Assembly (NCBI RefSeq): GCF_900101675.1 | Contig: NZ_FNKG01000001.1 | Coordinates: 558,001 to 622,000 of the forward strand | Length of the DNA stretch: 64,000 nt | DNA from: Curtobacterium sp. UNCCL20 | GTDB lineage: Bacteria > Actinomycetota > Actinomycetes > Actinomycetales > Microbacteriaceae | Reading direction: 5' to 3' | Shown here: positions 1-64,000 of the stretch, in pieces | Layout: every line of letters begins with the position of its first letter | Position numbering within the stretch: the stretch's first letter is position 1 | The notes under the pieces: model-generated | What the model saw: the letters and a program-made list of their open reading frames with translations, nothing else | The model's database searches: none | Told to the model about the DNA's origin: nothing | Made by a program: the position numbers and the translations under genes

Positions 1-930
1 GTCGTCCTCGCCGCTGGCGTCGGCTCGTTCAGCGGCGGCACCGCGCAGCTCGTCGCACACGCTGCCACCAAAGCACTGCTGTTCCTCACCGCGGGCGCAT
101 GGCTGACGGCTACCGGGACGAAACAGTTCACCGGTCTCCGCGGCATCGCCGCCCGCTGGCCCGCGGTCGGCGTCCTCGCCACGGTCGGTGCGCTGTCGCT
201 GGCCGGCCTGCCGCCGCTGTCGCTCTGGTACGCCAAGGACGTCGTCCTCGCCGCAGCGCTGGAGGAACAACCCTGGTTGTACGCGGCGGGCCTGGCCGGA
301 GCGGCACTGGCAGCGGCCTACTCCGCCCGGATCATCGCGCTGCTGTGGCGGCGTGCCGGAACCCCGGAAGCGTCCTGGGACGACGAGGAACACGGCACCC
401 GGCGGGTGCCACGCCTCGCGGTCGTCCCGATGGTGGTACTCGCTGTCGCGGCAGCCGGACTTGCGCTTCTCGGCACACCGCTGCTGCATCCGATGATCGC
501 TCCGCTTTCCGGGACGGCGGTGTCGTGGCCGGAGCTCGCGGCGTCTGCGGCAATCGCGGTGGTCGTGGTCCTGTTGACCCTGTGGCGCACCCCCACAGTC
601 CGAATTGGGATGCACTGGTTCGGGCTGGAGCGGACAGCCGTTGCAGTCATCGCCACGCCGACACTGCGACTCGCCGCCGTCCTCGCGCGTCTCGACGACC
701 GCTACGGCGCGGCCGTTGATCGGTCGGGACCTGCGCTCGAGCAGACCGCCCGAGCCGTGCGCGCTCTTGATGAGCGTGGCCCCGCCGCCGTGACGGGGTG
801 GATCGGTTCCGCCATCGCGGTCCTCGGCCGACTGGCTCGGCGACCGCAGACCGGCCAGGTGCACCACTACTACATCGGCGCGACCGTGACCGTCGCTGCC
901 GCAGCTGTCCTGCTCTTGGTCGTGAGGTGA
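1..930 (+). CDS. nuoL: NADH-quinone oxidoreductase subunit L-like (NuoL), 5'-truncated by the window edge
   Basis: Reading frame 1 is open from the first base to the TGA at 928-930, giving the C-terminal 309 residues of a NuoL/antiporter-type membrane subunit. Early residues carry the family landmarks: HAATKALLFL (the conserved transmembrane HxxxK region of proton-conducting subunits) and, about 45 residues later, LSLAGLPPLSLWYAKD. Hydrophobic segments continue to the end, and the tail near TGQVHHYY is typical of actinobacterial NuoL. In complex I this subunit forms the distal antiporter-like module and its lateral helix. The stop overlaps the GTG of nuoM (GTGA), so the genes are translationally coupled. 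Whether nuoA-K lie upstream cannot be seen. An Mrp/hydrogenase-type NuoL homologue is possible, but the L-M-N order supports NDH-1. Confidence 0.88.
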   Translation, partial: VVLAAGVGSFSGGTAQLVAHAATKALLFLTAGAWLTATGTKQFTGLRGIAARWPAVGVLATVGALSLAGLPPLSLWYAKDVVLAAALEEQPWLYAAGLAGAALAAAYSARIIALLWRRAGTPEASWDDEEHGTRRVPRLAVVPMVVLAVAAAGLALLGTPLLHPMIAPLSGTAVSWPELAASAAIAVVVVLLTLWRTPTVRIGMHWFGLERTAVAVIATPTLRLAAVLARLDDRYGAAVDRSGPALEQTARAVRALDERGPAAVTGWIGSAIAVLGRLARRPQTGQVHHYYIGATVTVAAAAVLLLVVR

Positions 931-2420
931 TCGTGCTCAGTCTGATCGTGTTCCTTCCCGTTGTCGTCGCGGCGGTCCTCGCCCTGACGCGAGCAATGTC
1001 CGGACGGGCAGCCGCGTGGGTGTGGCTGATGACGAGCATCGTGGAGCTCGCCCTCGGGATCCTCGTGTCCATCCCCGGACCCAACGCGTCGGGGCTGCGC
1101 TGGGACGAGCGAATGGAGTGGATGCCGAGCGTCGGCACCAGCTACCACCTCGGCGTTGACGGTTTCTCCGCGCCGTTGCTGCTCCTGACCGACGTCGTGT
1201 TCCTCGTCTGCGCGGTCTGGGCCATGCGGGACACCGACCGGCCACGCCCGCAGGCTGCACTCTTCCTGTTCCTTCAGACCACGTGTCTTGGGGTGTTCGC
1301 CGCGCAGGACCTGCTGGTGTTCTTCGTGTTCTTCGACCTGTCGATTGTCGGTATGTACTTCGTGATCGCCGGGTGGGGACATGGCGACCATCAGCGGTCC
1401 GCGCTGCGGTTCTTCCTCTACACGTTCCTCGGATCCCTGGCGCTGCTGCTCGGCTTCATCGGCCTCTACCTCGGCTCCTCACCGCACACGTTCGACATGG
1501 TCGAGCTCACCCGGAACGGCTTCACCGGCACACCCCTGGCCGCCGGCGCCGTTCTCGCCGCGCTCGTCGTGGGTTTCGCCGTCAAGACCCCCACAGTCCC
1601 GTTCCACTCCTGGCTGCCACCAGCACATACCGACGCGCCCGCGATTGGCTCTGTCGTCCTCGCGAGCGTCCTGCTGAAGATGGGCACGTACGGGTTCCTC
1701 CGCATCGCGATGCCGATGCTCCCGGACGCGTGGCGGTCCTGGTCTTGGGTGATTGTCATTGTCGGCCTCGTGTCCGTGCTGTACGGAGCGCTCGTCGCGC
1801 TCGCACAGACGAACGTGAAGCGGTTGATCGCGTACACCTCGGTGAACCACATGGGCTATGTCGTGCTCGCCGTCGGGGCCGCGGGTCTGACCGGGTCATC
1901 CTCTGCGCAGGCGCAGCAGTTGGCGATCACCGGCGCGACCGTGCAGATGGTGTCGCACGGGCTCATCACCGGTGCACTGTTCCTCCTCGCGGGTGTCCTC
2001 CACGACCGGCGGGGCAGCTACGAGATCAGCGACTACAGCGGCCTCGCGAAGCCGGCCCCACGGTTCTCCGGACTGTTCGCCGCCGCCGCGTTCGCGTCGC
2101 TCGGGATCCCCGGCTTCAGCGGATTCATCGCTGAGTTCCAGATCTTCGCCGGCAGCATCGGTGCGACAGCGATCGCCGCGATCGCGCTGCCGGGGATCCT
2201 CATCACCGCAGCGCTGTTCCTCCGCACCGTGCAGAAGCTGCTCACCGGACCCACGGAACGCCTCGCCGATGGTTTCACCGACGTCACCGCTCGGGAGACC
2301 GTGACGGTCGGGGCGCTCCTGCTGCTCTCCCTGGCGGTCGGCGTGATACCCGGACCGTTGCTGCAGCTCATCGCTCCCGCCGCCCGACAGCTCGCCGCGC
2401 TGGTCGGAGGTCCCGCTTGA
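927..2420 (+). CDS. nuoM: NADH-quinone oxidoreductase subunit M (NuoM)
   Basis: A protein of 497 aa, made almost entirely of transmembrane helices. The proton-channel signature KTPTVPFHSWLPPAHTDAP lies in the middle of the protein and is followed by a helix with the conserved Lys (LLKMGTYGFLR). Further on, the QTNVKRLIAYTSVNHMG region is classic NuoM. GTG 927 is preferred because it overlaps the nuoL stop by 4 nt. GTG 933 is the alternative, but a GAGGTGA sequence sits too close to it. The protein works as one of the three antiporter-like proton pumps of complex I, in the plasma membrane. It is followed by nuoN in the same operon. The family assignment is clear; the exact start is not. Confidence 0.93.
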   Translation: MIVLSLIVFLPVVVAAVLALTRAMSGRAAAWVWLMTSIVELALGILVSIPGPNASGLRWDERMEWMPSVGTSYHLGVDGFSAPLLLLTDVVFLVCAVWAMRDTDRPRPQAALFLFLQTTCLGVFAAQDLLVFFVFFDLSIVGMYFVIAGWGHGDHQRSALRFFLYTFLGSLALLLGFIGLYLGSSPHTFDMVELTRNGFTGTPLAAGAVLAALVVGFAVKTPTVPFHSWLPPAHTDAPAIGSVVLASVLLKMGTYGFLRIAMPMLPDAWRSWSWVIVIVGLVSVLYGALVALAQTNVKRLIAYTSVNHMGYVVLAVGAAGLTGSSSAQAQQLAITGATVQMVSHGLITGALFLLAGVLHDRRGSYEISDYSGLAKPAPRFSGLFAAAAFASLGIPGFSGFIAEFQIFAGSIGATAIAAIALPGILITAALFLRTVQKLLTGPTERLADGFTDVTARETVTVGALLLLSLAVGVIPGPLLQLIAPAARQLAALVGGPA

Positions 2421-3796
2421 ACATGGACTACGGCGCGCTCCTGCCGGAGATCATCCTGATGGGCGGCGCCATCGTCGCGCTCCTCAGTGGCAGCTTCCTG
2501 CCCCGACGCCGGCAGGCGCTCGTAACCTGGTTCGCGATCATCGTGGCGTGCGGCAGCGCCGTCACCGCTGCTCTGAGCACGGGGCCATCGACCGTCTTCA
2601 GTGACAGCTACGCACTCGACAACGCGACAACGACGATCAGGATCCTCGTACCGTTGGCGACCGCGGTCGTGATGCTCATCGGACGTCAGGAGTCCCGAGG
2701 TTCCGCTCGGGAGAGCGAGACCGCGTCGCTGCTGCTCCTGGCGGCACTCGGCACGGTCGTCCTCGCCGGCGCCAACGACCTGCTCATCGTCGCCACCGGG
2801 TTCCTCCTAGCGACCGTGCCGCTCTACGCGTTGATCGGACTGTCCCGATCCCCGAGGGCGGCTGAGGCGACAATGAAGACGTACCTGCTGGGCGCGATCT
2901 TCGGCGTCGTGATGCTCTTCGGCATCGCCGTCCTCGTCGGTGTCGCCGGCGGCAGCACCTACCCCGAGCTTCAACAGGCGCTGCCACACGTGCCGGTGAC
3001 GGCGATCGCGCTCGGATTCATCGGTGTCCTCGCCGGCCTGCTGTTCAAAGCCGGAGCGGTCCCCGGACATTTCTGGGTTCCGGATGCAGCAGAGGGCGCC
3101 GGGCTCGGCATCGCCGCGTTCATCACCACCGTCCCCAAGATCGGGGCTCTGATCGCCTTGGCGCGCCTCGTCGACGTCATACCGAGCACCGTGAACGCGT
3201 CGCTGCTGGTCGGTGTGCTCGCCGCCGCAAGCATGATCCTCGGCACCCTCGCGGCATTCTGGCAACGCAGCGCCCCGCGGCTGCTCGGCTGGTCCACGGT
3301 TGGCCAGGTTGGGTTCCTACTGATGCCCGTCGCTGTGATCAGTGTCGAACCGTCGGCGCGCGCCGCCCTGCTCATGTACCTGGTGTTCTACGCCGTGACC
3401 AACCTGGCCCTCTTCGCCGCGATCGCCGCGCTCCCAGACCGCAGGACAATTCCCTCCTGGCGCGGAGCGGCACGGGAACATCCCGTCATCACCAGTGTCA
3501 TCCTGGTCGGCCTGCTGAGCCTTGTCGGGACACCACCAACCGCCGTCTTCGTCGGCAAGCTCGCCGTGTTCACGGCCACCTGGCAGGGCGGGATGCCGTG
3601 GCTGGTGGTCATCGCCGCAGCCGTCTCAGTCGCATCGCTGTTCTACGCACTCCGCTGGGTGTCAACGGCCTTCCAGGCACCGGAGGAACCCCGATCTCGC
3701 CCCGCCGCAGTTCCGCTGCAAGCGGTCACCGCCGTAACGATCGGTGCACTGATCATCGTCGCCGTCGCCAGCAGTCCAGCCCTCTTGCAGTTGTGA
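2417..3796 (+). CDS. nuoN: NADH-quinone oxidoreductase subunit N (NuoN)
   Basis: A polytopic membrane protein of 459 aa and the third antiporter-like subunit of complex I. The channel motif GLLFKAGAVPGHFWVPD is present (family form FKxxxVPFHxWxPD), here with Gly in place of Phe. It is followed by AEGAGLGIAAFITTVPK with the conserved Lys. The TTG start at 2417 overlaps the nuoM stop, and GGAGG at 2406-2410 is spaced 6 nt from it. ATG 2423 is also possible but is 12 nt from that ribosome binding site. The gene is the last one visible in the nuoL-M-N run; the next gene is convergent. Confidence 0.93.
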   Translation: MNMDYGALLPEIILMGGAIVALLSGSFLPRRRQALVTWFAIIVACGSAVTAALSTGPSTVFSDSYALDNATTTIRILVPLATAVVMLIGRQESRGSARESETASLLLLAALGTVVLAGANDLLIVATGFLLATVPLYALIGLSRSPRAAEATMKTYLLGAIFGVVMLFGIAVLVGVAGGSTYPELQQALPHVPVTAIALGFIGVLAGLLFKAGAVPGHFWVPDAAEGAGLGIAAFITTVPKIGALIALARLVDVIPSTVNASLLVGVLAAASMILGTLAAFWQRSAPRLLGWSTVGQVGFLLMPVAVISVEPSARAALLMYLVFYAVTNLALFAAIAALPDRRTIPSWRGAAREHPVITSVILVGLLSLVGTPPTAVFVGKLAVFTATWQGGMPWLVVIAAAVSVASLFYALRWVSTAFQAPEEPRSRPAAVPLQAVTAVTIGALIIVAVASSPALLQL

Positions 3797-3860
3797 CTTG
3801 GCCGGTTCCCATTGGCATTGAGGCCTTCGACGCTGAGTCTCTCCACGGTTGCAGATGACG

Positions 3861-4256
3861 TTACTGCGGGATGATGTCGCAGACGCTGCGCTCCGTGCAT
3901 GTGGTCGGATCTAAGGTCGAACTCGTTGTGATCATGGCGACGAGTTCCGTTTCGAGACGAGCGAGTTCCTGTTGGCGGGCTCTGACCGCTCCAAGCTTGC
4001 TGGTGAGAAGCGAAAGCACGTGCGAGCACGGTGCCTGCCCTTCCTGTCGGAGGGCGAGAACGCCGGCGATGTCAGACAGTGTTAGCCCAGCTGCTTGAGC
4101 GGCACGGATGAACCCGACCCGTGTAGTGACCTCATCCGTGTAGACCCGGTATCCGTTGCTCCCTCGACTCGGCACCGGAAGCAGCCCCTCGCGTTCGTAG
4201 AAGCGGATGGTTTGCGTGCTGACGCCGGTGGCGGCAGCGAGGTCTCCGATGCGCAT
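3861..4256 (-). CDS. MerR-family transcriptional regulator with three cysteines (metal/thiol sensor type)
   Basis: A regulator of 131 aa. The N-terminal winged helix-turn-helix reads MRIGDLAAATGVSTQTIRFY with the family hallmark FYEREGLLP, then a long dimerisation helix, then a cysteine-containing tail. Cys77 lies before the dimer helix and Cys120 and Cys126 lie in the C-terminal loop. That arrangement recalls MerR and ZntR-type metal sensors, but the spacing differs from Hg-type MerR (82/117/126), so the inducer is left open. A longer upstream reading exists but starts well outside the family N-terminus, so ATG 4256 is chosen. The gene is divergent from the thioredoxin-fold/oxidoreductase pair and presumably activates it from the elongated-spacer promoter in the 54-bp gap, where it may also repress itself. 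Confidence 0.88.
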   Translation of the reverse strand: MRIGDLAAATGVSTQTIRFYEREGLLPVPSRGSNGYRVYTDEVTTRVGFIRAAQAAGLTLSDIAGVLALRQEGQAPCSHVLSLLTSKLGAVRARQQELARLETELVAMITTSSTLDPTTCTERSVCDIIPQ

Positions 4257-4272
4257 GCTTCCATCACACCAC

Positions 4273-4310
4273 TTGACCTTGTACCTCGCTGCAACGTTTA
4301 CGGTCGGCGT
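4273..4310 (+). promoter_or_regulatory. MerR-type promoter with an elongated spacer
   Basis: In the divergent gap, TTGACC (4273-4278) is followed by a candidate -10 TACGGT (4299-4304) with a 20-nt spacer; read as TTACGG the spacer is 19 nt. MerR-family activators act on promoters with 19-20-nt spacers. An imperfect dyad with ACC and GGT ends spans the spacer. A -10 ending at 4304 places the transcription start at about 4311, which is the ATG of the next gene, and there is no ribosome binding site. This suggests a leaderless mRNA. The motif is seen; the function is inferred. Confidence 0.6.
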
Positions 4311-4625
4311 ATGGAGATCACGTTGCAGTATTTCGATGGATGCCCGAATTGGGGAACGGTCGCGGAGCGCCTCGCCGCGATCACCGCGGAACGACCCGAG
4401 GTCACGGTAAAGCGGCACCGCATCGAAACGCAGGAGGAAGCGGAATCGGTCGACTTCCGCGGGTCTCCTACTCTTCTGGCTGACGGGGCAGCACTGTTCC
4501 CTGCACCAGACGCTCCTCCTGGCCTGTCGTGCCGGGTGTATCTGACGCCCGAAGGCCTTGCCGGGTCCCCGACGACAGAGCAACTCCGGGATGCGATCGC
4601 GGACATCGAAGCAGGCACCCGATGA
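4311..4625 (+). CDS. Small thioredoxin-fold protein (MerR-regulated, CPNW motif)
   Basis: A protein of 104 aa beginning MEITLQYFDGCPNW. The strand-Cys-Pro-helix start is that of a thioredoxin/glutaredoxin-like fold with a single N-terminal Cys (Cys11) in place of CxxC. The later FRGSPTLLADG contains the cis-Pro loop typical of thioredoxins. A second Cys occurs in the segment GLSCRVY. Small proteins like this occur beside MerR regulators and mercuric-reductase-like flavoproteins in actinobacteria and are often labelled thioredoxin or alkylmercury-lyase-like. The actual substrate is unknown. The gene overlaps the following oxidoreductase (ATGA), so the two are made together, and it probably exchanges thiols with that partner. 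Confidence 0.72.
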   Translation: MEITLQYFDGCPNWGTVAERLAAITAERPEVTVKRHRIETQEEAESVDFRGSPTLLADGAALFPAPDAPPGLSCRVYLTPEGLAGSPTTEQLRDAIADIEAGTR

Positions 4626-5971
4626 GCGACGTGTTCGACCTGCTGGTCATCGGCGCCGGAATGGCCGGCACGTCCGCAGCTAACAAGTGCGCGGCACAAG
4701 GGTGGCGGGTCGGCATCGTCGATGCTCTGCCCTACGGGGGCACGTGCGCTCTTCGCGGATGCGACCCGAAGAAGATCCTCCGCCGCGGAGCGGAAGTCAT
4801 CGATGCCGCCCGACTGATGAACGGCACCGGTATTCAGGAAAACGGCCTCAGTGTCGACTGGGCAGCCTTGATGCAGAGAAAACGCGGCTTCACGGATGGG
4901 GTACCGAAGGGCATGGAAGACGAGCTCACCGGCAACGGCGCCACCACCTTCCACGGCCACGCTGAGTTCACCGGTCCGAACACCCTGAGCATCGACGGCA
5001 CGACCCATCAGGCGGAAAGGTTCCTCATCGCCTCCGGCGCCACACCAAAGCCGTTGACGTTCCCCGGGGCGGAGCACCTGATCGACAGCACCCAGTTCCT
5101 CGATCTGGAGGAACTGCCCAAGCGGATCGTGTTCATTGGCGGCGGGTTCATCTCGTTTGAGTTCGCCCACATCGCCGCCCGAGCTGGTGCGCAGTGCACG
5201 ATCGTCGACCACGGTCCTCGGCCGCTGCGCGAATTCGATCCCGACTTGGTGGGGCTGCTGGTGTCACGGAGCGAGCAGGCGGGCATCCGCATCCTGCGCG
5301 ATACCCGCGTCTCCACGGTGGACGCCACTTCCACCGGACTGCAGATCGGCGTCGACAGTGACGGCATAGCAAAGCGCATCCATGCGGACCTCGTCGTCCA
5401 CGGCGCCGGCCGCGTCCCGAATGTCGAGAGCCTGCGCCTGGACGCTGCCGGCATCGCCAGCGGTCCGCGTGGGGTCACGGTAGCTGGCCACCTGCAAAGC
5501 ACCACCAACACCGCCGTGTACGCCGCCGGAGACGCCGCCGACACGGCCGGGCGCCCCCTGACCCCGGTGGCCGTGTTCGAAGGGAAAGTCGCCGCGTCGA
5601 ACATGCTCAAGGGCACCACCACGGCACCTGACTACATCGGGGTCCCCACGACCATATTCACCATCCCGGAACTCAACCGCGTCGGCCTCCTCGAAGAAGA
5701 AGCGGCCCCGAGCCACGACATCGCCATCCGCTTCACCGACACCAGCGGCTGGTACTCCACCTACCGGGCGGCCGAAACCACTGCCGCGGCCAAGGTCATT
5801 ATCGACACCCGCACCGACCAAATCCTCGGCGCACACCTCCTCGGCCCCGGCTACTCGGAACTGATCAACACTTTCGGCCTCGCCATCAAACTCGGGCTCA
5901 CGACACGGCAACTCAGATCCGCCACCGCCACCTACCCCTCCCTCGGCTCCGACCTCGGGTCCCTGCTCTGA
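4622..5971 (+). CDS. FAD/NAD(P)-dependent disulfide oxidoreductase, mercuric-reductase-like but lacking the C-terminal Cys pair
   Basis: A class I pyridine nucleotide-disulfide oxidoreductase of 449 aa. The order is: FAD dinucleotide motif GAGMAG (residues 11-16), redox-active pair Cys42 and Cys47 in GGTCALRGCDPKK, NAD(P) motif IGGGFIS in the middle, second FAD motif YAAGDAA, and a C-terminal dimerisation domain. At the very end, where glutathione and lipoamide reductases have HPTxxE, this protein has TYPSLGSD. It therefore lacks the acid/base His-Glu pair, as mercuric reductases do. It also lacks the C-terminal vicinal cysteines of MerA, so mercury reduction is doubtful. It is coupled to the thioredoxin-fold gene and under MerR control, which suggests thiol, metal or electrophile detoxification. 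Confidence 0.82.
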   Translation: MSDVFDLLVIGAGMAGTSAANKCAAQGWRVGIVDALPYGGTCALRGCDPKKILRRGAEVIDAARLMNGTGIQENGLSVDWAALMQRKRGFTDGVPKGMEDELTGNGATTFHGHAEFTGPNTLSIDGTTHQAERFLIASGATPKPLTFPGAEHLIDSTQFLDLEELPKRIVFIGGGFISFEFAHIAARAGAQCTIVDHGPRPLREFDPDLVGLLVSRSEQAGIRILRDTRVSTVDATSTGLQIGVDSDGIAKRIHADLVVHGAGRVPNVESLRLDAAGIASGPRGVTVAGHLQSTTNTAVYAAGDAADTAGRPLTPVAVFEGKVAASNMLKGTTTAPDYIGVPTTIFTIPELNRVGLLEEEAAPSHDIAIRFTDTSGWYSTYRAAETTAAAKVIIDTRTDQILGAHLLGPGYSELINTFGLAIKLGLTTRQLRSATATYPSLGSDLGSLL

Positions 5972-5997
5972 ACTTGTCACATATACCTTCGTATTCG

Positions 5998-6570
5998 TTA
6001 CGTCTGTTGCGCTCGCGCGGCGAGCCGGAGTGCTTGCACGGAACGGAAGTGTTGTTCCGAGCGGTGGCGGCCGTTGGCGGGAGACGGATGTGGTGCTGCG
6101 ATGACCGGAAGGAGTCGGGGCTGCTCGTCCAGGGTGAGGTGTCGCATGACGCCGTCGAGGGCGACGGCCCCGTACGTGACGATCGCGGTGAGAGCGGGGA
6201 GGGCCGCGAGCAGTGTGGCGAGGGCATGCCGCCCCTCGTCGATGTCCGCGAGTCGCACGCGGTCGGGCAGTTCCCATGGGATGAGGTTCCAGCGGACGTA
6301 CTCGCCGCGTGCGAGTCCGGACTCGATTCGGGCTGCTCGGAACGCGGCCGCGGTCGGGCCCGGGTTGTCCTCGCTGCAGATAGCTGCGTGCGCTGCGGCG
6401 ATGGTCTGGGGGCCGGGCGACTGCATCAGGACCAGGACACGGCTGGATCTGCCGCCGGATCGTGGGTCGAAGCTCGGGACGAACCGTCGGCTGCCGTTGG
6501 GCGCGGTCCGCCACGTCTCCGCGAGACCGTTCAGCGATCGAACGTCAGCGAGTTTCTCGGGGGTGCTCAT
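5998..6570 (-). CDS. Uracil-DNA glycosylase-family protein
   Basis: A protein of 190 aa. Two short signatures suggest the uracil-DNA glycosylase superfamily: MQSPGP with the following NPGPTAAAF in the first half (a motif-A-like position), and APHPSPANGR in the last third (the HPSP loop that inserts into DNA). The intervening VRWNLIPWELP has the conserved Asn. Such proteins remove deaminated bases or act in related DNA-binding roles; the exact family (4, 5 or 6-like) cannot be assigned by eye. The start is the ATG at 6570, which overlaps the TDT transporter stop (ATGA), so this is the second gene of a two-gene operon. The pairing with a transporter has no obvious functional logic. Confidence 0.68.
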   Translation of the reverse strand: MSTPEKLADVRSLNGLAETWRTAPNGSRRFVPSFDPRSGGRSSRVLVLMQSPGPQTIAAAHAAICSEDNPGPTAAAFRAARIESGLARGEYVRWNLIPWELPDRVRLADIDEGRHALATLLAALPALTAIVTYGAVALDGVMRHLTLDEQPRLLPVIAAPHPSPANGRHRSEQHFRSVQALRLAARAQQT

Positions 6571-7733
6571 GCCGGGTGTGGCGGTGCCAACAGGGTGCCA
6601 CGAATGACGGAGCCCTGGAAGGTGCGGATCGCGACGGTGATCCATGCGGCGACGAGGCCGGCGTAGTAGATGACGGCGAGGACGGCAACGACGGTCAGGC
6701 CTGAGTGCAGGGCGAGCCCGTTGAGTCCGGTGACGCAGGTGCCGACGGGGAACGTGAACGACCACCAGGTCAGGCTGAACGGCAGGTGTTCGCGGGCGGT
6801 CCGGACGGTGACGGCGAGGGCGATGACGGTCCACAGCAGCGCGAAGCCGAGCATCGCGAACCCGTACACCAACGCCACTACCAGGAGCGCTTGAGCGGTG
6901 GAGGCATCGACGACGGTGGGTGCGTTCGAGGCGAGGAGGTTCACCGCCGTGATCGACTGTCCGACGGGTCCGAGCACGATCCACAGGGTCGGCACCATGC
7001 CGGCGGCCCCGACCTTGTGTTGCGCGAGACGGTTCCAGATCAGCGTGATCACGACCAGCGACGTCACGAGACTGAGCCCGAAGAAGCCGTAGCACGACCA
7101 CAGCAGCGTCTCCCGCGCCTGTCCGGCGGGAGCGTACGGCAGCAGCAGGGCGCCGGTGGAGGCGGACACCATCGGCGGGACGATGGGCATCAGCCAACCG
7201 CCGAACGCGGAGTCGGGCTTGTTCTCGTGGCGGGTGAACGCCAGGTACGGCACCAGGACTGCCGTGAGCAGTCCGCCGATGGTGCCGATGGTCCACAGGA
7301 CCCAGTCGATGGTTACGGCGGCGGGCAGGCCGACCCAGTCCTTGCCGAGCAGGAGCGTCCCGGCGCCGACGGTGAGGAACGCCATCGGTGGTGCGCCGTA
7401 GAAGTGCGAGATCACCGGGTTGAGGTGGTGCCCGGCTGCGGTGCTCCGGTAGCGGATCCAGTGCAGCACCGTCGCGACCGTGAGGGCGACGAGGAGCACC
7501 GCGGCGATCGCCCACACGAGCGTCGCCGCGATGCGCAGACCGGGGAACTGCAGCGGCAGTGACGCAGCTGCGACGGCGACGATCCCCGTGCCCATGATCG
7601 ACGCGAACCAGTTCGGTGTGAGGTTCGACACGATCAGGCCTGGCCGCTCCAGATCGCGGAACAACGCCGTCTGCGGCCGTTGGGGCAGCTGGCTACCGTT
7701 CGCGGGTGCAGGATCGGTGCGGAGCGTTGTCAT
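6567..7733 (-). CDS. TDT-family transporter (TehA/SLAC1-like anion channel)
   Basis: An integral membrane protein of 388 aa with about ten hydrophobic segments. It opens with LTPNWFASIMGTGIVAVAAASLP, the family N-terminal signature of tellurite-resistance/dicarboxylate transporters (TDT, including TehA and plant SLAC1). A conserved SHFYGAPPMAFLTVGAG follows. These proteins conduct anions or carry C4-dicarboxylates or sulfite. ATG 7733 is chosen over the upstream ATG 7793 because the extra residues are unlike the family and would cover the regulator's promoter. A divergent LysR gene starts 69 bp away and is the likely regulator. The substrate is not readable from the sequence. Confidence 0.85.
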   Translation of the reverse strand: MTTLRTDPAPANGSQLPQRPQTALFRDLERPGLIVSNLTPNWFASIMGTGIVAVAAASLPLQFPGLRIAATLVWAIAAVLLVALTVATVLHWIRYRSTAAGHHLNPVISHFYGAPPMAFLTVGAGTLLLGKDWVGLPAAVTIDWVLWTIGTIGGLLTAVLVPYLAFTRHENKPDSAFGGWLMPIVPPMVSASTGALLLPYAPAGQARETLLWSCYGFFGLSLVTSLVVITLIWNRLAQHKVGAAGMVPTLWIVLGPVGQSITAVNLLASNAPTVVDASTAQALLVVALVYGFAMLGFALLWTVIALAVTVRTAREHLPFSLTWWSFTFPVGTCVTGLNGLALHSGLTVVAVLAVIYYAGLVAAWITVAIRTFQGSVIRGTLLAPPHPA

Positions 7734-7802
7734 GGGCCAAGCCTGCGCGAATCCTGCCTCTGGCAGTACCGGGAACCTCTTGGCGGGGCACAATCGTTGG
7801 TT

Positions 7803-8729
7803 GTGGCACTACGGCGACTCACGGACCGAACGCTCGACCTCGACACACTCGACGTGCTCGCGCGCGTCGCCGAGACCGGCTCCCTCTCCGCTGCCGCTGG
7901 AGCGCTCGGCGTCACGCAACAGGCGGTGTCTGCTCGGATCCGGGTCGCCGAGCGCATGGTCGGTCACTTGTTAGTGCACCGCTTGACCACGGGGTCGGTG
8001 CTGACCGAGACCGGTCGTCTGGTCGTCGGGCTGGCCGGACCGGTCCTCGACGCGTCTCGCCACCTCGAGGCAGGAGTGGCTGCGCTGCGGGCTCCCACGG
8101 GTTCGCTCGTCGTCGCAGCGTCACAGACGATCGCGGAGCTGCTGCTGCCGGGCTGGCTGCTCGAATTCCGACGCCGTGAACCAGACGTAGAGGTGCGTCT
8201 TATCGCGGGCAACTCCGCATCGGTGACGGACCTCGTGCAGTCGGGTGGCGCGAACCTCGGGTTCACGGAAACCCCGGTGACGGCGGCCGGTGTGTCCGCG
8301 CAGGTGATCGCGGACGATGAGCTCGCGGTCGTCGTTGCGCCGGACCATCCCTGGGCTCGGTCGACCGGGATCACTGCGGAGGTCCTGGCGGCGACGGCTC
8401 TGCTCCTGCGAGAAGAAGGTTCCGGGACTCGCGCGACCCTCGCCGCATGGCTCAGGGCAGCTGGTTTGGACATGTCGGTTCCGGCCGCGGTGCTGGAGAC
8501 CACGAGCATCATCCGGGCGAACGCGCAGGCTGGAATTGCACCGGCGGTGATGAGCCTTCGCACGGTCGCCGCCGACATCAACGATGGGACGCTGGTGCGG
8601 GTCCCGCTCTCTGGGCCGCCACTTGCCCGGCCGTTGCGGGCGATCTGGTCGGGAGAGCCCCAGCCAGCTGGTTCTGCTTTCCTGCGCGTCGCCCACGAGG
8701 TGGCCGGTCGGGGTCAGCGCAGCCCGTAG
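7803..8729 (+). CDS. LysR-family transcriptional regulator
   Basis: A regulator of about 308 aa. The N-terminal helix-turn-helix reads LDTLDVLARVAETGSLSAAA...VTQQAVSARI, the standard LysR DNA-binding domain. The rest forms the two-subdomain periplasmic-binding-protein fold, with RAPTGSLVVAASQTIAE opening the effector domain. GTG 7803 gives a normal LysR length; TTG 7797 is an alternative. The frame remains open upstream, but those residues fall inside the divergent promoter. It probably controls the adjacent TDT transporter in response to a small organic or anionic ligand. The 3' end overlaps the 3' end of the minus-strand enolase gene by 16 bp. Confidence 0.87.
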   Translation: MALRRLTDRTLDLDTLDVLARVAETGSLSAAAGALGVTQQAVSARIRVAERMVGHLLVHRLTTGSVLTETGRLVVGLAGPVLDASRHLEAGVAALRAPTGSLVVAASQTIAELLLPGWLLEFRRREPDVEVRLIAGNSASVTDLVQSGGANLGFTETPVTAAGVSAQVIADDELAVVVAPDHPWARSTGITAEVLAATALLLREEGSGTRATLAAWLRAAGLDMSVPAAVLETTSIIRANAQAGIAPAVMSLRTVAADINDGTLVRVPLSGPPLARPLRAIWSGEPQPAGSAFLRVAHEVAGRGQRSP

Positions 8730-10048
8730 GACAGCTCCGGATTGTTCTCCGCGATCTCGGTGAGCCGGTTGTACTTCGCGACGCGTTCTCCGCGGGCGGA
8801 TGCGCCGGACTTGATCTGTCCGGTTCCGGTGCCGACGACGAGGTCCGCGATGAACGTGTCGCTGGTCTCCCCGGACCGGTGCGACACCATGCTCCGCATC
8901 CCGAGCGAGCGTGCGACGCCGATCGCGTCGAGGGTCTGGGAGACGGTGCCGATCTGGTTCGGCTTGATGAGCGCCGCGTTCGAGAGCCCGTCCTTGCCGC
9001 CGTCGCGGATGCGCTGCGGATCGGTGACGTAGAGATCATCGCCGACGATCTGAAGCTTGTCGCCGAGCGCGAACGACATCGCCTTCCAGCCGCCGTGGTC
9101 ATCTTCGGAGAAGCCGTCTTCGATGCTCCGGATCGGATACCGGCTGATGAGGCCGCGGTAGTAGTCAACCATGCCTGCGCGGTCGAGCCGGCGGTCCACG
9201 ACCCGGTAGCTACCGTCACCGAGCGCGAACTCGTTCGCCGCCGGGTCGAGTGCGATCGCGACGGTGTCGACTCCGGGCTCGTAGCCAGCGGCACTGATCG
9301 CGGCGACGAGGAGGTCGAGGGCCTCCTCGGGCGCGGCGATCGATGGGGCGAAGCCGCCTTCGTCACCGAGACCGAGACTGCCGAACCGTTCCCGGACCAG
9401 TGCCGCCAGTGCGTGGTAGACGTCCGACCCGATCCGAACCGCGTCGGTCATGGTCTCGGCGTTCACCGGGGCGATCATGAACTCCTGGAAGTCGAGCGCG
9501 TTCGCTGCGTGTGCTCCGCCGTTGAGCACGTTGAAGTGCGGGACGGGCAGGCGGGGCGTGCTGCCGGTGACGTCTGCGATCCACCGCCAGAGCGGCAGCT
9601 CCGCTGCGGCGGCGAGAGCGCGTGCCATCGCGATCGAGGTCGCGACGACACTGTTCGCGCCGAGCCGGCGGTAATTCGGGGTGCCGTCGAGGGCGGCGAG
9701 GGCGGCGTCGACTTGCCCGATCGAGGTCCACGACTGGCCGGTGATCATCGGTGCGACGTCCGTCGTGATGAGGTGCAGTGCCTGGCTCACGTCGCGGCCG
9801 CCGTAGCTGCTGCCGCCGTCGCGGAGCTCGACGGCCTCATGCGCGCCAGTGGATGCGCCTGCGGGGGCGTCACCGGTGACGACGGTGCCGTCCTCGAGCT
9901 CGAGACGCACCTGGATCGTTGGGTAGCCGCGGGAGTCGAGGATCCGGGAGCCGTGCAGACTGCTGATGGTGACGGGGCGGCTGGTGTGGGTCACGTACTC
10001 GCCCTGATGGTGAATGGTGTGGTGGACGTTGCTGATGTAGTCGTTCAT
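8714..10048 (-). CDS. eno: Enolase (accessory copy in a fluoride-tolerance operon)
   Basis: A phosphopyruvate hydratase of 444 aa that interconverts 2-phosphoglycerate and PEP in the cytosol. Visible landmarks are SRILDSRGYPTIQV, GASTGAHEAVELRDG, the metal-binding FNVLNGGAHAANALDFQEFMI, GLGDEGGFAP, ALDPAANEF, SIEDGFSEDD, GDDLYVTD, the catalytic Lys in ALIKPNQIGT, and MVSHRSGETSD. The N-terminus is about 18 residues longer than usual; GTG 9994, preceded by AGGGCGAG, would give the standard 426 aa. Because it lies downstream of ppa and two crcB genes, it is best read as an additional enolase, replacing activity lost to fluoride. No other eno is visible here. The gene ends inside the convergent LysR gene, with no room for a terminator. 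Confidence 0.93.
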   Translation of the reverse strand: MNDYISNVHHTIHHQGEYVTHTSRPVTISSLHGSRILDSRGYPTIQVRLELEDGTVVTGDAPAGASTGAHEAVELRDGGSSYGGRDVSQALHLITTDVAPMITGQSWTSIGQVDAALAALDGTPNYRRLGANSVVATSIAMARALAAAAELPLWRWIADVTGSTPRLPVPHFNVLNGGAHAANALDFQEFMIAPVNAETMTDAVRIGSDVYHALAALVRERFGSLGLGDEGGFAPSIAAPEEALDLLVAAISAAGYEPGVDTVAIALDPAANEFALGDGSYRVVDRRLDRAGMVDYYRGLISRYPIRSIEDGFSEDDHGGWKAMSFALGDKLQIVGDDLYVTDPQRIRDGGKDGLSNAALIKPNQIGTVSQTLDAIGVARSLGMRSMVSHRSGETSDTFIADLVVGTGTGQIKSGASARGERVAKYNRLTEIAENNPELSYGLR

Positions 10049-10091
10049 GGCGGTTGTCGCCTTTCGGGTTGGTCGTGCGGGTGTGGGCCGC

Positions 10092-10144
10092 GGGGAGGCG
10101 GAGGGACGACCTCCTGGCGATCACTGGGCGCCAGTTGCCTCCCC
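10092..10144. other. Predicted compact three-way-junction structure between ppa and eno
   Basis: In the 146-bp ppa-eno spacer three stems nest without unpaired bases between the first two. P1 is GGGGAGGC (10092-10099) with GCCTCCCC (10137-10144). P2 is GGAGG (10100-10104) with CCTCC (10110-10114). P3 is TGGCG (10115-10119) with CGCCA (10129-10133). The same fold can form in the operon's minus-strand mRNA. It could be a processing or attenuation element that sets eno expression; that is inference. It does not match the fluoride riboswitch consensus. Confidence 0.45.
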
Positions 10145-10194
10145 ACGGCGGTTCAGGGCGCGCACTGGATGGTGCGCGGGTGCGCGGGTGCCGG

Positions 10195-10680
10195 TCAGGG
10201 GTGCGGGGTGAACCGTTCCTGTGCGGAGCGGATGATGGCTTCGGCGTCGACACGGTTCGCCCACCCGTTGGTGGTGACGTGCTTGCCGTGCTCGATCTCC
10301 TTGTAGTGGGCGAAGAAGTGCTCGATCTCCGCCAGGACCGGCTCGGCGACGTCGGTGATGTCCTGGACGTGGTCGAAGCGGACGTCTCCGGCGGGGACGG
10401 TGAGGATCTTGTCATCGCCGCCGTTCTCGTCGACCATGCGGAGCATCCCGACCGGGCGGACGTCGATGACGACGCCGGGGAACGTGGGCCGGGGCAGCAG
10501 CACGAGCGCGTCGAGGGGGTCGCCGTCATCGCCGAGAGTGTCGTCGATCGAGCCGTAGTCCTGCGGGAACACCATGCTGGTGAACACCGCCCGGTCCAGG
10601 CGGATCCGTTCGGTGGTGTGGTCGACCTCGTACTTGTTGCCGCTGCCGCGGGGGATCTCGATCGTGATGTCGAAGTGCAT
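10195..10680 (-). CDS. ppa: Inorganic pyrophosphatase, family I (accessory copy)
   Basis: A soluble family I pyrophosphatase of 161 aa that hydrolyses PPi to phosphate. Family features are [13 protein letters not shown] (active-site Lys/Glu), a central Tyr in [25 protein letters not shown] (the metal-binding DxDPxD cluster), and [13 protein letters not shown] 10680 has GGGAGAAG about 8 nt upstream and gives the family length; a TTG at 10710 would overlap crcB. Pyrophosphatase and enolase are the classical fluoride-inhibited enzymes, because fluoride plus Mg mimics phosphate in their sites. Its position directly after two crcB genes supports a role in fluoride tolerance. Confidence 0.95.
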
Positions 10681-10706
10681 GAGCTGTTCTTCTCCCAGTC
10701 GGATGG

Positions 10707-11078
10707 TCAAGTGAGGGTGCCGAGGGTGACGCCCCCGGCGGCTGCGGCGACGGAGACGACGAGCATCCCGAGCCCGTTCACGGCAGCCGCGGTGGTGCGG
10801 CCGGTGCGTGCGAGGCGGACGGTCTCGAAGCTGGCGGTGCTGAACGTGGTGTAGCCACCCATGAGCCCTGTTCCGAGCACCGCGACGGGGGTAGCGCCGA
10901 GGTGACCGGCGGCGCCGGTGATCAAGCCCAGCAGGAACGAGCCGGTGATGTTGATCGTCAGCGTCCCGACCGGGAGCCGGAACTGCCGACCCCGGTTGAT
11001 CGCACCATCCACGAAGAACCGTGCGGCCGCGCCGACACCGCCAGCGACAGCGACGCTGAGGAAGGCCAGGGCGCTCAT
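10707..11078 (-). CDS. crcB: Fluoride channel subunit CrcB/Fluc (second copy)
   Basis: A membrane protein of 123 aa with four transmembrane helices. The hallmarks are GGVGAAARF near the N-terminus, the conserved Asn in [12 protein letters not shown] and the pore motif [12 protein letters not shown], which contains the Phe and Thr/Ser residues that line Fluc pores. Many Gram-positive bacteria carry tandem crcB genes whose products form a heterodimer. The start overlaps the upstream crcB stop by 4 nt (ATGA), so the two are translated together in about equal amounts. It exports fluoride passively across the plasma membrane. Confidence 0.94.
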
Positions 11079-11578
11079 GATGTGGCTCCGTTCGGTCGGA
11101 CCAAGCCCGCGATCGCGAGGCCGCTACCGGTGGCGATCGCGCCGGCGAGGACCGTCAGGAGCCCGTACCCGGTGCCGGCCAACCCGCGGCCGGTGAGGAA
11201 CAACACCGCGGTGCTGGTCGCGAGGGTGCTGTAGGTGGTGAACCCGCCGAGGACACCGGTTCCCAGAAGCAGGCGCAGTGTCCGGCGGCGACCCTCGTCA
11301 GGTCCGCGATGCGCGAGGTGTTCCAGCAGCACACCGAGGAGGAGCGCGCCGGCGATGTTGATCCAGAAGATCGCCCAGGACACTCCGTGCTGAGCGGGGA
11401 ACGCGGTGCTGAGTCCGTCGCGTGCGGCGGTACCGATGGCGCCGCCGAGTGCGACGACACCGAGGTACCGCCACCGCAGATGCACTGGCCGGGCGATACG
11501 TTCCGGGTCATTGGCGTCAATGTCCGGGTCTGGCGGGAGCTGCCCATCGGGCAGGTCCGTGTCCGTTCGGGAGGTCAT
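11075..11578 (-). CDS. crcB: Fluoride channel subunit CrcB/Fluc (first copy, long N-terminus)
   Basis: A CrcB protein of 167 aa. An acidic, Pro-rich cytosolic extension of about 35 residues precedes four transmembrane helices, so it is longer than its 123-aa partner. Family motifs are [23 protein letters not shown] with the conserved Asn, and [16 protein letters not shown] 11578 overlaps the phosphoglycerate mutase stop (ATGA). It is expected to pair with the next gene's product as a dual-topology fluoride channel. The N-terminal extension is unexplained. Confidence 0.93.
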
Positions 11579-12318
11579 GTTCCACCTTCCGCAGCGACCG
11601 CTGCCGCTGCTGCTCGTGCTGCCGGATGCAGGTACTCCCCACCCCGCGGACAGAACCCACCGTCGCCGTCGAACCGGTAGATCAGGGGTTCGCCCGTGGG
11701 GAGGTTCAGGTCCGCGAGCTCACCGTCAGTCAGGCCGTCCATGCAGGCACACAGTGCCCGCAGCGAGTTGCCGTGCGCGACGACGAGCACTGTCTGCCCG
11801 TCGCGGAGTGCCGGGGTGATGCGGTCCGACAGGACGGGTTGGACCCGGCGGATGACGTCGGAGAGTGTTTCGGTTCGACGAACTGCCGCCCACGGCAGTC
11901 CACGAAGCGCCGGCGTCCGCCGGAGCGCCAGCCACGCGCGGATCGACATGCGTGGCGGCCGACCCGTGCGGGTCCGGCGAACAGCGAAGAACTGCTCCGC
12001 CCCCAACGCCGCTTGCGCATTCTGCTTGGACATGCCGGTGAGGGCGCCGTAGTTCCGCTCGTTCAACCGCCACGTCGACTCGATCGGCGCATCACGTCCG
12101 ACGACGTCGGTGACGAGCTCCGCCGTGTGGAACGCCCGCTCGAGCGTCGACGTGAGCACGAGGTCCGGACTGAAGCCGGCGCGGAGCAGCAGCGACCCTG
12201 CCCGGGTCGCTTCGGCGACACCTCGTTCGGTCAGCGCGACGTCCCGCAACCCGGTGAAGGTGCCGGCAGCGTTTGCGGTGCTCTGCCCGTGGCGGAGCAG
12301 AACAAGCTGGCCGGTCAC
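11575..12318 (-). CDS. gpmA: Cofactor-dependent phosphoglycerate mutase (accessory copy)
   Basis: A histidine-phosphatase-superfamily enzyme of 247 aa. The catalytic RHG motif is in LVLLRHGQSTANAAGTFTG, followed by ERNYGALTG with the acid/base Glu, and the second active-site His in VVAHGNSLRAL. Its order and length match 2,3-bisphosphoglycerate-dependent mutase, which interconverts 3-PG and 2-PG, the step just before enolase. The middle section is Arg-rich and diverges from housekeeping GpmA, so another phosphatase specificity is possible. The GTG start at 12318 overlaps the usp stop (GTGA). It sits upstream of crcB-crcB-ppa-eno in one transcription unit, which supports a role in keeping lower glycolysis running under fluoride. 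Confidence 0.85.
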   Translation of the reverse strand: MTGQLVLLRHGQSTANAAGTFTGLRDVALTERGVAEATRAGSLLLRAGFSPDLVLTSTLERAFHTAELVTDVVGRDAPIESTWRLNERNYGALTGMSKQNAQAALGAEQFFAVRRTRTGRPPRMSIRAWLALRRTPALRGLPWAAVRRTETLSDVIRRVQPVLSDRITPALRDGQTVLVVAHGNSLRALCACMDGLTDGELADLNLPTGEPLIYRFDGDGGFCPRGGEYLHPAARAAAAAVAAEGGT

Positions 12319-12821
12319 GGGGTGGCCCAGGGCAATGGGGCGTCGAACCCGACCGGATCAACCGGCACCACGAGCACCGGACGGTGCTGTTGATGGGTCA
12401 GCCGTACCGCGACCGACCCCGTGAAGAACTCCGCGATTCGACCCGCTCCCGTCCTGGCCCCGACGACCAGCATCGCCGCGTCGCGGTCTTCGGCCACCTG
12501 CGACAGTGCCCGGCTCGGATCCCCGACACCCGGGACGAACGTGACGTCGACGCCGTAGGTCGTTGCGGCAGCACGTACTGCCGCCTTGTCACTGTCCGAC
12601 AAGCCCTGCGGTGTCGTGTCAGCGGTGTCAGGGTCGATCGGTTCCACCATCACCGACCCGTCCGAGCGCGTACCGGCATCGAAGAGCGATGCATCCACGC
12701 TGACGCACACCAGCGTCGTACCGAAGCGCCGCGCTATAGACGACGCAACCTCGATGACCCCCGGAGCGAGGCCGGGCAGGACGCCGACGACGACCGGTCC
12801 GGAACCGATTGGTGCTGTCAT
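12315..12821 (-). CDS. Universal stress protein (UspA-like), first gene of the fluoride operon
   Basis: A single-domain Usp of 168 aa. It begins with GPVVVGVLPGL and a strand-helix-strand (TTLVCVSVDAS), and ends with VVGARTGAGRIAEFFTGSVA...HRPVLVVPVD. That end corresponds to the Usp nucleotide-binding loop, with one extra residue relative to the usual G-2x-G-9x-GS spacing, so ATP binding is likely but not certain. ATG 12821 is preceded by AGGGAG within a stable hairpin. Usp genes are known companions of crcB. It opens a six-gene run with 4-nt overlaps to gpm and on to the crcB genes. Confidence 0.88.
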   Translation of the reverse strand: MTAPIGSGPVVVGVLPGLAPGVIEVASSIARRFGTTLVCVSVDASLFDAGTRSDGSVMVEPIDPDTADTTPQGLSDSDKAAVRAAATTYGVDVTFVPGVGDPSRALSQVAEDRDAAMLVVGARTGAGRIAEFFTGSVAVRLTHQQHRPVLVVPVDPVGFDAPLPWATP

Positions 12822-12890
12822 GACACTCCCTACCTCAGGCGCGCAGAAGCGCGCCCAGCTGAGATAGGGACTGTTGTCGACAACTGTCGA
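12822..12890 (-). promoter_or_regulatory. Leader of the fluoride operon: ribosome-site-masking hairpin and palindromic operator candidate
   Basis: Directly upstream of the usp ATG, CCCTACCTCAG (12828-12838) pairs with CTGAGATAGGG (12859-12869), one pair being G-U in the RNA. An inner GGCGCGC/GCGCGCC stem (12838-12844 and 12849-12855) closes an AGAA loop. The ribosome binding site AGGGAG is in the 3' arm of the RNA, so folding would hide it. Just outside lies a perfect 12-bp palindrome, GTTGTCGACAAC (12873-12884). It could be an operator, flanked by a TCGACA/TATCTC promoter-like pair with an 18-nt spacer. No fluoride-riboswitch consensus is recognisable. Confidence 0.5.
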
Positions 12891-13498
12891 GGTTGGGTCC
12901 GGCAAGCCCCACTACCGGGTCCGAAGACACCACCAGTATGCACCCGAACCCCAAGTCACGCGGGCCGTCTCGCGCACCCGCGACGTCCCGACACCGAAGG
13001 AAGCGATTCCGACGACACGGAGCGAAGCTGCCCACAGTGAGCTGCCGTTCAGAACCGCCTGTCTCGTAGCGAAACTCAGTTCCGAAATCTGCGTCCGCTC
13101 CGACCCCTATTTGGTCGAGTTTCGCTACATCCTTCACACGGGTCACGTCTTCCGATAGGCGCGTGCGTCCGCACTGATCAGGACACGTCGCCGGGCGATC
13201 CGGCGGTGGCAGGTCAGCTACGGGACAAGCGAAGCTACCCACACCGGGAGATATCGTCAGCACGGTGAGCGCCGCATCATTACCCCCGGGAGCACTGGCC
13301 TCGTGACGGCTTGAACCTCTCCTAACGTGAGCGAAGGCCCGGCCGTCGGTGCCGCTTGCCGCACCGACCGAATCTGACGTGCTCGAGGTGATCTTGAACA
13401 CCGCACTCGGCACCTTTCCGCTCTGCGCCGGCACCTGGTTGTTGGCCCCTCGCACTCCCGAACGCGAAGCGCGGCCGGTAGGGGACCTCGGGGGCGAG
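12891..13498. other. Non-coding, repeat-containing interval
   Basis: No convincing gene is seen. It contains a perfect 12-bp inverted repeat, GTAGCGAAACTC (13066-13077) and GAGTTTCGCTAC (13117-13128), and a 16-bp direct repeat with one mismatch, AGCGAAGCTGCCCACA (13021-13036) and AGCGAAGCTACCCACA (13228-13243). A minus-strand open frame covers it, but its composition does not look like coding sequence. It may be the decayed edge of the accessory block. Confidence 0.5.
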
Positions 13499-13813
13499 TC
13501 AGCCGAGATCAACGTCCGTATACCCAGACGGGATGCTCATTTCCGCCTTTGAGTAAGGCGAGTAGGGCGTGTACGGCGTGTACGGCGTGTAGGGGGTGTA
13601 AGGGGTGTAGTACGACGGTGGAGTCGTCCTCTTCAGAAGTCGGTCTCCAACGAGCGTGCCGAGGTAGTTCATCGCCGCGACTCCGCAGACGTCGTCGTTG
13701 TCCCACGCCAGCCAGCCGAGCCACTCTGCTTCAGGGCTCCACAAATGAATGTCGGACTCGCTCGTCCGGAAGGCGATCCAGCGACCGTGCGAGTCAAAGT
13801 AGTAGAGCGTCAT
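13499..13813 (-). CDS. Small 4-fold-beta-flower-like protein with a tyrosine-threonine-proline repeat
   Basis: A protein of 104 aa. The N-terminal part (MTLYYFDSHGRWIAF, then HLWSPEAEWLGWLAWDNDDV, then YLGTLVGDRLLKR) has evenly spaced Trp/Gly-rich strands and resembles proteins annotated as 4-fold beta flower. A linker follows with five Tyr-Thr-Pro units and one Tyr-Ser-Pro, and then a short conserved tail (SGYTDVDLG). At the DNA level the linker is a 9-bp tandem repeat at about 13558-13613. ATG 13813 gives the compact domain. There is no operon partner, and the function is unknown. Recognition of the family is from memory. Confidence 0.68.
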   Translation of the reverse strand: MTLYYFDSHGRWIAFRTSESDIHLWSPEAEWLGWLAWDNDDVCGVAAMNYLGTLVGDRLLKRTTPPSYYTPYTPYTPYTPYTPYSPYSKAEMSIPSGYTDVDLG

Positions 13814-14118
13814 CTGGTTCTCCCTCAGGGCTGACTAGCAGTGCGGACAAACTAGCCGCGACCCCCGACGTCGACGTCACCCCGATCGCAGGCGCCCGAC
13901 TCGAGTCGCCCTGGTCTGAGGCGTACCTCTGTCGCACCTTGGTCGTCCGAGACCTTTGGCACTGCACGCAGGCACACGAACTCCGAGCGGCGAACGAAGG
14001 TCTTGCTGACCCGCCGTCGAGGTAGCCCGTCCGTACTGCCAAACATCGTGTCCACGTCCGTATTTCAGACACGTTAAGTGGCAGTCGGACAAGTTAGCTG
14101 GCGGACGACAAAAGACCG
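13814..14118. other. Intergenic interval flanked by an imperfect direct repeat
   Basis: No gene is supported here. Near its two ends lie similar 23-nt segments, at 13838-13860 and 14081-14103. They share GCAGT, CGGACAA, TAGC and GCG and differ by a few substitutions and one indel. They could mark an old insertion boundary. The overlapping short open frames look like chance. Confidence 0.4.
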
Positions 14119-15486
14119 CTACTGCGGCATGTCCACGAACCTCGAGAACATCCCGTGGAACGCCACCGTGATGGTGTCCGTCGGTCCGTTTCGGTGCTTC
14201 GCCACGATGAGGTCCGCCTCACCCTGCCGCGGGTTGTCCTTCTCGTACGCCGACTCTCGGTGCAGCAGGATGACCATGTCGGCGTCCTGCTCGATCGAGC
14301 CGGACTCACGCAGGTCGGAGATCATCGGCTTCTTGTCGGCCCGCTGCTCGGGGCCACGGTTCAGCTGCGACAGCGCCACGACGGGGACCTGCAGTTCCTT
14401 CGCCATGAGCTTGAGCGCACGCGAGAACTCGGAGACCTCTTGCTGGCGACTCTCGACCTTCTTGCCCGAGGTCATCAGCTGCAGGTAGTCGATGACGACC
14501 ATGCGGAGGTTGTGCTGCTGCTTGAGGCGGCGGCACTTCGCCCGGATCTCGACGAGGGTCATGTTGGGGGAGTCGTCGATGAAGAACGGGGCGTCGTTGA
14601 TGCGCCCGCGGGTCTGCGCGATCGTCGTCCAGTCGCGGGAGTCGACGGTGCCCTTGCGCATGTTCTGCAGCGGCACGCTGGACTCGGCGGAGAGCAGTCG
14701 CATGGCGATCTCGGCGCGACCCATCTCGAGTGAGAAGAACGCGGCGGTCTGGTTGTGCTTGACGGCGGCGGCGCGGCAGAGGTCGAGCGCGAGCGTCGAC
14801 TTCCCGAGTGCGGGCCGGGCGGCGATGATGATGAGCTGCCCGGGGTGGAAGCCGTTGGTGAGTCCGTCGAGCTGCGCGAACCCGGTCGGCACACCGGTCA
14901 TCTGCCCGTCGCGGCCCTTCGCGGCCTCGATCTCGTCAAGCGCGGCGGAGATGGCGTCGGTCAGGGGGACGTAGTCCTCGGTCTGCACACCCCCGGCGAC
15001 GTTGTAGACCTCGGCCTGGGCACTGTTGACGAGGTCGGTGACCTCACCCTCGGACGCGTAGCCCATCTGCACGATGCGGGTACCGGCGTCGACGAGGCGG
15101 CGGAGCACGGCCTTCTCGGCGACGATCGCGGCGTAGTAGCCGGCGTTCGCTGCGGTCGGCACCATGCTCGTCACGCTGTGCAGGTACTCGGCGCCACCGG
15201 CACGGGAGAGGAGGCCGGTCTTGGTGAGCTCGTCGGTGACGGCGATGACGTCGGTCGGCTCACCGTGCGAGTACAGCGAGAGGATCGCGTCGAAGATGAC
15301 CTCGTGCTTGGGGATGTAGAAGTCCACGCCGCGAGCGGTCTCGATCACGTCCGCGACGGCGTCCTTCGACAGCAGCATGCCGCCGATCGTGGACTGCTCG
15401 GCGAGGAGGTCGTGCGGCGGGGTGCGTTCCATCCCACCGCGCTCGCCCATGTCGCGGGGGGACGGATCGAGGTGCGCGATCGACAC
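14119..15486 (-). CDS. dnaB: Replicative DNA helicase DnaB
   Basis: A protein of 455 aa. The N-terminal DnaB domain begins with PPHDLLAEQSTIGGMLLSKDAV. The RecA-like C-terminal domain has Walker A ARPALGKST, then AFFSLEMG, Walker B MVVIDYLQLM and the arginine-finger region (SDLRESGSIEQDADMVILLHR). No intein is present. It unwinds DNA at the fork as a hexamer. GTG 15486 is chosen because AAGGAG lies 5 nt upstream and the family N-terminus starts just after it; the open frame extends much further without similarity. It lies 519 bp downstream of rplI on the same strand, and its upstream region is rich in DnaA boxes. Confidence 0.97.
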   Translation of the reverse strand: MSIAHLDPSPRDMGERGGMERTPPHDLLAEQSTIGGMLLSKDAVADVIETARGVDFYIPKHEVIFDAILSLYSHGEPTDVIAVTDELTKTGLLSRAGGAEYLHSVTSMVPTAANAGYYAAIVAEKAVLRRLVDAGTRIVQMGYASEGEVTDLVNSAQAEVYNVAGGVQTEDYVPLTDAISAALDEIEAAKGRDGQMTGVPTGFAQLDGLTNGFHPGQLIIIAARPALGKSTLALDLCRAAAVKHNQTAAFFSLEMGRAEIAMRLLSAESSVPLQNMRKGTVDSRDWTTIAQTRGRINDAPFFIDDSPNMTLVEIRAKCRRLKQQHNLRMVVIDYLQLMTSGKKVESRQQEVSEFSRALKLMAKELQVPVVALSQLNRGPEQRADKKPMISDLRESGSIEQDADMVILLHRESAYEKDNPRQGEADLIVAKHRNGPTDTITVAFHGMFSRFVDMPQ

Positions 15487-15950
15487 ACGGACTCCTTGCG
15501 TTGGAACGGGCGCGGGACGAGCCCGCTCCGGTAGTTCTACCCCTGGCGACCGACATCGCCGAGTCGCTGGGCCAAGGTACGGGGACAGAGTTATCCCCAG
15601 CAAACGGCCCTGTGGATAACTCTGTGGAGAGTCTGCGGAACACGCCGGGATGCTGTGTGGACAACTGTGGATGGGGGTGTGGACAAGTCGCATGGGGAAC
15701 ACACTTTCGACCGCTTGACCTGGGGTTTCCTGTTTCACACCATGTGTGGAGAAGTGGGGTTCAAGTACGCCTTGAAGGTTCCGATTTGACACGTTTCCCC
15801 TGTGTAAAAAGAGTTGACAAACGCGAACCTGAGGACAACTTTCCCAAGCGGCTCCCAGCAAGCGGCGACCCCTTCTGGAACGTAACCACTCAGCCCAGCG
15901 CACCACGCGCCTCCAGGCCGGGAGATGTGCCGGACACCTGCAGAACGCGA
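15487..15950. promoter_or_regulatory. dnaB upstream region with a DnaA-box cluster
   Basis: This gene-free interval holds three exact DnaA-box 9-mers in the TGTGGAYAA orientation: 15611-15619, 15656-15664 and 15678-15686. Near matches are TTATCCCCA at 15591-15599, TGTGGAGAG at 15623-15631, TGTGGATGG at 15666-15674 and TGTGGAGAA at 15745-15753. All lie upstream of dnaB. DnaA binding here could coordinate helicase expression with initiation. A dispersed palindromic repeat copy is at 15907-15920. Confidence 0.6.
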
Positions 15951-15986
15951 CGACGGGCGGGCCTCCCGGAGGAGACCCGCCCGTCG
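15951..15986 (-). terminator. Terminator hairpin after the rpsF-ssb-rpsR-rplI operon
   Basis: Perfect 11-bp arms CGACGGGCGGG (15951-15961) and CCCGCCCGTCG (15976-15986) lie 20 nt past the rplI stop. There is no clear U-tract, as is common for actinobacterial terminators. Confidence 0.7.
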
Positions 15987-16005
15987 TGAGCGGAACGCAG
16001 CTGCC

Positions 16006-16458
16006 TTACTTGGCGGCGACGACCTGGAGCGAGATCACTGCGGTGATGTCCTCGCGCAGACGCACGGTGGCCTCGTGGTCACCGACGGTCTTGATGGTCG
16101 CGGGGACCTCGACCTTGCGCTTGTCGAGCGAGCCGACGCCCTGCGCCTGGACGGCGTCAGCGACGTCGCCCGGGCGGACGGAGCCGAACAGACGACCGTC
16201 CTTGCCGGCCTTGACGGTCAGCTTGATGGTCGCGTTCTCGAGCTTCATCTTGAGGTCCTGGGCCTCTTCGATGGTGGCGAGCTCGCGAGCGGCACGGGCC
16301 GCACGGATCGACTCGACCTGCTTCTCGCCGCCCTTGGACCACGCGACAGCGAAGCCCTGGGGGATGAGGTAGTTGCGGGCGTAGCCGTTCTTGACGTCGA
16401 CGACGTCACCGGCGGAACCGAGGCCGGAGACCTCGTGGGTGAGGATGAGCTTCGACAT
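16006..16458 (-). CDS. rplI: 50S ribosomal protein L9
   Basis: A protein of 150 aa. The N-terminal rRNA-binding domain carries the family signature [21 protein letters not shown]. A long connecting helix (about residues 40-75) and a C-terminal domain with GRLFGSV and the final beta-strand follow. It is the last gene of rpsF-ssb-rpsR-rplI, 14 bp after rpsR, and is followed by a strong hairpin. The length is standard for L9. Confidence 0.98.
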
Positions 16459-16472
16459 GTGTCGACCTCCGA

Positions 16473-16730
16473 TCAGCGGCCGGAGCCGGCGTAGGGGAGG
16501 AGCGCCATCTCACGGGCGTTCTTCACGGCACGGGCAATGAGGCGCTGCTCCTGGACGGAGACGCCGGTGATGCGACGGGCGCGGATCTTTCCACGCTCCG
16601 AGATGAACTTGCGAAGGGTCGCAACGTCCTTGTAGTCGATGACGCCGACCTTGATCGACTTCGCGGGAGCGGCGTTCTTGCCGCCCTTACCGCGAGGCTT
16701 CCGGCGGTCGCCGGTGCTCTTTCCAGCCAT
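16473..16730 (-). CDS. rpsR: 30S ribosomal protein S18 (cysteine-free form)
   Basis: A protein of 85 aa: a basic N-terminal tail, then [27 protein letters not shown], the S18 core, ending with [10 protein letters not shown]. It binds S6 and 16S rRNA in the platform of the 30S subunit. No zinc-ribbon cysteines are present, so this is the C-minus form rather than a zinc-dependent one. It is the third gene of the rpsF operon. Confidence 0.98.
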
Positions 16731-16777
16731 TGTTTGTCCTTAAGAAGAAGAAGTTGTGTCCGTTGAACCGCGGAGGA

Positions 16778-17356
16778 TCAGAACGGGGTCTCGTCGTCGT
16801 ACGTGCCACCCGGGGTGCTCCACACGTCGTTCGACTGTGCGTTGCCGCCCTGCTGGCCACCCTGCGGGGACCAGGGCGCGTCCGACTGACCGCCGCCGTT
16901 GTTGTTGCCGGCCCAGTTGCCGCCGCCGTTGCCGCCGGCGCCGCTGTTGCCAGCGCCACCACCGACCTGGCCACGACCACCACCGGCACCACCCGCAGCA
17001 CGGGTGACCTGCGCGGTCGCGTAGCGGAGCGAGGGGCCGATCTCGTCGACCTCGAGCTCGATGCTCGTGCGCTGCTGGCCCTCACGGTCCTGGTAGGAGC
17101 GCTGACGGAGGCGACCCTGCGCGATGACGCGCGAGCCCTTCGTCAGTGAGCCCGCCACGTGCTCGGCGAACTCGCGCCACACGCTCGCACGGAGGAACAG
17201 CGCGTCGCCGTCCTTCCACTCGTTCGCCTGACGGTCGAACGTGCGAGGAGTGGACGCGATGGTGAAGTTCGCCACGGCGAGCCCGTTCTGCGTGTAGCGC
17301 AGCTCCGGGTCCGCGGTGAGGTTGCCCACCACCGTGATGACGGTTTCGCCGGCCAC
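16778..17356 (-). CDS. ssb: Single-stranded DNA-binding protein
   Basis: A protein of 192 aa. The OB-fold N-terminal domain ([20 protein letters not shown], then [23 protein letters not shown]) spans about residues 1-115. A Gly/Asn-rich flexible linker follows, then an acidic tip ending DDETPF, the partner-binding C-terminal peptide typical of SSB. The GTG start at 17356 lies 3 nt after the rpsF stop. It coats single-stranded DNA and recruits repair and replication partners. Confidence 0.98.
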
Positions 17357-17359
17357 GGG

Positions 17360-17749
17360 TTACTCGGCGCTCGCGGTCGCGGTTGCGGTCGCGGTCGCGT
17401 TGGCGGCCTTGCGGGCCGCGCGGGCCTCGTCGCGCTGCTTCTGGGCGGCGACCTGAGCGATCGCCTCCTCAGCGCGGAGGACCTTCGTGCGGAGCACGGC
17501 CTCGGAGAGGCCGAGCTGACGGTCCAGCTCCTTGGCGGCCTCGGGGGAGGACGTGAAGTCGACGACGGCGTAGATGCCCTCGGACTTCTTCGCGATCTCG
17601 TAGGCAAGCCGGCGACGGCCCCAGACGTCCACGTTGTCGACGGTGCCACCGTCGTTGCGGATGACCGCCAGGAACTTGTCCAGGCTGGGAGCGACGGTGC
17701 GCTCATCGATCTCGGGGTCGAGGATCGCCATCAGTTCGTACTGGTGCAT
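17360..17749 (-). CDS. rpsF: 30S ribosomal protein S6
   Basis: A protein of 129 aa. [19 protein letters not shown] opens the ferredoxin-like fold, and [23 protein letters not shown] is the conserved central strand pair. The tail after about residue 100 is Ala-rich with alternating Thr-Ala. S6 pairs with S18. The first gene of the operon, it is preceded by a structured leader that can hide its AGGAGG ribosome binding site. Confidence 0.98.
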
Positions 17750-17759
17750 GCGGAACCCA

Positions 17760-17804
17760 CCTCCTCTGGTCTCAGCGGCCCCGGGCAGTTCCCGGGGCAG
17801 GAGG
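17760..17804 (-). promoter_or_regulatory. Structured rpsF leader, candidate S6:S18 autoregulatory element
   Basis: In the minus-strand mRNA, CCTCCT (complement of 17799-17804) pairs with the ribosome binding site AGGAGG (complement of 17760-17765). Inside it a perfect 8-bp stem, GCCCCGGG/CCCGGGGC (17778-17785 and 17791-17798), carries a 5-nt loop. A 12-nt bulge on the 3' side follows a CCG sequence. The published S6:S18-binding leader motif is a stem with a CCG-containing 3' bulge next to rpsF, and this fits it. Folding would block translation. The match is by eye. Confidence 0.55.
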
Positions 17805-17907
17805 GTTGATGCATGTGTCCCGCCACGCAGACGCGTGCGGACAACCCTGCAAGCCTAGCGGACGGCTTGGAGGCGCGCCACCGGCTGTGGAGAACCGGTC
17901 ACGCCCG

Positions 17908-19344
17908 TCAGGCGGTCGCGTCGCGGGCGGCCCACCAGTCGCGCAGGAGCGCCTCGGCATCGTCCTCGCCGAGGGGACCTTCGTCCATCCGCACCTCGAG
18001 CAGGAAGCGGTACGCCTCACCCACGGCCCGGCCCGGTGGGATGTCGAGGATCCGCATGATGTCGTCGCCGGACAGGTCGGGACGGATCGAGTCGAGCTTC
18101 TCCTGCTCGGACAGGACGCGGATGCGGTCCTCGAGGTCGTCGTACGCGAAGGCCAGCCGGTCGGCCTTCCGCCGGTTCCGCGTGGTGACGTCGGAGCGGG
18201 TGAGTTCGTGCAGGCGTTCGAGCTGGTCGCCGGCGTCCCGCACGTAGCGGCGCACTGCCGAGTCGGTCCAGGCGCCGTCGGTGTACCCGAAGAAGCGGAG
18301 GTGCAGCTCGATGAGACGGCTCACCGCCGCGATCGTGTCGTTGTCGAACCGCAGCGCGCGGAGCCGCTTCTTCGCGAGCTTCGAACCGACCAGGTCGTGG
18401 TGGTGGAAGCTCACCGCACCGCCCGGCTCGAGCTTGCGGGTCGCCGGCTTGCCGATGTCGTGCAGGAGCGCCGCCAGTCGGAGCACGGTGTCCGGGGCGT
18501 CACCGGGGTGCCGTTCGGCCTCGTAGCCGATCGCCTGCGTCAGGACCGTCAGGGAGTGCTCGTACACGTCCTTGTGGTGGTGGTGCTCGTCGATCTCGAG
18601 GCACATCGCCGGCAGCTCGGGGAGGAACCGCTCGGCGAGGCCGGTGTCGACCAGGAGCCGGAGCCCCGGCACCGGGTCGCTCGTGTTCAGCAGCTTCACG
18701 AGCTCGTCGCGGACGCGTTCGGCGGAGACGATCTCGATCGAGTCGACGAGCTCGGCCATCGCCTGGCGCACCTCGTCGGACACCGTGAAGCCGAGCTGCG
18801 CCGTGAACCGAGCGGCGCGCATCATCCGGAGGGGGTCGTCGCGGAAGGAGACCTGCGCGGCCTGCGGCGTGTGCAGCCGCTGGGCGAGGAGGTCCTCGAC
18901 CCCGCCGTGCACGTCCACCAGTTCCCGCGCGGGCAGCCGGAGCGCCATCGCGTTGACGGTGAAGTCGCGCCGGAGGAGGTCGTCCTCGATCGTGTCGCCG
19001 AACGCGACCTCGGGCTTGCGGGTCTCGCCGTCGTAGACGTCGCTGCGGTAGGTGGTGATCTCGACCTGCTCACCGCCGACCCGGGCTGCGATGGTGCCGA
19101 ACTGGCGGCCGACGTCCCAGGTGGCGCTCGCGATCGGCTCCACGATCCGCAGGATGTCGTCCGGGCGGGCGTCCGTGGTGAAGTCCAGATCGGTCACCGC
19201 GCGACCGAGGAAGGCGTCGCGGACCGGACCGCCGACGAGCGCCAGTTCGTGTCCGGCGTCGGCGAAGGCCCGAGCGAGGAGGGCGACGGGCTCGGTGGCG
19301 GCGAGTGCGTCGAGTCGTTCGACGGCCTGGGCAACGGACTGCAT
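17908..19344 (-). CDS. pcnA: CCA tRNA nucleotidyltransferase / poly(A) polymerase family
   Basis: A protein of 478 aa. The nucleotidyltransferase head has ELALVGGPVRDAFLGRAVTDLDFTTDA, whose GGxVRD...DxD holds the catalytic carboxylates. The RRDFTVNAMAL and DDPLRMMRAARFTAQLGF motifs of class II enzymes follow. An HD domain comes next (HHHHKDVYEHSL, ALLHDIGKPATR). The enzyme adds or repairs the 3' CCA of tRNAs; this matters here because tRNA-Ala at 46962 has no encoded CCA. ATG 19344, with GAGG 6 nt upstream, is preferred; ATG 19356 is possible. It is divergent from the DUF6049-MurJ gene. Confidence 0.95.
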   Translation of the reverse strand: MQSVAQAVERLDALAATEPVALLARAFADAGHELALVGGPVRDAFLGRAVTDLDFTTDARPDDILRIVEPIASATWDVGRQFGTIAARVGGEQVEITTYRSDVYDGETRKPEVAFGDTIEDDLLRRDFTVNAMALRLPARELVDVHGGVEDLLAQRLHTPQAAQVSFRDDPLRMMRAARFTAQLGFTVSDEVRQAMAELVDSIEIVSAERVRDELVKLLNTSDPVPGLRLLVDTGLAERFLPELPAMCLEIDEHHHHKDVYEHSLTVLTQAIGYEAERHPGDAPDTVLRLAALLHDIGKPATRKLEPGGAVSFHHHDLVGSKLAKKRLRALRFDNDTIAAVSRLIELHLRFFGYTDGAWTDSAVRRYVRDAGDQLERLHELTRSDVTTRNRRKADRLAFAYDDLEDRIRVLSEQEKLDSIRPDLSGDDIMRILDIPPGRAVGEAYRFLLEVRMDEGPLGEDDAEALLRDWWAARDATA

Positions 19345-19466
19345 GACGGTCCTCATCCTCCCAGATCGCGCCCCCGAGTTCTCCACAACGTGCGCGCGCA
19401 CGGGTGCGTCCATGGTCATGCCTCATACACTCGTGACGGCCCGAACCGACCCCGTGGCCCTCCTGT

Positions 19467-22400
19467 ATGCAGATCTTCCGCACCACGCTCGCCGCCGCCG
19501 CGACGGCTCTCGTCGCCCTCGGCCTCGTCGTCGCGCCCGCCCAGGCCGACGGTGCGCACGCGACGACGGTGTCCACGACCACCTCACGCACCGCGCACCC
19601 CGCGGCCGCCGAGCAGGGCAAGACGACGATCTCGATCGCCCCGGCGAACCGCGGTGTCGTCCGTCGCGACGAGGACCTCGAGCTCGCGCTGACGATCACG
19701 AACGACACCGACTCGGACGTTCCCGCGGGCACGGCAGACCTCGAGATCTTCCGGTCGGTGAGCACGCGCGACGTCCTGTCCGACTGGCTCGCCGACACCA
19801 GCACGACCGGTTACCTCGGCGCTCCGATGGACTCTGTGGACGTCCCGGCGGTCCCCGCGCACCGCTCGGTCACGCTCGACTCGGTGAAGATCGTCTCCGG
19901 CAACGTGGCGCTCGGCGGGTACTCGTCCTTCGGTGCCCGACGCATCGCAGCCGAGTACACCGCCGGCGACACGTACGCCGTCGCCCGGTCCGCGATCACC
20001 TGGTACCCGGACTCCTCCGACCAGACGCCGGTGAGCGTCTCGGTCGCGATGCCGATCACCGTACCGCGCACCGGCGACGGCATCCTCGGTGCCGGGGTGC
20101 TCGCAGCCTCGACCGCGGTGGACGGAACCCTGACCCAGCAGCTGCTGGCAGCCGAGGACCACAACGTCGCCGTCGCGGTCGACCCGCGCATCATCGCGTC
20201 GATCCGGATCCTCGGTGCCGACGCCCCGTCATCGGCGACCGCCTGGCTGAGCCGGCTCGAGTCGCTCCGCAACGAGACCTTCGCCCTGCCCTACGCGGAC
20301 GCGGACGTCACCGGGCTCCGGCAGTCCGGCGCGAACGGCATCCTGTCGCCGATCTCCCTCGACCAGGCCGTCGACCCCGACCACTTCCCCGGCGCGTCGA
20401 CGCCGACGCCCACCCCGACCTCGGACGCCTCGACCCCGGCGGCGGACGCGACCGCCACGGCGACCCCGTCCGACGAGGCCGCAGCGGACCGCGGCGCCAC
20501 CGGCGACGGCTCGGGCGACCAGACCGACGGGTCGGACCCGGGCAACCCGGACGACCAGACACCGTCCGTGCTGCCGACGACGCAGACGCTGCTCGACTTC
20601 CCGTACTCGATGGACGGCATCGCGTGGCCGGCCGACGGCACGGTCACCGCGGCGGACCTGCCGGCGCTGGCGAAGGCCGGCACGAAGACGACGATCCTGT
20701 CGAGCGGCAACACCTCGGCCGGCGCCGACACCACGATCGCCGCGTCGGAGCAGATCGGGTCGCAGCACGTGCTGGTGTCCGACCAGTCGATGTCCGCGCT
20801 CCTCCGGACGGCGGCGACGGCCACCACCCAGCAGGCGTGGAACACGGCGATCTCCGAGCTCACGGCGACGCTCGCCACCTCGGCCCGGGCGAACACCGCC
20901 GAGGGACCGGTCCTGCTGACCCTCGACCGCGAGTGGCCGACGAACTCCGACCGCCTCAGCCAGACCCTCGACGCCATCGAGAGCACCGCGTGGGTCGCCC
21001 CGGCGGACCTGTCCACCGCGTCCGCTGCGACCCCGGGCTCCCTGACCCTGACCGCCGGGACGAACGGGGACACCCGCACCGACCAGCTCGAGCGCCTCGT
21101 GCGCGGCGAACAGGACCTCTCGGCGTTCGCCTCGGCGCTCGACACCCCCACCGACCTCACCGCCCCGGCACGGCTCAACCTGCTCGCGCTGTCGTCGAAC
21201 TCGTGGCGCGCCGACCCGGACGGATTCGCCACCGCGGTGAACGCCCGTGTCGCCTCGTGGGCGAAGGCCGTCTCCGAGGTCGGCATCGTCGACTCGAGCA
21301 GCCTGACGCTCCTCGGCGACCGGTCGTCGCTGCCGATCTCCATCCGGAACAGCTCCAAGTACCCGGTCACCGTCCGCCTGGCGGTGCAGCCGTCGAACTC
21401 CGCACTGCGCGTCGTGCGGAACGACATCGAGGTGAAGATCCAGCCGGAGTCCTCCACCCGGACGACCGTCCCCGTGCAGTCCGTGGCGAACGGCAAGGTC
21501 AACCTGACCATGTCGCTCACGAGCCCGACGGGCATCAAGATCGCGAGTCCGGCGACCGTCGAGCTCAACGTCCAGGCCCAGTGGGAGACCGTGATCACCG
21601 CGGCCGCCGCCGTCGCGCTCTTCGGGATCTTCGGCTTCGGCATCTTCCGCAGCATCCGCAAGCGGATCCGTCGCCGGAACGGCGAGCTCGACGACGAGGA
21701 CGACGACGACCCGAACCGACTCCTGGAGGTCCAGCCGGTGGTCGGCGGTGCCCCCCTCACTGCCGCGAGCGCGCCCGACGGACGAGCACCGCTCCTCCAG
21801 GCCGACACCGCACCGCGCGACGAACCGTCCGCGAACCCCGAGGAGCCGACCATCAGCGCCACCCAGCCCCAGCCGGCCGTCGACGCGGAGCCCGTCGCCG
21901 AGCGCAGTCTCGGCCGGGCGAGCGCGATGCTCGCGGCGGGGACGATGGTCTCCCGCATCCTCGGGTTCGCGAAGACCTTCGTGCTCGCCTTCGCGATCGG
22001 CAACACCGGTTCCGACGCGGCGAACGCCTTCGCGATCTCGAACCAGCTGCCGAACAACATCTACGCCCTCATCGCGGGCGGCCTGCTCTCGGCGGTGCTG
22101 ATCCCGCAGATCGTCCGCTCGATGCAGCAACACACCGACGGCGGCACCGCGTACGTCAACAAGATCGTGACGCTCGGCGGGTCCGCGTTCCTCGTCATCA
22201 CGGTCGTCGCGACGCTGCTCGCACCCGTGCTGGTCCGCGTCTACAGCCAGAGCGCCGGCGACGGCGGCAAGGGCTTCAGCGCCGCCACGACCGACCTCGC
22301 CGTCGCGTTCGCGTTCTGGTGCCTGCCGCAGATCCTCTTCTACGCGATGTACTCGCTGCTCGGCGAGGTGCTCAACGCCAAGCAGGTCTTCGGTCCGTTC

Positions 22401-23525
22401 ACCTGGGCCCCGCTCCTCAACAACGTCATCGCGATCGCCGGCCTCATCGTCTTCATCGCGATGTTCGGCGGTCGCGCCGTGAACGCCTCCACCGATGACT
22501 GGACGCCGCTGAAGATCGCCGTCCTGGCGGGGAGCGCCTCGGTCGGTGTGTTCGCGCAGGCCGCCTTCCTGCCGCTCTTCTGGCGACGCGCGGGGCTGCG
22601 CTTCCGCCCGGACTTCCGGTGGCGCGGCGTCGGCCTGAAGTCCACCGGGACGGCCGCCGGCTGGCTCTTCGCGATGATCCTCGTCACCCAGCTCGCCGGT
22701 GTCGTGCAGGCCCGCGTGGCCTCCCTCGCGACCGGCGCCGGGAACGCGACGCTGAGCACCACCTGGCTGCTGTTCATGCTGCCGCACTCGATCATCACGG
22801 TGTCCATCGCGACCGCGTACTTCACCCGGATGAGCCACGACGCGGAACGGGGCGACCTCGGCGCCGTCCGGCGGAACCTGTCGCTCTCGCTGCGGATCGT
22901 CGGGCTGTTCACGGTGTTCGCGACCGTGGCGCTCATCGTCACCGCGATGCCGTTCGCCCGGATCTGGGAGAACGAGTTCGGCCACACCCAGGCGATGGCG
23001 CTCGTGCTCGTCGCCTACATGCCGGGCCTCGTGCTGTTCAGCATGCTCTTCATCATCCAGCGGGTGTTCTGGGCGATGCACGACCACCGCACGCCGTTCC
23101 TCATGCAGCTCGTCCAGTCCGGGCTGTTCGTCATCGGCGCGCTCTCCGTGGCGATGCTGCCCGGCTCGGTCATCGGTGTCGGCATCGCGATCTGCACGAC
23201 GATCGCCGGGTCCGCGCAGACGATTGTGGCGCTCGTGCTGGTGCGGAAGCGTCTCGGCGGCATCGAGGGACCGATCGTCACGCGCTCGCATGTGCAGTTC
23301 ATCATCGCCGCGCTCATCGCCGGCGTCGCCGGCCTGCTCGTCGCGAACTTCTTCGGGGCGTTCTCGGCCGACGGGTTCGCGATGGCCGACGTCACCGGAG
23401 CTCTCATCACCCTCGCCCTCACGGGGGCGGTCATGGTGGTGGTGTACTTCGGGGCGCTCGTGGTCGCGAAGAACGGCGAGATCCAGAACGCCGTCGCGAT
23501 CCTGCGGTCGCGCCTCGGTCGCTGA
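19467..23525 (+). CDS. murJ: Fusion of a DUF6049-type secreted/membrane-anchored protein with lipid II flippase MurJ
   Basis: One uninterrupted frame of 1352 codons. Residues 1-32 are a signal peptide ending AQA. A large extracytoplasmic region (to about 705) with Ser/Thr/Asp/Pro-rich inserts matches DUF6049-type proteins, which normally sit as a separate gene before murJ. A transmembrane helix (about 708-727) is followed by RIRRRNGELDDEDDDD. An 80-residue Pro/Ala-rich linker then leads into MurJ from about 815 (LGRASAMLAAGTMVSRILGF), with 14 or so helices to the C-terminus. MurJ flips lipid II across the membrane. No canonical start with a good ribosome site is seen at the MurJ boundary. GAGGAG lies 6 nt before an ATC codon at 21852, a possible relic start or non-canonical start. 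ATG 21927 is also in frame. Confidence 0.87.
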   Translation: MQIFRTTLAAAATALVALGLVVAPAQADGAHATTVSTTTSRTAHPAAAEQGKTTISIAPANRGVVRRDEDLELALTITNDTDSDVPAGTADLEIFRSVSTRDVLSDWLADTSTTGYLGAPMDSVDVPAVPAHRSVTLDSVKIVSGNVALGGYSSFGARRIAAEYTAGDTYAVARSAITWYPDSSDQTPVSVSVAMPITVPRTGDGILGAGVLAASTAVDGTLTQQLLAAEDHNVAVAVDPRIIASIRILGADAPSSATAWLSRLESLRNETFALPYADADVTGLRQSGANGILSPISLDQAVDPDHFPGASTPTPTPTSDASTPAADATATATPSDEAAADRGATGDGSGDQTDGSDPGNPDDQTPSVLPTTQTLLDFPYSMDGIAWPADGTVTAADLPALAKAGTKTTILSSGNTSAGADTTIAASEQIGSQHVLVSDQSMSALLRTAATATTQQAWNTAISELTATLATSARANTAEGPVLLTLDREWPTNSDRLSQTLDAIESTAWVAPADLSTASAATPGSLTLTAGTNGDTRTDQLERLVRGEQDLSAFASALDTPTDLTAPARLNLLALSSNSWRADPDGFATAVNARVASWAKAVSEVGIVDSSSLTLLGDRSSLPISIRNSSKYPVTVRLAVQPSNSALRVVRNDIEVKIQPESSTRTTVPVQSVANGKVNLTMSLTSPTGIKIASPATVELNVQAQWETVITAAAAVALFGIFGFGIFRSIRKRIRRRNGELDDEDDDDPNRLLEVQPVVGGAPLTAASAPDGRAPLLQADTAPRDEPSANPEEPTISATQPQPAVDAEPVAERSLGRASAMLAAGTMVSRILGFAKTFVLAFAIGNTGSDAANAFAISNQLPNNIYALIAGGLLSAVLIPQIVRSMQQHTDGGTAYVNKIVTLGGSAFLVITVVATLLAPVLVRVYSQSAGDGGKGFSAATTDLAVAFAFWCLPQILFYAMYSLLGEVLNAKQVFGPFTWAPLLNNVIAIAGLIVFIAMFGGRAVNASTDDWTPLKIAVLAGSASVGVFAQAAFLPLFWRRAGLRFRPDFRWRGVGLKSTGTAAGWLFAMILVTQLAGVVQARVASLATGAGNATLSTTWLLFMLPHSIITVSIATAYFTRMSHDAERGDLGAVRRNLSLSLRIVGLFTVFATVALIVTAMPFARIWENEFGHTQAMALVLVAYMPGLVLFSMLFIIQRVFWAMHDHRTPFLMQLVQSGLFVIGALSVAMLPGSVIGVGIAICTTIAGSAQTIVALVLVRKRLGGIEGPIVTRSHVQFIIAALIAGVAGLLVANFFGAFSADGFAMADVTGALITLALTGAVMVVVYFGALVVAKNGEIQNAVAILRSRLGR

Positions 23526-23645
23526 GCGGTCGGGCGGTCGGGCGGTCGGCTGCGCGCCGGCCGCTGAGCGCTTCCCCGTCGGCGTGGAATGCCACGCCGC
23601 TACCATGTGTTGACCCGGTCAGCGATCTACGGAAGGGCAGAAGGC

Positions 23646-24644
23646 ATGCGCCAGCTCATCATCATCGGTTCCGGCCCGGCCGGGTTCACCGCCGGCATCT
23701 ACGCCGCGCGGGCGGAGCTCAAGCCGCTCATCGTCGCGTCCAGCGTCGAGACGGGCGGCGAGCTCACGAAGACGACCGAGGTCGAGAACTTCCCGGGCTT
23801 CCCCGAGGGGATCCAGGGCCCGGACCTCATGATCAAGATGCAGGAGCAGGCCGAGAAGTTCGGCGCCGAGGTCCTGTACGACGACGCCGTCTCCGTCGAC
23901 CTCACCGGCGACGTGAAGAAGGTCACCGTGGGCTCCGGCGAGACGTACGAGGCCCTCGCGGTCATCTACGCCACCGGCTCGGCCTACCGGCACCTCGGTC
24001 TCGCAGACGAGGAGCGCCTGTCCGGCCACGGCGTCAGCTGGTGCGCGACCTGCGACGGCTTCTTCTTCCGCCAGAAGAACATCGCCGTCGTCGGCGGCGG
24101 CGACTCCGCCATGGAAGAGGCCACGTTCCTCACCCGTTTCGCCGACAAGGTGACGGTCATCCACCGCAAGGACAGCTTGCGTGCGTCGAAGATCATGCAG
24201 GACCGTGCGATGAACGACCCGAAGATCGAGTTCGCGTGGAACAAGGAGGTCACCGGCATCACGGGTGACTCCGCGGTCACGGGTGTGACCCTGCGCGACA
24301 CGGTCGACGGCACCGAGAGCGAGCTCGCACTGGACGGACTGTTCATCGCGATCGGCAACGACCCGCGCACGCACCTCATCCACGGCCAGATCGACATCGC
24401 ACCCGAGGGCACCATCGCCGTGCAGGGTCGCTCGTCGAAGACCAACCTGCCGGGCGTCTTCGCCGCGGGTGACGTCATCGACCCGACCTACCGTCAGGCG
24501 ATCACCGCTGCCGGCTCGGGCACGATCGCCGCGCTCGACGCCGAGAAGTACCTCGCCGAGCTCGACGACGCCCTGACGGAGGACGCCGACGGCGTCTCCC
24601 CGACGGAGCCGGCGATGGTCGACGTCATCGAAGCACGGGCCTGA
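23646..24644 (+). CDS. trxB: Thioredoxin reductase
   Basis: A protein of 332 aa. FAD motif GSGPAGFTAGIYAAR is at the N-terminus, the redox pair is in SWCATCDGFFF (CATC), the NADPH motif is VVGGGDSAMEEA, and the second FAD motif is GVFAAGDVID. The enzyme moves electrons from NADPH to thioredoxin. ATG 23646 follows GAAGGGCAGAAGG; the longer frame lacks family similarity. It is followed by trxA 65 bp later, forming a complete thioredoxin system. Confidence 0.97.
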   Translation: MRQLIIIGSGPAGFTAGIYAARAELKPLIVASSVETGGELTKTTEVENFPGFPEGIQGPDLMIKMQEQAEKFGAEVLYDDAVSVDLTGDVKKVTVGSGETYEALAVIYATGSAYRHLGLADEERLSGHGVSWCATCDGFFFRQKNIAVVGGGDSAMEEATFLTRFADKVTVIHRKDSLRASKIMQDRAMNDPKIEFAWNKEVTGITGDSAVTGVTLRDTVDGTESELALDGLFIAIGNDPRTHLIHGQIDIAPEGTIAVQGRSSKTNLPGVFAAGDVIDPTYRQAITAAGSGTIAALDAEKYLAELDDALTEDADGVSPTEPAMVDVIEARA

Positions 24645-24709
24645 CCCGGCGGGAATACCACGACGGCCCGGCCGTTCTACCCACTGAACGACTTCTCGAA
24701 GGAGCAAAC

Positions 24710-25036
24710 ATGTCCAACGCCAAGGCAGTCACCGACGCCACCTTCTCGGACGAGGTCCTGAAGTCCGACAAGACGATCCTCGTCGACTTCTGGGCCGAGT
24801 GGTGCGGCCCGTGTCGCGCCGTCTCGCCGATCCTCGACCAGATCGCCGAGGAGCACGCCGGCAAGATCGAGATCGTGAAGCTCAACGTCGACGACAACCC
24901 GCAGTCGGCCATGAACTACCAGATCACGTCGATCCCGGCTATGAAGGTCTTCAAGGGCGGCGAGGTCGTCAAGACCGTCATCGGCGCCAAGCCGAAGCCC
25001 GCACTCGAGGCCGACCTCGCCGAGTTCCTGGCGTAG
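24710..25036 (+). CDS. trxA: Thioredoxin
   Basis: A protein of 108 aa with the active site DFWAEWCGPCRAV (WCGPC) and the cis-Pro in ITSIPAMKVFKGG. It is the substrate of TrxB just upstream and reduces protein disulfides in the cytosol. AAGGAG lies 6 nt before the ATG. A strong hairpin follows the stop. Confidence 0.98.
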   Translation: MSNAKAVTDATFSDEVLKSDKTILVDFWAEWCGPCRAVSPILDQIAEEHAGKIEIVKLNVDDNPQSAMNYQITSIPAMKVFKGGEVVKTVIGAKPKPALEADLAEFLA

Positions 25037-25046
25037 TCACCCCTCC

Positions 25047-25082
25047 GAACGGCTCCGCTCCCGTCAGGGAGCGGGGCCGTTC
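25047..25082 (+). terminator. Terminator after trxA
   Basis: Arms GAACGGCTCCGCTCCC (25047-25062) and GGGAGCGGGGCCGTTC (25067-25082) pair along their whole length except two central positions and close on a GTCA loop. They start 10 nt past the trxA stop. Confidence 0.8.
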
Positions 25083-25198
25083 TGCATCCCCGGGCGACGG
25101 TGCAGGCCACCGGCGCCCGATCGGCCCCGTCGCGGACCCCGGGTTCCCGGTGTCGATGTCGTAGTGTGGCGGGAATGTCCCACTGAAACGGAGCACTG

Positions 25199-26503
25199 AT
25201 GACGAACGGCAACAGCCTCGACCCCTGGTACGACTCCTACGCCCAGCGCACCGCCGGGCTGAGCGCCTCCGAGGTCCGAGCCCTGTTCGCCGTCGCGTCG
25301 CGCCCCGAGGTGGTCTCGCTCGCCGGCGGCATGCCGTTCGTCTCCGCCCTGCCCCGCGAGCTCGTGACCGGCTCCCTCGACCGTGTGATGGCCGAGGACG
25401 CCGCGATGGCCCTGCAGTACGGCGGTGGGCAGGGTCTGCGCTCCCTGCGCGAGCACATCGTCGACGTCATGAGCCTCGAGGGCATCCGTGCCAGCGCTGA
25501 GGACGTCGTCGTCACCACGGGCTCCCAGCACGCGCTCGACCTCGTCACGCGGCTGTTCATCGACCCGGGCGACGTCGTCCTCGCCGAGTCCCCGTCCTAC
25601 GTGGGCGCGATCGGTGTGTTCCGGTCGTACCAGGCCGAGACGGTGCACGTGACGACGGACGAGAACGGTCTCGTCCCCGAGGCGCTGCGTGAGGCGATCG
25701 CGAACCTGCGGACGCAGGGGAAGCGCATCAAGTTCCTGTACACGATCCCGAACTTCCACAACCCTGCAGGCGTCACCATGAGCCGCGAGCGGCGCATCGA
25801 GATCCTCGACATCTGCCGCTCGAACAACATCCTCGTGCTCGAGGACAACCCGTACGGACTCCTCTGGTTCGACGAGCCGGCACCGCAGGCGATCCGTTCC
25901 ATCGACGAAGAGGGCGTGGTCTACCTCGGCTCCTTCTCGAAGACCCTCGCGCCGGGCTTCCGTGTCGGTTGGGCGCTCGCCCCGCACGCCATCCGCGAGA
26001 AGCTCGTGCTGGCGAACGAGTCCGCGGTCCTCGCACCGAACTCGTTCGGGCAGTACGTCGTCAACGCCTACCTCGACGCGGCCGATTGGAAGGGCCAGGT
26101 CGACACCTTCCGCGGGATCTACGCCGAGCGTCGCGACGCGATGCTGTCCGCCCTGGGGGAGTTCCTGCCGGACCTCTCGTGGACGAAGCCCAACGGTGGC
26201 TTCTTCGTGTGGCTGACCCTGCCCGAGTCCCTCGACTCCAAGGGGATGCTCCCGCGCGCCGTGAAGGAGCTCGTCGCGTACACGCCGGGTACGGCCTTCT
26301 ACGCTGACGGTCGCGGTGGCGGCCACATCCGCCTGTCGTTCTGCTACCCGACGCCGGAGCAGATCCGCGTCGGCGTGAAGCGGCTCGCCAACGTCGTGAA
26401 CGACGAGCTCGAACTCATCGAGACCTTCGGTCCGACGACACGTCCGAGCACCGTCGTCCGACCGACGTCCTCGGTCAGCGCGCCGCCGCCGAACATCTCC
26501 TGA
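25199..26503 (+). CDS. PLP-dependent aminotransferase, fold type I (2-aminoadipate/aromatic transaminase-like)
   Basis: A protein of 434 aa. Landmarks: VSLAGGMPF near the N-terminus, QYGGGQGLRSLREHI, TTGSQHALDLVTRLF, YTIPNFHNPAGVTMS, LEDNPYGLL, and the PLP-binding Lys in GSFSKTLAPGFRVGW. This is the LysN/MocR-catalytic-domain type (subgroup I), without a DNA-binding domain. A Pro/Ser/Thr-rich tail of about 25 residues follows the fold. The donor amino acid cannot be told. The Ddl-like gene starts 55 bp downstream, so the two may share a cell-wall or amino-acid role; that is inference. Confidence 0.9.
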   Translation: MTNGNSLDPWYDSYAQRTAGLSASEVRALFAVASRPEVVSLAGGMPFVSALPRELVTGSLDRVMAEDAAMALQYGGGQGLRSLREHIVDVMSLEGIRASAEDVVVTTGSQHALDLVTRLFIDPGDVVLAESPSYVGAIGVFRSYQAETVHVTTDENGLVPEALREAIANLRTQGKRIKFLYTIPNFHNPAGVTMSRERRIEILDICRSNNILVLEDNPYGLLWFDEPAPQAIRSIDEEGVVYLGSFSKTLAPGFRVGWALAPHAIREKLVLANESAVLAPNSFGQYVVNAYLDAADWKGQVDTFRGIYAERRDAMLSALGEFLPDLSWTKPNGGFFVWLTLPESLDSKGMLPRAVKELVAYTPGTAFYADGRGGGHIRLSFCYPTPEQIRVGVKRLANVVNDELELIETFGPTTRPSTVVRPTSSVSAPPPNIS

Positions 26504-26558
26504 CCAGGACTTTCCTCACCGATTTCCCTCGTTTCACCGCAGTACCGGAGGTCTCCAG

Positions 26559-27521
26559 ATGGCCGAGCTCACTCGCCGTCACGTCGTCGTCGTCGCCGGG
26601 GGTATCTCGCACGAACGCGACGTGTCCCTCCGTTCCGGTCGTCGTGTCGCTGACTCCCTGACCGGCTACGGCTGGCAGGTCGACCTCCGCGACGCTGACG
26701 CGTCGCTCCTCCCCACCCTGCGGGAGACCCGCCCAGACGTCGTGTGGCCGGCACTGCACGGCGCATCAGGAGAGGACGGGGCCCTGCGGGGCATCCTGGA
26801 GGCGCTGGACATCCCGTTCGTCGGCTCACGTTCCACGTCAGCCCGGCTGGCATGGGACAAGCCCACGGCATCGTCGCTGGTTGCACGGAGCGGTGTGCGC
26901 ACTCCCCGTTCCGTCACCCTGTCCCACGACGTGTTCCGAGAGCTCGGCGCCGTCGGCGTGCTCGAGAGTATCGCAGGAGAACACCCGGTTCCGCTCGCTG
27001 TGAAGCCCGCCCGGGGTGGGAGTGCACAGGGAGTCACGTTGGTGGACGACGTCAACGACCTCCCGCGCGCCATGGTGACGGCGTACACGTACTGTGACGA
27101 CGTCGTCGTCGAGCAGCTCATCCGCGGCACCGAGGTGGCCGTTGGGATCATCGACACCGGCGATGGCCCCGTCGCGCTGTCCGCAGTCGAGATCGTGCCG
27201 CGCAACGGCATCTACGGGTTCGAGGCACGGTACAACGCGGGGGAGACGACCTTCTACACGCCAGCTCGCCTGTCGGAGGAGTTCGCTGCAGCAGCCTCTG
27301 ACGCCGCTGTGGCCGCGCACGCTGCGCTCGGCCTGCGCCACATCTCCCGCGTCGACCTCATCATCGACGCCGCCGGGACACCCTGGTTCCTCGAAGCGAA
27401 CGTCCTCCCGGGGCTCACCGAGACCTCCCTGGTTCCCCAGGCACTGTCGGCATCTGGGTTCGACCTCGGTTGGACGTACGCCGAACTCGCCGAGCAGGCG
27501 ATCCGCGATCACCGGGCCTGA
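26559..27521 (+). CDS. D-alanine-D-alanine ligase-like ATP-grasp protein
   Basis: A protein of 320 aa. VVVVAGGISHERDVSLRSGRRV matches the Ddl N-terminus (the GGxSxERxVSxxSG motif). LHGASGEDGALRGILEALDIPFVGS is the typical HGxxGEDGxxQGxLE segment with Arg for Gln. ATP-grasp elements follow (PLAVKPARGGSAQGV, VVVEQLIRGTEVAVGI), ending FLEANVLPGLTETSLVPQAL, close to the family's EVNTxPGxTxxSLxP. It should ligate two D-amino acids or a related pair. Whether it is the main Ddl or a paralogue cannot be judged from this window. A YdcF-like gene starts 4 nt past its stop. Confidence 0.86.
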   Translation: MAELTRRHVVVVAGGISHERDVSLRSGRRVADSLTGYGWQVDLRDADASLLPTLRETRPDVVWPALHGASGEDGALRGILEALDIPFVGSRSTSARLAWDKPTASSLVARSGVRTPRSVTLSHDVFRELGAVGVLESIAGEHPVPLAVKPARGGSAQGVTLVDDVNDLPRAMVTAYTYCDDVVVEQLIRGTEVAVGIIDTGDGPVALSAVEIVPRNGIYGFEARYNAGETTFYTPARLSEEFAAAASDAAVAAHAALGLRHISRVDLIIDAAGTPWFLEANVLPGLTETSLVPQALSASGFDLGWTYAELAEQAIRDHRA

Positions 27522-27525
27522 CCCG

Positions 27526-28170
27526 ATGCGCCGGGGTGTTCCACGTGGAACATCGCTGCTGGCGGTCGCCGCGGCAAGTGTGGCGGTCATCGTCGCCTGG
27601 GGTGAGGTTGTGCATGCTCGGGCTGCGATCCGCGCCCGAGAACTCCCCTCGCCGGTGGCCGGCGGACGCGCTGCGGTCGTCGTGCTCGGGTTCCGCAACG
27701 GTGGCAGGACTGCGAACCGGGTGAACCGATGGCGTGCAACGATCGCCGTTCGAACCGCACGACGCCTCGTATCGACGGGATGCAGCGTCTCCATCGTCTG
27801 CAGTGGGGGAGCGGTCCATGGGCCGGTGTCGGAAGCGCAGCACCTTCGGGACGTCATCGTGGGACCGTTGCAGTGGAATGGTCCCGTGCTCCTCGACGAA
27901 GCGAGCACGTCCACGTGGGAGAACGTTCGGAACGTCCTCCCCCTGGTCGACGGCGCCGACTCCATCGCCTTCGCTTCGAACGGTCTGCATGCGGAGAAGG
28001 CGCGGATGTACCTCGGACGGCAACGTCCCGATCTCGCGCCGCGGGTGATCGCTACCGACGACTACCGCCTGGGCGAACACTCCCTGATGAAGCCGCTGTT
28101 CGCCGCCGTCGGGCTGCGAAAGCTCCACGTCGTGCGGAGCGGTTCGCAGACGCACGGCACAGCGGGCTGA
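27526..28170 (+). CDS. YdcF/DUF218-like protein
   Basis: A protein of 214 aa. An N-terminal transmembrane/signal anchor (LLAVAAASVAVIVAWG) is followed by AAVVVLGFRNGGRTANRVNRW, the DUF218 opening strand and loop, and ASTSTWENVRNVLPLV, close to the family STxENxxxS motif. Members such as SanA, ElyC and YdcF affect envelope integrity. The catalytic-looking residues of the family seem partly altered (LGFRN in place of LGxxx). A parS site (27537-27552) lies inside the first codons, so the ParB nucleation site is embedded in the coding sequence. It is almost contiguous with the Ddl-like gene. Confidence 0.78.
   Translation: MRRGVPRGTSLLAVAAASVAVIVAWGEVVHARAAIRARELPSPVAGGRAAVVVLGFRNGGRTANRVNRWRATIAVRTARRLVSTGCSVSIVCSGGAVHGPVSEAQHLRDVIVGPLQWNGPVLLDEASTSTWENVRNVLPLVDGADSIAFASNGLHAEKARMYLGRQRPDLAPRVIATDDYRLGEHSLMKPLFAAVGLRKLHVVRSGSQTHGTAG
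27537..27552. promoter_or_regulatory. parS: parS site 1 (perfect palindrome)
   Basis: TGTTCCACGTGGAACA is a perfect 16-bp palindrome matching the ParB-binding consensus TGTTnCACGTGnAACA. It sits in the first codons of the YdcF-like gene, about 3.5 kb from parAB. Confidence 0.93.
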
Positions 28171-28181
28171 ACGTCAGCCGA

Positions 28182-28197
28182 TGTCCTACGTGGAACA
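28182..28197. promoter_or_regulatory. parS: parS-like site 2 (degenerate)
   Basis: TGTCCTACGTGGAACA has a perfect right half-site and two changes in the left half. It lies in the YdcF-clpP spacer. Weaker ParB affinity is expected. Confidence 0.6.
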
Positions 28198-28274
28198 TCG
28201 ATTCGCTGCCCTGAGCAGCACCGCTCTCAGCAGAGAACCCGAACGCGACCCCGCGCTGCGCCGATCCTGGTGCA

Positions 28275-28919
28275 ATGACCGAAACGAACTCATCCCCCGC
28301 ATTCGATGCGTCGCACCGCCAGGGTCTCCTCGAGCGACGCGTGCTCGTCCTCGAGGGCGCACTGGACGACGACAACGGAGCAGTCCTGATGTCCCAGTTC
28401 GTCCAGCTCGCAGCCACCGACTCTGAGACTGACATCGCACTCTGGATCCACTCGCCGGGCGGCTCCGTTCCCGCCATGCTCGCCATCCGAGACCTGATGC
28501 GGACGATCCCCAACGACGTGAGCACCTTGGCGCTGGGCATCGCATGCAGCGCCGGACAGTTCCTCCTCTCCGCGGGGACCCCGGGGAAGCGCCGCGCTCT
28601 GCCTCACGCGCGGATCCTCATGCACCAGGGGTCCGCCGGAATCGGCGGCAGCACGGTCGACATCGCCCTCCAGGCGGACCACCTGCGCGATACCCGCGAC
28701 ACCGTCCTGCAGCTGATCGCCGATGACACCGGCCAACCGGTCACGCGGATCTTCGAGGACTCCCTGCACGACCACTGGTACTCGGCCGAAGCCGCAGTCG
28801 ACTACGGGTTCATCGACGCGATCGTGGCGGACTTCGCGGTCATCCGACCGGAACCACCGCGGATCGGCTCAGTCGGATTCGCTGCGGTCAGCGCTCCCGG
28901 GCTGGCGACCACGCGATGA
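28275..28919 (+). CDS. clpP: ClpP-like serine protease subunit with intact triad
   Basis: A protein of 214 aa. The Clp protease fold carries IHSPGGSVPAMLAI and the nucleophile in GIACSAGQFLLSAGTPGKRRALPHARILMHQG. The triad is Ser92, His117 and Asp166, which keeps exactly the 25- and 49-residue spacings of E. coli ClpP. The residue before Ser is Cys and the usual SMG is SAG, so the oxyanion region is slightly unusual. The C-terminus is longer than typical. It overlaps the next clpP by 4 nt (ATGA). These two genes are not beside clpX, so they are probably the extra clpP3/clpP4-type pair of actinobacteria, not the housekeeping clpP1P2. Confidence 0.88.
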   Translation: MTETNSSPAFDASHRQGLLERRVLVLEGALDDDNGAVLMSQFVQLAATDSETDIALWIHSPGGSVPAMLAIRDLMRTIPNDVSTLALGIACSAGQFLLSAGTPGKRRALPHARILMHQGSAGIGGSTVDIALQADHLRDTRDTVLQLIADDTGQPVTRIFEDSLHDHWYSAEAAVDYGFIDAIVADFAVIRPEPPRIGSVGFAAVSAPGLATTR

Positions 28920-29506
28920 GCACCTACACGATCCCGAACGTCATCGCCCGCGACTCCCGCGGGGAGCGGGTGATGGACGTCTACTCACATCTCCTCACCG
29001 AGCGGATCATCTCGCTCGGTACCCCCGTCGACGCCGGCGTCGCGAACGTCCTCATTGCCCAGTTGCTGTTCCTCGAGTCGGACAACCCCGATGGGGACAT
29101 CCACGTCACGATCAACTGTGATGGGGGCGACCCGAGTGCCATGCTCGCGATCTACGACACGATGCAGTACATCCGACCGGAGATCACCACGACCTGCGTC
29201 GGTCAGGCAGTCGGCGTCGGCGCCATGTTGCTGGCGGCAGGTGCACCGGGTAAGCGCAGGGCACTCCCGCACGCACGGGTCGTCCTGCACCAGCCAGCCG
29301 CGCAGGGCCAGGGCGCCATCCCCGAACTGATCCTGCAGGCGGACGAGATGGTGCGGATCCGCTCGGACATGGAGGAGATCCTCGCGGAGCACACCGGGCA
29401 GAGCGTGCACCGACTCCGATCGGACACCGACCACGACCGTGTGTTCACGGCGCCCCAGGCCAAGGAGTACGGGCTCGTCGACGACGTCCTGCGTCGGCGA
29501 CGGTGA
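28916..29506 (+). CDS. clpP: ClpP-like subunit lacking the catalytic serine
   Basis: A protein of 196 aa aligned throughout with ClpP (INCDGGDPSAMLAIYDTM, LAAGAPGKRRALPHARVVLHQPAAQGQG, KEYGLVDDVL). Counting back 25 residues from His125, position 100 should be the nucleophile, but the usual GQAASMGA is GQAVGVGA, so Ser is Gly. His125 and Asp174 remain. The subunit should be structurally competent but proteolytically dead, and it would have to work mixed with its neighbour, comparable to ClpR-type subunits. It overlaps the upstream active clpP. The convergent regulator lies 17 bp past its stop. Confidence 0.88.
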   Translation: MSTYTIPNVIARDSRGERVMDVYSHLLTERIISLGTPVDAGVANVLIAQLLFLESDNPDGDIHVTINCDGGDPSAMLAIYDTMQYIRPEITTTCVGQAVGVGAMLLAAGAPGKRRALPHARVVLHQPAAQGQGAIPELILQADEMVRIRSDMEEILAEHTGQSVHRLRSDTDHDRVFTAPQAKEYGLVDDVLRRRR

Positions 29507-29523
29507 CATGGGGGCGAGCGACC

Positions 29524-29835
29524 TCAGGCCGCGAGCATGAACGCGCTCTGCACGTTCTTCGGCGCATCGGCTCCAGAGCACATCTCGCCGAGGCGTCGTG
29601 CAGCACCGAGGGTCAGGTCCAGCAGCGATAGGTCGAGCGCACCGGCCACGGCGGCGAGCATCTCGGACGACGGCTCTTTCCGACCGCGCTCCATCTCCGA
29701 CAAATACTGCGGCGAGACGCCTGCCCGCCGGGCAACCTGCTGGAGCGTGTCACCACGGTGTCGACGCCGTTTCCGGAGCTGCTCGCCGACGACATCTCGC
29801 CAGAGTGGCTCCGGGGGAGGGGAGGAGTTGGTCAT
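29524..29835 (-). CDS. XRE-family regulator of ClgR/PopR type with a C-terminal Leu-Ala-Ala
   Basis: A protein of 103 aa. A Cro/cI-type helix-turn-helix lies at about residues 15-70, with TLQQVARRAGVSPQYLSEMERGRKEPSSEML, almost the ClgR signature (YLSExERGRKEASSEmL). The last residues are QSAFMLAA, an ssrA-like Leu-Ala-Ala end. In Streptomyces, ClgR and PopR activate clp genes and are degraded by ClpP through terminal alanines, so this protein is likely both an activator of the adjacent clpP pair and a Clp substrate. ATG 29835 is used; upstream codons are not family-like. A parS site lies 15 bp upstream of the start. Confidence 0.86.
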   Translation of the reverse strand: MTNSSPPPEPLWRDVVGEQLRKRRRHRGDTLQQVARRAGVSPQYLSEMERGRKEPSSEMLAAVAGALDLSLLDLTLGAARRLGEMCSGADAPKNVQSAFMLAA

Positions 29836-29850
29836 CGCCCCAGGGTTGCA

Positions 29851-29866
29851 TGTTCCACGTGGAACG
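29851..29866. promoter_or_regulatory. parS: parS site 3
   Basis: TGTTCCACGTGGAACG differs from site 1 only in the last base. It lies immediately upstream of the ClgR/PopR-like gene, where ParB could also affect its promoter. Confidence 0.88.
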
Positions 29867-30055
29867 TCCGGGCATCCGCGTTCGCCCACCGCGGACGACG
29901 GATCGCCGCACGCGGTGTGGGTGTCAGGCCGCACGAGCCGTTCTCCGGGCCGGAGATCTCCGAGGAGACCCGGAGCTGGGCGGAGGACTCAGGGACGCCT
30001 CAGTCGCCCGCCCAGGGCCGCTTTGTGGCGCGGGAATCCAACACCGAGGCTTCGA

Positions 30056-31018
30056 TCAGCCGGCCACGTCCTGCACGCCGAGTTCGCGAAGGATCCGGTT
30101 GAGGTCGTCCCCGTTCGCGAAGTCGATCGTCACCGAACTCTTCCGGGCTCCCACCGCGATCTTCACCCTGGTGTTGAGCCGGTCGCCGAGCCGCTCGGCG
30201 AGGTCGTTGAAGTGCGCCTGACGCTTGGACGGCTCGGCCTTCGGCTTCACGGGAGTCTTGGCCGCGAGCTGCTGAGCGATCGCCTCAGCCGCACGCACCG
30301 AGAGGTCCTCGTTCACGATCTTCTCGGCGAGGTACTCCATCGCTTCGGCGTCCGGAGCCGCCAGGATCGCTCGCGCGTGACCGGCGGACAAGACGCCCGC
30401 TGCGACGCGGCGTTGCACGGGGGAGGGGAGGCGCAGGAGTCGGATCGTGTTCGTGATCTGGGGCCTCGAACGGCCGATGCGCTGCGCGAGCTGCTCCTGC
30501 GTGATCCCGAAGTCGGCGAGCAGCTGCTGGTAGGCCGACGCTTCTTCGAGCGGGTTGAGCTGCGCGCGGTGCAGGTTCTCGAGCAGTGCGTCTCGGAGCA
30601 TCGCGTCGTCGGGGGTGTCCTTGACGATCGCGGGGATCGTGCTGAGCCCGAGTTCCTTCGTGGCCCGGAGACGACGCTCGCCCATGATGAGCTCGTACTG
30701 CGGCGCTGTTCCCTCGGCACCGGCGATCGGCCGCACGACGATGGGCTGCAGGACACCGATCTCCCGGATGGAGTGCACGAGCTCCTGGAGCTCCTCCTCA
30801 CGGAACTCCTTGCGCGGCTGCTGCGCGTTCGGGACGACGTCGAGCGGGTTGAGGTTCGCCAGGCGTGCACCCGGGACTGCCACGAGGTCCTCCGCGGTCG
30901 GAGCCGAGGACGGCGAGCCAACGGGGAAGAAGACGTCGACGGGACGTTCCTGCTGGTCCGTGGCAGTCGGGATGAGCGCGCCGATGCCTCGGCCGAGTCC
31001 AGTTCGCTTCGGTGCCAT
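30056..31018 (-). CDS. parB: Chromosome partitioning protein ParB
   Basis: A protein of 320 aa. The short N-terminal LGRGIGALI motif stimulates the ParA ATPase. The CTP-binding ParB/Srx domain has VVPNAQQPRKEF and ELIMGERRLRA (GERR motif). The helix-turn-helix (TQEQLAQRIGRSRPQITNTIRLLRLP) recognises parS, and a C-terminal dimerisation domain ends the protein. It loads as a sliding clamp at parS and segregates origins with ParA. Its ATG overlaps the parA TGA by 1 nt. Four parS-like sites lie within about 3.5 kb. Confidence 0.97.
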   Translation of the reverse strand: MAPKRTGLGRGIGALIPTATDQQERPVDVFFPVGSPSSAPTAEDLVAVPGARLANLNPLDVVPNAQQPRKEFREEELQELVHSIREIGVLQPIVVRPIAGAEGTAPQYELIMGERRLRATKELGLSTIPAIVKDTPDDAMLRDALLENLHRAQLNPLEEASAYQQLLADFGITQEQLAQRIGRSRPQITNTIRLLRLPSPVQRRVAAGVLSAGHARAILAAPDAEAMEYLAEKIVNEDLSVRAAEAIAQQLAAKTPVKPKAEPSKRQAHFNDLAERLGDRLNTRVKIAVGARKSSVTIDFANGDDLNRILRELGVQDVAG

Positions 31019-31911
31019 CAGTGCTGTGCTCCTCGTGCTGCGATCTCTGCGGCCGCTTCGAGGTAGGAGAGCGACCCGGTGGAGTTGACGTCGTACGCGA
31101 CCACGCTCTGGCCGTAGCTCGGCGCTTCACTGACGCGCACCGAGCGGGGGATCACGGCCTCGAGTACCTGTCCTCCGAAGTGTTCGCGCACGTCCGCGGC
31201 GACCTGGTTCGAGAGGTTGGTCCGGCTGTCGTACATCGTGAGCAGGATGGTCGACACGCGGAGCTTCGGGTTGAGGTGCCGTTCGATGAGCTCGATGTTC
31301 CGGAGCAGCTGGCTGAGCCCCTCGAGCGCGTAGTACTCGCACTGGATCGGGATCAGGACCTCCTGCGCCGCGACGAACGCGTTGATCGTCAGGAGCCCCA
31401 GGGACGGCGGGCAGTCGATGAACACGTAGTGGTACGGCTCGTCGAGCGACGCGAGGTACTCATCGAGTGCCGTGCGGAGCCGCTGCTCGCGTGCGACGAG
31501 CGACACGAGCTCGATCTCGGCACCAGCCAGGTGGATGGTCGCGGGCACGCACCAGAGCGTGTCGGACTCGGGAGAGCGCTGCACGGTGTCGGCGATCGGC
31601 GCCTCGTCGACGATGACGTCGTAGATGCTCGCCACCTCGGCCTGGTGGTTCACGCCGAGCGCGGTGGAAGCGTTCCCCTGCGGGTCGAGGTCGATCACGA
31701 GGACGCGTGCCCCGCCGTGCGCCAGGGCAGCGGCGAGGTTGACGGTCGTGGTGGTCTTGCCCACGCCGCCCTTCTGGTTCGACACCGTGAAGACGCGTGT
31801 CTTCGCCGGCAACGGGAACTGCTGCGTCGCGATCGCACGGCGGCGCCGGTTCAGATCAGCGATCTCACGAGCGAGCGGTGTCGACGCGTCGTAATCGGTC
31901 GATGAACTCAA
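31018..31911 (-). CDS. parA: Chromosome partitioning ATPase ParA
   Basis: A protein of 297 aa. The deviant Walker A is VSNQKGGVGKTTTTVNLA, followed by VLVIDLDPQGNAST (A') and YVFIDCPPSLGLLTINAF (Walker B). It forms ATP-dependent dimers on DNA to move ParB-parS complexes. The start is a TTG at 31911 with GAAGAGG about 7 nt upstream. parS site 4 lies just upstream, between parA and rsmG. Confidence 0.96.
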   Translation of the reverse strand: MSSSTDYDASTPLAREIADLNRRRRAIATQQFPLPAKTRVFTVSNQKGGVGKTTTTVNLAAALAHGGARVLVIDLDPQGNASTALGVNHQAEVASIYDVIVDEAPIADTVQRSPESDTLWCVPATIHLAGAEIELVSLVAREQRLRTALDEYLASLDEPYHYVFIDCPPSLGLLTINAFVAAQEVLIPIQCEYYALEGLSQLLRNIELIERHLNPKLRVSTILLTMYDSRTNLSNQVAADVREHFGGQVLEAVIPRSVRVSEAPSYGQSVVAYDVNSTGSLSYLEAAAEIAARGAQH

Positions 31912-31934
31912 CGAGTGCCTCTTCCCCGGTTCGG

Positions 31935-31950
31935 TGTTTCACGTGGAACG
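31935..31950. promoter_or_regulatory. parS: parS site 4
   Basis: TGTTTCACGTGGAACG, in the 81-bp rsmG-parA gap, matches the consensus core TTTCACGTGGAAC. A site here is usual for actinobacterial parAB loci and may also allow autoregulation. Confidence 0.88.
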
Positions 31951-31992
31951 CGGAGCCACTGGCGGCCGGAGGAACCGGCCCGAGCCGCAGCG

Positions 31993-32637
31993 TCAGTCAA
32001 CTGTAGCCCGGAAGACCCGCGTGGTCTCGTCGACCACACCGACTCCGAGCTCGAGCACCTCGACATCGGTCAGGCGCTTCCGGAGGATGACCTTTCGGGC
32101 CTTCTCCATCTCGTCCTCGACCCGCGCACCCTTCATGAGGATGAGCTGGCCGCCCGAGCGGACCAACGGCACGGTCAGGGGGATGAGCTTCGACAGGGCA
32201 CTGACGGCTCGCGCCGTCACCTGGTCCACCACGATCTCGTCAGCGACGTCCTCGGCGCGAGCGCGGACGACGGCGACGTTGTCGAGGCCGAGCCGGCTCG
32301 CCTCGGACGTGAGCCAGTCCACGCGGCGTTCCATCGGCTCGATCAACGTGAGGTGCACGTCGGGCCGAGCGATGGCGAGCACGAGGCCGGGGAGGCCGGC
32401 ACCGGACCCGACGTCGGCAACCCGGCCCCGTTCCTCCAGGAGTGGAGCGAGCACCGCAGAATTGAGGATGTGTCGCGTCCAGAGGCGAGGAAGCTCCAGG
32501 GGGCCGATCAGGCCCAGTTCCTCACCGCGTCGAGCGAGCTCGTTCGTGAACGACCGCGCGAGGTCGATCCGATCCCCGAACAGCGTCGCCGCAGCCGCTG
32601 GTTCCGTCTCGAGGACGGGCGGAACGGTCTCCGTCAT
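31993..32637 (-). CDS. rsmG: 16S rRNA (guanine-N7) methyltransferase RsmG (GidB)
   Basis: A protein of 214 aa. A SAM-binding Rossmann core has VADVGSGAGLPGLVLAIARPD and LIEPMERRVDWL, then RAEDVAD and TARAVSALSKLI. It methylates G527 of 16S rRNA in the decoding region; loss gives low-level streptomycin resistance in many bacteria. It overlaps khpB by 4 nt (ATGA) and belongs to the conserved rpmH-to-parB run. Confidence 0.96.
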   Translation of the reverse strand: MTETVPPVLETEPAAAATLFGDRIDLARSFTNELARRGEELGLIGPLELPRLWTRHILNSAVLAPLLEERGRVADVGSGAGLPGLVLAIARPDVHLTLIEPMERRVDWLTSEASRLGLDNVAVVRARAEDVADEIVVDQVTARAVSALSKLIPLTVPLVRSGGQLILMKGARVEDEMEKARKVILRKRLTDVEVLELGVGVVDETTRVFRATVD

Positions 32638-33164
32638 CGGGTGACGACCGTGTGACGGTCTCGCCCCTCACCCTCGGACTCCGAGTGGAAGCCCTTCTCG
32701 GCGACCAGATCGTGCACGAGCTTGCGCTCGTACGAGGACATCGGGGGGAGCGCTGCCGACGTCGAGCCGGCCTCGATGCGCTCGACCGCCGTGTCGACGA
32801 GCCGCTGCAGCTCCGTCGCGCGGGCGTCACGCGAGCCACCGACGTCGAGGATCAGCCGGCTGAACTCCCCGGTCTCCGCCTGGACGGCGATGCGGGTGAG
32901 CTCCTGCAGCGCCGACACCGTGTCCGGCTTGGAGAGCACGCGCAGTGCATCGCCTTCGTCGGTCACCGACAGGTAGACGCGACCGGCGCGCTCTTCGATC
33001 TCGATGTCACCGTCGAGGTCGCAGATGTCGAGCAGTTCCTCGATGTAGTCGGCGGCGATGTCCGCTTCGTCACGGGTCTCGTCGTCAACAACCTCGTCGG
33101 CGACGGCCTCGGACGGCGTCTCGACGGGCGTCTCCACGACGTCCGCGGTGTCCTGCTCGGTCAC
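32634..33164 (-). CDS. khpB: RNA-binding protein KhpB/Jag (KH and R3H domains)
   Basis: A protein of 176 aa. After an acidic N-terminus of about 35 residues come a KH-like region (YIEELLDICDLDGDIEIEERAGRVYLSV) and an R3H domain near the C-terminus (SYERKLVHDLVAEKGFHSESEGEGRDRHTVV). It starts at GTG 33164, next to the yidC stop. Jag/KhpB proteins bind RNA and influence cell-envelope growth; the jag-yidC linkage is widely conserved. Confidence 0.93.
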   Translation of the reverse strand: MTEQDTADVVETPVETPSEAVADEVVDDETRDEADIAADYIEELLDICDLDGDIEIEERAGRVYLSVTDEGDALRVLSKPDTVSALQELTRIAVQAETGEFSRLILDVGGSRDARATELQRLVDTAVERIEAGSTSAALPPMSSYERKLVHDLVAEKGFHSESEGEGRDRHTVVTR

Positions 33165-34133
33165 TTACTTCTTCCCGTTCTTCTTGGAGCGGTTCTTGCC
33201 CACCGGCTGCTGGCGCTGCGTGGTGACCCGCACGGCCTCGATCTCGGCGGCACCGGCACCGGCACCTGCCTCGGCGAGGACCGGGGTCGCTGCACCGCGA
33301 CGCTGGGCCTTCTTGGCGAGACGGGCTTCACGAGCGAGCGCGGCCTCGGAGCCGGGCGTCGGCATGCTGCGGATGACGAAGTACTGCTGCGCCATCGTCC
33401 AGATGTTCGAGGCGAGCCAGTAGAACATGACGCCGAGCGGGAACGACAGACCCGAGATGACGAAGACCAGCGGGAGGATGTACAGCATCATCTTCTGCTG
33501 GCGGTACATCGGCGACGCCTTGGTCTCCGGGGACATGTTCTTCGCGACGAGCTGCAGCTGGGTGATGAACTGCGACGCCGTCATCACGACGATCATGAAG
33601 CCGGCGATGGCACGGACTTCCCAGCCAGAGGCGTTTGTGAACGTCTCGTGCAGGGGAGCACCGAAGAGCGACGCGTTGCCGAAGGAGGCCGCGAGGTCGT
33701 TCGTGAGCAGGCCGATGCCCGACTTGTTGATCTGTGCCTCGTGCAGCACCGAGTACAGCGAGAAGAAGATCGGCATCTGGATGAGCAGCGGCAGGCAGGA
33801 GCTCAGCGGGTTCGTCCCGGTCTCCTTGTAGAGCGCCATCGTCTCGCGGCTCATGGCCTCACGCGAGAACTGGTCCTTCTTGCCCTTGTACTTGTCCTGG
33901 ATCTTCTTCAGCTGCGGCGCCACCTCGAGCATGCGGCGCTGCGACTTGATCTGGCGCACGAAGATCGGGATGAGCGCGGCGCGGACCACGAACGTCAGGA
34001 AGATGATGGAGAGGACCCAGGTGATGCCCGCGCTGGGGTCCATGCCGAGGTTCTCGAAGATCCAGTGGAAGCCGACGAGGATGGCCGAGACCACCCATTT
34101 GAGCGGCCAGAGGATCGTACCGATGATGTCCAT
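33165..34133 (-). CDS. yidC: Membrane protein insertase YidC
   Basis: A YidC/Oxa1 insertase of 322 aa. Helices begin with IIGTILWPLKWVVSAILVGF, then the conserved LSIIFLTFVVRAALIPIFVRQ with the groove Arg, an Arg/Lys-rich hairpin (SQRRMLEVAPQLKKIQDKYKGK), and helices including LPLLIQMPIFFSLYSVL and ISGLSFPLGVMFYWLASNIW. A Lys-rich tail ends it. ATG 34133 starts the protein at MDIIG; GTG 34145 overlaps the yidD stop (GTGA) and adds four residues. Confidence 0.95.
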   Translation of the reverse strand: MDIIGTILWPLKWVVSAILVGFHWIFENLGMDPSAGITWVLSIIFLTFVVRAALIPIFVRQIKSQRRMLEVAPQLKKIQDKYKGKKDQFSREAMSRETMALYKETGTNPLSSCLPLLIQMPIFFSLYSVLHEAQINKSGIGLLTNDLAASFGNASLFGAPLHETFTNASGWEVRAIAGFMIVVMTASQFITQLQLVAKNMSPETKASPMYRQQKMMLYILPLVFVISGLSFPLGVMFYWLASNIWTMAQQYFVIRSMPTPGSEAALAREARLAKKAQRRGAATPVLAEAGAGAGAAEIEAVRVTTQRQQPVGKNRSKKNGKK

Positions 34134-34141
34134 TGGGACGG

Positions 34142-34540
34142 TCACGCCTTTCGAGTGCGCTGGGGGAGCAGGGCCGGGAAGGGCGTCCCGACCGCGGTCT
34201 GCGGCTGCTGCTGCGGAGTCGGCGCGAGCACGAACCCGAACCGGTTGACGACGTAGGGGCGGCGCCGATCAGGGACGTCGTCGATGCCCCCGGCTGCCCA
34301 GGGGTTGCACCGTGCGATCCGCCAGGCGCCCATCGCGGACCCGCGGACGACGCCGTACTGCTGGATCGCTTCGAGCGCGTACCGGGAGCACGAGGGGTGG
34401 TAGCGGCACACGTTGCCGTAGAGCGGTGAGATCACCGCGCGGTACGCGCGGAGCACGACGACACACGCGTTGCGCGGGAGCAACGCGACGACCCACGCCA
34501 AGCGGTTCACGCCCGACCGGGTCCACATGCTGCGGTTCAT
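34142..34540 (-). CDS. yidD: Membrane protein insertion efficiency factor YidD
   Basis: A protein of 132 aa. The family core is VVLRAYRAVISPLYGNVCRYHPSCSRYALEAIQQYG with the three conserved Cys/Ser-containing turns (CRYxPSCSxYAxxA). It is followed by AWRIARCNPWAAGGIDDVP. It helps YidC insert proteins. ATG 34540 overlaps the rnpA stop by 4 nt; upstream codons lie inside rnpA. The C-terminal 25 residues are an unconserved, Gln/Pro-containing tail. Confidence 0.94.
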   Translation of the reverse strand: MNRSMWTRSGVNRLAWVVALLPRNACVVVLRAYRAVISPLYGNVCRYHPSCSRYALEAIQQYGVVRGSAMGAWRIARCNPWAAGGIDDVPDRRRPYVVNRFGFVLAPTPQQQPQTAVGTPFPALLPQRTRKA

Positions 34541-34899
34541 GCTGCCTTCTCCACACCACGCGCGCAGGAGCGCGAGACGTCTTCGAGCAGGGTAGGCCAT
34601 CCGGCCTGCGCAGCGGCTGGCAGTGCGCGGACCACCACGTCGTAGCCGAGGGGGATGTCCGCGAGCACACCGTGCGCGATCGCCTTGAGGCGACGCCTGA
34701 CCAGGTTGCGCGTCACGGCGTTGCCCACCGTCTTCGCGACGATGAAACCGAAACGCGTCGGCCCGGCGTCAATCGACGGATCGCCCGTGGTGCGACGGAC
34801 CACCGATACGACGGCGTGCGCCGTGGCGCTCCTGCGACCACGACGCACGACAGACCGGTAGTCGTCACCACGGACGATCCGGTTGGCGCGGGCCAACAC
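34537..34899 (-). CDS. rnpA: Ribonuclease P protein component
   Basis: A protein of 120 aa. It opens with NRIVRGDDYRSVVRRGRRS and contains the signature RFGFIVAKTVGNAVTRNLVRRRLKAIA, where the RNR motif binds P RNA. With the M1-type RNA it matures tRNA 5' ends. The order rpmH-rnpA-yidD-yidC is conserved next to dnaA in most bacteria. Confidence 0.97.
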   Translation of the reverse strand: MLARANRIVRGDDYRSVVRRGRRSATAHAVVSVVRRTTGDPSIDAGPTRFGFIVAKTVGNAVTRNLVRRRLKAIAHGVLADIPLGYDVVVRALPAAAQAGWPTLLEDVSRSCARGVEKAA

Positions 34900-34937
34900 G
34901 ATCGGGACCGGGAGACGAGATCAGGCGAGGAGCCCGA

Positions 34938-35075
34938 TCAGGCGCTGAGCTCGGTGCGGCCCTTGGAACGACGCGCGGCGAGGATGGCGCGGCCGGCGCG
35001 GGTACGCATGCGGGCACGGAAGCCGTGCTTCTTGGCGCGGCGACGGTTGTTCGGCTGGAAGGTGCGCTTGCTCAT
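34938..35075 (-). CDS. rpmH: 50S ribosomal protein L34
   Basis: A protein of 45 aa, [20 protein letters not shown] followed by [20 protein letters not shown], the invariant L34 sequence. It starts the minus-strand run away from the origin, divergent from dnaA. Length and sequence leave no doubt. Confidence 0.99.
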
Positions 35076-35611
35076 GATGATCTCCACACGGCTGCACTGG
35101 GCGAGGAGCTCAGCGCGGGCCGTCACGTATGTGTCGTCGCTCGGTGCCGAGCGACCAGATGGGCGCGACCGAATGGCCGCAGTCAACTGGTTAACGGTAC
35201 GTGACAGCAGCGGGCAGGTCAAACGCGGCGCCCGGACACCGCTCCGGGGTGCCCGCGCACGATCATTATCCACACTGGGGAAAACGTGCGTTCGGTGTGA
35301 CGCGCCGCGGTCCTTTACAGTGGGGTGATCGATCCGCCTGCGGCCCGGCAACACGGGGGAGTCACCCCGAACTGGACCACGCGGCGGTCGTGGACAAGAC
35401 TGTGGACAACCCTGTGGACCACCACGCGGGACGACACGGGTTCGGGCCGTCGAAGGAGCCACCCGAGCACTGACGATCCGCCGGCACGATCCGGGGGTCG
35501 AACGCTGTCCAGGGGCGGTCGCCGAACACGGCGAGCCGGACGGGACAGCAGCGACGGACGCGGACGACCCCGCGGCGACGAACACGAACGAGACCAGGAG
35601 ACGAGCGCGAC
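35076..35611. promoter_or_regulatory. rpmH-dnaA intergenic region with DnaA boxes
   Basis: A gap of 536 bp. Exact DnaA boxes are TTATCCACA (35266-35274) and TGTGGACAA (35401-35409). CGTGGACAA (35390-35398) and TGTGGACCA (about 35412) are near matches. They suit autoregulation of dnaA or the upstream half of a split origin. No small gene is evident. Confidence 0.65.
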
Positions 35612-37078
35612 ATGACGATGCCGGCCGACCCCGTCGAGGACCTCTGGTCATCCGTCCTCGGGCTCCTCTCCGACGACGACCGCGTCACGCCGCAGCTCCA
35701 GGGCTTCCTGCACCTCGTCGAACCGAAGGGCGTGCTCGCCGGCACCCTCTATCTCGAGGTCCCCAACGACCTCACCCGCGGCATGCTCGAACAGCGCATC
35801 CGCATCCCCATCACCGAGGCCGTCTCCCGCATCGGTGACGACACGGTCGCGAACTTCGCCATCACGGTGAACCCGGACATGGCCTCGGAGCCCCGGGTCG
35901 ACCCGACGGTGCAGCCGCACGTGCCCGAGTACGCGGAGCCGGTGCAGCAGCCGGTCGAGCAGAGCGCGGCGCCCCGCCAGTACATCGAGGCCCCGTTCGT
36001 CCCGAGCCAGATCGACTCCCCGGGCACCAGCGGTCGGCCCGAGTCCCGGCTGAACCCGAAGTACAACTTCGACAACTTCGTCATCGGCTCGTCGAACCGC
36101 TTCGCGCACGCCGCAGCGGTCGCGGTCGCCGAGGCGCCGGCCAAGGCCTACAACCCGCTCTTCATCTACGGCGACTCCGGGCTCGGCAAGACGCACCTCC
36201 TGCACGCGATCGGCCACTACGCCGAGAGTCTCTACCCGGGCATCCGGGTCCGGTACGTCTCGAGCGAGGAGTTCACCAACGACTTCATCAACTCGATCGC
36301 GAACAACCGCTCGAACCAGTTCCAGCAGCGCTACCGCGACATCGACATCCTGCTGATCGACGACATCCAGTTCCTGCAGGGCAAGGACTCCACGCAAGAG
36401 GCCTTCTTCCACACGTTCAACACGCTGCACGACCACAACAAGCAGGTCGTGATCACGTCCGACGTCGCGCCGAAGCACCTGACCGGGTTCGAGGACCGGA
36501 TGCGGTCGCGCTTCGAGTGGGGCCTCATCACCGACGTGCAGGCGCCCGAGCTCGAGACGCGCATCGCGATCCTCCGCAAGAAGGCGCAGTCCGACCACCT
36601 GCAGGTGCCCGACGACATCCTCGAGTTCATGGCCTCGAAGGTGTCGAGCAACATCCGCGAGCTCGAGGGGACGCTCATCCGTGTCACCGCGTTCGCGAGC
36701 CTCAACCGGACGGCCGTGGACATGGCCCTGGTGCAGACCGTCCTCAAGGACCTGATCACCCTCGACGACGACAACGTGGTCGCGCCGACGGACATCATCA
36801 ACCACACCGCGGAGTACTTCAAGCTCTCGGTCGACGACCTCTACGGGTCCTCCCGGTCGCAGGCGATCGCGACCGCACGGCAGATCGCCATGTACCTGTG
36901 CCGCGAACTGACGAGCCTGTCGCTGCCGAAGATCGGCCAGCTCTTCGGCAACCGCGACCACACCACCGTGATGTACGCGAACAAGAAGATCACCGAGCTC
37001 ATGAAGGAGCGTCGGTCGATCTACAACCAGGTCACCGAGCTCACGAGCCGCATCAAGCAGGACCGCCGCTACCGCTGA
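35612..37078 (+). CDS. dnaA: Chromosomal replication initiator DnaA
   Basis: A protein of 488 aa. Domain I (about 1-90, [14 protein letters not shown]...) is followed by a Pro/Gln-rich domain II to about 145. The AAA+ domain III has [21 protein letters not shown] (Walker A), [26 protein letters not shown] (Walker B) and LKSRFEWGL-like sensor text (MRSRFEWGL). Domain IV carries [15 protein letters not shown], the DnaA-box recognition signature. It melts oriC and recruits DnaB. ATG 35612 is used; ATG 35618 is also in frame. oriC follows. Confidence 0.98.
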
Positions 37079-37573
37079 TTGCGGACGCACCGCGCCGATG
37101 GACCGCGACGCGTCGCGTCACGACGTGGTCGGCCGATCCGGCCTGGAGGCACGACTGACGACGGTCGGATCGGCCCACTTCCGCGCGCATCCACCATCTG
37201 AGACGGTTCCATGCGCCGGACTTCTCACAGTGTGGAAAGCCTGTGGATAACTGTGGAGGACACGCCGCCCGGTTGTTCACAGCTGGAGGGGTCCCTGTGG
37301 AGACTGGGGATGGAAGTGGATAGATGAGATTCATTCATCCAGAGGCCGCTCACACACCGCCAACAAGTCACACGGTTGTAGTTCCCAGTCGCCGAGCGGT
37401 GTTAACAGGGTTATCCACAGTGTGCACAGGCGTTAACACCATTACTCCTGGTTAACGATGGATCTCAGGGGGCCAACCTTGTGGACGGCGGGATGACAAG
37501 AAATCCGGCCTCCGCTGCGCTGTGCCACAATGGGGCGGCCGGACAAGCCAACCGATCGACAGGGGTTCCAGCT
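37079..37573. promoter_or_regulatory. oriC: Replication origin oriC (dnaA-dnaN intergenic)
   Basis: A gap of 495 bp between dnaA and dnaN. Exact DnaA boxes are TGTGGATAA (37242-37250) and TTATCCACA (37411-37419). Weaker ones are TGTGGAAAG (37231), TGTGGAGGA (37252), TTGTTCACA (37273) and TGTGGAGAC (37296). An AT-richer stretch (37318-37345) and three GTTAAC hexamers (37401, 37432, 37451) around the last box are candidates for the unwinding element. Gene polarity diverges around here. A dispersed repeat copy is at 37141. Confidence 0.88.
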
Positions 37574-38728
37574 GTGAAGTTCGAGGTCAACCGGGACGTC
37601 TTCTCCGAAGCCGTCTCCTTCGCGGTGAAGCTCCTCCCACAGCGCACGACCCTCCCGATCCTCTCGGGCGTCCTCATCCACGCCGAGGGCGATCGTCTGA
37701 CGCTCTCGTCGTTCGACTACGAGGTGTCGGCGCAGACGTCGATCACCGCGCAGATCGACGACCCGGGCACCGTCCTGGTCTCGGGCCGGCTGCTGAACGA
37801 CATCGCGAGCCGCCTGCCGAACGCCCCGGTCACCTTCACGACCGAAGAGTCGAAGATCTCGGTCAGCTGCGGTTCGGCGCACTTCACCCTGCTGTCGATG
37901 CCGGTCGAGGAGTACCCCACCCTCCCGGAGATCGGTGCGCAGACCGGTGTCATCCCCGGCGACGCCTTCTCCGAAGCCGTCTCGCAGGTCGCCGTCGCCG
38001 CCAGTCGCGACGACGTCACCCCGGTCATCACCGGTGTGCAGCTCGAGGTCGGCGACCACGACGTGTCGCTCATCGCGACCGACCGCTACCGCGTGGCGGT
38101 CCGGACGATCCAGTGGGACTCCGGCCGCACCGGCGACACCGAGTCCGCTCCGCTGCACGCCCTCGTCCCGGCACGCACCCTGCAGGAAGTCGGTCGCACG
38201 TTCGGCTCGGCGTCCACCGTCTCGGTGTCGATCAGCGGGTCGTCCGAGCGTGAGCTCATCGCGTTCCACGCCGACGACAAGACCGTCACGTCGCTGCTCA
38301 TCAAGGGCAACTACCCGCCGGTCCGCCGGCTCTTCCCCGAGACCGTCGAGGACCACGCGGTGATCAACACCGCGGAACTCGTCGAAGCGGTCCGACGGGT
38401 CTCCCTCGTCCTGGAGCGCGAAGCAGCGCTCCGGTTCTCCTTCACGGTCGACGGGCTCACGCTCGAGGCGATCGGTTCCGAACAAGCGCAGGCGTCAGAG
38501 TCGATCAGTGCGTTGCTGACCGGTGAGGAAACGGTGGTCTCGCTGAAGCCCGCCTTCCTCCTGGACGGGTTGAATGCGGTGCACTCCGAATTCGTCCGCA
38601 TCTCCTTCACCAAGACGGAGAACCCCAACAAGCCGGGACCGGTGCTCATCACCGGTCAGACCTCGCAAGAGGCCCCGGCCACGGACGGATACCGGTACCT
38701 GCTGCAGCCCAATCTCCTGCTGCGGTAA
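37574..38728 (+). CDS. dnaN: DNA polymerase III beta sliding clamp
   Basis: A protein of 384 aa with three tandem clamp domains. It starts VKFEVNRDVFSEAVSFAVKLLPQR, the family N-terminus. GTG 37574 is therefore chosen over the extended open frame, which would run into oriC. The C-terminus (RYLLQPNLLLR) is close to the usual PMRL end. It tethers polymerase III to DNA and follows oriC in the standard dnaA-dnaN-recF-gyr order. Confidence 0.97.
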   Translation: MKFEVNRDVFSEAVSFAVKLLPQRTTLPILSGVLIHAEGDRLTLSSFDYEVSAQTSITAQIDDPGTVLVSGRLLNDIASRLPNAPVTFTTEESKISVSCGSAHFTLLSMPVEEYPTLPEIGAQTGVIPGDAFSEAVSQVAVAASRDDVTPVITGVQLEVGDHDVSLIATDRYRVAVRTIQWDSGRTGDTESAPLHALVPARTLQEVGRTFGSASTVSVSISGSSERELIAFHADDKTVTSLLIKGNYPPVRRLFPETVEDHAVINTAELVEAVRRVSLVLEREAALRFSFTVDGLTLEAIGSEQAQASESISALLTGEETVVSLKPAFLLDGLNAVHSEFVRISFTKTENPNKPGPVLITGQTSQEAPATDGYRYLLQPNLLLR

Positions 38729-38798
38729 GCGCAACAGCCGAACACTGCGCTGACGCGCCATCCCTGCATCAGCGCGACGACGAACAGAAGAGGAAATC

Positions 38799-39686
38799 AT
38801 GCACATCGGTCTTGTCGGCCTCGGTCGCATGGGCAACAACATGCGTGCCCGTCTCCGCAACGCAGGCATCGAGGTCACCGGGTACGACGCCAACCCCGCC
38901 GTGTCCGACGTCGCCAGCCTCGCCGACCTCGCGGCCGCGCTGCCCGAGGGCCAGAAGCTCGTGTGGGTCATGGTCCCGCACGGCAAGATCACCGACGACG
39001 TGATCACCGAGCTCGCCACCGTCCTCGCCGAGGGCGACCTCGTCATCGACGGCGGCAACTCGAAGTGGCTCGACGACACCGTGCACGCCGAGCAGCTCGG
39101 CGCGAAGGGCATCCGCTACATGGACGCCGGCGTCTCCGGCGGCGTCTGGGGCAAGGACAACGGCTACGGCCTCATGGTGGGCGGTGACGTCAAGGACGTC
39201 GAGTTCGCGATGCCGGTCTTCGACGCGCTCCGCCCCGAGGGCCCGCGTGAAGAGGGCTTCTCGCACGCCGGCCCGATCGGTGCCGGCCACTACGCGAAGA
39301 TGGTCCACAACGGCATCGAGTACGCGATCATGCAGGCGTACGGCGAGGGCTACGAGCTCCTCGAGGCGAAGGACATCATCCACGACGTCCCCGCCGTCTT
39401 CGCCGGGTGGCAGCGCGGCACGGTCGTGCGCTCGTGGCTGCTCGACCTGATGGTGCTCGCCCTCAACGAGGACCCGAAGCTCGACGCGCTCGAGGGCTAC
39501 GTCGAGGACTCCGGCGAGGGCCGCTGGACGCTCGAGGAAGGCATCGAGCTCGCGGTGCCGATGCCCGCGCTGTCGGCGTCGATCTTCGCCCGCTTCGTCT
39601 CGCGTCAGGGCAGTGCGTCCCCGACGATGAAGGCCGTCGCAGCCCTCCGCAACCAGTTCGGCGGTCACGCCGTCAAGAAGGCGTAG
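38799..39686 (+). CDS. gnd: 6-phosphogluconate dehydrogenase (NAD-type, decarboxylating)
   Basis: A protein of 295 aa. The Rossmann opening is MHIGLVGLGRMGNNMRARL, then VIDGGNSKWLDD and the substrate loop YMDAGVSGGVWGKDNGYGLMVGGD. GPIGAGHYAKMVHNGIEYAIMQAYGEGYELL holds the catalytic Lys and conserved HNGIEY. The 295-aa size fits the short, often NAD-linked form rather than the 470-aa enzyme. It oxidises 6-phosphogluconate to ribulose-5-phosphate and CO2. Insertion of gnd between dnaN and recF is common in actinobacteria. Confidence 0.95.
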   Translation: MHIGLVGLGRMGNNMRARLRNAGIEVTGYDANPAVSDVASLADLAAALPEGQKLVWVMVPHGKITDDVITELATVLAEGDLVIDGGNSKWLDDTVHAEQLGAKGIRYMDAGVSGGVWGKDNGYGLMVGGDVKDVEFAMPVFDALRPEGPREEGFSHAGPIGAGHYAKMVHNGIEYAIMQAYGEGYELLEAKDIIHDVPAVFAGWQRGTVVRSWLLDLMVLALNEDPKLDALEGYVEDSGEGRWTLEEGIELAVPMPALSASIFARFVSRQGSASPTMKAVAALRNQFGGHAVKKA

Positions 39687-39724
39687 TCCTGCCGAGGTAA
39701 CCACCTCGACCCGTATCGGCCCGC

Positions 39725-40951
39725 GTGCACGTCGACCATCTCCAGCTCACCGACTTCCGGAACTACCGGGAGGCGGACGTCGACCTCGCACGCGGGCCGA
39801 ACCTGTTCGTCGGGCGGAACGGGCAGGGCAAGACCAACCTCGTCGAGGCCATCGGCTACCTGTCGACCCTCGGCTCCCACCGGGTGCCGACCGATGCCGC
39901 CCTCGTGCGCCAGGGCTGCGACGCGGCGATCGTCCGGGCGAGGCTCGCGCACGAGGACCGCAGCATCCTCGCCGAGGTGCAGATCAACCGCACGGGGTCG
40001 AACCGGGCGCAGGTGAACCGGTCGGCCATCAAGCCCCGCGAGCTCCCGCGCTACTGCACGAGCGTGCTGTTCGCTCCCGAGGACCTCGCGCTCGTCCGCG
40101 GCGAACCGGCCGGGCGTCGTCGCATGCTCGACGAACTGCTCGGACAGATCGCCCCACGGATGCAGGGGGTCCTCGCCGACTACGACCGGACGCTCCGGCA
40201 GCGGAACACCCTGCTGAAGTCCGCCCGGGCGACCGGCGCGAAGGCCGGCTCGCTCGCGACGCTCGACGTCTGGGACGACCGCCTCGTCTCGTTCGGCGCC
40301 GAGATCATCGCCGCTCGCGACCACCTCACCCGACGGCTCGCACCGTTCGTGGCCGAGGCCTACGCGACCGTCGCCGGCGAGCGGCACGAGGCGTCCATCG
40401 CCGGTGTGCTGAGCGTCCGGGGCGGCGATCCGGAGGACGCGGCGGCGACGGATCCCGTCCTCGGGACACCGGATGAGCCGGTTACGGTTGCAGCAGCAGC
40501 GGACGCATTCCGAGCCGCACTCGAGCGCCGCCGCCGTGACGAACTCGACCGCGGGTTGACCCTCGTCGGTCCCCACCGCGACGACGTCCTGTTCCAGCTG
40601 AACGGGTTACCTGCCCGCGGGTACGCCAGTCACGGGGAATCGTGGTCGTTCGCGCTGGCCGTCCAGCTGGCGAGTGCGTCGATCCTCCGTGCGGAGTCGA
40701 ACCTCGGGGACCCGATCATCATCCTCGACGACGTGTTCGCCGAACTCGACGAATCGCGTCGGGAGCGCCTCGCCGGAGCGGTCGCCGACTACGAGCAGGT
40801 GCTCATCACCGCCGCGGTGTTCGGTGACGTGCCCCCGCAGCTGGCCGCGCACACCGTGCGGATCGAAGCCGGGACGATCGTGCCGGAGGCGACCCGTGCC
40901 TCCAGTCCGGAACCGGACCCGAGCACCCCGGTGACGGAAGCCGGCGCCTGA
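39725..40951 (+). CDS. recF: DNA replication and repair protein RecF
   Basis: A protein of 408 aa. HVDHLQLTDFRNYREADVDL begins the family, Walker A is FVGRNGQGKTNLVEAIGYL, followed by LVRGEPAGRRRMLDELL and the ABC-type signature/Walker B region near the end (LASASILRAESNL, then IIILDDVFAELDESRRERLA). It loads RecA at gaps together with RecOR. GTG 39725 starts the conserved N-terminus. It overlaps the next gene by 1 nt (TGATG). Confidence 0.97.
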   Translation: MHVDHLQLTDFRNYREADVDLARGPNLFVGRNGQGKTNLVEAIGYLSTLGSHRVPTDAALVRQGCDAAIVRARLAHEDRSILAEVQINRTGSNRAQVNRSAIKPRELPRYCTSVLFAPEDLALVRGEPAGRRRMLDELLGQIAPRMQGVLADYDRTLRQRNTLLKSARATGAKAGSLATLDVWDDRLVSFGAEIIAARDHLTRRLAPFVAEAYATVAGERHEASIAGVLSVRGGDPEDAAATDPVLGTPDEPVTVAAAADAFRAALERRRRDELDRGLTLVGPHRDDVLFQLNGLPARGYASHGESWSFALAVQLASASILRAESNLGDPIIILDDVFAELDESRRERLAGAVADYEQVLITAAVFGDVPPQLAAHTVRIEAGTIVPEATRASSPEPDPSTPVTEAGA

Positions 40952-41451
40952 TGCCGAAGCCCTGGAAGCCCACCGAGCCCTCACGGGTCTACCGGCACCT
41001 CCGCGCCGTGTTCGGCGATCCGTCGAAACGCGGGGTCGACGCACGCCGCCGACGACTGAGCGGACTCGACGTCGACACCGTGCCGTACGGCCGCGGTCGT
41101 GAGCCCCGGGGCCTCGGCGACATCGTCGGTTCCCTGACGCAGGAGCTCGGGTGGGCGGAGCCGCTGGCCCGGTCCGAACTGTTCGTCGACTGGCCCGCGG
41201 TCGTCGGTGAGGAGCTCGCGAAGCACTCGACGCCGATGACGATCGACGACGGCACGCTCGTCATCCGGTGCGACTCGACGGCGTGGGCGACGCAGCTGCG
41301 ACTCATGCGGAGCACCATCACCACGACCATCGCCGAGCGGCACCCCCAGGCGGGCGTCGAGTCGATCCGGGTTTCGGGCCCCGACGCCCCCACCTGGAAA
41401 CGCGGTCCCAGGACGGTCCAGGGGCGCGGTCCTCGCGACACCTACGGTTGA
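40951..41451 (+). CDS. DUF721 / DciA-like protein
   Basis: A protein of 166 aa. A basic N-terminal tail leads to LGDIVGSLTQELGWAEPLARSELFVDWPAVVGEELAKHSTP and DGTLVIRCDSTAWATQLRLM, the DUF721 domain. DciA-type proteins help load the replicative helicase in bacteria without DnaC or DnaI. That suits a gene in the dnaA-gyr cluster in an organism with DnaB at 14 kb. The recF-DUF721-gyrB order is standard for actinobacteria. Confidence 0.92.
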   Translation: MPKPWKPTEPSRVYRHLRAVFGDPSKRGVDARRRRLSGLDVDTVPYGRGREPRGLGDIVGSLTQELGWAEPLARSELFVDWPAVVGEELAKHSTPMTIDDGTLVIRCDSTAWATQLRLMRSTITTTIAERHPQAGVESIRVSGPDAPTWKRGPRTVQGRGPRDTYG

Positions 41452-41527
41452 CCAGACGAAATCATCCTCTGGTGCCAAATTCGCCCGCTGGAGGGCCGAT
41501 TCCAGCCCTCGGACCAGGGGGTCCTGA

Positions 41528-43588
<2,061 letters not shown>

Positions 43589-43591
43589 TCT

Positions 43592-43683
43592 CGGCCTGGA
43601 GGCGCGGTGCGAGCCGCGTCGACCAGGCCCGACCACCTGTCGTCGCGCCCGGCGCGACGAACGGAACCAGTGCCTCCAGGCCG
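43592..43683. repeat. Inverted-repeat element with core GGCCTGGAGGC between gyrB and gyrA
   Basis: CGGCCTGGAGGC (43592-43603) and its exact complement GCCTCCAGGCCG (43672-43683) bound an element containing a second palindrome, TCGTCGCGCC-C-GGCGCGACGA (10-bp arms, around 43640-43660). The same core recurs at 15907, 37141, 50985/51039 and 60558, always downstream of a stop codon or RNA gene, so it is a dispersed intergenic repeat. Confidence 0.75.
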
Positions 43684-43719
43684 ACGCCCGGAGGGCCACC
43701 AGAAAGGTGACCAAGCCAC

Positions 43720-46377
43720 ATGGCTGACGACAACGAGAACGGCGCCGACGAGCAGCCGGAGATCGTCCACGGCGACAGCGGGGACATCGTCGTCTCCGGT
43801 GACCGCATCTCCCAGGTCGACCTGCAGCTCGAGATGCAGCGGTCGTACCTCGACTACGCGATGTCGGTCATCGTCGGTCGTGCACTGCCGGAGGTCCGCG
43901 ACGGACTGAAGCCGGTGCACCGCCGCGTGATCTACGCCATGTTCGACGGCGGCTACCGCCCGGACCGCGCGTTCTCGAAGTGCTCGCGCGTCGTCGGCGA
44001 CGTGATGGGACAGTTCCACCCGCACGGTGACAGCGCGATCTACGACGCGCTCGTCCGTCTCGTGCAGCCGTGGTCCCTGCGCTACCCGCTCGCGCTCGGC
44101 CAGGGCAACTTCGGCTCGCCGGGCAACGACGGTGCCGCTGCTCCGCGGTACACCGAGACCAAGATGGCGCCGCTCGCCATGGAGATGGTCCGGGACATCG
44201 ACGAGGACACCGTCGACTTCCAGGACAACTACGACGGTCGCACCCAGGAACCGGCGATCCTGCCGGCGCGCTTCCCGAACCTGCTCGTCAACGGTTCGGT
44301 GGGCATCGCGGTCGGCATGGCCACGAACATCCCGCCGCACAACCTGCGCGAGGTCGCCGCCGGCGCGAAGTGGGCGCTCGAGCACCCCGATGCCACGCGT
44401 GAGGAGCTCCTCGGGGCGCTCATGCAGCGGATCAAGGGCCCGGACTTCCCGACCGGCGCGCAGATCCTCGGTACCAAGGGCATCCAGGACGCGTACCGCA
44501 CCGGCCGTGGCTCGATCACCATGCGCGCGGTCGTCAACGTCGAGGAGATCCAGGGCCGCACGTGCCTGGTCGTCACGGAGCTGCCGTACCAGGTCAACCC
44601 GGACAACCTGGCGATCCGCATCGCCGAGGGTGTCAAGGACGGCAAGCTCTCCGGCATCGCGGACATCCGTGACGAGACCTCCGGTCGTACCGGTCAGCGC
44701 CTCGTCATCGTGCTGAAGCGCGACGCGGTCGCCAAGGTCGTGCTGAACAACCTGTACAAGCACACGCAGCTGCAGGAGAACTTCGGTGCGAACATGCTCG
44801 CGATCGTCGACGGCGTCCCGCGCACCCTCGCGCTCGACGGCTTCATCTCGGCGTGGGTGGACCACCAGATCGACGTCATCGTCCGCCGCACCCAGTACCG
44901 GCTGCGCGAGGCCGAGAAGCGTGCGCACATCCTGCGCGGCTACCTCGCCGCCCTCGACGCCCTCGACGAGGTCATCGCCCTCATCCGCCGGTCGCCCGAC
45001 GTGGAAGAGGCCCGTACCGGCCTGATGGACCTGCTGTCCGTCGACGAGATCCAGGCCCGCGCGATCCTCGAGCTCCAGCTCCGCCGCCTCGCCGCCCTCG
45101 AGCGGCAGAAGATCCACGACGAAGCAGACGAGCTCGAGCGGAAGATCGCCGACTTCCAGGACATCCTGGGGTCGGAGACCCGCCAGCGCACGATCATCGG
45201 CGACGAGCTCGAGGAGATCGTCGACCGCTTCGGCGACGATCGCCGCAGCGAGATCCTGCTCGGCTTCGACGGCGACATGTCGATCGAGGACCTCATCCCC
45301 GAAGAGGAGATGGTCGTCACCATCACCCGCGGTGGCTACGTCAAGCGGACCCGCAGCGACAACTACCGGTCGCAGCACCGCGGTGGCCGAGGCGTGAAGG
45401 GTGCGCAGCTGCGCGCCGACGACATCGTCGAGCACTTCTTCGTCACGACGACGCACCACTGGCTGCTGTTCCTCACCGACCAGGGCCGGGTCTACCGCGC
45501 CAAGGCGTACGAACTGCAGGAGGGCGGCCGTGACGCCAAGGGCCAGCACGTCGCCAACCTCCTCGCGATGCAGCCGGACGAGCAGATCCAGCAGGTACTC
45601 GACATCCGTGACTACGAGGCGGCGCAGTACCTCGTGCTCGCCACCGCGCACGGACTCGTCAAGAAGACGGCGCTGACCGAGTACGACACGAACCGCACCG
45701 GTGGCATCATCGCGATCAACCTGCGCGATGGCGACACCCTCGTGCAGGCGCTCCTCGTCGACGAGCACGACGACCTGCTCCTCGTGTCGAAGCACGGCAT
45801 GTCGCTGCGCTTCACCGCGACGAACGACACCCTCCGTCCCATGGGCCGCTCGACCTCCGGCGTGAAGGGCATGTCCTTCCGCGACGACGACTCGCTGCTC
45901 GCAGCCCGGGTCGTGTCGGACGACGGCTACGTGTGGGTCATGACCGAGGGCGGCTACGCGAAGCGGACCTCCGTCGACCAGTACCGCGTGCAGGGCCGTG
46001 GTGGTCTCGGCATCAAGGTGGCCAAGCTGGCTGCCGACCGAGGCGATCTTGTGGGTGCTCTCATCGTGGGTGAGGACGACGAGGTGCTCGTCGTGCTGCA
46101 ATCGGGCAAGGTGGTAAGGTCTGCCGTGTCCGAGGTGCCCGCCAAGGGCCGTGACACGATGGGTGTGGTCTTCGCGAGGTTCGCGGAGAACGACCGGATC
46201 ATCGCGGTGGCCCGGAACACAGAGCGGAACCTGGACGACCAGGACGACGCCGAGATCGAGCCCGCGGGCCCGGTGGAGACGGTCAGCCCTGACGAAGCGG
46301 CCCCGGAACCCGCCGACCCCGCCGACACCGAGCCTGTCGAAGACGAGGCCGGAGAGGACCAGCCAAGCAATGAGTAG
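43720..46377 (+). CDS. gyrA: DNA gyrase subunit A
   Basis: A protein of 885 aa. The breakage-reunion domain has [20 protein letters not shown], the quinolone-determining region [12 protein letters not shown] with wild-type-like Ser, and catalytic Tyr in AAPRYTE. The C-terminal pinwheel has the GyrA-box-like QHRGGRG. The tail after about residue 840 is acidic and Pro-rich, as in other actinobacteria. It partners GyrB. The stop TAG overlaps the start of the DUF3566 gene by 8 nt. Confidence 0.98.
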
Positions 46378-46777
46378 TGTCGCCGAGAAGCTCCAGAAGA
46401 AGGCGAAGCGACCCGTCGGCACCCGCCAGGTGCGACTGCGTCTCGTGTACGTCGACTTCTGGTCGATGGTGAAGCTCAGCTTCCTCATCGCCCTGGCCGG
46501 GTCCATCGTGATCGTCGTCGCCACCGCGCTGGTGTGGGTCATCCTCAACCAGACGGGGGTGTTCGGTGAGATCGACTCCCTGCTGAAGGACGTCACCGGG
46601 CAGAACAACTACTCGATCATGGACCAGTTCTCGCTGGGCCAGGTGCTCGGGTTCTCCATCGTCGTGGGCATCCTCAACGTGGTCGTCGGCACCGTGCTCG
46701 GCGCGATCGTGAGCGTCCTCTACAACCTCAGTGTGCGGATCACCGGCGGCCTGCTCGTCGGGTTCACGAACAACTGA
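46370..46777 (+). CDS. DUF3566 membrane protein
   Basis: A protein of 135 aa. A Lys-rich N-terminal segment and [25 protein letters not shown] lead into two transmembrane helices separated by a loop ([18 protein letters not shown]). It ends [13 protein letters not shown]3566 proteins almost always follow gyrA in actinobacteria, and their role is not established. The ATG at 46370 lies inside the gyrA end, so translation is coupled. Confidence 0.93.
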
Positions 46778-46852
46778 CACACCCGGCCGGATGCGGCCGA
46801 CCGCTCGATTTCGCTCTGCGGCATCGGTACGGTAGGCTTTCATCCGGTCTGA

Positions 46853-46929
46853 GGGGCTATAGCTCAGGCGGTTAGAGCGCTTCGCTGATAACGAAGAGGT
46901 CCAAGGTTCAAGTCCTTGTAGCCCCACCA
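46853..46929 (+). tRNA. ileT: tRNA-Ile (GAT anticodon)
   Basis: A 77-nt cloverleaf including an encoded CCA. The acceptor GGGGCTA pairs with TAGCCCC, the anticodon loop CTGATAA carries GAT, and the T-arm holds GGTTCAAGTCC. A TAGGCT -10-like hexamer lies at 46833-46838. Confidence 0.97.
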
Positions 46930-46961
46930 TCCTCCGCTGGCACCCGTACGATGGGTGTCTC

Positions 46962-47034
46962 GGGGCCTTAGCTCAGTTGGTAGAGCGCCTGCTTTGCAAG
47001 CAGGATGTCAGGAGTTCGATTCTCCTAGGCTCCA
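46962..47034 (+). tRNA. alaT: tRNA-Ala (TGC anticodon)
   Basis: A 73-nt cloverleaf. GGGGCCT pairs with AGGCTCC, giving the G3-U70 wobble that identifies tRNA-Ala. The anticodon loop TTTGCAA carries TGC. No CCA is encoded, so CCA addition by the pcnA-type enzyme is needed. It lies 32 bp from tRNA-Ile. Confidence 0.97.
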
Positions 47035-47451
47035 CTCACAGCTCCTGCTGGTCAGCGACTTCGTCGCTTTCCCAGGGGCTCGTTCTGTTCCACCCGCGCC
47101 GCCGCCCCTGCGGCGCGTTCGTCGCGGGTCGACGCGCCACTCGGGTCGCCCTTGTTCGGCTCGTTCCTCGCCTCACCGGATCGTTCCGTCGTGCTTGTCT
47201 GCGCCTTCGGCGCGCCGCTCCGCGATGCGATGTGCCGAAGTACATTCCGCTCCGGCCGTACCTTCCGTACCGGCCGTACATTCTATTCCGGCCGGGAGGC
47301 GCGTATCGGGCCCGCCCCGCGCCTCCCGGCCGCAACGTGGCTGGTCGCCACCGCCACCGCCACCGCCGTCGGCCGCGAGATCGCGGAAGGTGGCGGAACC
47401 TGGCGTTGTGTGAGCTCCTTCCTGCGATCTCGGCGGACGTGAGCGGGACGA
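47035..47451. other. Gene-free interval with an 18-bp tandem triplet
   Basis: No gene is supported here. Three adjacent 18-bp units occur: GTACATTCCGCTCCGGCC (47240-47257), GTACCTTCCGTACCGGCC (47258-47275) and GTACATTCTATTCCGGCC (47276-47293). The rest is unremarkable high-GC sequence. Confidence 0.6.
47240..47293. repeat. Three 18-bp tandem repeats
   Basis: Consensus GTACmTTCCGtwCCGGCC, three copies with no spacer. It is too short and unspaced for CRISPR. It may be a variable-number repeat or the remnant of a Tyr-Gly/Arg-repeat coding segment on the minus strand. Confidence 0.75.
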
Positions 47452-47484
47452 CGAAGGGCCCCGGCGGGATGCCGGGGCCCTTCG
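47452..47484. terminator. Perfect 14-bp terminator hairpin
   Basis: CGAAGGGCCCCGGC (47452-47465) and GCCGGGGCCCTTCG (47471-47484) with a 5-nt loop. It sits 14 nt past the stop of the minus-strand gene at 47499 and ends that transcript. Confidence 0.85.
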
Positions 47485-47498
47485 TACGAACCGGGAGG

Positions 47499-48071
47499 TC
47501 AGGCGGAGGGCTTCTCCGCCGTGTCGGCGTCGTCGGCGACCCAGAGGTCGTCGTCGGCGCGGAGCGTCTGGTACGCGGCGTACGCGGCACCCGCGACGGC
47601 GACGACGCCGACCACGATGAGCGCGACACCGCCGAAACCGATGCCCTTCTTCTGGTGCGGAACGTACTTCTCCGCAGCCTTCTTCGCCTTCTTGCCCTTC
47701 TTCTGGGCGTTCTTCACGATCTTCTTGACGCGCGGGTCCTTCGCGAGGTCGCCCACGCTCAGGACCGAACCCGCCGTGGCGACCAGTCCGGGGACGACCT
47801 CGGACTGGAAACGGTGCGAGGCGTTCTGGGCTGCACTCGTCGCGGCGTGCACGCCCGTGGCGACAGCCGGCCGGATGCCGTTGTCGATCGCGTTCTGCAC
47901 GCGCGGTGCGATGTCCTTGCGTGCGGCGTCTGCGGCGTGGGACCGCGCCTCCGCAAGGATCGAGTTCGCGTGCTCGAGGACCTTGCGCTGCTCTCCGAGG
48001 AGCGAGGCGGTCTGGCCCTTGAGCTTCTTGATCTGCTTCCGGCGCTTTCGCGGGATCTCGATCGTCGTCAT
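47499..48071 (-). CDS. Hypothetical single-span membrane protein with basic, Ala-rich helices
   Basis: A protein of 190 aa. A basic N-terminus (PRKRRKQIKKLKGQTASLL) is followed by a long Ala-rich region without obvious motifs, then KKIVKNAQKKGKKAKKAAEKY, then one transmembrane helix (GVALIVVGVVAVAGAAYAAY) and an acidic tail (RADDDLWVADDADTAEK). This resembles small actinobacterial proteins that anchor to the membrane with a cytosolic coiled domain. ATG 48071 is used. It is alone between two tRNAs and ppiA, and the function is unknown. Confidence 0.82.
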   Translation of the reverse strand: MTTIEIPRKRRKQIKKLKGQTASLLGEQRKVLEHANSILAEARSHAADAARKDIAPRVQNAIDNGIRPAVATGVHAATSAAQNASHRFQSEVVPGLVATAGSVLSVGDLAKDPRVKKIVKNAQKKGKKAKKAAEKYVPHQKKGIGFGGVALIVVGVVAVAGAAYAAYQTLRADDDLWVADDADTAEKPSA

Positions 48072-48188
48072 CTGGTACCTCCATCGGAACGGCGTGCCAC
48101 CCATCCTGCCACCGGACTACCTGACAGGTCACGGAACCGCAGCTGTGGGAACGGTCTGACCGTCAGCAGTACATGCGAGAATCGGAAC

Positions 48189-48728
48189 ATGTCTCTGCAC
48201 ACCGCTGTCGCAACGATCCACACGAACAAGGGCGACATCCGCGTCAACCTGTTCGGCAACCACGCTCCCAAGACCGTCAAGAACTTCGTCGACCTCGCGA
48301 CCGGCAAGCAGGAGTGGACCCACCCCGGCACCGGCAAGGTCTCGACGGACAAGCTCTACGACGGTGTCGTCTTCCACCGCATCATCAAGGACTTCATGAT
48401 CCAGGGCGGCGACCCGCTCGGCCAGGGCATCGGTGGTCCGGGCTACCGCTTCGACGACGAGATCCACCCGGAGCTCACCTTCCAGAACCCGTACATCTTC
48501 GCGATGGCGAACGCCGGCATCCAGGGCGGTCGCGGCACCAACGGCTCGCAGTTCTTCATCACCACGGTGGCGACGCCGTGGCTGCAGGGCAAGCACACCA
48601 TCTTCGGCGAGGTCGCGGACGACGAGTCCCGTGCCGTGGTCGACGCGATCGAGGGCGTGGCGACCGACGGCCGTGACAAGCCGCTCGAGGACGTCGTCAT
48701 CCAGAGCATCGACGTCGAGGACGTCTGA
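48189..48728 (+). CDS. ppiA: Cyclophilin-type peptidyl-prolyl cis-trans isomerase
   Basis: A protein of 179 aa. Family landmarks are NKGDIRVNLFGNHAPKTVKNFVDLA, the catalytic VVFHRIIKDFMIQGGDP (FHRxI...QGGD), IFAMANAGIQGGRGTNGSQFFIT and LQGKHTIFGEV. It is cytosolic, without a signal peptide, and accelerates proline isomerisation. ATG 48189 begins at the conserved N-terminus; the longer open frame upstream is not real. Rhomboid follows 8 bp later. Confidence 0.96.
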   Translation: MSLHTAVATIHTNKGDIRVNLFGNHAPKTVKNFVDLATGKQEWTHPGTGKVSTDKLYDGVVFHRIIKDFMIQGGDPLGQGIGGPGYRFDDEIHPELTFQNPYIFAMANAGIQGGRGTNGSQFFITTVATPWLQGKHTIFGEVADDESRAVVDAIEGVATDGRDKPLEDVVIQSIDVEDV

Positions 48729-48736
48729 GCCACCAC

Positions 48737-49606
48737 GTGAGCGATCCGGCGTACACCTCGACCAACACCTGCTACCGGCATCCCGATCGGCAGAGCTTCG
48801 TGCTCTGCCAGCGGTGCGGGCGGACCATCTGCCCGGAGTGCCAGACGCCGGCGGCCGTCGGGGTGCACTGCCCGGAGTGCGTGCGTGAGCAGCGTGCACA
48901 GTTCCAGGCGAACCGTCGGGCGACCGGGCCGAGTGGCTTCACGGTCGCCCGGCGGAGGTTCGCCATGCTCGACCAGAAGGCGACGGTCGTCATCGTCGGC
49001 ATCTCGGTCGTGCTGTGGTTGCTCAACCAGGTCACCGGCGGCTACGTCAACCTCTGGCTGAGCTACTACACCCCACTCGTCGGCACCCAACCGTGGCGAC
49101 TCGTCACCGGGTTGTTCGTGCACTCGTCGTTCCTCCACATCCTGTTCAACATGTGGGCGGTGTGGATCTTCGGACGGATGCTCGAGAACATCCTCGGGAC
49201 GTGGCGGTTCGTCGCGCTCTACTTCCTGGCCGGTCTGGGCGGTGACCTCGCGGTGTCGTGGTTGAGCCCGGGCACGCAGGTGGTCGGCGCCTCGGGTGCG
49301 ATCTTCGGTCTGTTCGCGGCGTTCTTCGTGATCCAGCGGAGCCTCGGCTACAACGCCGTGCAGCTCCTCGTGATCATGGGCCTCAACCTCGTCGTCGGGT
49401 TCCTGCCGGGAACGAACATCTCCTGGCAGGCGCACGTCGGTGGCATCGTCCTCGGGTTCATCACCGGGTTCGTGTTCTCGAAGACGCGCAACGTCCGGCA
49501 GCGGGGGCTCCAGATCGGGCTGCTCGTCGCTGAGGCCGTAGTCCTCGTCGCGGGGATCTTCGCCGCCTTCGTCCACATCGGGGGACTCACCGTCTACGGC
49601 CTCTGA
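48737..49606 (+). CDS. Rhomboid-family intramembrane serine protease with an N-terminal zinc-binding domain
   Basis: A protein of 289 aa. The N-terminus holds a B-box-like set of Cys/His (CYRHPDRQSFVLCQRCGRTICPECQ, then CPECV) that should bind zinc. A six-helix rhomboid core follows, with HSSFLHILFNMWAVWIFGRMLE, the nucleophile in GASGAIFGLFAAFF and the partner His in WQAHVGGIVLGFITG. It cleaves within membranes; the substrate is unknown. The start is GTG 48737. The ppiA-rhomboid pairing near oriC is common in actinobacteria. Confidence 0.93.
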   Translation: MSDPAYTSTNTCYRHPDRQSFVLCQRCGRTICPECQTPAAVGVHCPECVREQRAQFQANRRATGPSGFTVARRRFAMLDQKATVVIVGISVVLWLLNQVTGGYVNLWLSYYTPLVGTQPWRLVTGLFVHSSFLHILFNMWAVWIFGRMLENILGTWRFVALYFLAGLGGDLAVSWLSPGTQVVGASGAIFGLFAAFFVIQRSLGYNAVQLLVIMGLNLVVGFLPGTNISWQAHVGGIVLGFITGFVFSKTRNVRQRGLQIGLLVAEAVVLVAGIFAAFVHIGGLTVYGL

Positions 49607-49625
49607 GTCACAGCACCAGTTCCTC

Positions 49626-49659
49626 GAACGCCCCGTCGCACACGTGATGGGGCGTTCGT
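49626..49659 (+). terminator. Terminator after the rhomboid gene
   Basis: CGAACGCCCC (49626-49635) and GGGGCGTTCG (49650-49659), 10-bp arms with a 14-nt loop, 20 nt past the stop. Confidence 0.75.
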
Positions 49660-49711
49660 CGTTCACCGCGTCGGGAACCGCGTTGTGCTTTTCCACGCGT
49701 GCACGAGCGAG

Positions 49712-49892
49712 TTATCCACAGGTGTGGACAAAACGGTGAGTTACACGCGTGTGATTATCCCCACTGTGGACGAAGCTGTGGATAAGTCCCGGACACGGGT
49801 GTGGATGAGTGTGTGGAGAGTGTGGACAACTGTGGACAACAGGCAGGAAACAGCCGCAGACGACTCGTGCCCGCCACTTCCCTTGTGGACAA
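49712..49892. promoter_or_regulatory. Dense DnaA-box array
   Basis: Exact TT[A/G]TCCACA matches or complements lie at 49712-49720, 49723-49731, 49777-49785, 49821-49829, 49831-49839 and 49884-49892. One- or two-base variants are at 49755-49763 (TTATCCCCA), 49765-49773 (TGTGGACGA), 49800-49808 (TGTGGATGA) and 49812-49820 (TGTGGAGAG). Many neighbours start 9-12 bp apart, so they face one side of the helix, and most share one orientation. The array lies about 12 kb from oriC with no gene inside. It could titrate or reactivate DnaA, as datA and DARS do in E. coli. Confidence 0.75.
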
Positions 49893-49905
49893 CTGAGGAA
49901 AACGA

Positions 49906-49941
49906 CGACGCCCGCCGCACCAGGAGGTGCGACGGGCGTCG
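49906..49941 (-). terminator. Terminator after crgA
   Basis: CGACGCCCGCCGCAC (49906-49920) pairs with GTGCGACGGGCGTCG (49927-49941) over 15 positions with one mismatch. It sits 20 nt past the crgA stop on the minus strand. Confidence 0.78.
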
Positions 49942-49961
49942 AGGAGCAGCTGACCGGTGGA

Positions 49962-50216
49962 CTAGCGCCAGCGGGTGGTCATGAGGAAGCCGACGAACAT
50001 GATGCCGAAGCCGATCAGGATGTTCCACGACCCGAGCGACGGAACCGGCAGGGTCGTGTTCGAGATGTAGAAGACGATCACCCAGGCGAGCCCGATGAGC
50101 ATGAAGCCGAACATGACCGGCTTGAACCAGACGGGGTTCGGCTGGTCCCCCGCGGTGTCGACCGAGTCGGCTCGGGTCCTCCGGGCGGGCTTGGTGCGGT
50201 CCTTGTCCTTGGCCAT
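49962..50216 (-). CDS. crgA: Cell division protein CrgA
   Basis: A protein of 84 aa. A Lys/Arg-rich cytosolic N-terminus is followed by NPVWFKPVMFGFMLIGLAWVIVFYI, then LPVPSLGSWNILIGFGIMFVGFLMTTRW, the two transmembrane helices of CrgA. It coordinates FtsZ-ring peptidoglycan synthesis in actinobacteria. It is divergent from pabA and beside the DnaA-box array. Confidence 0.95.
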   Translation of the reverse strand: MAKDKDRTKPARRTRADSVDTAGDQPNPVWFKPVMFGFMLIGLAWVIVFYISNTTLPVPSLGSWNILIGFGIMFVGFLMTTRWR

Positions 50217-50297
50217 GGCCGGTATCCTACCGTGACCACGTGTGTGGGAAGACTCTCAGACACCCCCACACATCCCGCACGAGTACGGTGGACCGAC

Positions 50298-50942
50298 ATG
50301 ACCAAGATCCTCGTCGTCGACAACTACGACAGCTTCGTCTACACGCTGAACGGCTACGTCCAGCAGCTCGGCGCCGAGACCGACGTCGTGCGGAACGACG
50401 CCTTCCCGGAGTCCGAGATCGCAGACCGCATCGCCGAGTACGACGGCGTGCTGCTGTCACCCGGACCCGGCACGCCGGCGGACGCGGGTGTGTCGATCGC
50501 GACGGTCCACGCGGCCATCGCCGCCGACAAGCCGCTGCTCGGTGTCTGCCTCGGGCACCAGGCGATCGCCGAGGCGCTGGGCGCGACCGTGACCCACGCG
50601 GACGAGCTCATGCACGGCAAGACCTCGCAGGTGGACCACGACGACAGCGCGCTCTTCACCGGGGTTCCGCACCCCTTCACGGCGACGCGCTACCACTCCC
50701 TCGCGATCGTGGACGGCACCGTCCCCGACGAGCTCACCGTCACGGCGCGGACGGGCGGTGGCGTGATCATGGGCGTCCAGCACCGCGAGCACCCCGTCTA
50801 CGGCGTGCAGTTCCACCCGGAGTCCGTCCTCACCGAGGGTGGCTACCGCATGGTCGGCAACTGGCTCGAGACCACCGGGCTCCAGGGTGCGGCCGAGCGA
50901 GCGACCGGTCTGAACCCGCTCATCGCGGCGCACCGCGCCTGA
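50298..50942 (+). CDS. pabA: Aminodeoxychorismate/anthranilate synthase glutamine amidotransferase subunit
   Basis: A class I glutamine amidotransferase of 214 aa. KILVVDNYDSFVYTLNGYV starts the family, LLSPGPGTPADAG is the oxyanion-adjacent loop, catalytic Cys is in LLGVCLGHQAIAEALG, and the His/Glu pair is in VYGVQFHPESVLTEGG. It supplies ammonia for p-aminobenzoate or tryptophan synthesis. No synthase partner is adjacent, and this position next to crgA and pknB is conserved in actinobacteria. ATG 50298 is used; the open frame upstream is chance. Confidence 0.94.
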   Translation: MTKILVVDNYDSFVYTLNGYVQQLGAETDVVRNDAFPESEIADRIAEYDGVLLSPGPGTPADAGVSIATVHAAIAADKPLLGVCLGHQAIAEALGATVTHADELMHGKTSQVDHDDSALFTGVPHPFTATRYHSLAIVDGTVPDELTVTARTGGGVIMGVQHREHPVYGVQFHPESVLTEGGYRMVGNWLETTGLQGAAERATGLNPLIAAHRA

Positions 50943-50984
50943 CGCACCATCCGCGCGCCGGGAGCGGCGCGACGGTGGTGATCC

Positions 50985-51049
50985 GCGCCTCCAGGCACGC
51001 ACGGCGCCCGACAGGCCGACAGACCGCCGCAGGACGGACTGGAGGTGCC
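50985..51049. repeat. Dispersed repeat copy forming an imperfect inverted repeat
   Basis: GCGCCTCCAGGC (50985-50996) and CTGGAGGTGCC (51039-51049) are near-complementary arms of the GGCCTGGAGGC repeat, here between the convergent pabA and pknB. A separate hairpin, CGCGCCG-GGAG-CGGCGCG, is at 50954-50971 and may terminate pabA. Confidence 0.6.
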
Positions 51050-51100
51050 ACTCGCCCTCGGCGATCCGCCCAGTTCCGGACGCGGCCGGTTCAGCGACCG

Positions 51101-52915
51101 CTACTGGCCGTCGTTCCCGCCGTCGCCGCCGTCGCCGCCGCCGCCCGGGTTGCCGTCTCCGCCGCTGGAGGCCGGCGGCTGCGACGGCTGGTCCGAGCCC
51201 GCGCAGTACGTCAGCGTGATGGTGCTGCCCTGGGGCACGTCGCCCTCGGGTGCACTCTGCTGCGTGACGATCCCGCCGGTGCACGAGTAGGACGGCGCGG
51301 GCGTGACCTTGAGGCCGAGACCGGCGAGCGTCGTGTTGGCCGTCGAGAACGGCTGCTGGGTGACGTTCGGCAGCTGGACCTTGCCGTTCGACACGGTCAG
51401 GTTCACCACGGTGCCCTTGGTGTGCTGGGTGGCCGCGGCCGGGTCGCTGCTCATCACGGTGCCCTCGGGCACGTCCGGTGAGTAGTCGGAGTTGATGGCC
51501 CCGATCGCGAAGCCGGCGGCCTTGAGCGCCTTCTCGGCTGCGTCCTGCGACTGGCTGGCGAGGTCGGGGATGGCGATCTGCTGCGGACCGAGCGAGACGA
51601 TCACACGGATGTTCTGGCTGCGCCCCACGTTCGTGCCGGCACCCGGCTCCGTCCTGATGACCGTGCCCTTGTCGACGTCGTCGGAGTTCTCCTCCACCTT
51701 GACCGGAACGAGGTCGCGCTTCTGCAACGCCGACTCGGCCGAGTCGTAGGTCGCACCCGCGACGTTCGGGACGCTGACCGACGACGACACCGGCGGCTTG
51801 CCGGGCTGCAGGTTGGCGACGAAGAACACGACCGCGACGATGACCGCGGCGGTGAGGAGGATGCCGACCCAGATCCACGCGACCGGCGGACGGTTCTGGG
51901 TGCGCTGCGGACGGTGCTCGGCGGTGTCGTCGTCGAGCTCGCGGAAGGCGACCGCCGGGTTCGACGTCGTGCGCGGGTTGACCCCGAACAGGACGGTCGA
52001 GGCGTCGTGCGCGGCGTGCTGCTGCAGCTTGCGGGTCGACGCGGGCACGTGTCCCGCGGCGGCCTGCTGGAGCTCTGTGCGGAACTCGGCGGCGTTCTGG
52101 TAGCGACGCGTGCGGTCCTTCACCAGGGCGTGCAGGGTGACGGCGTCGAGCGCGGGCGAGACCCCGGGTGAGAGGGTCGACGGGGCGACCGGCTGCTCAC
52201 TGACGTGCTGGTAGGCCACCGCGACCGGGGAGTCCCCGATGAACGGCGCCCGACCGGTGAGGAGCTCGAACAGCACGACGCCGGTGGAGTAGACGTCGGT
52301 GCGGGCGTCCACGGTCTCACCACGCGCCTGCTCCGGGGAGAAGTAGGACGCGGTGCCGAGGATCGAGGTGGTCTGCGCGACCGTCGCCGAGGTGTCGGTG
52401 ATGGCCCGGGCGATGCCGAAGTCCATGACCTTGACCTGGCCGGAGTGCGTGACCATGACGTTGGCGGGCTTGATGTCGCGGTGGACGACGCCGGCACGGT
52501 GGGAGTACTCGAGCGCCGTGAGGATGCCCTCGGTGATGCGGACGGCTTCGTCCGGCGCCACCGGCCCGTCGCTGATGATGTCGGAGACCGGCCGTCCCTC
52601 GACGTACTCCATGACGATGAAGGGCACCTGCACCTCGGCGCCCGAGGTCTCGGTGACCGTCTCTTCGCCGGCGTCGTAGACGCGGACGATCGTCGGGTGC
52701 GCCATGCGCGCCGCGGCCTGCGCTTCCTGCCGGAAACGGGTGCGGAAGGCGGGGTCGTTGGCGAGGCTCGGCTTCAGCAGCTTCACCGCCACCTTGCGTC
52801 CGAGGCGCGTGTCGTTGCCCAGATGCACAGTGGCCATGCCGCCCCGACCGATGACTTCACCGATCTCGTAGCGGTTGGCGAGGAGGGTGATCCCCGCGGT
52901 CACACCTTCTGGCAC
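51101..52915 (-). CDS. pknB: Serine/threonine protein kinase PknB with PASTA repeats
   Basis: A protein of 604 aa. Kinase motifs: IGRGGMATVHLG, VAVKLLK, VVHRDIKPANVMV and MDFGIARA, ending at about residue 275. A cytosolic linker is followed by a transmembrane helix (about 345-366). Three PASTA domains follow (opening SVPNVAGATYDSAE, AIPDLASQSQDAAE and QLPNVTQQPFSTAN), then a Gly/Asp/Ser-rich tail. PASTA domains sense muropeptides or lipid II, and the kinase regulates cell growth and division. GTG 52915 with GGAGGAG upstream starts it. It is the last gene of the operon, and a hairpin lies between pknA and pknB. Confidence 0.96.
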   Translation of the reverse strand: MPEGVTAGITLLANRYEIGEVIGRGGMATVHLGNDTRLGRKVAVKLLKPSLANDPAFRTRFRQEAQAAARMAHPTIVRVYDAGEETVTETSGAEVQVPFIVMEYVEGRPVSDIISDGPVAPDEAVRITEGILTALEYSHRAGVVHRDIKPANVMVTHSGQVKVMDFGIARAITDTSATVAQTTSILGTASYFSPEQARGETVDARTDVYSTGVVLFELLTGRAPFIGDSPVAVAYQHVSEQPVAPSTLSPGVSPALDAVTLHALVKDRTRRYQNAAEFRTELQQAAAGHVPASTRKLQQHAAHDASTVLFGVNPRTTSNPAVAFRELDDDTAEHRPQRTQNRPPVAWIWVGILLTAAVIVAVVFFVANLQPGKPPVSSSVSVPNVAGATYDSAESALQKRDLVPVKVEENSDDVDKGTVIRTEPGAGTNVGRSQNIRVIVSLGPQQIAIPDLASQSQDAAEKALKAAGFAIGAINSDYSPDVPEGTVMSSDPAAATQHTKGTVVNLTVSNGKVQLPNVTQQPFSTANTTLAGLGLKVTPAPSYSCTGGIVTQQSAPEGDVPQGSTITLTYCAGSDQPSQPPASSGGDGNPGGGGDGGDGGNDGQ

Positions 52916-52976
52916 GTACTCCTCCGAATGTCCGTCCGGGCCAGTGTACGGCAGCCGTTCCTGGTGAGACGCTGGC

Positions 52977-53026
52977 GACGGGGGCCCCGACCGAACCGTT
53001 ACGCAACGGTGTCGCGAGCCCCCGTC
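52977..53026 (-). terminator. Hairpin between pknA and pknB (terminator or attenuator)
   Basis: GACGGGGGC (52977-52985) and GCCCCCGTC (53018-53026) are complementary, with an inner ACCGTT/AACGGT stem (52995-53000 and 53005-53010). It lies 11 nt past the pknA stop and in front of pknB, so it could reduce pknB transcription from the operon. Confidence 0.6.
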
Positions 53027-53036
53027 CGAGGGTCAG

Positions 53037-54791
53037 TCAGTTGCCGTCCTGCGGACCCTGACTGGGGTTGGTGCCGTCCGTCGGGTCGACCGTCGGCTCG
53101 TCCGTCGCCTGCCACGTGTCGCTCGCCGCCGCCTCGGACGCGGCCGACGCGGGCAGGTTGCCGCACGTGACGGTGTAGCTCAGCGAGGCAGACTTGCCGA
53201 TCGCGTCGATCTGGACGTCGACCGAGCGGTGATCGGCGTCGAGCGTTCCCGATGTCTGGCTCGAGCCGTCCTTGCCGCCGGTGATCGTGTACGCGTACGA
53301 CGCCACGGTGTACCCGGTCGGGCAGGTGGCCGCGGCCCAGCTGAAGGTGACCCGGCCGTCGGCGGAGACCGCCCCGGGCGAAGCCGAGTTCGGCTGGTTC
53401 ACCGTGGGCTGCGCCGTGTACTGCTGGATGACGACGAGGGATCCCTCGGCGAGGCTGCCCGTCGGGCTGATCGACTGCACGGTGTTCGCCTTGTCGGCGC
53501 TCGGTGCGGGGTCGCCGTCCTCGACACGCGAGGTCAGGTGCGCCTGCTGCAGCTTCGCCTGGGCGTCGGTGACCGACAGACCGACGTAGTCGGACGCGTT
53601 CACGAGGACCCTGGTCTGCGTGGGGGCCGCGCTCGGCGTCTGCGACTGCGTCTGGGTCTGCTTCGGGGTGGAGGACCGCGAGGACGACGGCTCGGGCGCG
53701 TTGTTGCCGTTGATGGCGAACGCCGCGATCACGCCGCCGATGACGAGCAGGGCGATGATCCCGACGAGCCACCAGATCCAGGCGCGCTTCTTCTTGGGCT
53801 CGTCGTCCTCGCCGGTCACCGGCGAGCCCGGGGTGCCGGGGCCCCCGGCGACGGCACCGGCCTGGGTACCGAGGAGTGCGGTCGCCGCGTCGTTCCCCTG
53901 GCCCTGCGGCGGGTTGAACGCCACGGTGCCGGCGCCGCCGATCGCGGGCACGGCGACGGTCGCGGCTGCGACGTCACCACGACGGAGTGCCTGTGCCGCA
54001 CGGGCCAGGTTCGCCGCGGTGGCGGGACGGTCGGCGGGCTTCTTCGCGATGCAGGACATCACCAGGGCGGCGACGGGCTCCGGGATGTCGCCCGGGAGCG
54101 CCGGGGGCTGCTCGTTGATGTGCGCCATCGCGATCGCGACCTGCGACTCGCCCGTGAAGGGACGACGCCCCGCCAGGCACTCGTACGCGACGATGCCGAG
54201 CGAGTAGATGTCCGTCGACGGGGACGCCGGGTGCCCGCTCGCCTGCTCCGGCGAGAGGTACTGCACGGTGCCCATGACCTGGCCGGTCGCGGTGAGCGGG
54301 ACCTGGTCGGCGATCCGGGCGATGCCGAAGTCGGTGATCTTGACGCGGCCGTCCGGCGTGATGAGCAGGTTGCCGGGCTTGATGTCGCGGTGCACGAGGC
54401 CCACGGCGTGCGCGGCCTGCAGGGCGTTGGCGGTCTGCGCGACGATGTCGAGGACCTTGTCGACCGGCAGCGTGTGCTCCCGCTCGATCATGGTCGAGAG
54501 CGCCTCGCCCGGAACGAGTTCCATGACGAGGTAGGCGCTGCCGTCCTCCTCGCCGTAGTCGAAGACGTTGGCGATGCCCTCGTGGTTCACGAGTGCCGCG
54601 TGCCGGGCCTCGGCGCGGAAGCGCTCGAGGAAGCCGGGATCACCGAGGTACTCGTCCTTGAGGATCTTGAGTGCGACGGTCCGCCCGATGACGAGGTCGG
54701 TGGCCTGCCACACCTCTCCCATGCCGCCGATGGCGACCCGGGACGAGAGTTGGTACCGCCCACCGAAGGTGAGTCCGCTGGTGGGTCTCAT
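53037..54791 (-). CDS. pknA: Serine/threonine protein kinase PknA-like with an extracytoplasmic PASTA-like tail
   Basis: A protein of 584 aa. Kinase motifs: VAIGGMGEVWQA, VALKILK, LVHRDIKPGNLLI, ITDFGIARI and MGTVQYLSPEQ. A Gly/Ala-rich linker and KKKR stop-transfer cluster precede the transmembrane helix (WIWWLVGIIALLVIGGVI). Outside lie a Ser/Thr/Gln-rich stalk, one PASTA-like domain (DYVGLSVTDAQAKLQQAHLTS) and a beta-rich domain with Cys pairs (ATCPTGYTV, TVTCGNLP). Mycobacterial PknA lacks such domains, so the tail is a lineage feature. ATG 54791 overlaps pbpA (ATGA). Confidence 0.93.
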   Translation of the reverse strand: MRPTSGLTFGGRYQLSSRVAIGGMGEVWQATDLVIGRTVALKILKDEYLGDPGFLERFRAEARHAALVNHEGIANVFDYGEEDGSAYLVMELVPGEALSTMIEREHTLPVDKVLDIVAQTANALQAAHAVGLVHRDIKPGNLLITPDGRVKITDFGIARIADQVPLTATGQVMGTVQYLSPEQASGHPASPSTDIYSLGIVAYECLAGRRPFTGESQVAIAMAHINEQPPALPGDIPEPVAALVMSCIAKKPADRPATAANLARAAQALRRGDVAAATVAVPAIGGAGTVAFNPPQGQGNDAATALLGTQAGAVAGGPGTPGSPVTGEDDEPKKKRAWIWWLVGIIALLVIGGVIAAFAINGNNAPEPSSSRSSTPKQTQTQSQTPSAAPTQTRVLVNASDYVGLSVTDAQAKLQQAHLTSRVEDGDPAPSADKANTVQSISPTGSLAEGSLVVIQQYTAQPTVNQPNSASPGAVSADGRVTFSWAAATCPTGYTVASYAYTITGGKDGSSQTSGTLDADHRSVDVQIDAIGKSASLSYTVTCGNLPASAASEAAASDTWQATDEPTVDPTDGTNPSQGPQDGN

Positions 54792-56242
54792 TTGTTCAGC
54801 ACCGCCTCCATGACTTTCTTCGCGACCGGGGCCGCGACCGTGTTGCCGACTCCGGACTGCCCGAGCCCGCCGCCGTTCCCGACGACGACCGCGACGGCCA
54901 CCTCGGGGTCCTTCGCCGGGGCGAATCCCGTGAACCAGAGTGTGTAGGGGTCGCCCGTGCCGCCCTCGGCCGTGCCCGTCTTGCCGGCGACGTCGACACC
55001 GTCGATCTTGGCATTGGTGCCGGTCCCGGAGCTGACGACGCTCTGCATGGCCTCGGTCAGGTCGGCGGATTCGGACGCGGACAGCGGGTTGCTGTACTGC
55101 TTCGGCGCGAAGGACTCGACGGTCTTCAGGTCGCTCGTGGTGATCGAGTCGACGAGCGAGGGCTGCATGACCTTGCCGCCGTTCGCGATGCCGGCCGAGA
55201 CCATGGCGATCTGCAGTGGGGAGACACGGACGCTCGCCTGCCCGAAGGAGCTGAGCATGAGCTGCGCCGTCGAGTCGACCGCGGGGTACTGGCTGGCCGT
55301 CGCCCGCATCGGGACCTCGATCGCGTCACCGAAGCCGTACTTGTCGGCCATGCTCTTGATCGCGTCGTACCCGAGCTTCTGCCCGAGCTCGGCGAAGGGG
55401 ATGTTGCACGAGTGCTGGATCGCGGTCCGGAGCTTCACCGTGTCGCCGCCACCGCAGGAGCCACCCTCGGCGTTGTTGATGTAGGTGCTCGTCCCCGGCA
55501 GCTGCAGCCGCGACGGGTTCGGGAACTCGGAGTCGAGGGTGTACTTGCCGCCCTCGAGTGCGGCTGAGGCGACGACGAGCTTGAACACCGATCCCGGCGT
55601 GTACAGGTCGCCGCCGATGGCACGGTTCTGCAGGGGCTTCGCGGCGCTGTTCTCGAGCGCCTTGTACTGGTCGATGACGTTCTGGGTGTCGTGCGAGGTG
55701 AGCGAGTTCGGGTCGTAGCTCTGCTTCGACACCATCGCGAGGATCTTGCCGGTCTTCGGCTGGATGGCCACGACGGCGCCGGTGTTGTCCCCGAGCGCGT
55801 CGTACGCGGCCTTCTGCACGTCGGGGTCGATCGTCAGGTTGACGTTGTCGCCCTGGACGTCCTGTCCGGTGAGGATCGCGTTGAGGTTCTGGAAGAACGA
55901 GGCGTCCGAGTTGCCGGAGAGCACGGTGTTCTCGGCGCCCTCGATGCCCGAGTTGCCCTGCCCGATCGTGAAGTACCCGGTGACGGCCGAGTACAGGTCG
56001 CCCTGGGTGTACTTGCGCTGGTACTGGTACTGGTCGTCCACCGGGGTCGACTCGGCGATCGGGCTGCCGTTCACGAGGATGGCACCGCGCTTCGTCGAGT
56101 AGCTGGCGAGGATCGTCCGCGAGTTGCGGGAGTCGGCGCGGAGCGAGTCCGCCGAGAAGAACTGGATCGAGGTCGTCGACACGAAGAGTGCGACGAACAT
56201 GAGCACGATGACGGTCGAGACACCGCGGAGCTGTCGGTTCAC
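54788..56242 (-). CDS. pbpA: Penicillin-binding transpeptidase (PbpA/FtsI-like)
   Basis: A class B PBP of 484 aa. An N-terminal signal anchor (VSTVIVLMFVALFVSTTSI) is followed by a dimerisation domain with STKRGAILVNGSPIAES. The transpeptidase domain has TPGSVFKLVVASAAL (SxxK), SCN in IQHSCNIPFAELG and KTGTAEGG (KTG). It cross-links peptidoglycan outside the membrane, paired with RodA upstream. GTG 56242 overlaps the rodA stop (GTGA). Confidence 0.96.
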   Translation of the reverse strand: MNRQLRGVSTVIVLMFVALFVSTTSIQFFSADSLRADSRNSRTILASYSTKRGAILVNGSPIAESTPVDDQYQYQRKYTQGDLYSAVTGYFTIGQGNSGIEGAENTVLSGNSDASFFQNLNAILTGQDVQGDNVNLTIDPDVQKAAYDALGDNTGAVVAIQPKTGKILAMVSKQSYDPNSLTSHDTQNVIDQYKALENSAAKPLQNRAIGGDLYTPGSVFKLVVASAALEGGKYTLDSEFPNPSRLQLPGTSTYINNAEGGSCGGGDTVKLRTAIQHSCNIPFAELGQKLGYDAIKSMADKYGFGDAIEVPMRATASQYPAVDSTAQLMLSSFGQASVRVSPLQIAMVSAGIANGGKVMQPSLVDSITTSDLKTVESFAPKQYSNPLSASESADLTEAMQSVVSSGTGTNAKIDGVDVAGKTGTAEGGTGDPYTLWFTGFAPAKDPEVAVAVVVGNGGGLGQSGVGNTVAAPVAKKVMEAVLNK

Positions 56243-57744
56243 CGGCTGTGCTCCTTCCTGGTCGCACCGGACGAGGCAGTGCCGGACGCAGCCGTGCCGC
56301 GCGCGGACAGCCCGCGTCCGGTGGTGTTCCGTCCGGCCTTGCCGCGGGCAGCGGGGATCGCGCCCTGCTGGACGCGCTGTTCGGCGGGGATCGAGTCGGT
56401 CAGCCGCAGCAGCATCGCCGCGATGATCCAGTTGGCGATGAGCGACGAACCACCTGCGGCCATGAACGGTGTCGTGAGACCGGTCACCGGGATGACCCGG
56501 GTGATGCCGCCGACGACGACGAACACCTGCAGCGCGATGATGAAGCCGAAGCCCACGCCGAGCAGCTTGCCGAAGTCGTCCTGCGCCATGAACGCCACGC
56601 GCATGCCACGGGACGCCAGGACGATGAAGAGCGCCAGGATCGCGAAGACGCCGATGAGGCCGAGCTCCTCGCCGAGCGACGCGATGATGTAGTCCGCGTT
56701 GGCGACCGGGGTGATGTACGGGCGCCCCTGGCCGAGGCCGGTGCCCGTGATGCCACCGTTCGCGAAGCCGAAGAGGCCCTGCACGAGCTGGTAGCTGCCC
56801 TGGGTCTGCCGCTGGAAGATCTCCTGGTTGAACGGGTCGAGCCACTGCTCGAACCGCCCGTGCACGTAGACGAGGGCCGACTGCGCGATGAGCGCGCCGC
56901 CGACGAACAGCCCGAGGCCGATGACGACCCAGCTGATCCGGCCGGTTGCCACGTAGAGCATCACGAGGAAGAGCCCGAAGTAGAGCAGCGCGGTACCGAG
57001 GTCACGCTGGAAGACGAGGACGGCCATCGCCGCGCCCCACATCACGAGGATCGGGCCGAGGTCGCGTGCCCGCGGGAACGTCATGCCGAGGAACTTCCGG
57101 CCGACGATCGACAGTGAGTCGCGGGCGGTGACCAGGTAGCCGGCGAAGAACAGCGCCATCGTGATCTTCGCGAGCTCGCCCGGCTGGAACGAGAACGGGC
57201 CGATCTTGATCCAGACCCGCGCGCCACCGACGTTCTCACCGATGCCGGGGAGCATCGGCAGGAGGAGCAGGGCGATCGTCAGGAACATGAAGATGTAGCG
57301 GTACCGCTGCAGGAACCGGTGGTTCCGCACGACGGAGACGGTGATGATCGCCAGGACCATCGCGAGCATCGTCCAGACGATCTGCTTCACGCCGATGGCC
57401 GACCAGCCGGTGAGGTCGTTGTGGATGTCGATCCGGTAGATCTCGGCGATGCCGATCCCGTTGAGGACCAGGGCCACCGGCAGGATGAACGGGTCGGCGT
57501 TCTTCGCGACGATCCGCAGCACCACGTGCATGATCAGCGCCAGTCCGAGGATCCCGGCACCCGTCCAGAGCACCGAGGTGTCGAACACCCGGCCCTTGGT
57601 GCCGAGCTGCACGAGGATCATCGCTCCGGCGCAGATGCCGCACGCGATGACGAGCAGCACGAGCTCGAGGTTCCGGGCACGGGCGGGTTCACGCAGCTTG
57701 ATCGTGATCGCCTGCGTGAAGGACTGGGCGTTCGCGTTCGTCAT
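56239..57744 (-). CDS. rodA: SEDS-family peptidoglycan polymerase (RodA/FtsW)
   Basis: A polytopic protein of 501 aa. Family motifs include VWIKIGPFSFQPGELAKI (the W-x-QPSE-type segment, with Gly for Ser), RDLGTALLYFGLFLVMLYVATG, NGGITGTGLGQGRPYITPVANADYIIASLGEELGLIG and PFMAAGGSSLIANW. It polymerises lipid II glycan strands together with PbpA. The start overlaps the pstP stop (ATGA). A long Ala/Arg-rich cytosolic tail ends the protein. Confidence 0.96.
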   Translation of the reverse strand: MTNANAQSFTQAITIKLREPARARNLELVLLVIACGICAGAMILVQLGTKGRVFDTSVLWTGAGILGLALIMHVVLRIVAKNADPFILPVALVLNGIGIAEIYRIDIHNDLTGWSAIGVKQIVWTMLAMVLAIITVSVVRNHRFLQRYRYIFMFLTIALLLLPMLPGIGENVGGARVWIKIGPFSFQPGELAKITMALFFAGYLVTARDSLSIVGRKFLGMTFPRARDLGPILVMWGAAMAVLVFQRDLGTALLYFGLFLVMLYVATGRISWVVIGLGLFVGGALIAQSALVYVHGRFEQWLDPFNQEIFQRQTQGSYQLVQGLFGFANGGITGTGLGQGRPYITPVANADYIIASLGEELGLIGVFAILALFIVLASRGMRVAFMAQDDFGKLLGVGFGFIIALQVFVVVGGITRVIPVTGLTTPFMAAGGSSLIANWIIAAMLLRLTDSIPAEQRVQQGAIPAARGKAGRNTTGRGLSARGTAASGTASSGATRKEHSR

Positions 57745-59096
57745 CGCTTCGCCCCGGGGGACGAGGACGGCGTCGACGACCCGCTCGGCGTCGGTGTGGG
57801 CGACGACGAGGATCCGCCGTCACCGCCCGTGCCGGCCTGGTCCTGCCCCGTCTCGGCGGCCTTCCGCAGTCGGTCGACGATGTCACGCGCGTCGTCGAGC
57901 GACTGGGCGTTGATCGTGGAGCGGACGTTCTCCCGCGTGTAGTCGGGCAGCGAGGACGTCGTGATGTCGGTGTCCTCGTACACGTCCGACAGCGCGATCG
58001 GTCCGATGGACTGCTGCACGCCCTTGTAGATGGCGACGGTGCCGCGGTCGGTGCCGACGTAGTAGTGGTCCTGGATGATCCGCCAGCCGAGGAACACGGC
58101 ACCGACGAGCACGGCGACCGCGACGACGAGGGCGATGGTCCACGAGATGCGGCGGCGGATCCGGCGACGTCGGTCCTCGGCGATGAGCTCGGCGAAGAAC
58201 TGGTCGGACTCGGGCTCGAAGTGCGAGTCCTCGGGCGCCGTCGTGACCTTGAGCGGGTGCAGCAGGATCGTGGGGAGGCGGATCGGCTTCCGACCGGTCG
58301 ATGCCTCGAAGGTCAGCGGTGCAGCGGCAGAGCCGACGGTGGTCGCCGCGTCGTCGTCGTCATCGTGCTCGGCGTCGGTGACGTCCATCACCACGACGGT
58401 CACGTTGTCCGGCGCGCCGTGGTCGAGCGTCTCCTTGACGAGGCGCTGCGTGACCTGGTTCGCGTCCATGTTCGACGCGAGGGCGTGCCGGATGCGCTCC
58501 TCGGCCAGGTACGACGACAGGCCGTCGGAGCAGAGCAGCCAGCGGTCGCCCGGCTGGATGTCCATGATCGCCGTGTCGACCTCGGGCGCGGCGTCGACGT
58601 CGCCGAGCACACGCATGAGGACGGACCGACGCGGATGGACCGCGGCTTCTTCGGGGGTGATCCGGCCGCTGTCGACCAGGCGCTGCACGAAGGTGTGGTC
58701 CGACGTGATCTGCTGCAGCTCGCCGTCACGGTGCCGGTAGATGCGCGAGTCACCGATGTGGGCGATGGCGATCTGGTCGCCGACGCGGATCATCGCGGAC
58801 ACCGTGGTGCCCATGCCCGTCAGTTCCTGGTGCTCGAAGACCGTCTCGGTGATGAGCTGGTTCGCGGCGATGAGTGCCGACTGCAGGGCGAACTCGGCGT
58901 CGTGGGCCGAGGGGAACTCGCGGTCGACCTCCCTGATACGTCGGATCGCGATCGCGGACGCGACGTCACCGCCGGCGTGCCCGCCCATGCCGTCCGCCAC
59001 CGCGAACAGGTGCGCCCCGGCGTAGCCGGAGTCCTGGTTGTTCGCGCGGATGCGCCCCACGTGGGACACAGCGGCGCTCAGCGTGCGAGCGGTCAT
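57741..59096 (-). CDS. pstP: PP2C-family Ser/Thr phosphatase PstP
   Basis: A protein of 451 aa. Metal-binding motifs appear in order: VSHVGRIRANNQDSG, FAVADGMGGHAGGDVAS, TTVSAMI, AHIGDSRIYRH, RWLLCSDGLSSYL and HGAPDNVTVVVMDV. A cytosolic linker, one transmembrane helix (SWTIALVVAVAVLVGAVFLGW) and an extracytoplasmic tail with Ser/Pro-rich end follow. It dephosphorylates PknA/PknB substrates and the kinases. ATG 59096 lies 6 nt after the fhaB stop. Confidence 0.96.
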   Translation of the reverse strand: MTARTLSAAVSHVGRIRANNQDSGYAGAHLFAVADGMGGHAGGDVASAIAIRRIREVDREFPSAHDAEFALQSALIAANQLITETVFEHQELTGMGTTVSAMIRVGDQIAIAHIGDSRIYRHRDGELQQITSDHTFVQRLVDSGRITPEEAAVHPRRSVLMRVLGDVDAAPEVDTAIMDIQPGDRWLLCSDGLSSYLAEERIRHALASNMDANQVTQRLVKETLDHGAPDNVTVVVMDVTDAEHDDDDDAATTVGSAAAPLTFEASTGRKPIRLPTILLHPLKVTTAPEDSHFEPESDQFFAELIAEDRRRRIRRRISWTIALVVAVAVLVGAVFLGWRIIQDHYYVGTDRGTVAIYKGVQQSIGPIALSDVYEDTDITTSSLPDYTRENVRSTINAQSLDDARDIVDRLRKAAETGQDQAGTGGDGGSSSSPTPTPSGSSTPSSSPGAKR

Positions 59097-59102
59097 CCCG
59101 GG

Positions 59103-59654
59103 TTACCGCCGCAGCTCGAACGTCGTCGTCCCGATCGTGATCGGCGTCGCCTCGGCGATGACCACGGGGGCGGTCACCTTCTGACCGTTGACGAAGGTGC
59201 CGTTCGTGGACTCGAGGTCGGTGAGGAGCCAGCCGTCGGCGCGGAGGTCGAGGCGGGCGTGGTTGGTCGAGGTGTAGTCGTCGCGGATGACGACGTTGGA
59301 CTCGCTGGACCGGCCGATCGTGATCGGCCCGCCGCCGAGCGGCATCTCCATGCCCTCGCGCGATCCCTCGGTGATCACGAGGCGGGTCGCGACCGGCGTG
59401 GCGGACTGCTGCGAGCCTCCGGGCTGGCTGATGAGGTCCGTGAAGCCGCCGCCGGACGCCGGAGCCGGCGCCGCTGCGGTCGGCACCGCCGGTGTCGTCG
59501 GACCGGACGTGCCAGCCTTCGGATCGGTCGGGATGGTGCGCACGCGCTGGCCGAACAGATCGCTCCGCAGGGCGAAGACGATCACGAACACGAACAGCCA
59601 GAGCACCGCGAGGAACGCGAAGCGCAGGACGAGCAGGGTCAGCCCTGTGGTCAC
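59103..59654 (-). CDS. fhaB: FHA-domain protein FhaB (FipA)
   Basis: A protein of 183 aa. An N-terminal transmembrane helix (LRFAFLAVLWLFVFVIVFALRSDLFG) is followed by an Ala/Pro-rich linker and an FHA domain (PITIGRSSESNVVIRDDYTSTNHARLDLR, then LTDLESTNGTFVNGQ). It binds phosphothreonine made by PknA/B and links kinases to division. The GTG start at 59654 overlaps the fhaA stop (GTGA). Confidence 0.95.
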   Translation of the reverse strand: MTTGLTLLVLRFAFLAVLWLFVFVIVFALRSDLFGQRVRTIPTDPKAGTSGPTTPAVPTAAAPAPASGGGFTDLISQPGGSQQSATPVATRLVITEGSREGMEMPLGGGPITIGRSSESNVVIRDDYTSTNHARLDLRADGWLLTDLESTNGTFVNGQKVTAPVVIAEATPITIGTTTFELRR

Positions 59655-60331
59655 CTGGTACCTCCGTCGTTCTCGGGGATCACCCGGAACACCATACGGG
59701 TACGACCGATCTCGATCGTGGAATCCGGCTCCACGATGGCCTGCTGGAAGCGCTCACCGTTCAGTTTCGAGCCGTTCGTGGACCCGAGGTCGTTGGCCTG
59801 GGCGTGCTTGCCGTCCCAGATCACCTCGACGTGCTTGCGGCTCGTGCCGGTGTCCGCGACGGTGATGTCCGCGTCCGTCCCCCGGCCGATCACCGTGCGA
59901 CCACGCGTGAGCTTGTGCCGCTGCGAGCCGATGTCGAGGACCGCCACCCACGCGACGTCGCGCTGCACCGTCGTGGAGTCGATCTGCAGGATGCCCGTCG
60001 AGAGCGTGCCGTCCTGCTGCAGCCGGATCGTCACCGGACCGGAGAACGAGTAGTTCTGCGCGACCGCGTGCTGCTGGACCATCTGCGACAGCTCGTCGAT
60101 GAGCGGTCGACCGACGTCGTTCATGCGGGTGAAGTCCGGCGGGGCGAGGCGCACGGTGAACTCGTTCGGCACGAGGATCCGCTCGCGCGAGACGACCGCG
60201 GCCTTCGTGTCGAGTTCTCGGCGGAGCGCGCTCGAGATCTCGACGGGCTGCACGCCGGAGCGGAAGGTCTTCGCGAACGCGCCGTTCACGGCGCGCTCCA
60301 GCCCTCGCTCGAAGCTGTCCAACAGGCCCAT
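59651..60331 (-). CDS. fhaA: FHA-domain protein FhaA (DUF3662/FhaA N-terminal domain)
   Basis: A protein of 226 aa. It begins with MGLLDSFERGLERAVNGAFAKTF and the DUF3662 region (EISSALRRELDTKAAVVSRERILVPNEF). It ends with an FHA domain (TVIGRGTDADITVADTGTSRKHVEV, NDLGSTNGSKLNGE). It is shorter than mycobacterial FhaA, which has a long linker. It is the first gene of the fhaA-fhaB-pstP-rodA-pbpA-pknA-pknB operon. ATG 60331 has GGAG upstream. Confidence 0.95.
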   Translation of the reverse strand: MGLLDSFERGLERAVNGAFAKTFRSGVQPVEISSALRRELDTKAAVVSRERILVPNEFTVRLAPPDFTRMNDVGRPLIDELSQMVQQHAVAQNYSFSGPVTIRLQQDGTLSTGILQIDSTTVQRDVAWVAVLDIGSQRHKLTRGRTVIGRGTDADITVADTGTSRKHVEVIWDGKHAQANDLGSTNGSKLNGERFQQAIVEPDSTIEIGRTRMVFRVIPENDGGTR

Positions 60332-60361
60332 GGGTCTCCAGTGTTCTCGGTCGTCGACCTC

Positions 60362-60407
60362 TGCATGGTAGTGGTTGGCGTCTGGCACCTTCTGTGCATG
60401 GTAGTGT
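60362..60407. promoter_or_regulatory. Divergent fhaA/tRNA-Leu promoter region with repeated TGCATGGTAGTG
   Basis: TGCATGGTAGTG occurs at 60362-60373 and 60395-60406. On the minus strand each gives TACCAT, a -10-like hexamer for fhaA. On the plus strand the second gives TAGTGT (60402-60407), 10 nt before the tRNA. These may be duplicated or overlapping promoters; the functions are inferred. Confidence 0.4.
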
Positions 60408-60417
60408 TCTTGGGCTG

Positions 60418-60504
60418 GCGCGAGTGGCGGAATTGGTAGACGCGCACGGTTCAGGTCCGTGTGCTGGAAACGGCGTGGGGGTTCAAGTCCCCCCTCGCGC
60501 ACCA
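60418..60504 (+). tRNA. leuT: tRNA-Leu (CAG anticodon)
   Basis: An 87-nt class II tRNA with encoded CCA. GCGCGAG pairs with CTCGCGC, the anticodon loop TTCAGGT carries CAG, and a long variable arm (GCTGGAAACGGCG region) and T-arm GGTTCAAGTCC follow. Confidence 0.97.
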
Positions 60505-60518
60505 GGCAGAAACAGTGG

Positions 60519-60545
60519 AAGCCCCCGGAGAGATCCGGGGGCTTT
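60519..60545 (+). terminator. Terminator after tRNA-Leu
   Basis: AAGCCCCCGGA (60519-60529) and TCCGGGGGCTT (60534-60544), 11-bp arms with a 4-nt loop followed by T. Transcription of tRNA-Leu probably ends here. A GGCCTGGAGGC repeat copy follows at 60558. Confidence 0.85.
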
Positions 60546-60653
60546 CGCCGTTTCACAGGCCTGGAGGCACGGTTCGGCTCCGACGGATCGGCTCGGTCCC
60601 CACAAAGGGGGACCCCGGTGCCCGTCCCCGGTCCGGGGGCCGTCGCGCGGCCG

Positions 60654-61067
60654 TCAGCGCGCGTGTGCGTCCGGCACCACCGGCTCACGTCGGCGGAACC
60701 ACGGGCGGACGCCCGGCAGGAACAGCAGGACCGCGGCGGCGACCGACACCGCCAACAGCACGAGGGAGATCCCACCGCTCGAGATGCTCAGGGCCGCTCG
60801 GAACGCTGCGACGGCGACCAGCACCCACCGGGCGGTCGACGATCCGCGGAGGACCCGCAGCACCGCCCAGACGACCGCGGACCAGACGACGAGGGACACC
60901 ACCAGGGCCACGACCCCGCCGAACCCCGGGAGTCCCCAGCCCAGCGCGAAGACCACCACGGTGGATGCGACGCCGACGACGAGCCACAGCGCCCAGAGCG
61001 CCACCGAGACCGTCACCGCCCGGGGGCGCGTCGGTCGAGATCGTCGGAGGTCGTCCGTCGTGGTCAT
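60654..61067 (-). CDS. Hypothetical four-helix membrane protein
   Basis: A protein of 137 aa. After a short Arg-rich N-terminus come four hydrophobic helices (VSVALWALWLVVGVAS, LVVSLVVWSAVVWAVL, WVLVAVAAFRAALSI and ISLVLLAVSVAAAVLLFL) and a basic tail (RRREPVVPDAHAR). The ARWVL/FLPGVRPWFRR pattern resembles small uncharacterised actinobacterial membrane proteins. It is divergent from the Nudix gene with 24 bp between starts. Function unknown. Confidence 0.82.
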   Translation of the reverse strand: MTTTDDLRRSRPTRPRAVTVSVALWALWLVVGVASTVVVFALGWGLPGFGGVVALVVSLVVWSAVVWAVLRVLRGSSTARWVLVAVAAFRAALSISSGGISLVLLAVSVAAAVLLFLPGVRPWFRRREPVVPDAHAR

Positions 61068-61091
61068 GGGATCAACCGAGACAATCGGTAC

Positions 61092-61790
61092 ATGAGCGAT
61101 GACGGAACTCCGGACCGACGACCAGGCACCACCGTCCCGGACGGTCGTGGTCGGACCGGCCTCGACGCCGTCGGCCGGGGGCTCGACCGGAACCCGGACG
61201 TGGTCGTCCGGGACGTCGAGGTCGTCTCGGACGGCTGGCACGTCCTCCGTCGGACCACGCTCGACGTCCGACGCCGCGATGGCCGCTGGGACCGTCAGCA
61301 GCGCGAGACGTACGACCGCGGCAACGGAGCGGCGGTCCTCCCGTACGACGAGGAGCGCGGCATCGTCCTCCTCACCCGGCAGTTCCGCTGGCCCGCCTAC
61401 GTCAACGGGCACCCGGACGGGATGCTCGTCGAGGTGGCCGCGGGACTGCTCGACGAGGACGACCCGGAGACGGCCGTGCGGCGCGAGGCGGCCGAGGAGC
61501 TCGGCATCCGGCTGGGCGACCTCGTCCACGTGTACGACCCCTTCATGAGCCCGGGCTCCGTCACCGAGCGCGTGCACTGCTACGTCGGGTCCTGGTCGCC
61601 GGCCGACCGGGTCGACGCCGGCGGCGGGATCGAGGACGAGGGGGAGGACATCGAGGTGCTCGAGGTCGGGCTCGACGAGGCGCTGGCGATGGTCGACGAC
61701 GGTCGGATCGCCGACGGCAAGACGATCATGCTGCTGCAGTGGGTGGCGCTCCGCCGGGCGACGAGCGGGACGATCTCAGGCGAGCGCTGA
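61092..61790 (+). CDS. Nudix hydrolase (ADP-ribose/GDP-mannose pyrophosphatase-like)
   Basis: A protein of 232 aa. A beta-rich N-terminal half is followed by VLLTRQFRWPAYVNGH and the Nudix helix GLLDEDDPETAVRREAAEELGI. The helix matches Gx5Ex7REUxEExGU except that the first Glu is Asp, which may alter metal binding. The CYVGSWSPAD segment and C-terminal helix fit the NudF/NudK group, which hydrolyses nucleoside-diphosphate sugars. ATG 61092 is used. The gene ends 15 bp inside the convergent TetR gene. Confidence 0.86.
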   Translation: MSDDGTPDRRPGTTVPDGRGRTGLDAVGRGLDRNPDVVVRDVEVVSDGWHVLRRTTLDVRRRDGRWDRQQRETYDRGNGAAVLPYDEERGIVLLTRQFRWPAYVNGHPDGMLVEVAAGLLDEDDPETAVRREAAEELGIRLGDLVHVYDPFMSPGSVTERVHCYVGSWSPADRVDAGGGIEDEGEDIEVLEVGLDEALAMVDDGRIADGKTIMLLQWVALRRATSGTISGER

Positions 61791-62390
61791 CGGTTCCAGG
61801 CCGACGGCGTGGGCGATCGTCGTCCGGACGAGTCCCTCGCGCGTCGGCCGGTCGAGGTAGTCGACGAGGGCGTAGCCGTTCGTCGCGTCGACCAGGGCGA
61901 ACAGGAGCCGACCCACCTCGTCGGAGTCGTCGGTGTGCATCGAGCCGGTGCGGACGCCGTCCCGGACCACGCCGGTCGCGAGTGCCTGCCAGTCGTCCAT
62001 GACCTCGCGGGCAGCCTGCGCCAGCGCGGGGTTCGTCCGCCCGATGCTCCAGGCGTCCGCCCACAGCGACGCGACGTCGTCCCGGTGCGGGTCGGCGATG
62101 CAGGCGAGGAGGGTCCGGAGGCGGGCGACCGGATCGGGTTCGGCGTCGACGAGTGCGCGGACCTCGGCGACCTCGTCCCCCGCAACCGTCCGGAAGGTCT
62201 CGCCGACGAGGTCCTCCATCGCCGGCCGGTAGTGCGCGACGAGCGAGGGTGCCACACCGACGGCGGCGGCGACGCCGCGCATCGTCACCGCGGCGAGGCC
62301 CTCGGCACGGGCCACCGTCTCGGCGGCTGCCACGATCTGGGCCTCGCGCTCCGCCGGGCTGAGCCGTCGACGAGGGGGAGTGGTGGGCAC
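61776..62390 (-). CDS. TetR-family transcriptional regulator
   Basis: A protein of 204 aa. The N-terminal helix-turn-helix is AAETVARAEGLAAVTMRGVAAAVGVAPSLVAHY. The helical ligand-binding domain has TLLACIADPHRDDVASLWADAWSIGR, a BetI-like feature, and GLVRTTIAHAVGL at the end. The start is GTG 62390. The likely target is a neighbour or an efflux/catabolic gene outside the window; this is not determinable. Confidence 0.87.
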   Translation of the reverse strand: MPTTPPRRRLSPAEREAQIVAAAETVARAEGLAAVTMRGVAAAVGVAPSLVAHYRPAMEDLVGETFRTVAGDEVAEVRALVDAEPDPVARLRTLLACIADPHRDDVASLWADAWSIGRTNPALAQAAREVMDDWQALATGVVRDGVRTGSMHTDDSDEVGRLLFALVDATNGYALVDYLDRPTREGLVRTTIAHAVGLEPSALA

Positions 62391-62399
62391 GCGGCAACC

Positions 62400-63995
62400 C
62401 TATTCGGCGGCTGCCGGGCGGCCCGGCCCGGATGGCCCGCCCTCGGCGGCTGCGGGCCCGCCCTCGACGACGAACGCCGCCCAGAGGTCGGCGCGGGTGG
62501 CGAACACGGACAGGTCCCGGTCGAGCAGTCGACCCGCGTGCTCGACCCGTGCCCGGGCGGTGTGCCGGTGGATGCCGAGGGCCTGGGCGGTGCGGTCGTA
62601 CTCGCAGTTCTGCTCGAGCCAGGCCCGGACCGTGCGGGTGAGCTCGGTGCCCGCGGTGCGGTCGTGGTCCAGCAGGGGAGCGAGGAACGCCCGTGCGACC
62701 GCGCCGGCGTCGACGTCGACGTGGGCGAGGTGGGCGAGCACCCCCTCGCGGGCGAGGTCACCGAACTCGGTGATCCCCGGCCGTCCCTCGCGTCGGCGGT
62801 CGAGCGCCTGCACGGCTTCCGTCCTGGCACGCCCGAAGTACCGGTAGGAGGCGCCGTCGGAGAGCCCGGCGCGGAGGTCGAAGCGCCCGACGAGCTCCTC
62901 GACCACGGTGGTGTCATCGGCGCTGACGCAGAGGAAGAGGGCGTCGTCGACGGCGAAGAAGAGGTGTCCGGGGCGGTCCTGCACCCACAGCTCGAGCAGG
63001 TCCACCACCGTGTCGACGTCGTGGTCGGGGACGTCGAGCGCCGCGATCCGCACCGGCTCCGCGGGGAGGGGCCCCCAGACCTCGCGCGAGGTGGTGTCGA
63101 CGACGCCGGGATCGCCGACGGACAGCATCGTGAGGAGCCCGGTGCGCAGCAGCCCCCGGGCGCGGGCGAGCTCACGGTTCTGCTGCAGGGCGAGTCCGGC
63201 GAGGGCGATCACGGACGTCACGACCTCACGGCCGGCGCGGTCGAGGGCGCCGCCGTTCGCGATGGCGAGCACGCCGCTCAGGTGACCGCCGCTCCCGAGC
63301 GTCTGCAGCGTGAAGCCGGTGCGGTGCTGCGTCGTGACGGGCAGGCTGGCGCGCTGCCCGGCCCGGAGCAGGCGGAGCGACTCGGTGCGGAGCAGCTCGA
63401 GGTCGTCGTCGGGGACGCCCTCTGCGGGGTGGCCGCGGTCGAGACGGCCGGACACGTCGAACAGCCCGACCCAGCCGTCGAGCTGTCGGGACAGCTCGGC
63501 GATGGTCGCCCCGAGTCCGTCCGGCCGCATCGCGGCGAGGGAGATGGCGCGCTGGGCGGCGAGGGCCCATGCGTTGCGGGCGTTGGCGTCACGGGCGACG
63601 GCGTCGGCGTTCGCCTGGGCGACGGCGATGAAGGACGTCTCGTACGGCACCTCGAACAGCGGGAGCCCCTGGTCGGCGCACGCGGTGACGAGTGCTTCGG
63701 GGGTGGCACGGACGACCTCGGTGCCGAACCCGAGCGCGACGACGCCCCGGTCCCGGAGGCGCGCGACGTACGCGGAGGCGAAGGACCGGGCGGACGCGTC
63801 GCCGTCGTCGTCGGCGCCGAACTGGGTGCCCGTCGTCAGGAGCCCCTGCCCGTCGGCCAGGAACGGCGTCGGGTCGGCGAGGTCGGAGCTGTGCAGCCAG
63901 GACAGCGGGGCGTCGAGGGCGTCCGACTCGGACCCGGTCAGCAGCCGGAGGTGCAGGTCGGCTCGGTGCAGCAGGGTGCGCAGCGTCGCGGGCAT
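62400..63995 (-). CDS. PucR-family transcriptional regulator
   Basis: A protein of 531 aa. The N-terminal PucR domain has SWLHSSDLADPTPFLADGQGLLTTG and LPLFEVPYETSFIAVAQ. A GGDEF-like central region follows, and the C-terminal PucR helix-turn-helix is EQNCEYDRTAQALGIHRHTARARVEHAGRLLDRDL. Members activate purine, amino-acid or GABA catabolism genes. The complete gene lies inside the window; the divergent target, if any, is beyond 64 kb. Confidence 0.92.
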   Translation of the reverse strand: MPATLRTLLHRADLHLRLLTGSESDALDAPLSWLHSSDLADPTPFLADGQGLLTTGTQFGADDDGDASARSFASAYVARLRDRGVVALGFGTEVVRATPEALVTACADQGLPLFEVPYETSFIAVAQANADAVARDANARNAWALAAQRAISLAAMRPDGLGATIAELSRQLDGWVGLFDVSGRLDRGHPAEGVPDDDLELLRTESLRLLRAGQRASLPVTTQHRTGFTLQTLGSGGHLSGVLAIANGGALDRAGREVVTSVIALAGLALQQNRELARARGLLRTGLLTMLSVGDPGVVDTTSREVWGPLPAEPVRIAALDVPDHDVDTVVDLLELWVQDRPGHLFFAVDDALFLCVSADDTTVVEELVGRFDLRAGLSDGASYRYFGRARTEAVQALDRRREGRPGITEFGDLAREGVLAHLAHVDVDAGAVARAFLAPLLDHDRTAGTELTRTVRAWLEQNCEYDRTAQALGIHRHTARARVEHAGRLLDRDLSVFATRADLWAAFVVEGGPAAAEGGPSGPGRPAAAE

Positions 63996-64000
63996 GGACG

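Follow-up and report, generated by a model that had tools for sequence, protein, structure and literature searches.

A DnaA-box array 3' of crgA in Curtobacterium contains a three-box module conserved across the class Actinomycetes

The intergenic region 3' of crgA in Curtobacterium sp. UNCCL20 carries an array of DnaA boxes, the core of which is a module of three boxes abutted by a palindrome. We observe this unit at the same position and with the same geometry in related genomes, conserved and in near-single copy. The array is probably, with odds slightly better than even (about 0.54), a local form of a conserved origin-proximal locus of DnaA control at the 3' flank of crgA; judged from sequence comparison, it would most likely be activating and DARS-like, and the tandem boxes of the genus would add titration capacity. 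Taken by itself, the reading as a control locus is held with high confidence; the DARS-like direction, which is argued by analogy, would be given less than even odds.

The array and the other box clusters of the window

The window is the whole stretch of 64,000 nucleotides that was analysed, and all positions refer to it unless a genome coordinate is given (Table 1). The 181-bp span 49712–49892 contains six exact matches to the DnaA-box pattern TTRTCCACA, three boxes that deviate from it at one position, and one that deviates at two, which confirms the six exact and at least four near boxes in about 180 bp reported in an earlier note on this DNA. Eight of the ten boxes are on the minus strand, in agreement with the mostly single orientation described there. 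The boxes are organized into three sub-clusters (49712/49723, 49755/49765/49777, and 49800/49812/49821/49831), within each of which the box starts are 9–12 bp apart. The helical spacing that the note had described holds inside the sub-clusters and is lost between them, where the distances are 23–32 bp; the box at 49884 is 53 bp from its nearest neighbour. As was also noted before, the array occupies a gene-free gap, 355 bp long (49607–49961), on which the rhomboid gene and crgA converge. The G+C-rich hairpin at 49626–49657 is perhaps a terminator and is absent from the output of the terminator scan.

Table 1. Features of the window, with positions counted from its first nucleotide
Feature	Positions	Strand	Remarks
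Box cluster upstream of dnaB	15591–15838		three exact, three near boxes
Box cluster upstream of dnaA	35266–35421		two exact, two near boxes; three in tandem 12 bp apart
dnaA–dnaN gap, presumptive oriC	37242–37419		two exact boxes, one near
Rhomboid gene	48737–49606	+	PF01694, E 2.2e-35
G+C-rich hairpin 3' of rhomboid gene (GAACGCCCC...GGGGCGTTC)	49626–49657		retained in most congener rows shown
Exact DnaA box TTATCCACA	49712–49720	+	convergent with 49723
Exact DnaA box TTGTCCACA	49723–49731	-	
Palindrome TTACACGCGTGTGA (consensus TTACACnnGTGTAA)	49741–49754		abuts box I
DnaA box I TTATCCCCA	49755–49763	+	one mismatch, degenerate; all nine positions identical in 30/30 congeners
DnaA box II TCGTCCACA	49765–49773	-	one mismatch; head-to-head with box I, start +10
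DnaA box III TTATCCACA	49777–49785	-	exact; tandem with box II, start +12
Near DnaA box TCATCCACA	49800–49808	-	one mismatch; heads run of four tandem boxes
Near DnaA box CTCTCCACA	49812–49820	-	two mismatches; TGTGGA core largely retained in congeners
Exact DnaA box TTGTCCACA	49821–49829	-	tandem run
Exact DnaA box TTGTCCACA	49831–49839	-	tandem run
Exact DnaA box TTGTCCACA	49884–49892	-	distal
Terminator hairpin, 16 pairs, 3' of crgA	49906–49941	-	bounds array; from terminator scan; present in congener rows shown
crgA	49962–50216	-	PF06781 match at G000:C6:607965-608210; 3' end faces array

The window contains 13 exact boxes, compared with 0.15 expected from shuffles. The 3.85-Mb genome contains 31 exact boxes, against 14 for a reversed-pattern control, and six of the 31 belong to the array; no other group of exact boxes in the genome is as dense. 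The sequence TTATCCACA occurs six times in the whole 3.85-Mb genome, every time inside the window. Groups of at least two exact boxes within 1 kb, counted over the whole genome from exact boxes only, are four in number and confined to the window; outside it, exact boxes on one contig are never closer to each other than about 39 kb. When up to one mismatch is allowed, the genome-wide count is 310 and that of the reversed pattern 316; boxes are then at background level, and their excess is therefore local. A small group of near boxes together with one exact box was seen far from the window (G000:C4:30919-32375).

The cluster at 35266–35421 is likely to serve the autoregulation of dnaA. The dnaA–dnaN gap had been described as holding only two exact boxes, which is correct, and the near box listed in Table 1 is additional to these. 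Upstream of dnaB, at least two boxes (up to one mismatch) are present within 600 bp in eight of ten class-level fragments; the count is based on 20 rplI–dnaB fragments, from which the 10 without a dnaB match were left out.

Conservation of boxes, module, and palindrome 3' of crgA

The flank of crgA was compared in 100 loci, one per genome, sampled at the level of genus (10 congeners), family (40), order (10), and class (40, Actinomycetes). In the relatives, crgA was located by PF06781, and the window itself is outside the 100-locus counts. The sampled genomes are kin, and the locus counts do not equal independent events. In the 500 bp 3' of crgA, 71 loci have an exact box; the number rises to 91 when one mismatch is tolerated. 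The density of exact boxes is 2.10 per kb in the 500-bp flank versus 0.081 in the remainder of the loci. By comparison, exact matches in 0–1 loci were obtained for each of six control 9-mers, namely the reversed pattern, four permutations, and one of other make-up. At up to one mismatch, the controls match 1–23 of the 100 loci in the same 500-bp bin, the reversed 9-mer reaching the highest value of 23, so base composition explains part of the 91. Exact boxes and boxes with up to one mismatch are found, respectively, in 10 and 10 of the 10 loci of the genus, 31 and 37 of the 40 of the family, 4 and 7 of the 10 of the order, and 26 and 37 of the 40 of the class. Each of the 10 congeners has seven or more boxes with up to one mismatch, and the number of exact boxes at the crgA flank outside the genus is 0–3 per locus. 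In nine of the 100 loci, the 500 bp 3' of crgA lack any box with up to one mismatch, and in four class genomes with crgA (L064, L107, L110, and L128) there is none within 800 bp. Thus, the array is not peculiar to this genome, and related groups of boxes occupy the same place in most genomes examined. The lack of conservation in relatives that the earlier note had set against its own proposal is not what was found, as boxes at crgA are conserved class-wide.

The distance from crgA to dnaA is about 12 kb here and 13–129 kb in those 27 of 30 genomes that have both genes on one contig. Boxes are retained in G265 and G038 despite distances of 94 and 57 kb, respectively; the crgA flanks of G219 (129 kb from dnaA) and G263 (85 kb) carry none. 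Within the genus, the box positions form a footprint: when the window is compared with 30 congeners (31 sequences in all), identity to it reaches 0.852 inside the boxes and 0.522 between them, calculated with one of the ten boxes masked from 49811, where its true start is 49812. Of the 195 register shifts, two attain 0.852, and one of these two is the unshifted register.

The unit conserved across the class is a module in which box I opposes boxes II and III, with starts 10–11 bp apart between I and II and 12–13 bp apart between II and III. This triplet, I(+) 10/11 II(-) 12/13 III(-), is present in either direction in 65 of the 100 loci (9/10 of the genus, 23/40 of the family, 5/10 of the order, and 28/40 of the class); 35 loci lack it at the cut-offs used. 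None was obtained from dinucleotide shuffles of the loci in 40 rounds. The spacing is sharply restricted, with 28 loci in cell (10,12), 19 in (10,13), and 18 in (11,12), and 0–4 in every other cell tried. Accordingly, convergent pairs of boxes peak at 10/11 and 22/23 bp and same-strand pairs at 12/13 bp, and divergent pairs are few at those distances. The module occurs both ways round relative to crgA (31 F, 36 R). It is kept in some loci in which the rhomboid gene is not adjacent (L094, L104, L115, L117, L124, and L126). Where the rhomboid gene and crgA are further apart (L037, L068, and L112), the triplet is located 1.6–1.9 kb from crgA, between both genes. The other 1854 kb of the 20-kb loci contain 18 additional triplets, of which four are displaced, 13 are positioned 9–16 kb towards dnaA, and one is elsewhere.

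The module is close to single copy. A search of 88 whole genomes for its (10,12) form gave a single match, which is the one in this genome; the class loci in that comparison are mostly of the (10,13) or (11,12) form. The (10,13) form, searched with up to three mismatches, is found in 28 of the 88 genomes with one match each, 27 of them 20–206 bp 3' of crgA, and the reversed pattern gives no match. The (10,13) form is also that of S. scabiei; at crgA in family f21 (n=4), the spacing is (12,12) in two loci and (11,12) in one, and one locus has no triplet. A strict triplet pattern run over genomes of 84,980 species gave at least 120 stretches. Among the 80 of these that were listed, 56 lie 0–500 bp 3' of crgA; six lie 127–415 bp 3' of a rhomboid gene, crgA being either undetected or beyond the ends of the locus; seven have crgA 719–5074 bp away; and 11 have neither gene adjacent, eight of the latter coming from Propionibacteriaceae or other actinobacterial MAGs. 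The titles of the listed stretches are actinobacterial in all but three. One of these three, a contig titled as a Spirochaetaceae MAG (L229), carries crgA and the module, and is probably a misbinned actinobacterial contig. The earlier note had drawn attention to box density; the long tandem array is instead an elaboration of this genus, and the class-wide unit is the three-box module with the palindrome.

With up to one mismatch allowed, 43 of the 100 loci have the palindrome TTACACnnGTGTAA in the 500 bp 3' of crgA (44 matches in 50 kb), compared with four matches in the 1854 kb of the rest of the loci; four control palindromes have none in the 500-bp flanks at the same threshold. At two mismatches, TTACACnnGTGTAA is present in 64 loci versus 0–2 for control palindromes. 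It is tied to the module: 61 of the 65 modules have it within 60 bp of an outer box (up to three mismatches), mostly with a gap of 0–1 bp, against 0–2 of 65 for three control palindromes.

The palindrome also occurs away from crgA. The sequence TTACACNNGTGTRA is present in 46 of 80 whole family genomes, and among 30 loci from those 46 genomes the neighbourhood is crgA in 13, the upstream region of a WhiB2-like gene in seven, the upstream region of an nrdH-like gene in three, and a LacI-family gene in one; six are without assignment. The names WhiB2, NrdH, NrdI, and NrdR box are our own assignments, presumed from sequence and recall. In L177, L185, L189, L190, L192, L198, and L200 (near 1501), the palindrome is upstream of the WhiB2-like gene, and six of these seven loci have no DnaA box within 400 bp. 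In L175, L183, and L195 (near 1501), the palindrome and an abutting DnaA box (TTVTCCACA) are upstream of the nrdH-like gene, and in L183 this site adjoins an NrdR-like box. A second palindrome in the Curtobacterium genome itself (G000:C6:467251) was set aside as unrelated; it is longer and perfect, and is positioned beside a LacI-family gene. The best matches listed in a search of the open literature contained nothing relevant to the palindrome.

Relation to known DnaA-binding loci

In 2006, Smulczyk-Krawczyszyn reportedly described the DnaA-box clusters H69, H24, and D78 near oriC of S. coelicolor, of which D78 is said to hold DnaA; on our assumption, H69 may be the crgA cosmid. The array resembles these clusters in that its boxes are near oriC. 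For M. tuberculosis, we take Rv0011c to be crgA. DnaA of M. tuberculosis binds five regions in IDAP-seq, and the homologous regions are bound by M. smegmatis DnaA in ChIP-seq (PMC7738170, Hicks et al. 2020). The five are oriC, Rv0010c–Rv0011c, the region upstream of dnaB, rpmH–dnaA, and Rv3843c–RVnc0040; Rv0010c–Rv0011c, which the study lists apart from oriC, is also bound in EMSA (PMC7738170). A further paper likewise names Rv0010c and DnaA (PMC9579286). The binding of DnaA at the crgA flank is already known in mycobacteria.

Clusters of the window match four of the five mycobacterial regions, since besides the crgA flank, the oriC, rpmH–dnaA, and dnaB-upstream regions carry clusters here too. 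The mycobacterial site occupies the same 3' flank of crgA and has clustered boxes that include a palindromic pair; it differs in its far-side gene, which is Rv0010c rather than the rhomboid gene. Three named mycobacterial loci (L232, L269, and L281) contain TTATCCCCACTGTGG and box III, and a palindrome-like stretch ends beside TTATCCCCACTGTGG, much as in the window. Their box I is identical to that of the window, and the module is positioned 75–101 bp 3' of crgA, but it is inverted relative to crgA and has the spacing (10,13) instead of (10,12); the tandem boxes are an addition of the genus of the window. The one (10,13) match that is not at crgA (G265:C1:8694488-8694519) is located on the other side of dnaA, at a distance of about 121 kb, and could correspond to the fifth mycobacterial region. 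The three-box geometry, the TTACAC palindrome, and conservation beyond mycobacteria are not described in the portions of PMC7738170 available to us. The best matches listed from the open literature include no title or abstract on class-wide conservation, the three-box geometry, or an actinobacterial DARS.

The DARS elements are DnaA-reactivating sequences, which promote the release of ADP from DnaA. In them, box I opposes boxes II and III, and the spacing is the same in DARS1 and DARS2 (PMC5742627; PMC10380432 is a further source). The cores of both elements in E. coli MG1655 read +14-12-, with the boxes picked from the sequence under the guidance of that description. The module resembles them in having three boxes, with I opposed to II and III, I and II head-to-head, and a degenerate box I, and in being intergenic; the distance between the starts of II and III is similar as well, at 12 bp here and 12–13 bp across the class. 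In contrast, the starts of I and II are 10 bp apart here and 10–11 bp across the class, versus 14 bp in both DARS cores, and the cell (14,12) is empty in all 100 loci. Whereas the DARS elements are located between oriC and terC, this site is near oriC, 12 kb from dnaA–dnaN and 13–129 kb where measured elsewhere, and the second element described at its boxes is the palindrome, where DARS has known IHF and Fis sites. The locus would therefore be DARS-like, not a DARS, and a DARS-type mode of working can be suggested by analogy at most.

Possible roles of the locus

Rigidly placed boxes and a palindrome, usually in one copy, lying between the ends of genes and pointing either way relative to crgA, speak for a DnaA nucleoprotein structure rather than a promoter or a mere sink. 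We infer the biochemical direction and a partner protein of the palindrome. The partner would bind the palindrome, abutting the three boxes. As in the E. coli DARS, DnaA on boxes I and II would meet head-to-head, with box III in support. The fixed DnaA complex may then change the activity or availability of DnaA, most likely in an activating, DARS-like direction, and the tandem run at 49800–49839 beside the core would add DnaA-holding capacity by titration in this genus.

Titration has been proposed for high-affinity box clusters of Streptomyces and for B. subtilis. As the whole function of the array, it would mean that dense high-affinity boxes near oriC, doubled early, soak up free DnaA and hold back re-initiation. 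The array is origin-proximal, 12 kb from dnaA–dnaN, and it is the densest exact-box group of the genome; all ten congeners keep seven or more boxes, and the box positions are conserved. However, titration needs number and affinity rather than fixed geometry, and the spacing and the palindrome register are rigid. Furthermore, the few exact boxes per locus outside the genus are too few to hold much DnaA, and box I (TTATCCCCA) is conserved yet degenerate, not a strong box. We therefore regard titration as the sole function as unlikely, if a serious candidate. DnaA is a transcription factor elsewhere, and bound DnaA could regulate crgA, the rhomboid gene, or mycobacterial Rv0010c, and couple division to replication; the division gene crgA adjoins the site in most loci sampled, and one weak sigma-70-like match (9/12) overlaps the module at 49754–49782 on the minus strand. 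Nevertheless, the site is at gene 3' ends between hairpins, and the gene on its other side varies. The convergent gene ends, the two orientations of the module relative to crgA, and the rhomboid gene that is not always adjacent make the array independent of transcription. The expression of Rv0010c and Rv0011c is unaltered in M. tuberculosis dnaA mutants (PMC7738170). Transcriptional control is thus very improbable.

In a datA-like locus, DnaA-ATP would assemble on the tandem boxes, and a DNA-bending protein at the palindrome would help to trigger hydrolysis of the bound nucleotide. E. coli datA, which stimulates the hydrolysis of ATP bound to DnaA, is likewise a non-origin DnaA cluster near oriC, and its accessory-protein site, an IHF site, may have a counterpart in the palindrome, a second conserved element beside the boxes. 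The tandem run at 49800–49839, with four boxes, shares one direction, as do the essential datA boxes (PMC5742627). In the class-wide core, box I nevertheless faces II and III, and the M. tuberculosis site mutants have longer cells like the dnaA variants, which the authors compare to hypomorphic rather than hyperactive alleles (PMC7738170); a datA-like role is improbable. An auxiliary or true origin element is the least credible role. It would fit the box density and the lowest-GC 50-bp window of 0.46, which equals the value of the dnaA–dnaN gap. In addition, cumulative GC skew over 460 kb has its deepest two-sided local dip (sides of 765 and 691) close to the array, with the lowest point at about 51.2 kb and hence 1.3 kb beyond it, and dnaA–dnaN is not a minimum. 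However, the same 460 kb contain five shallower two-sided dips (smaller side 242–425 versus 691) and no overall turning point or V shape, so the dip near the array may reflect local gene content. Moreover, crgA is up to 94 kb from dnaA in box-carrying genomes (G265), and the mycobacterial study lists the site separately from oriC (PMC7738170). The earlier note had suggested a titration or reactivation locus or an auxiliary origin element. A non-origin regulatory locus that binds DnaA is upheld by the class-wide conservation and by the binding of mycobacterial DnaA to the same gap in vitro and in vivo (PMC7738170); the auxiliary origin is weak.

The activating, DARS-like reading of the control locus draws on the mycobacterial mutants. 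Three point mutants at Rv0010c–Rv0011c have longer cells, like the dnaA variants, and the authors liken these variants to hypomorphs (PMC7738170), which leans towards an activating role. The initiation rate of M. tuberculosis dnaA mutants is not different in the same source, which weakens any claim on initiation timing. Together, the geometry and the published mutant phenotype make us lean towards a DARS-like role over titration.

It is also possible, although doubtful on the sequence comparisons made here, that the loci represent an actinomycete class of DnaA-recharging or remodelling element: a near-single-copy module at crgA, tighter than DARS, and worked by a putative palindrome-binding protein. 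If so, the presence of the same palindrome at whiB2-like and nrdH-like genes of the family suggests that the partner may tie initiation to division and nucleotide supply. The control of DnaA between replication rounds in actinobacteria is poorly understood, and the mycobacterial copy of the locus has a phenotype without a mechanism. The conserved geometry and the paired palindrome provide a testable hypothesis for the mycobacterial site, which gains an evolutionary frame spanning the class. Overall, the comparison is suggestive of an ancient switch in the control of DNA replication that has received little attention.
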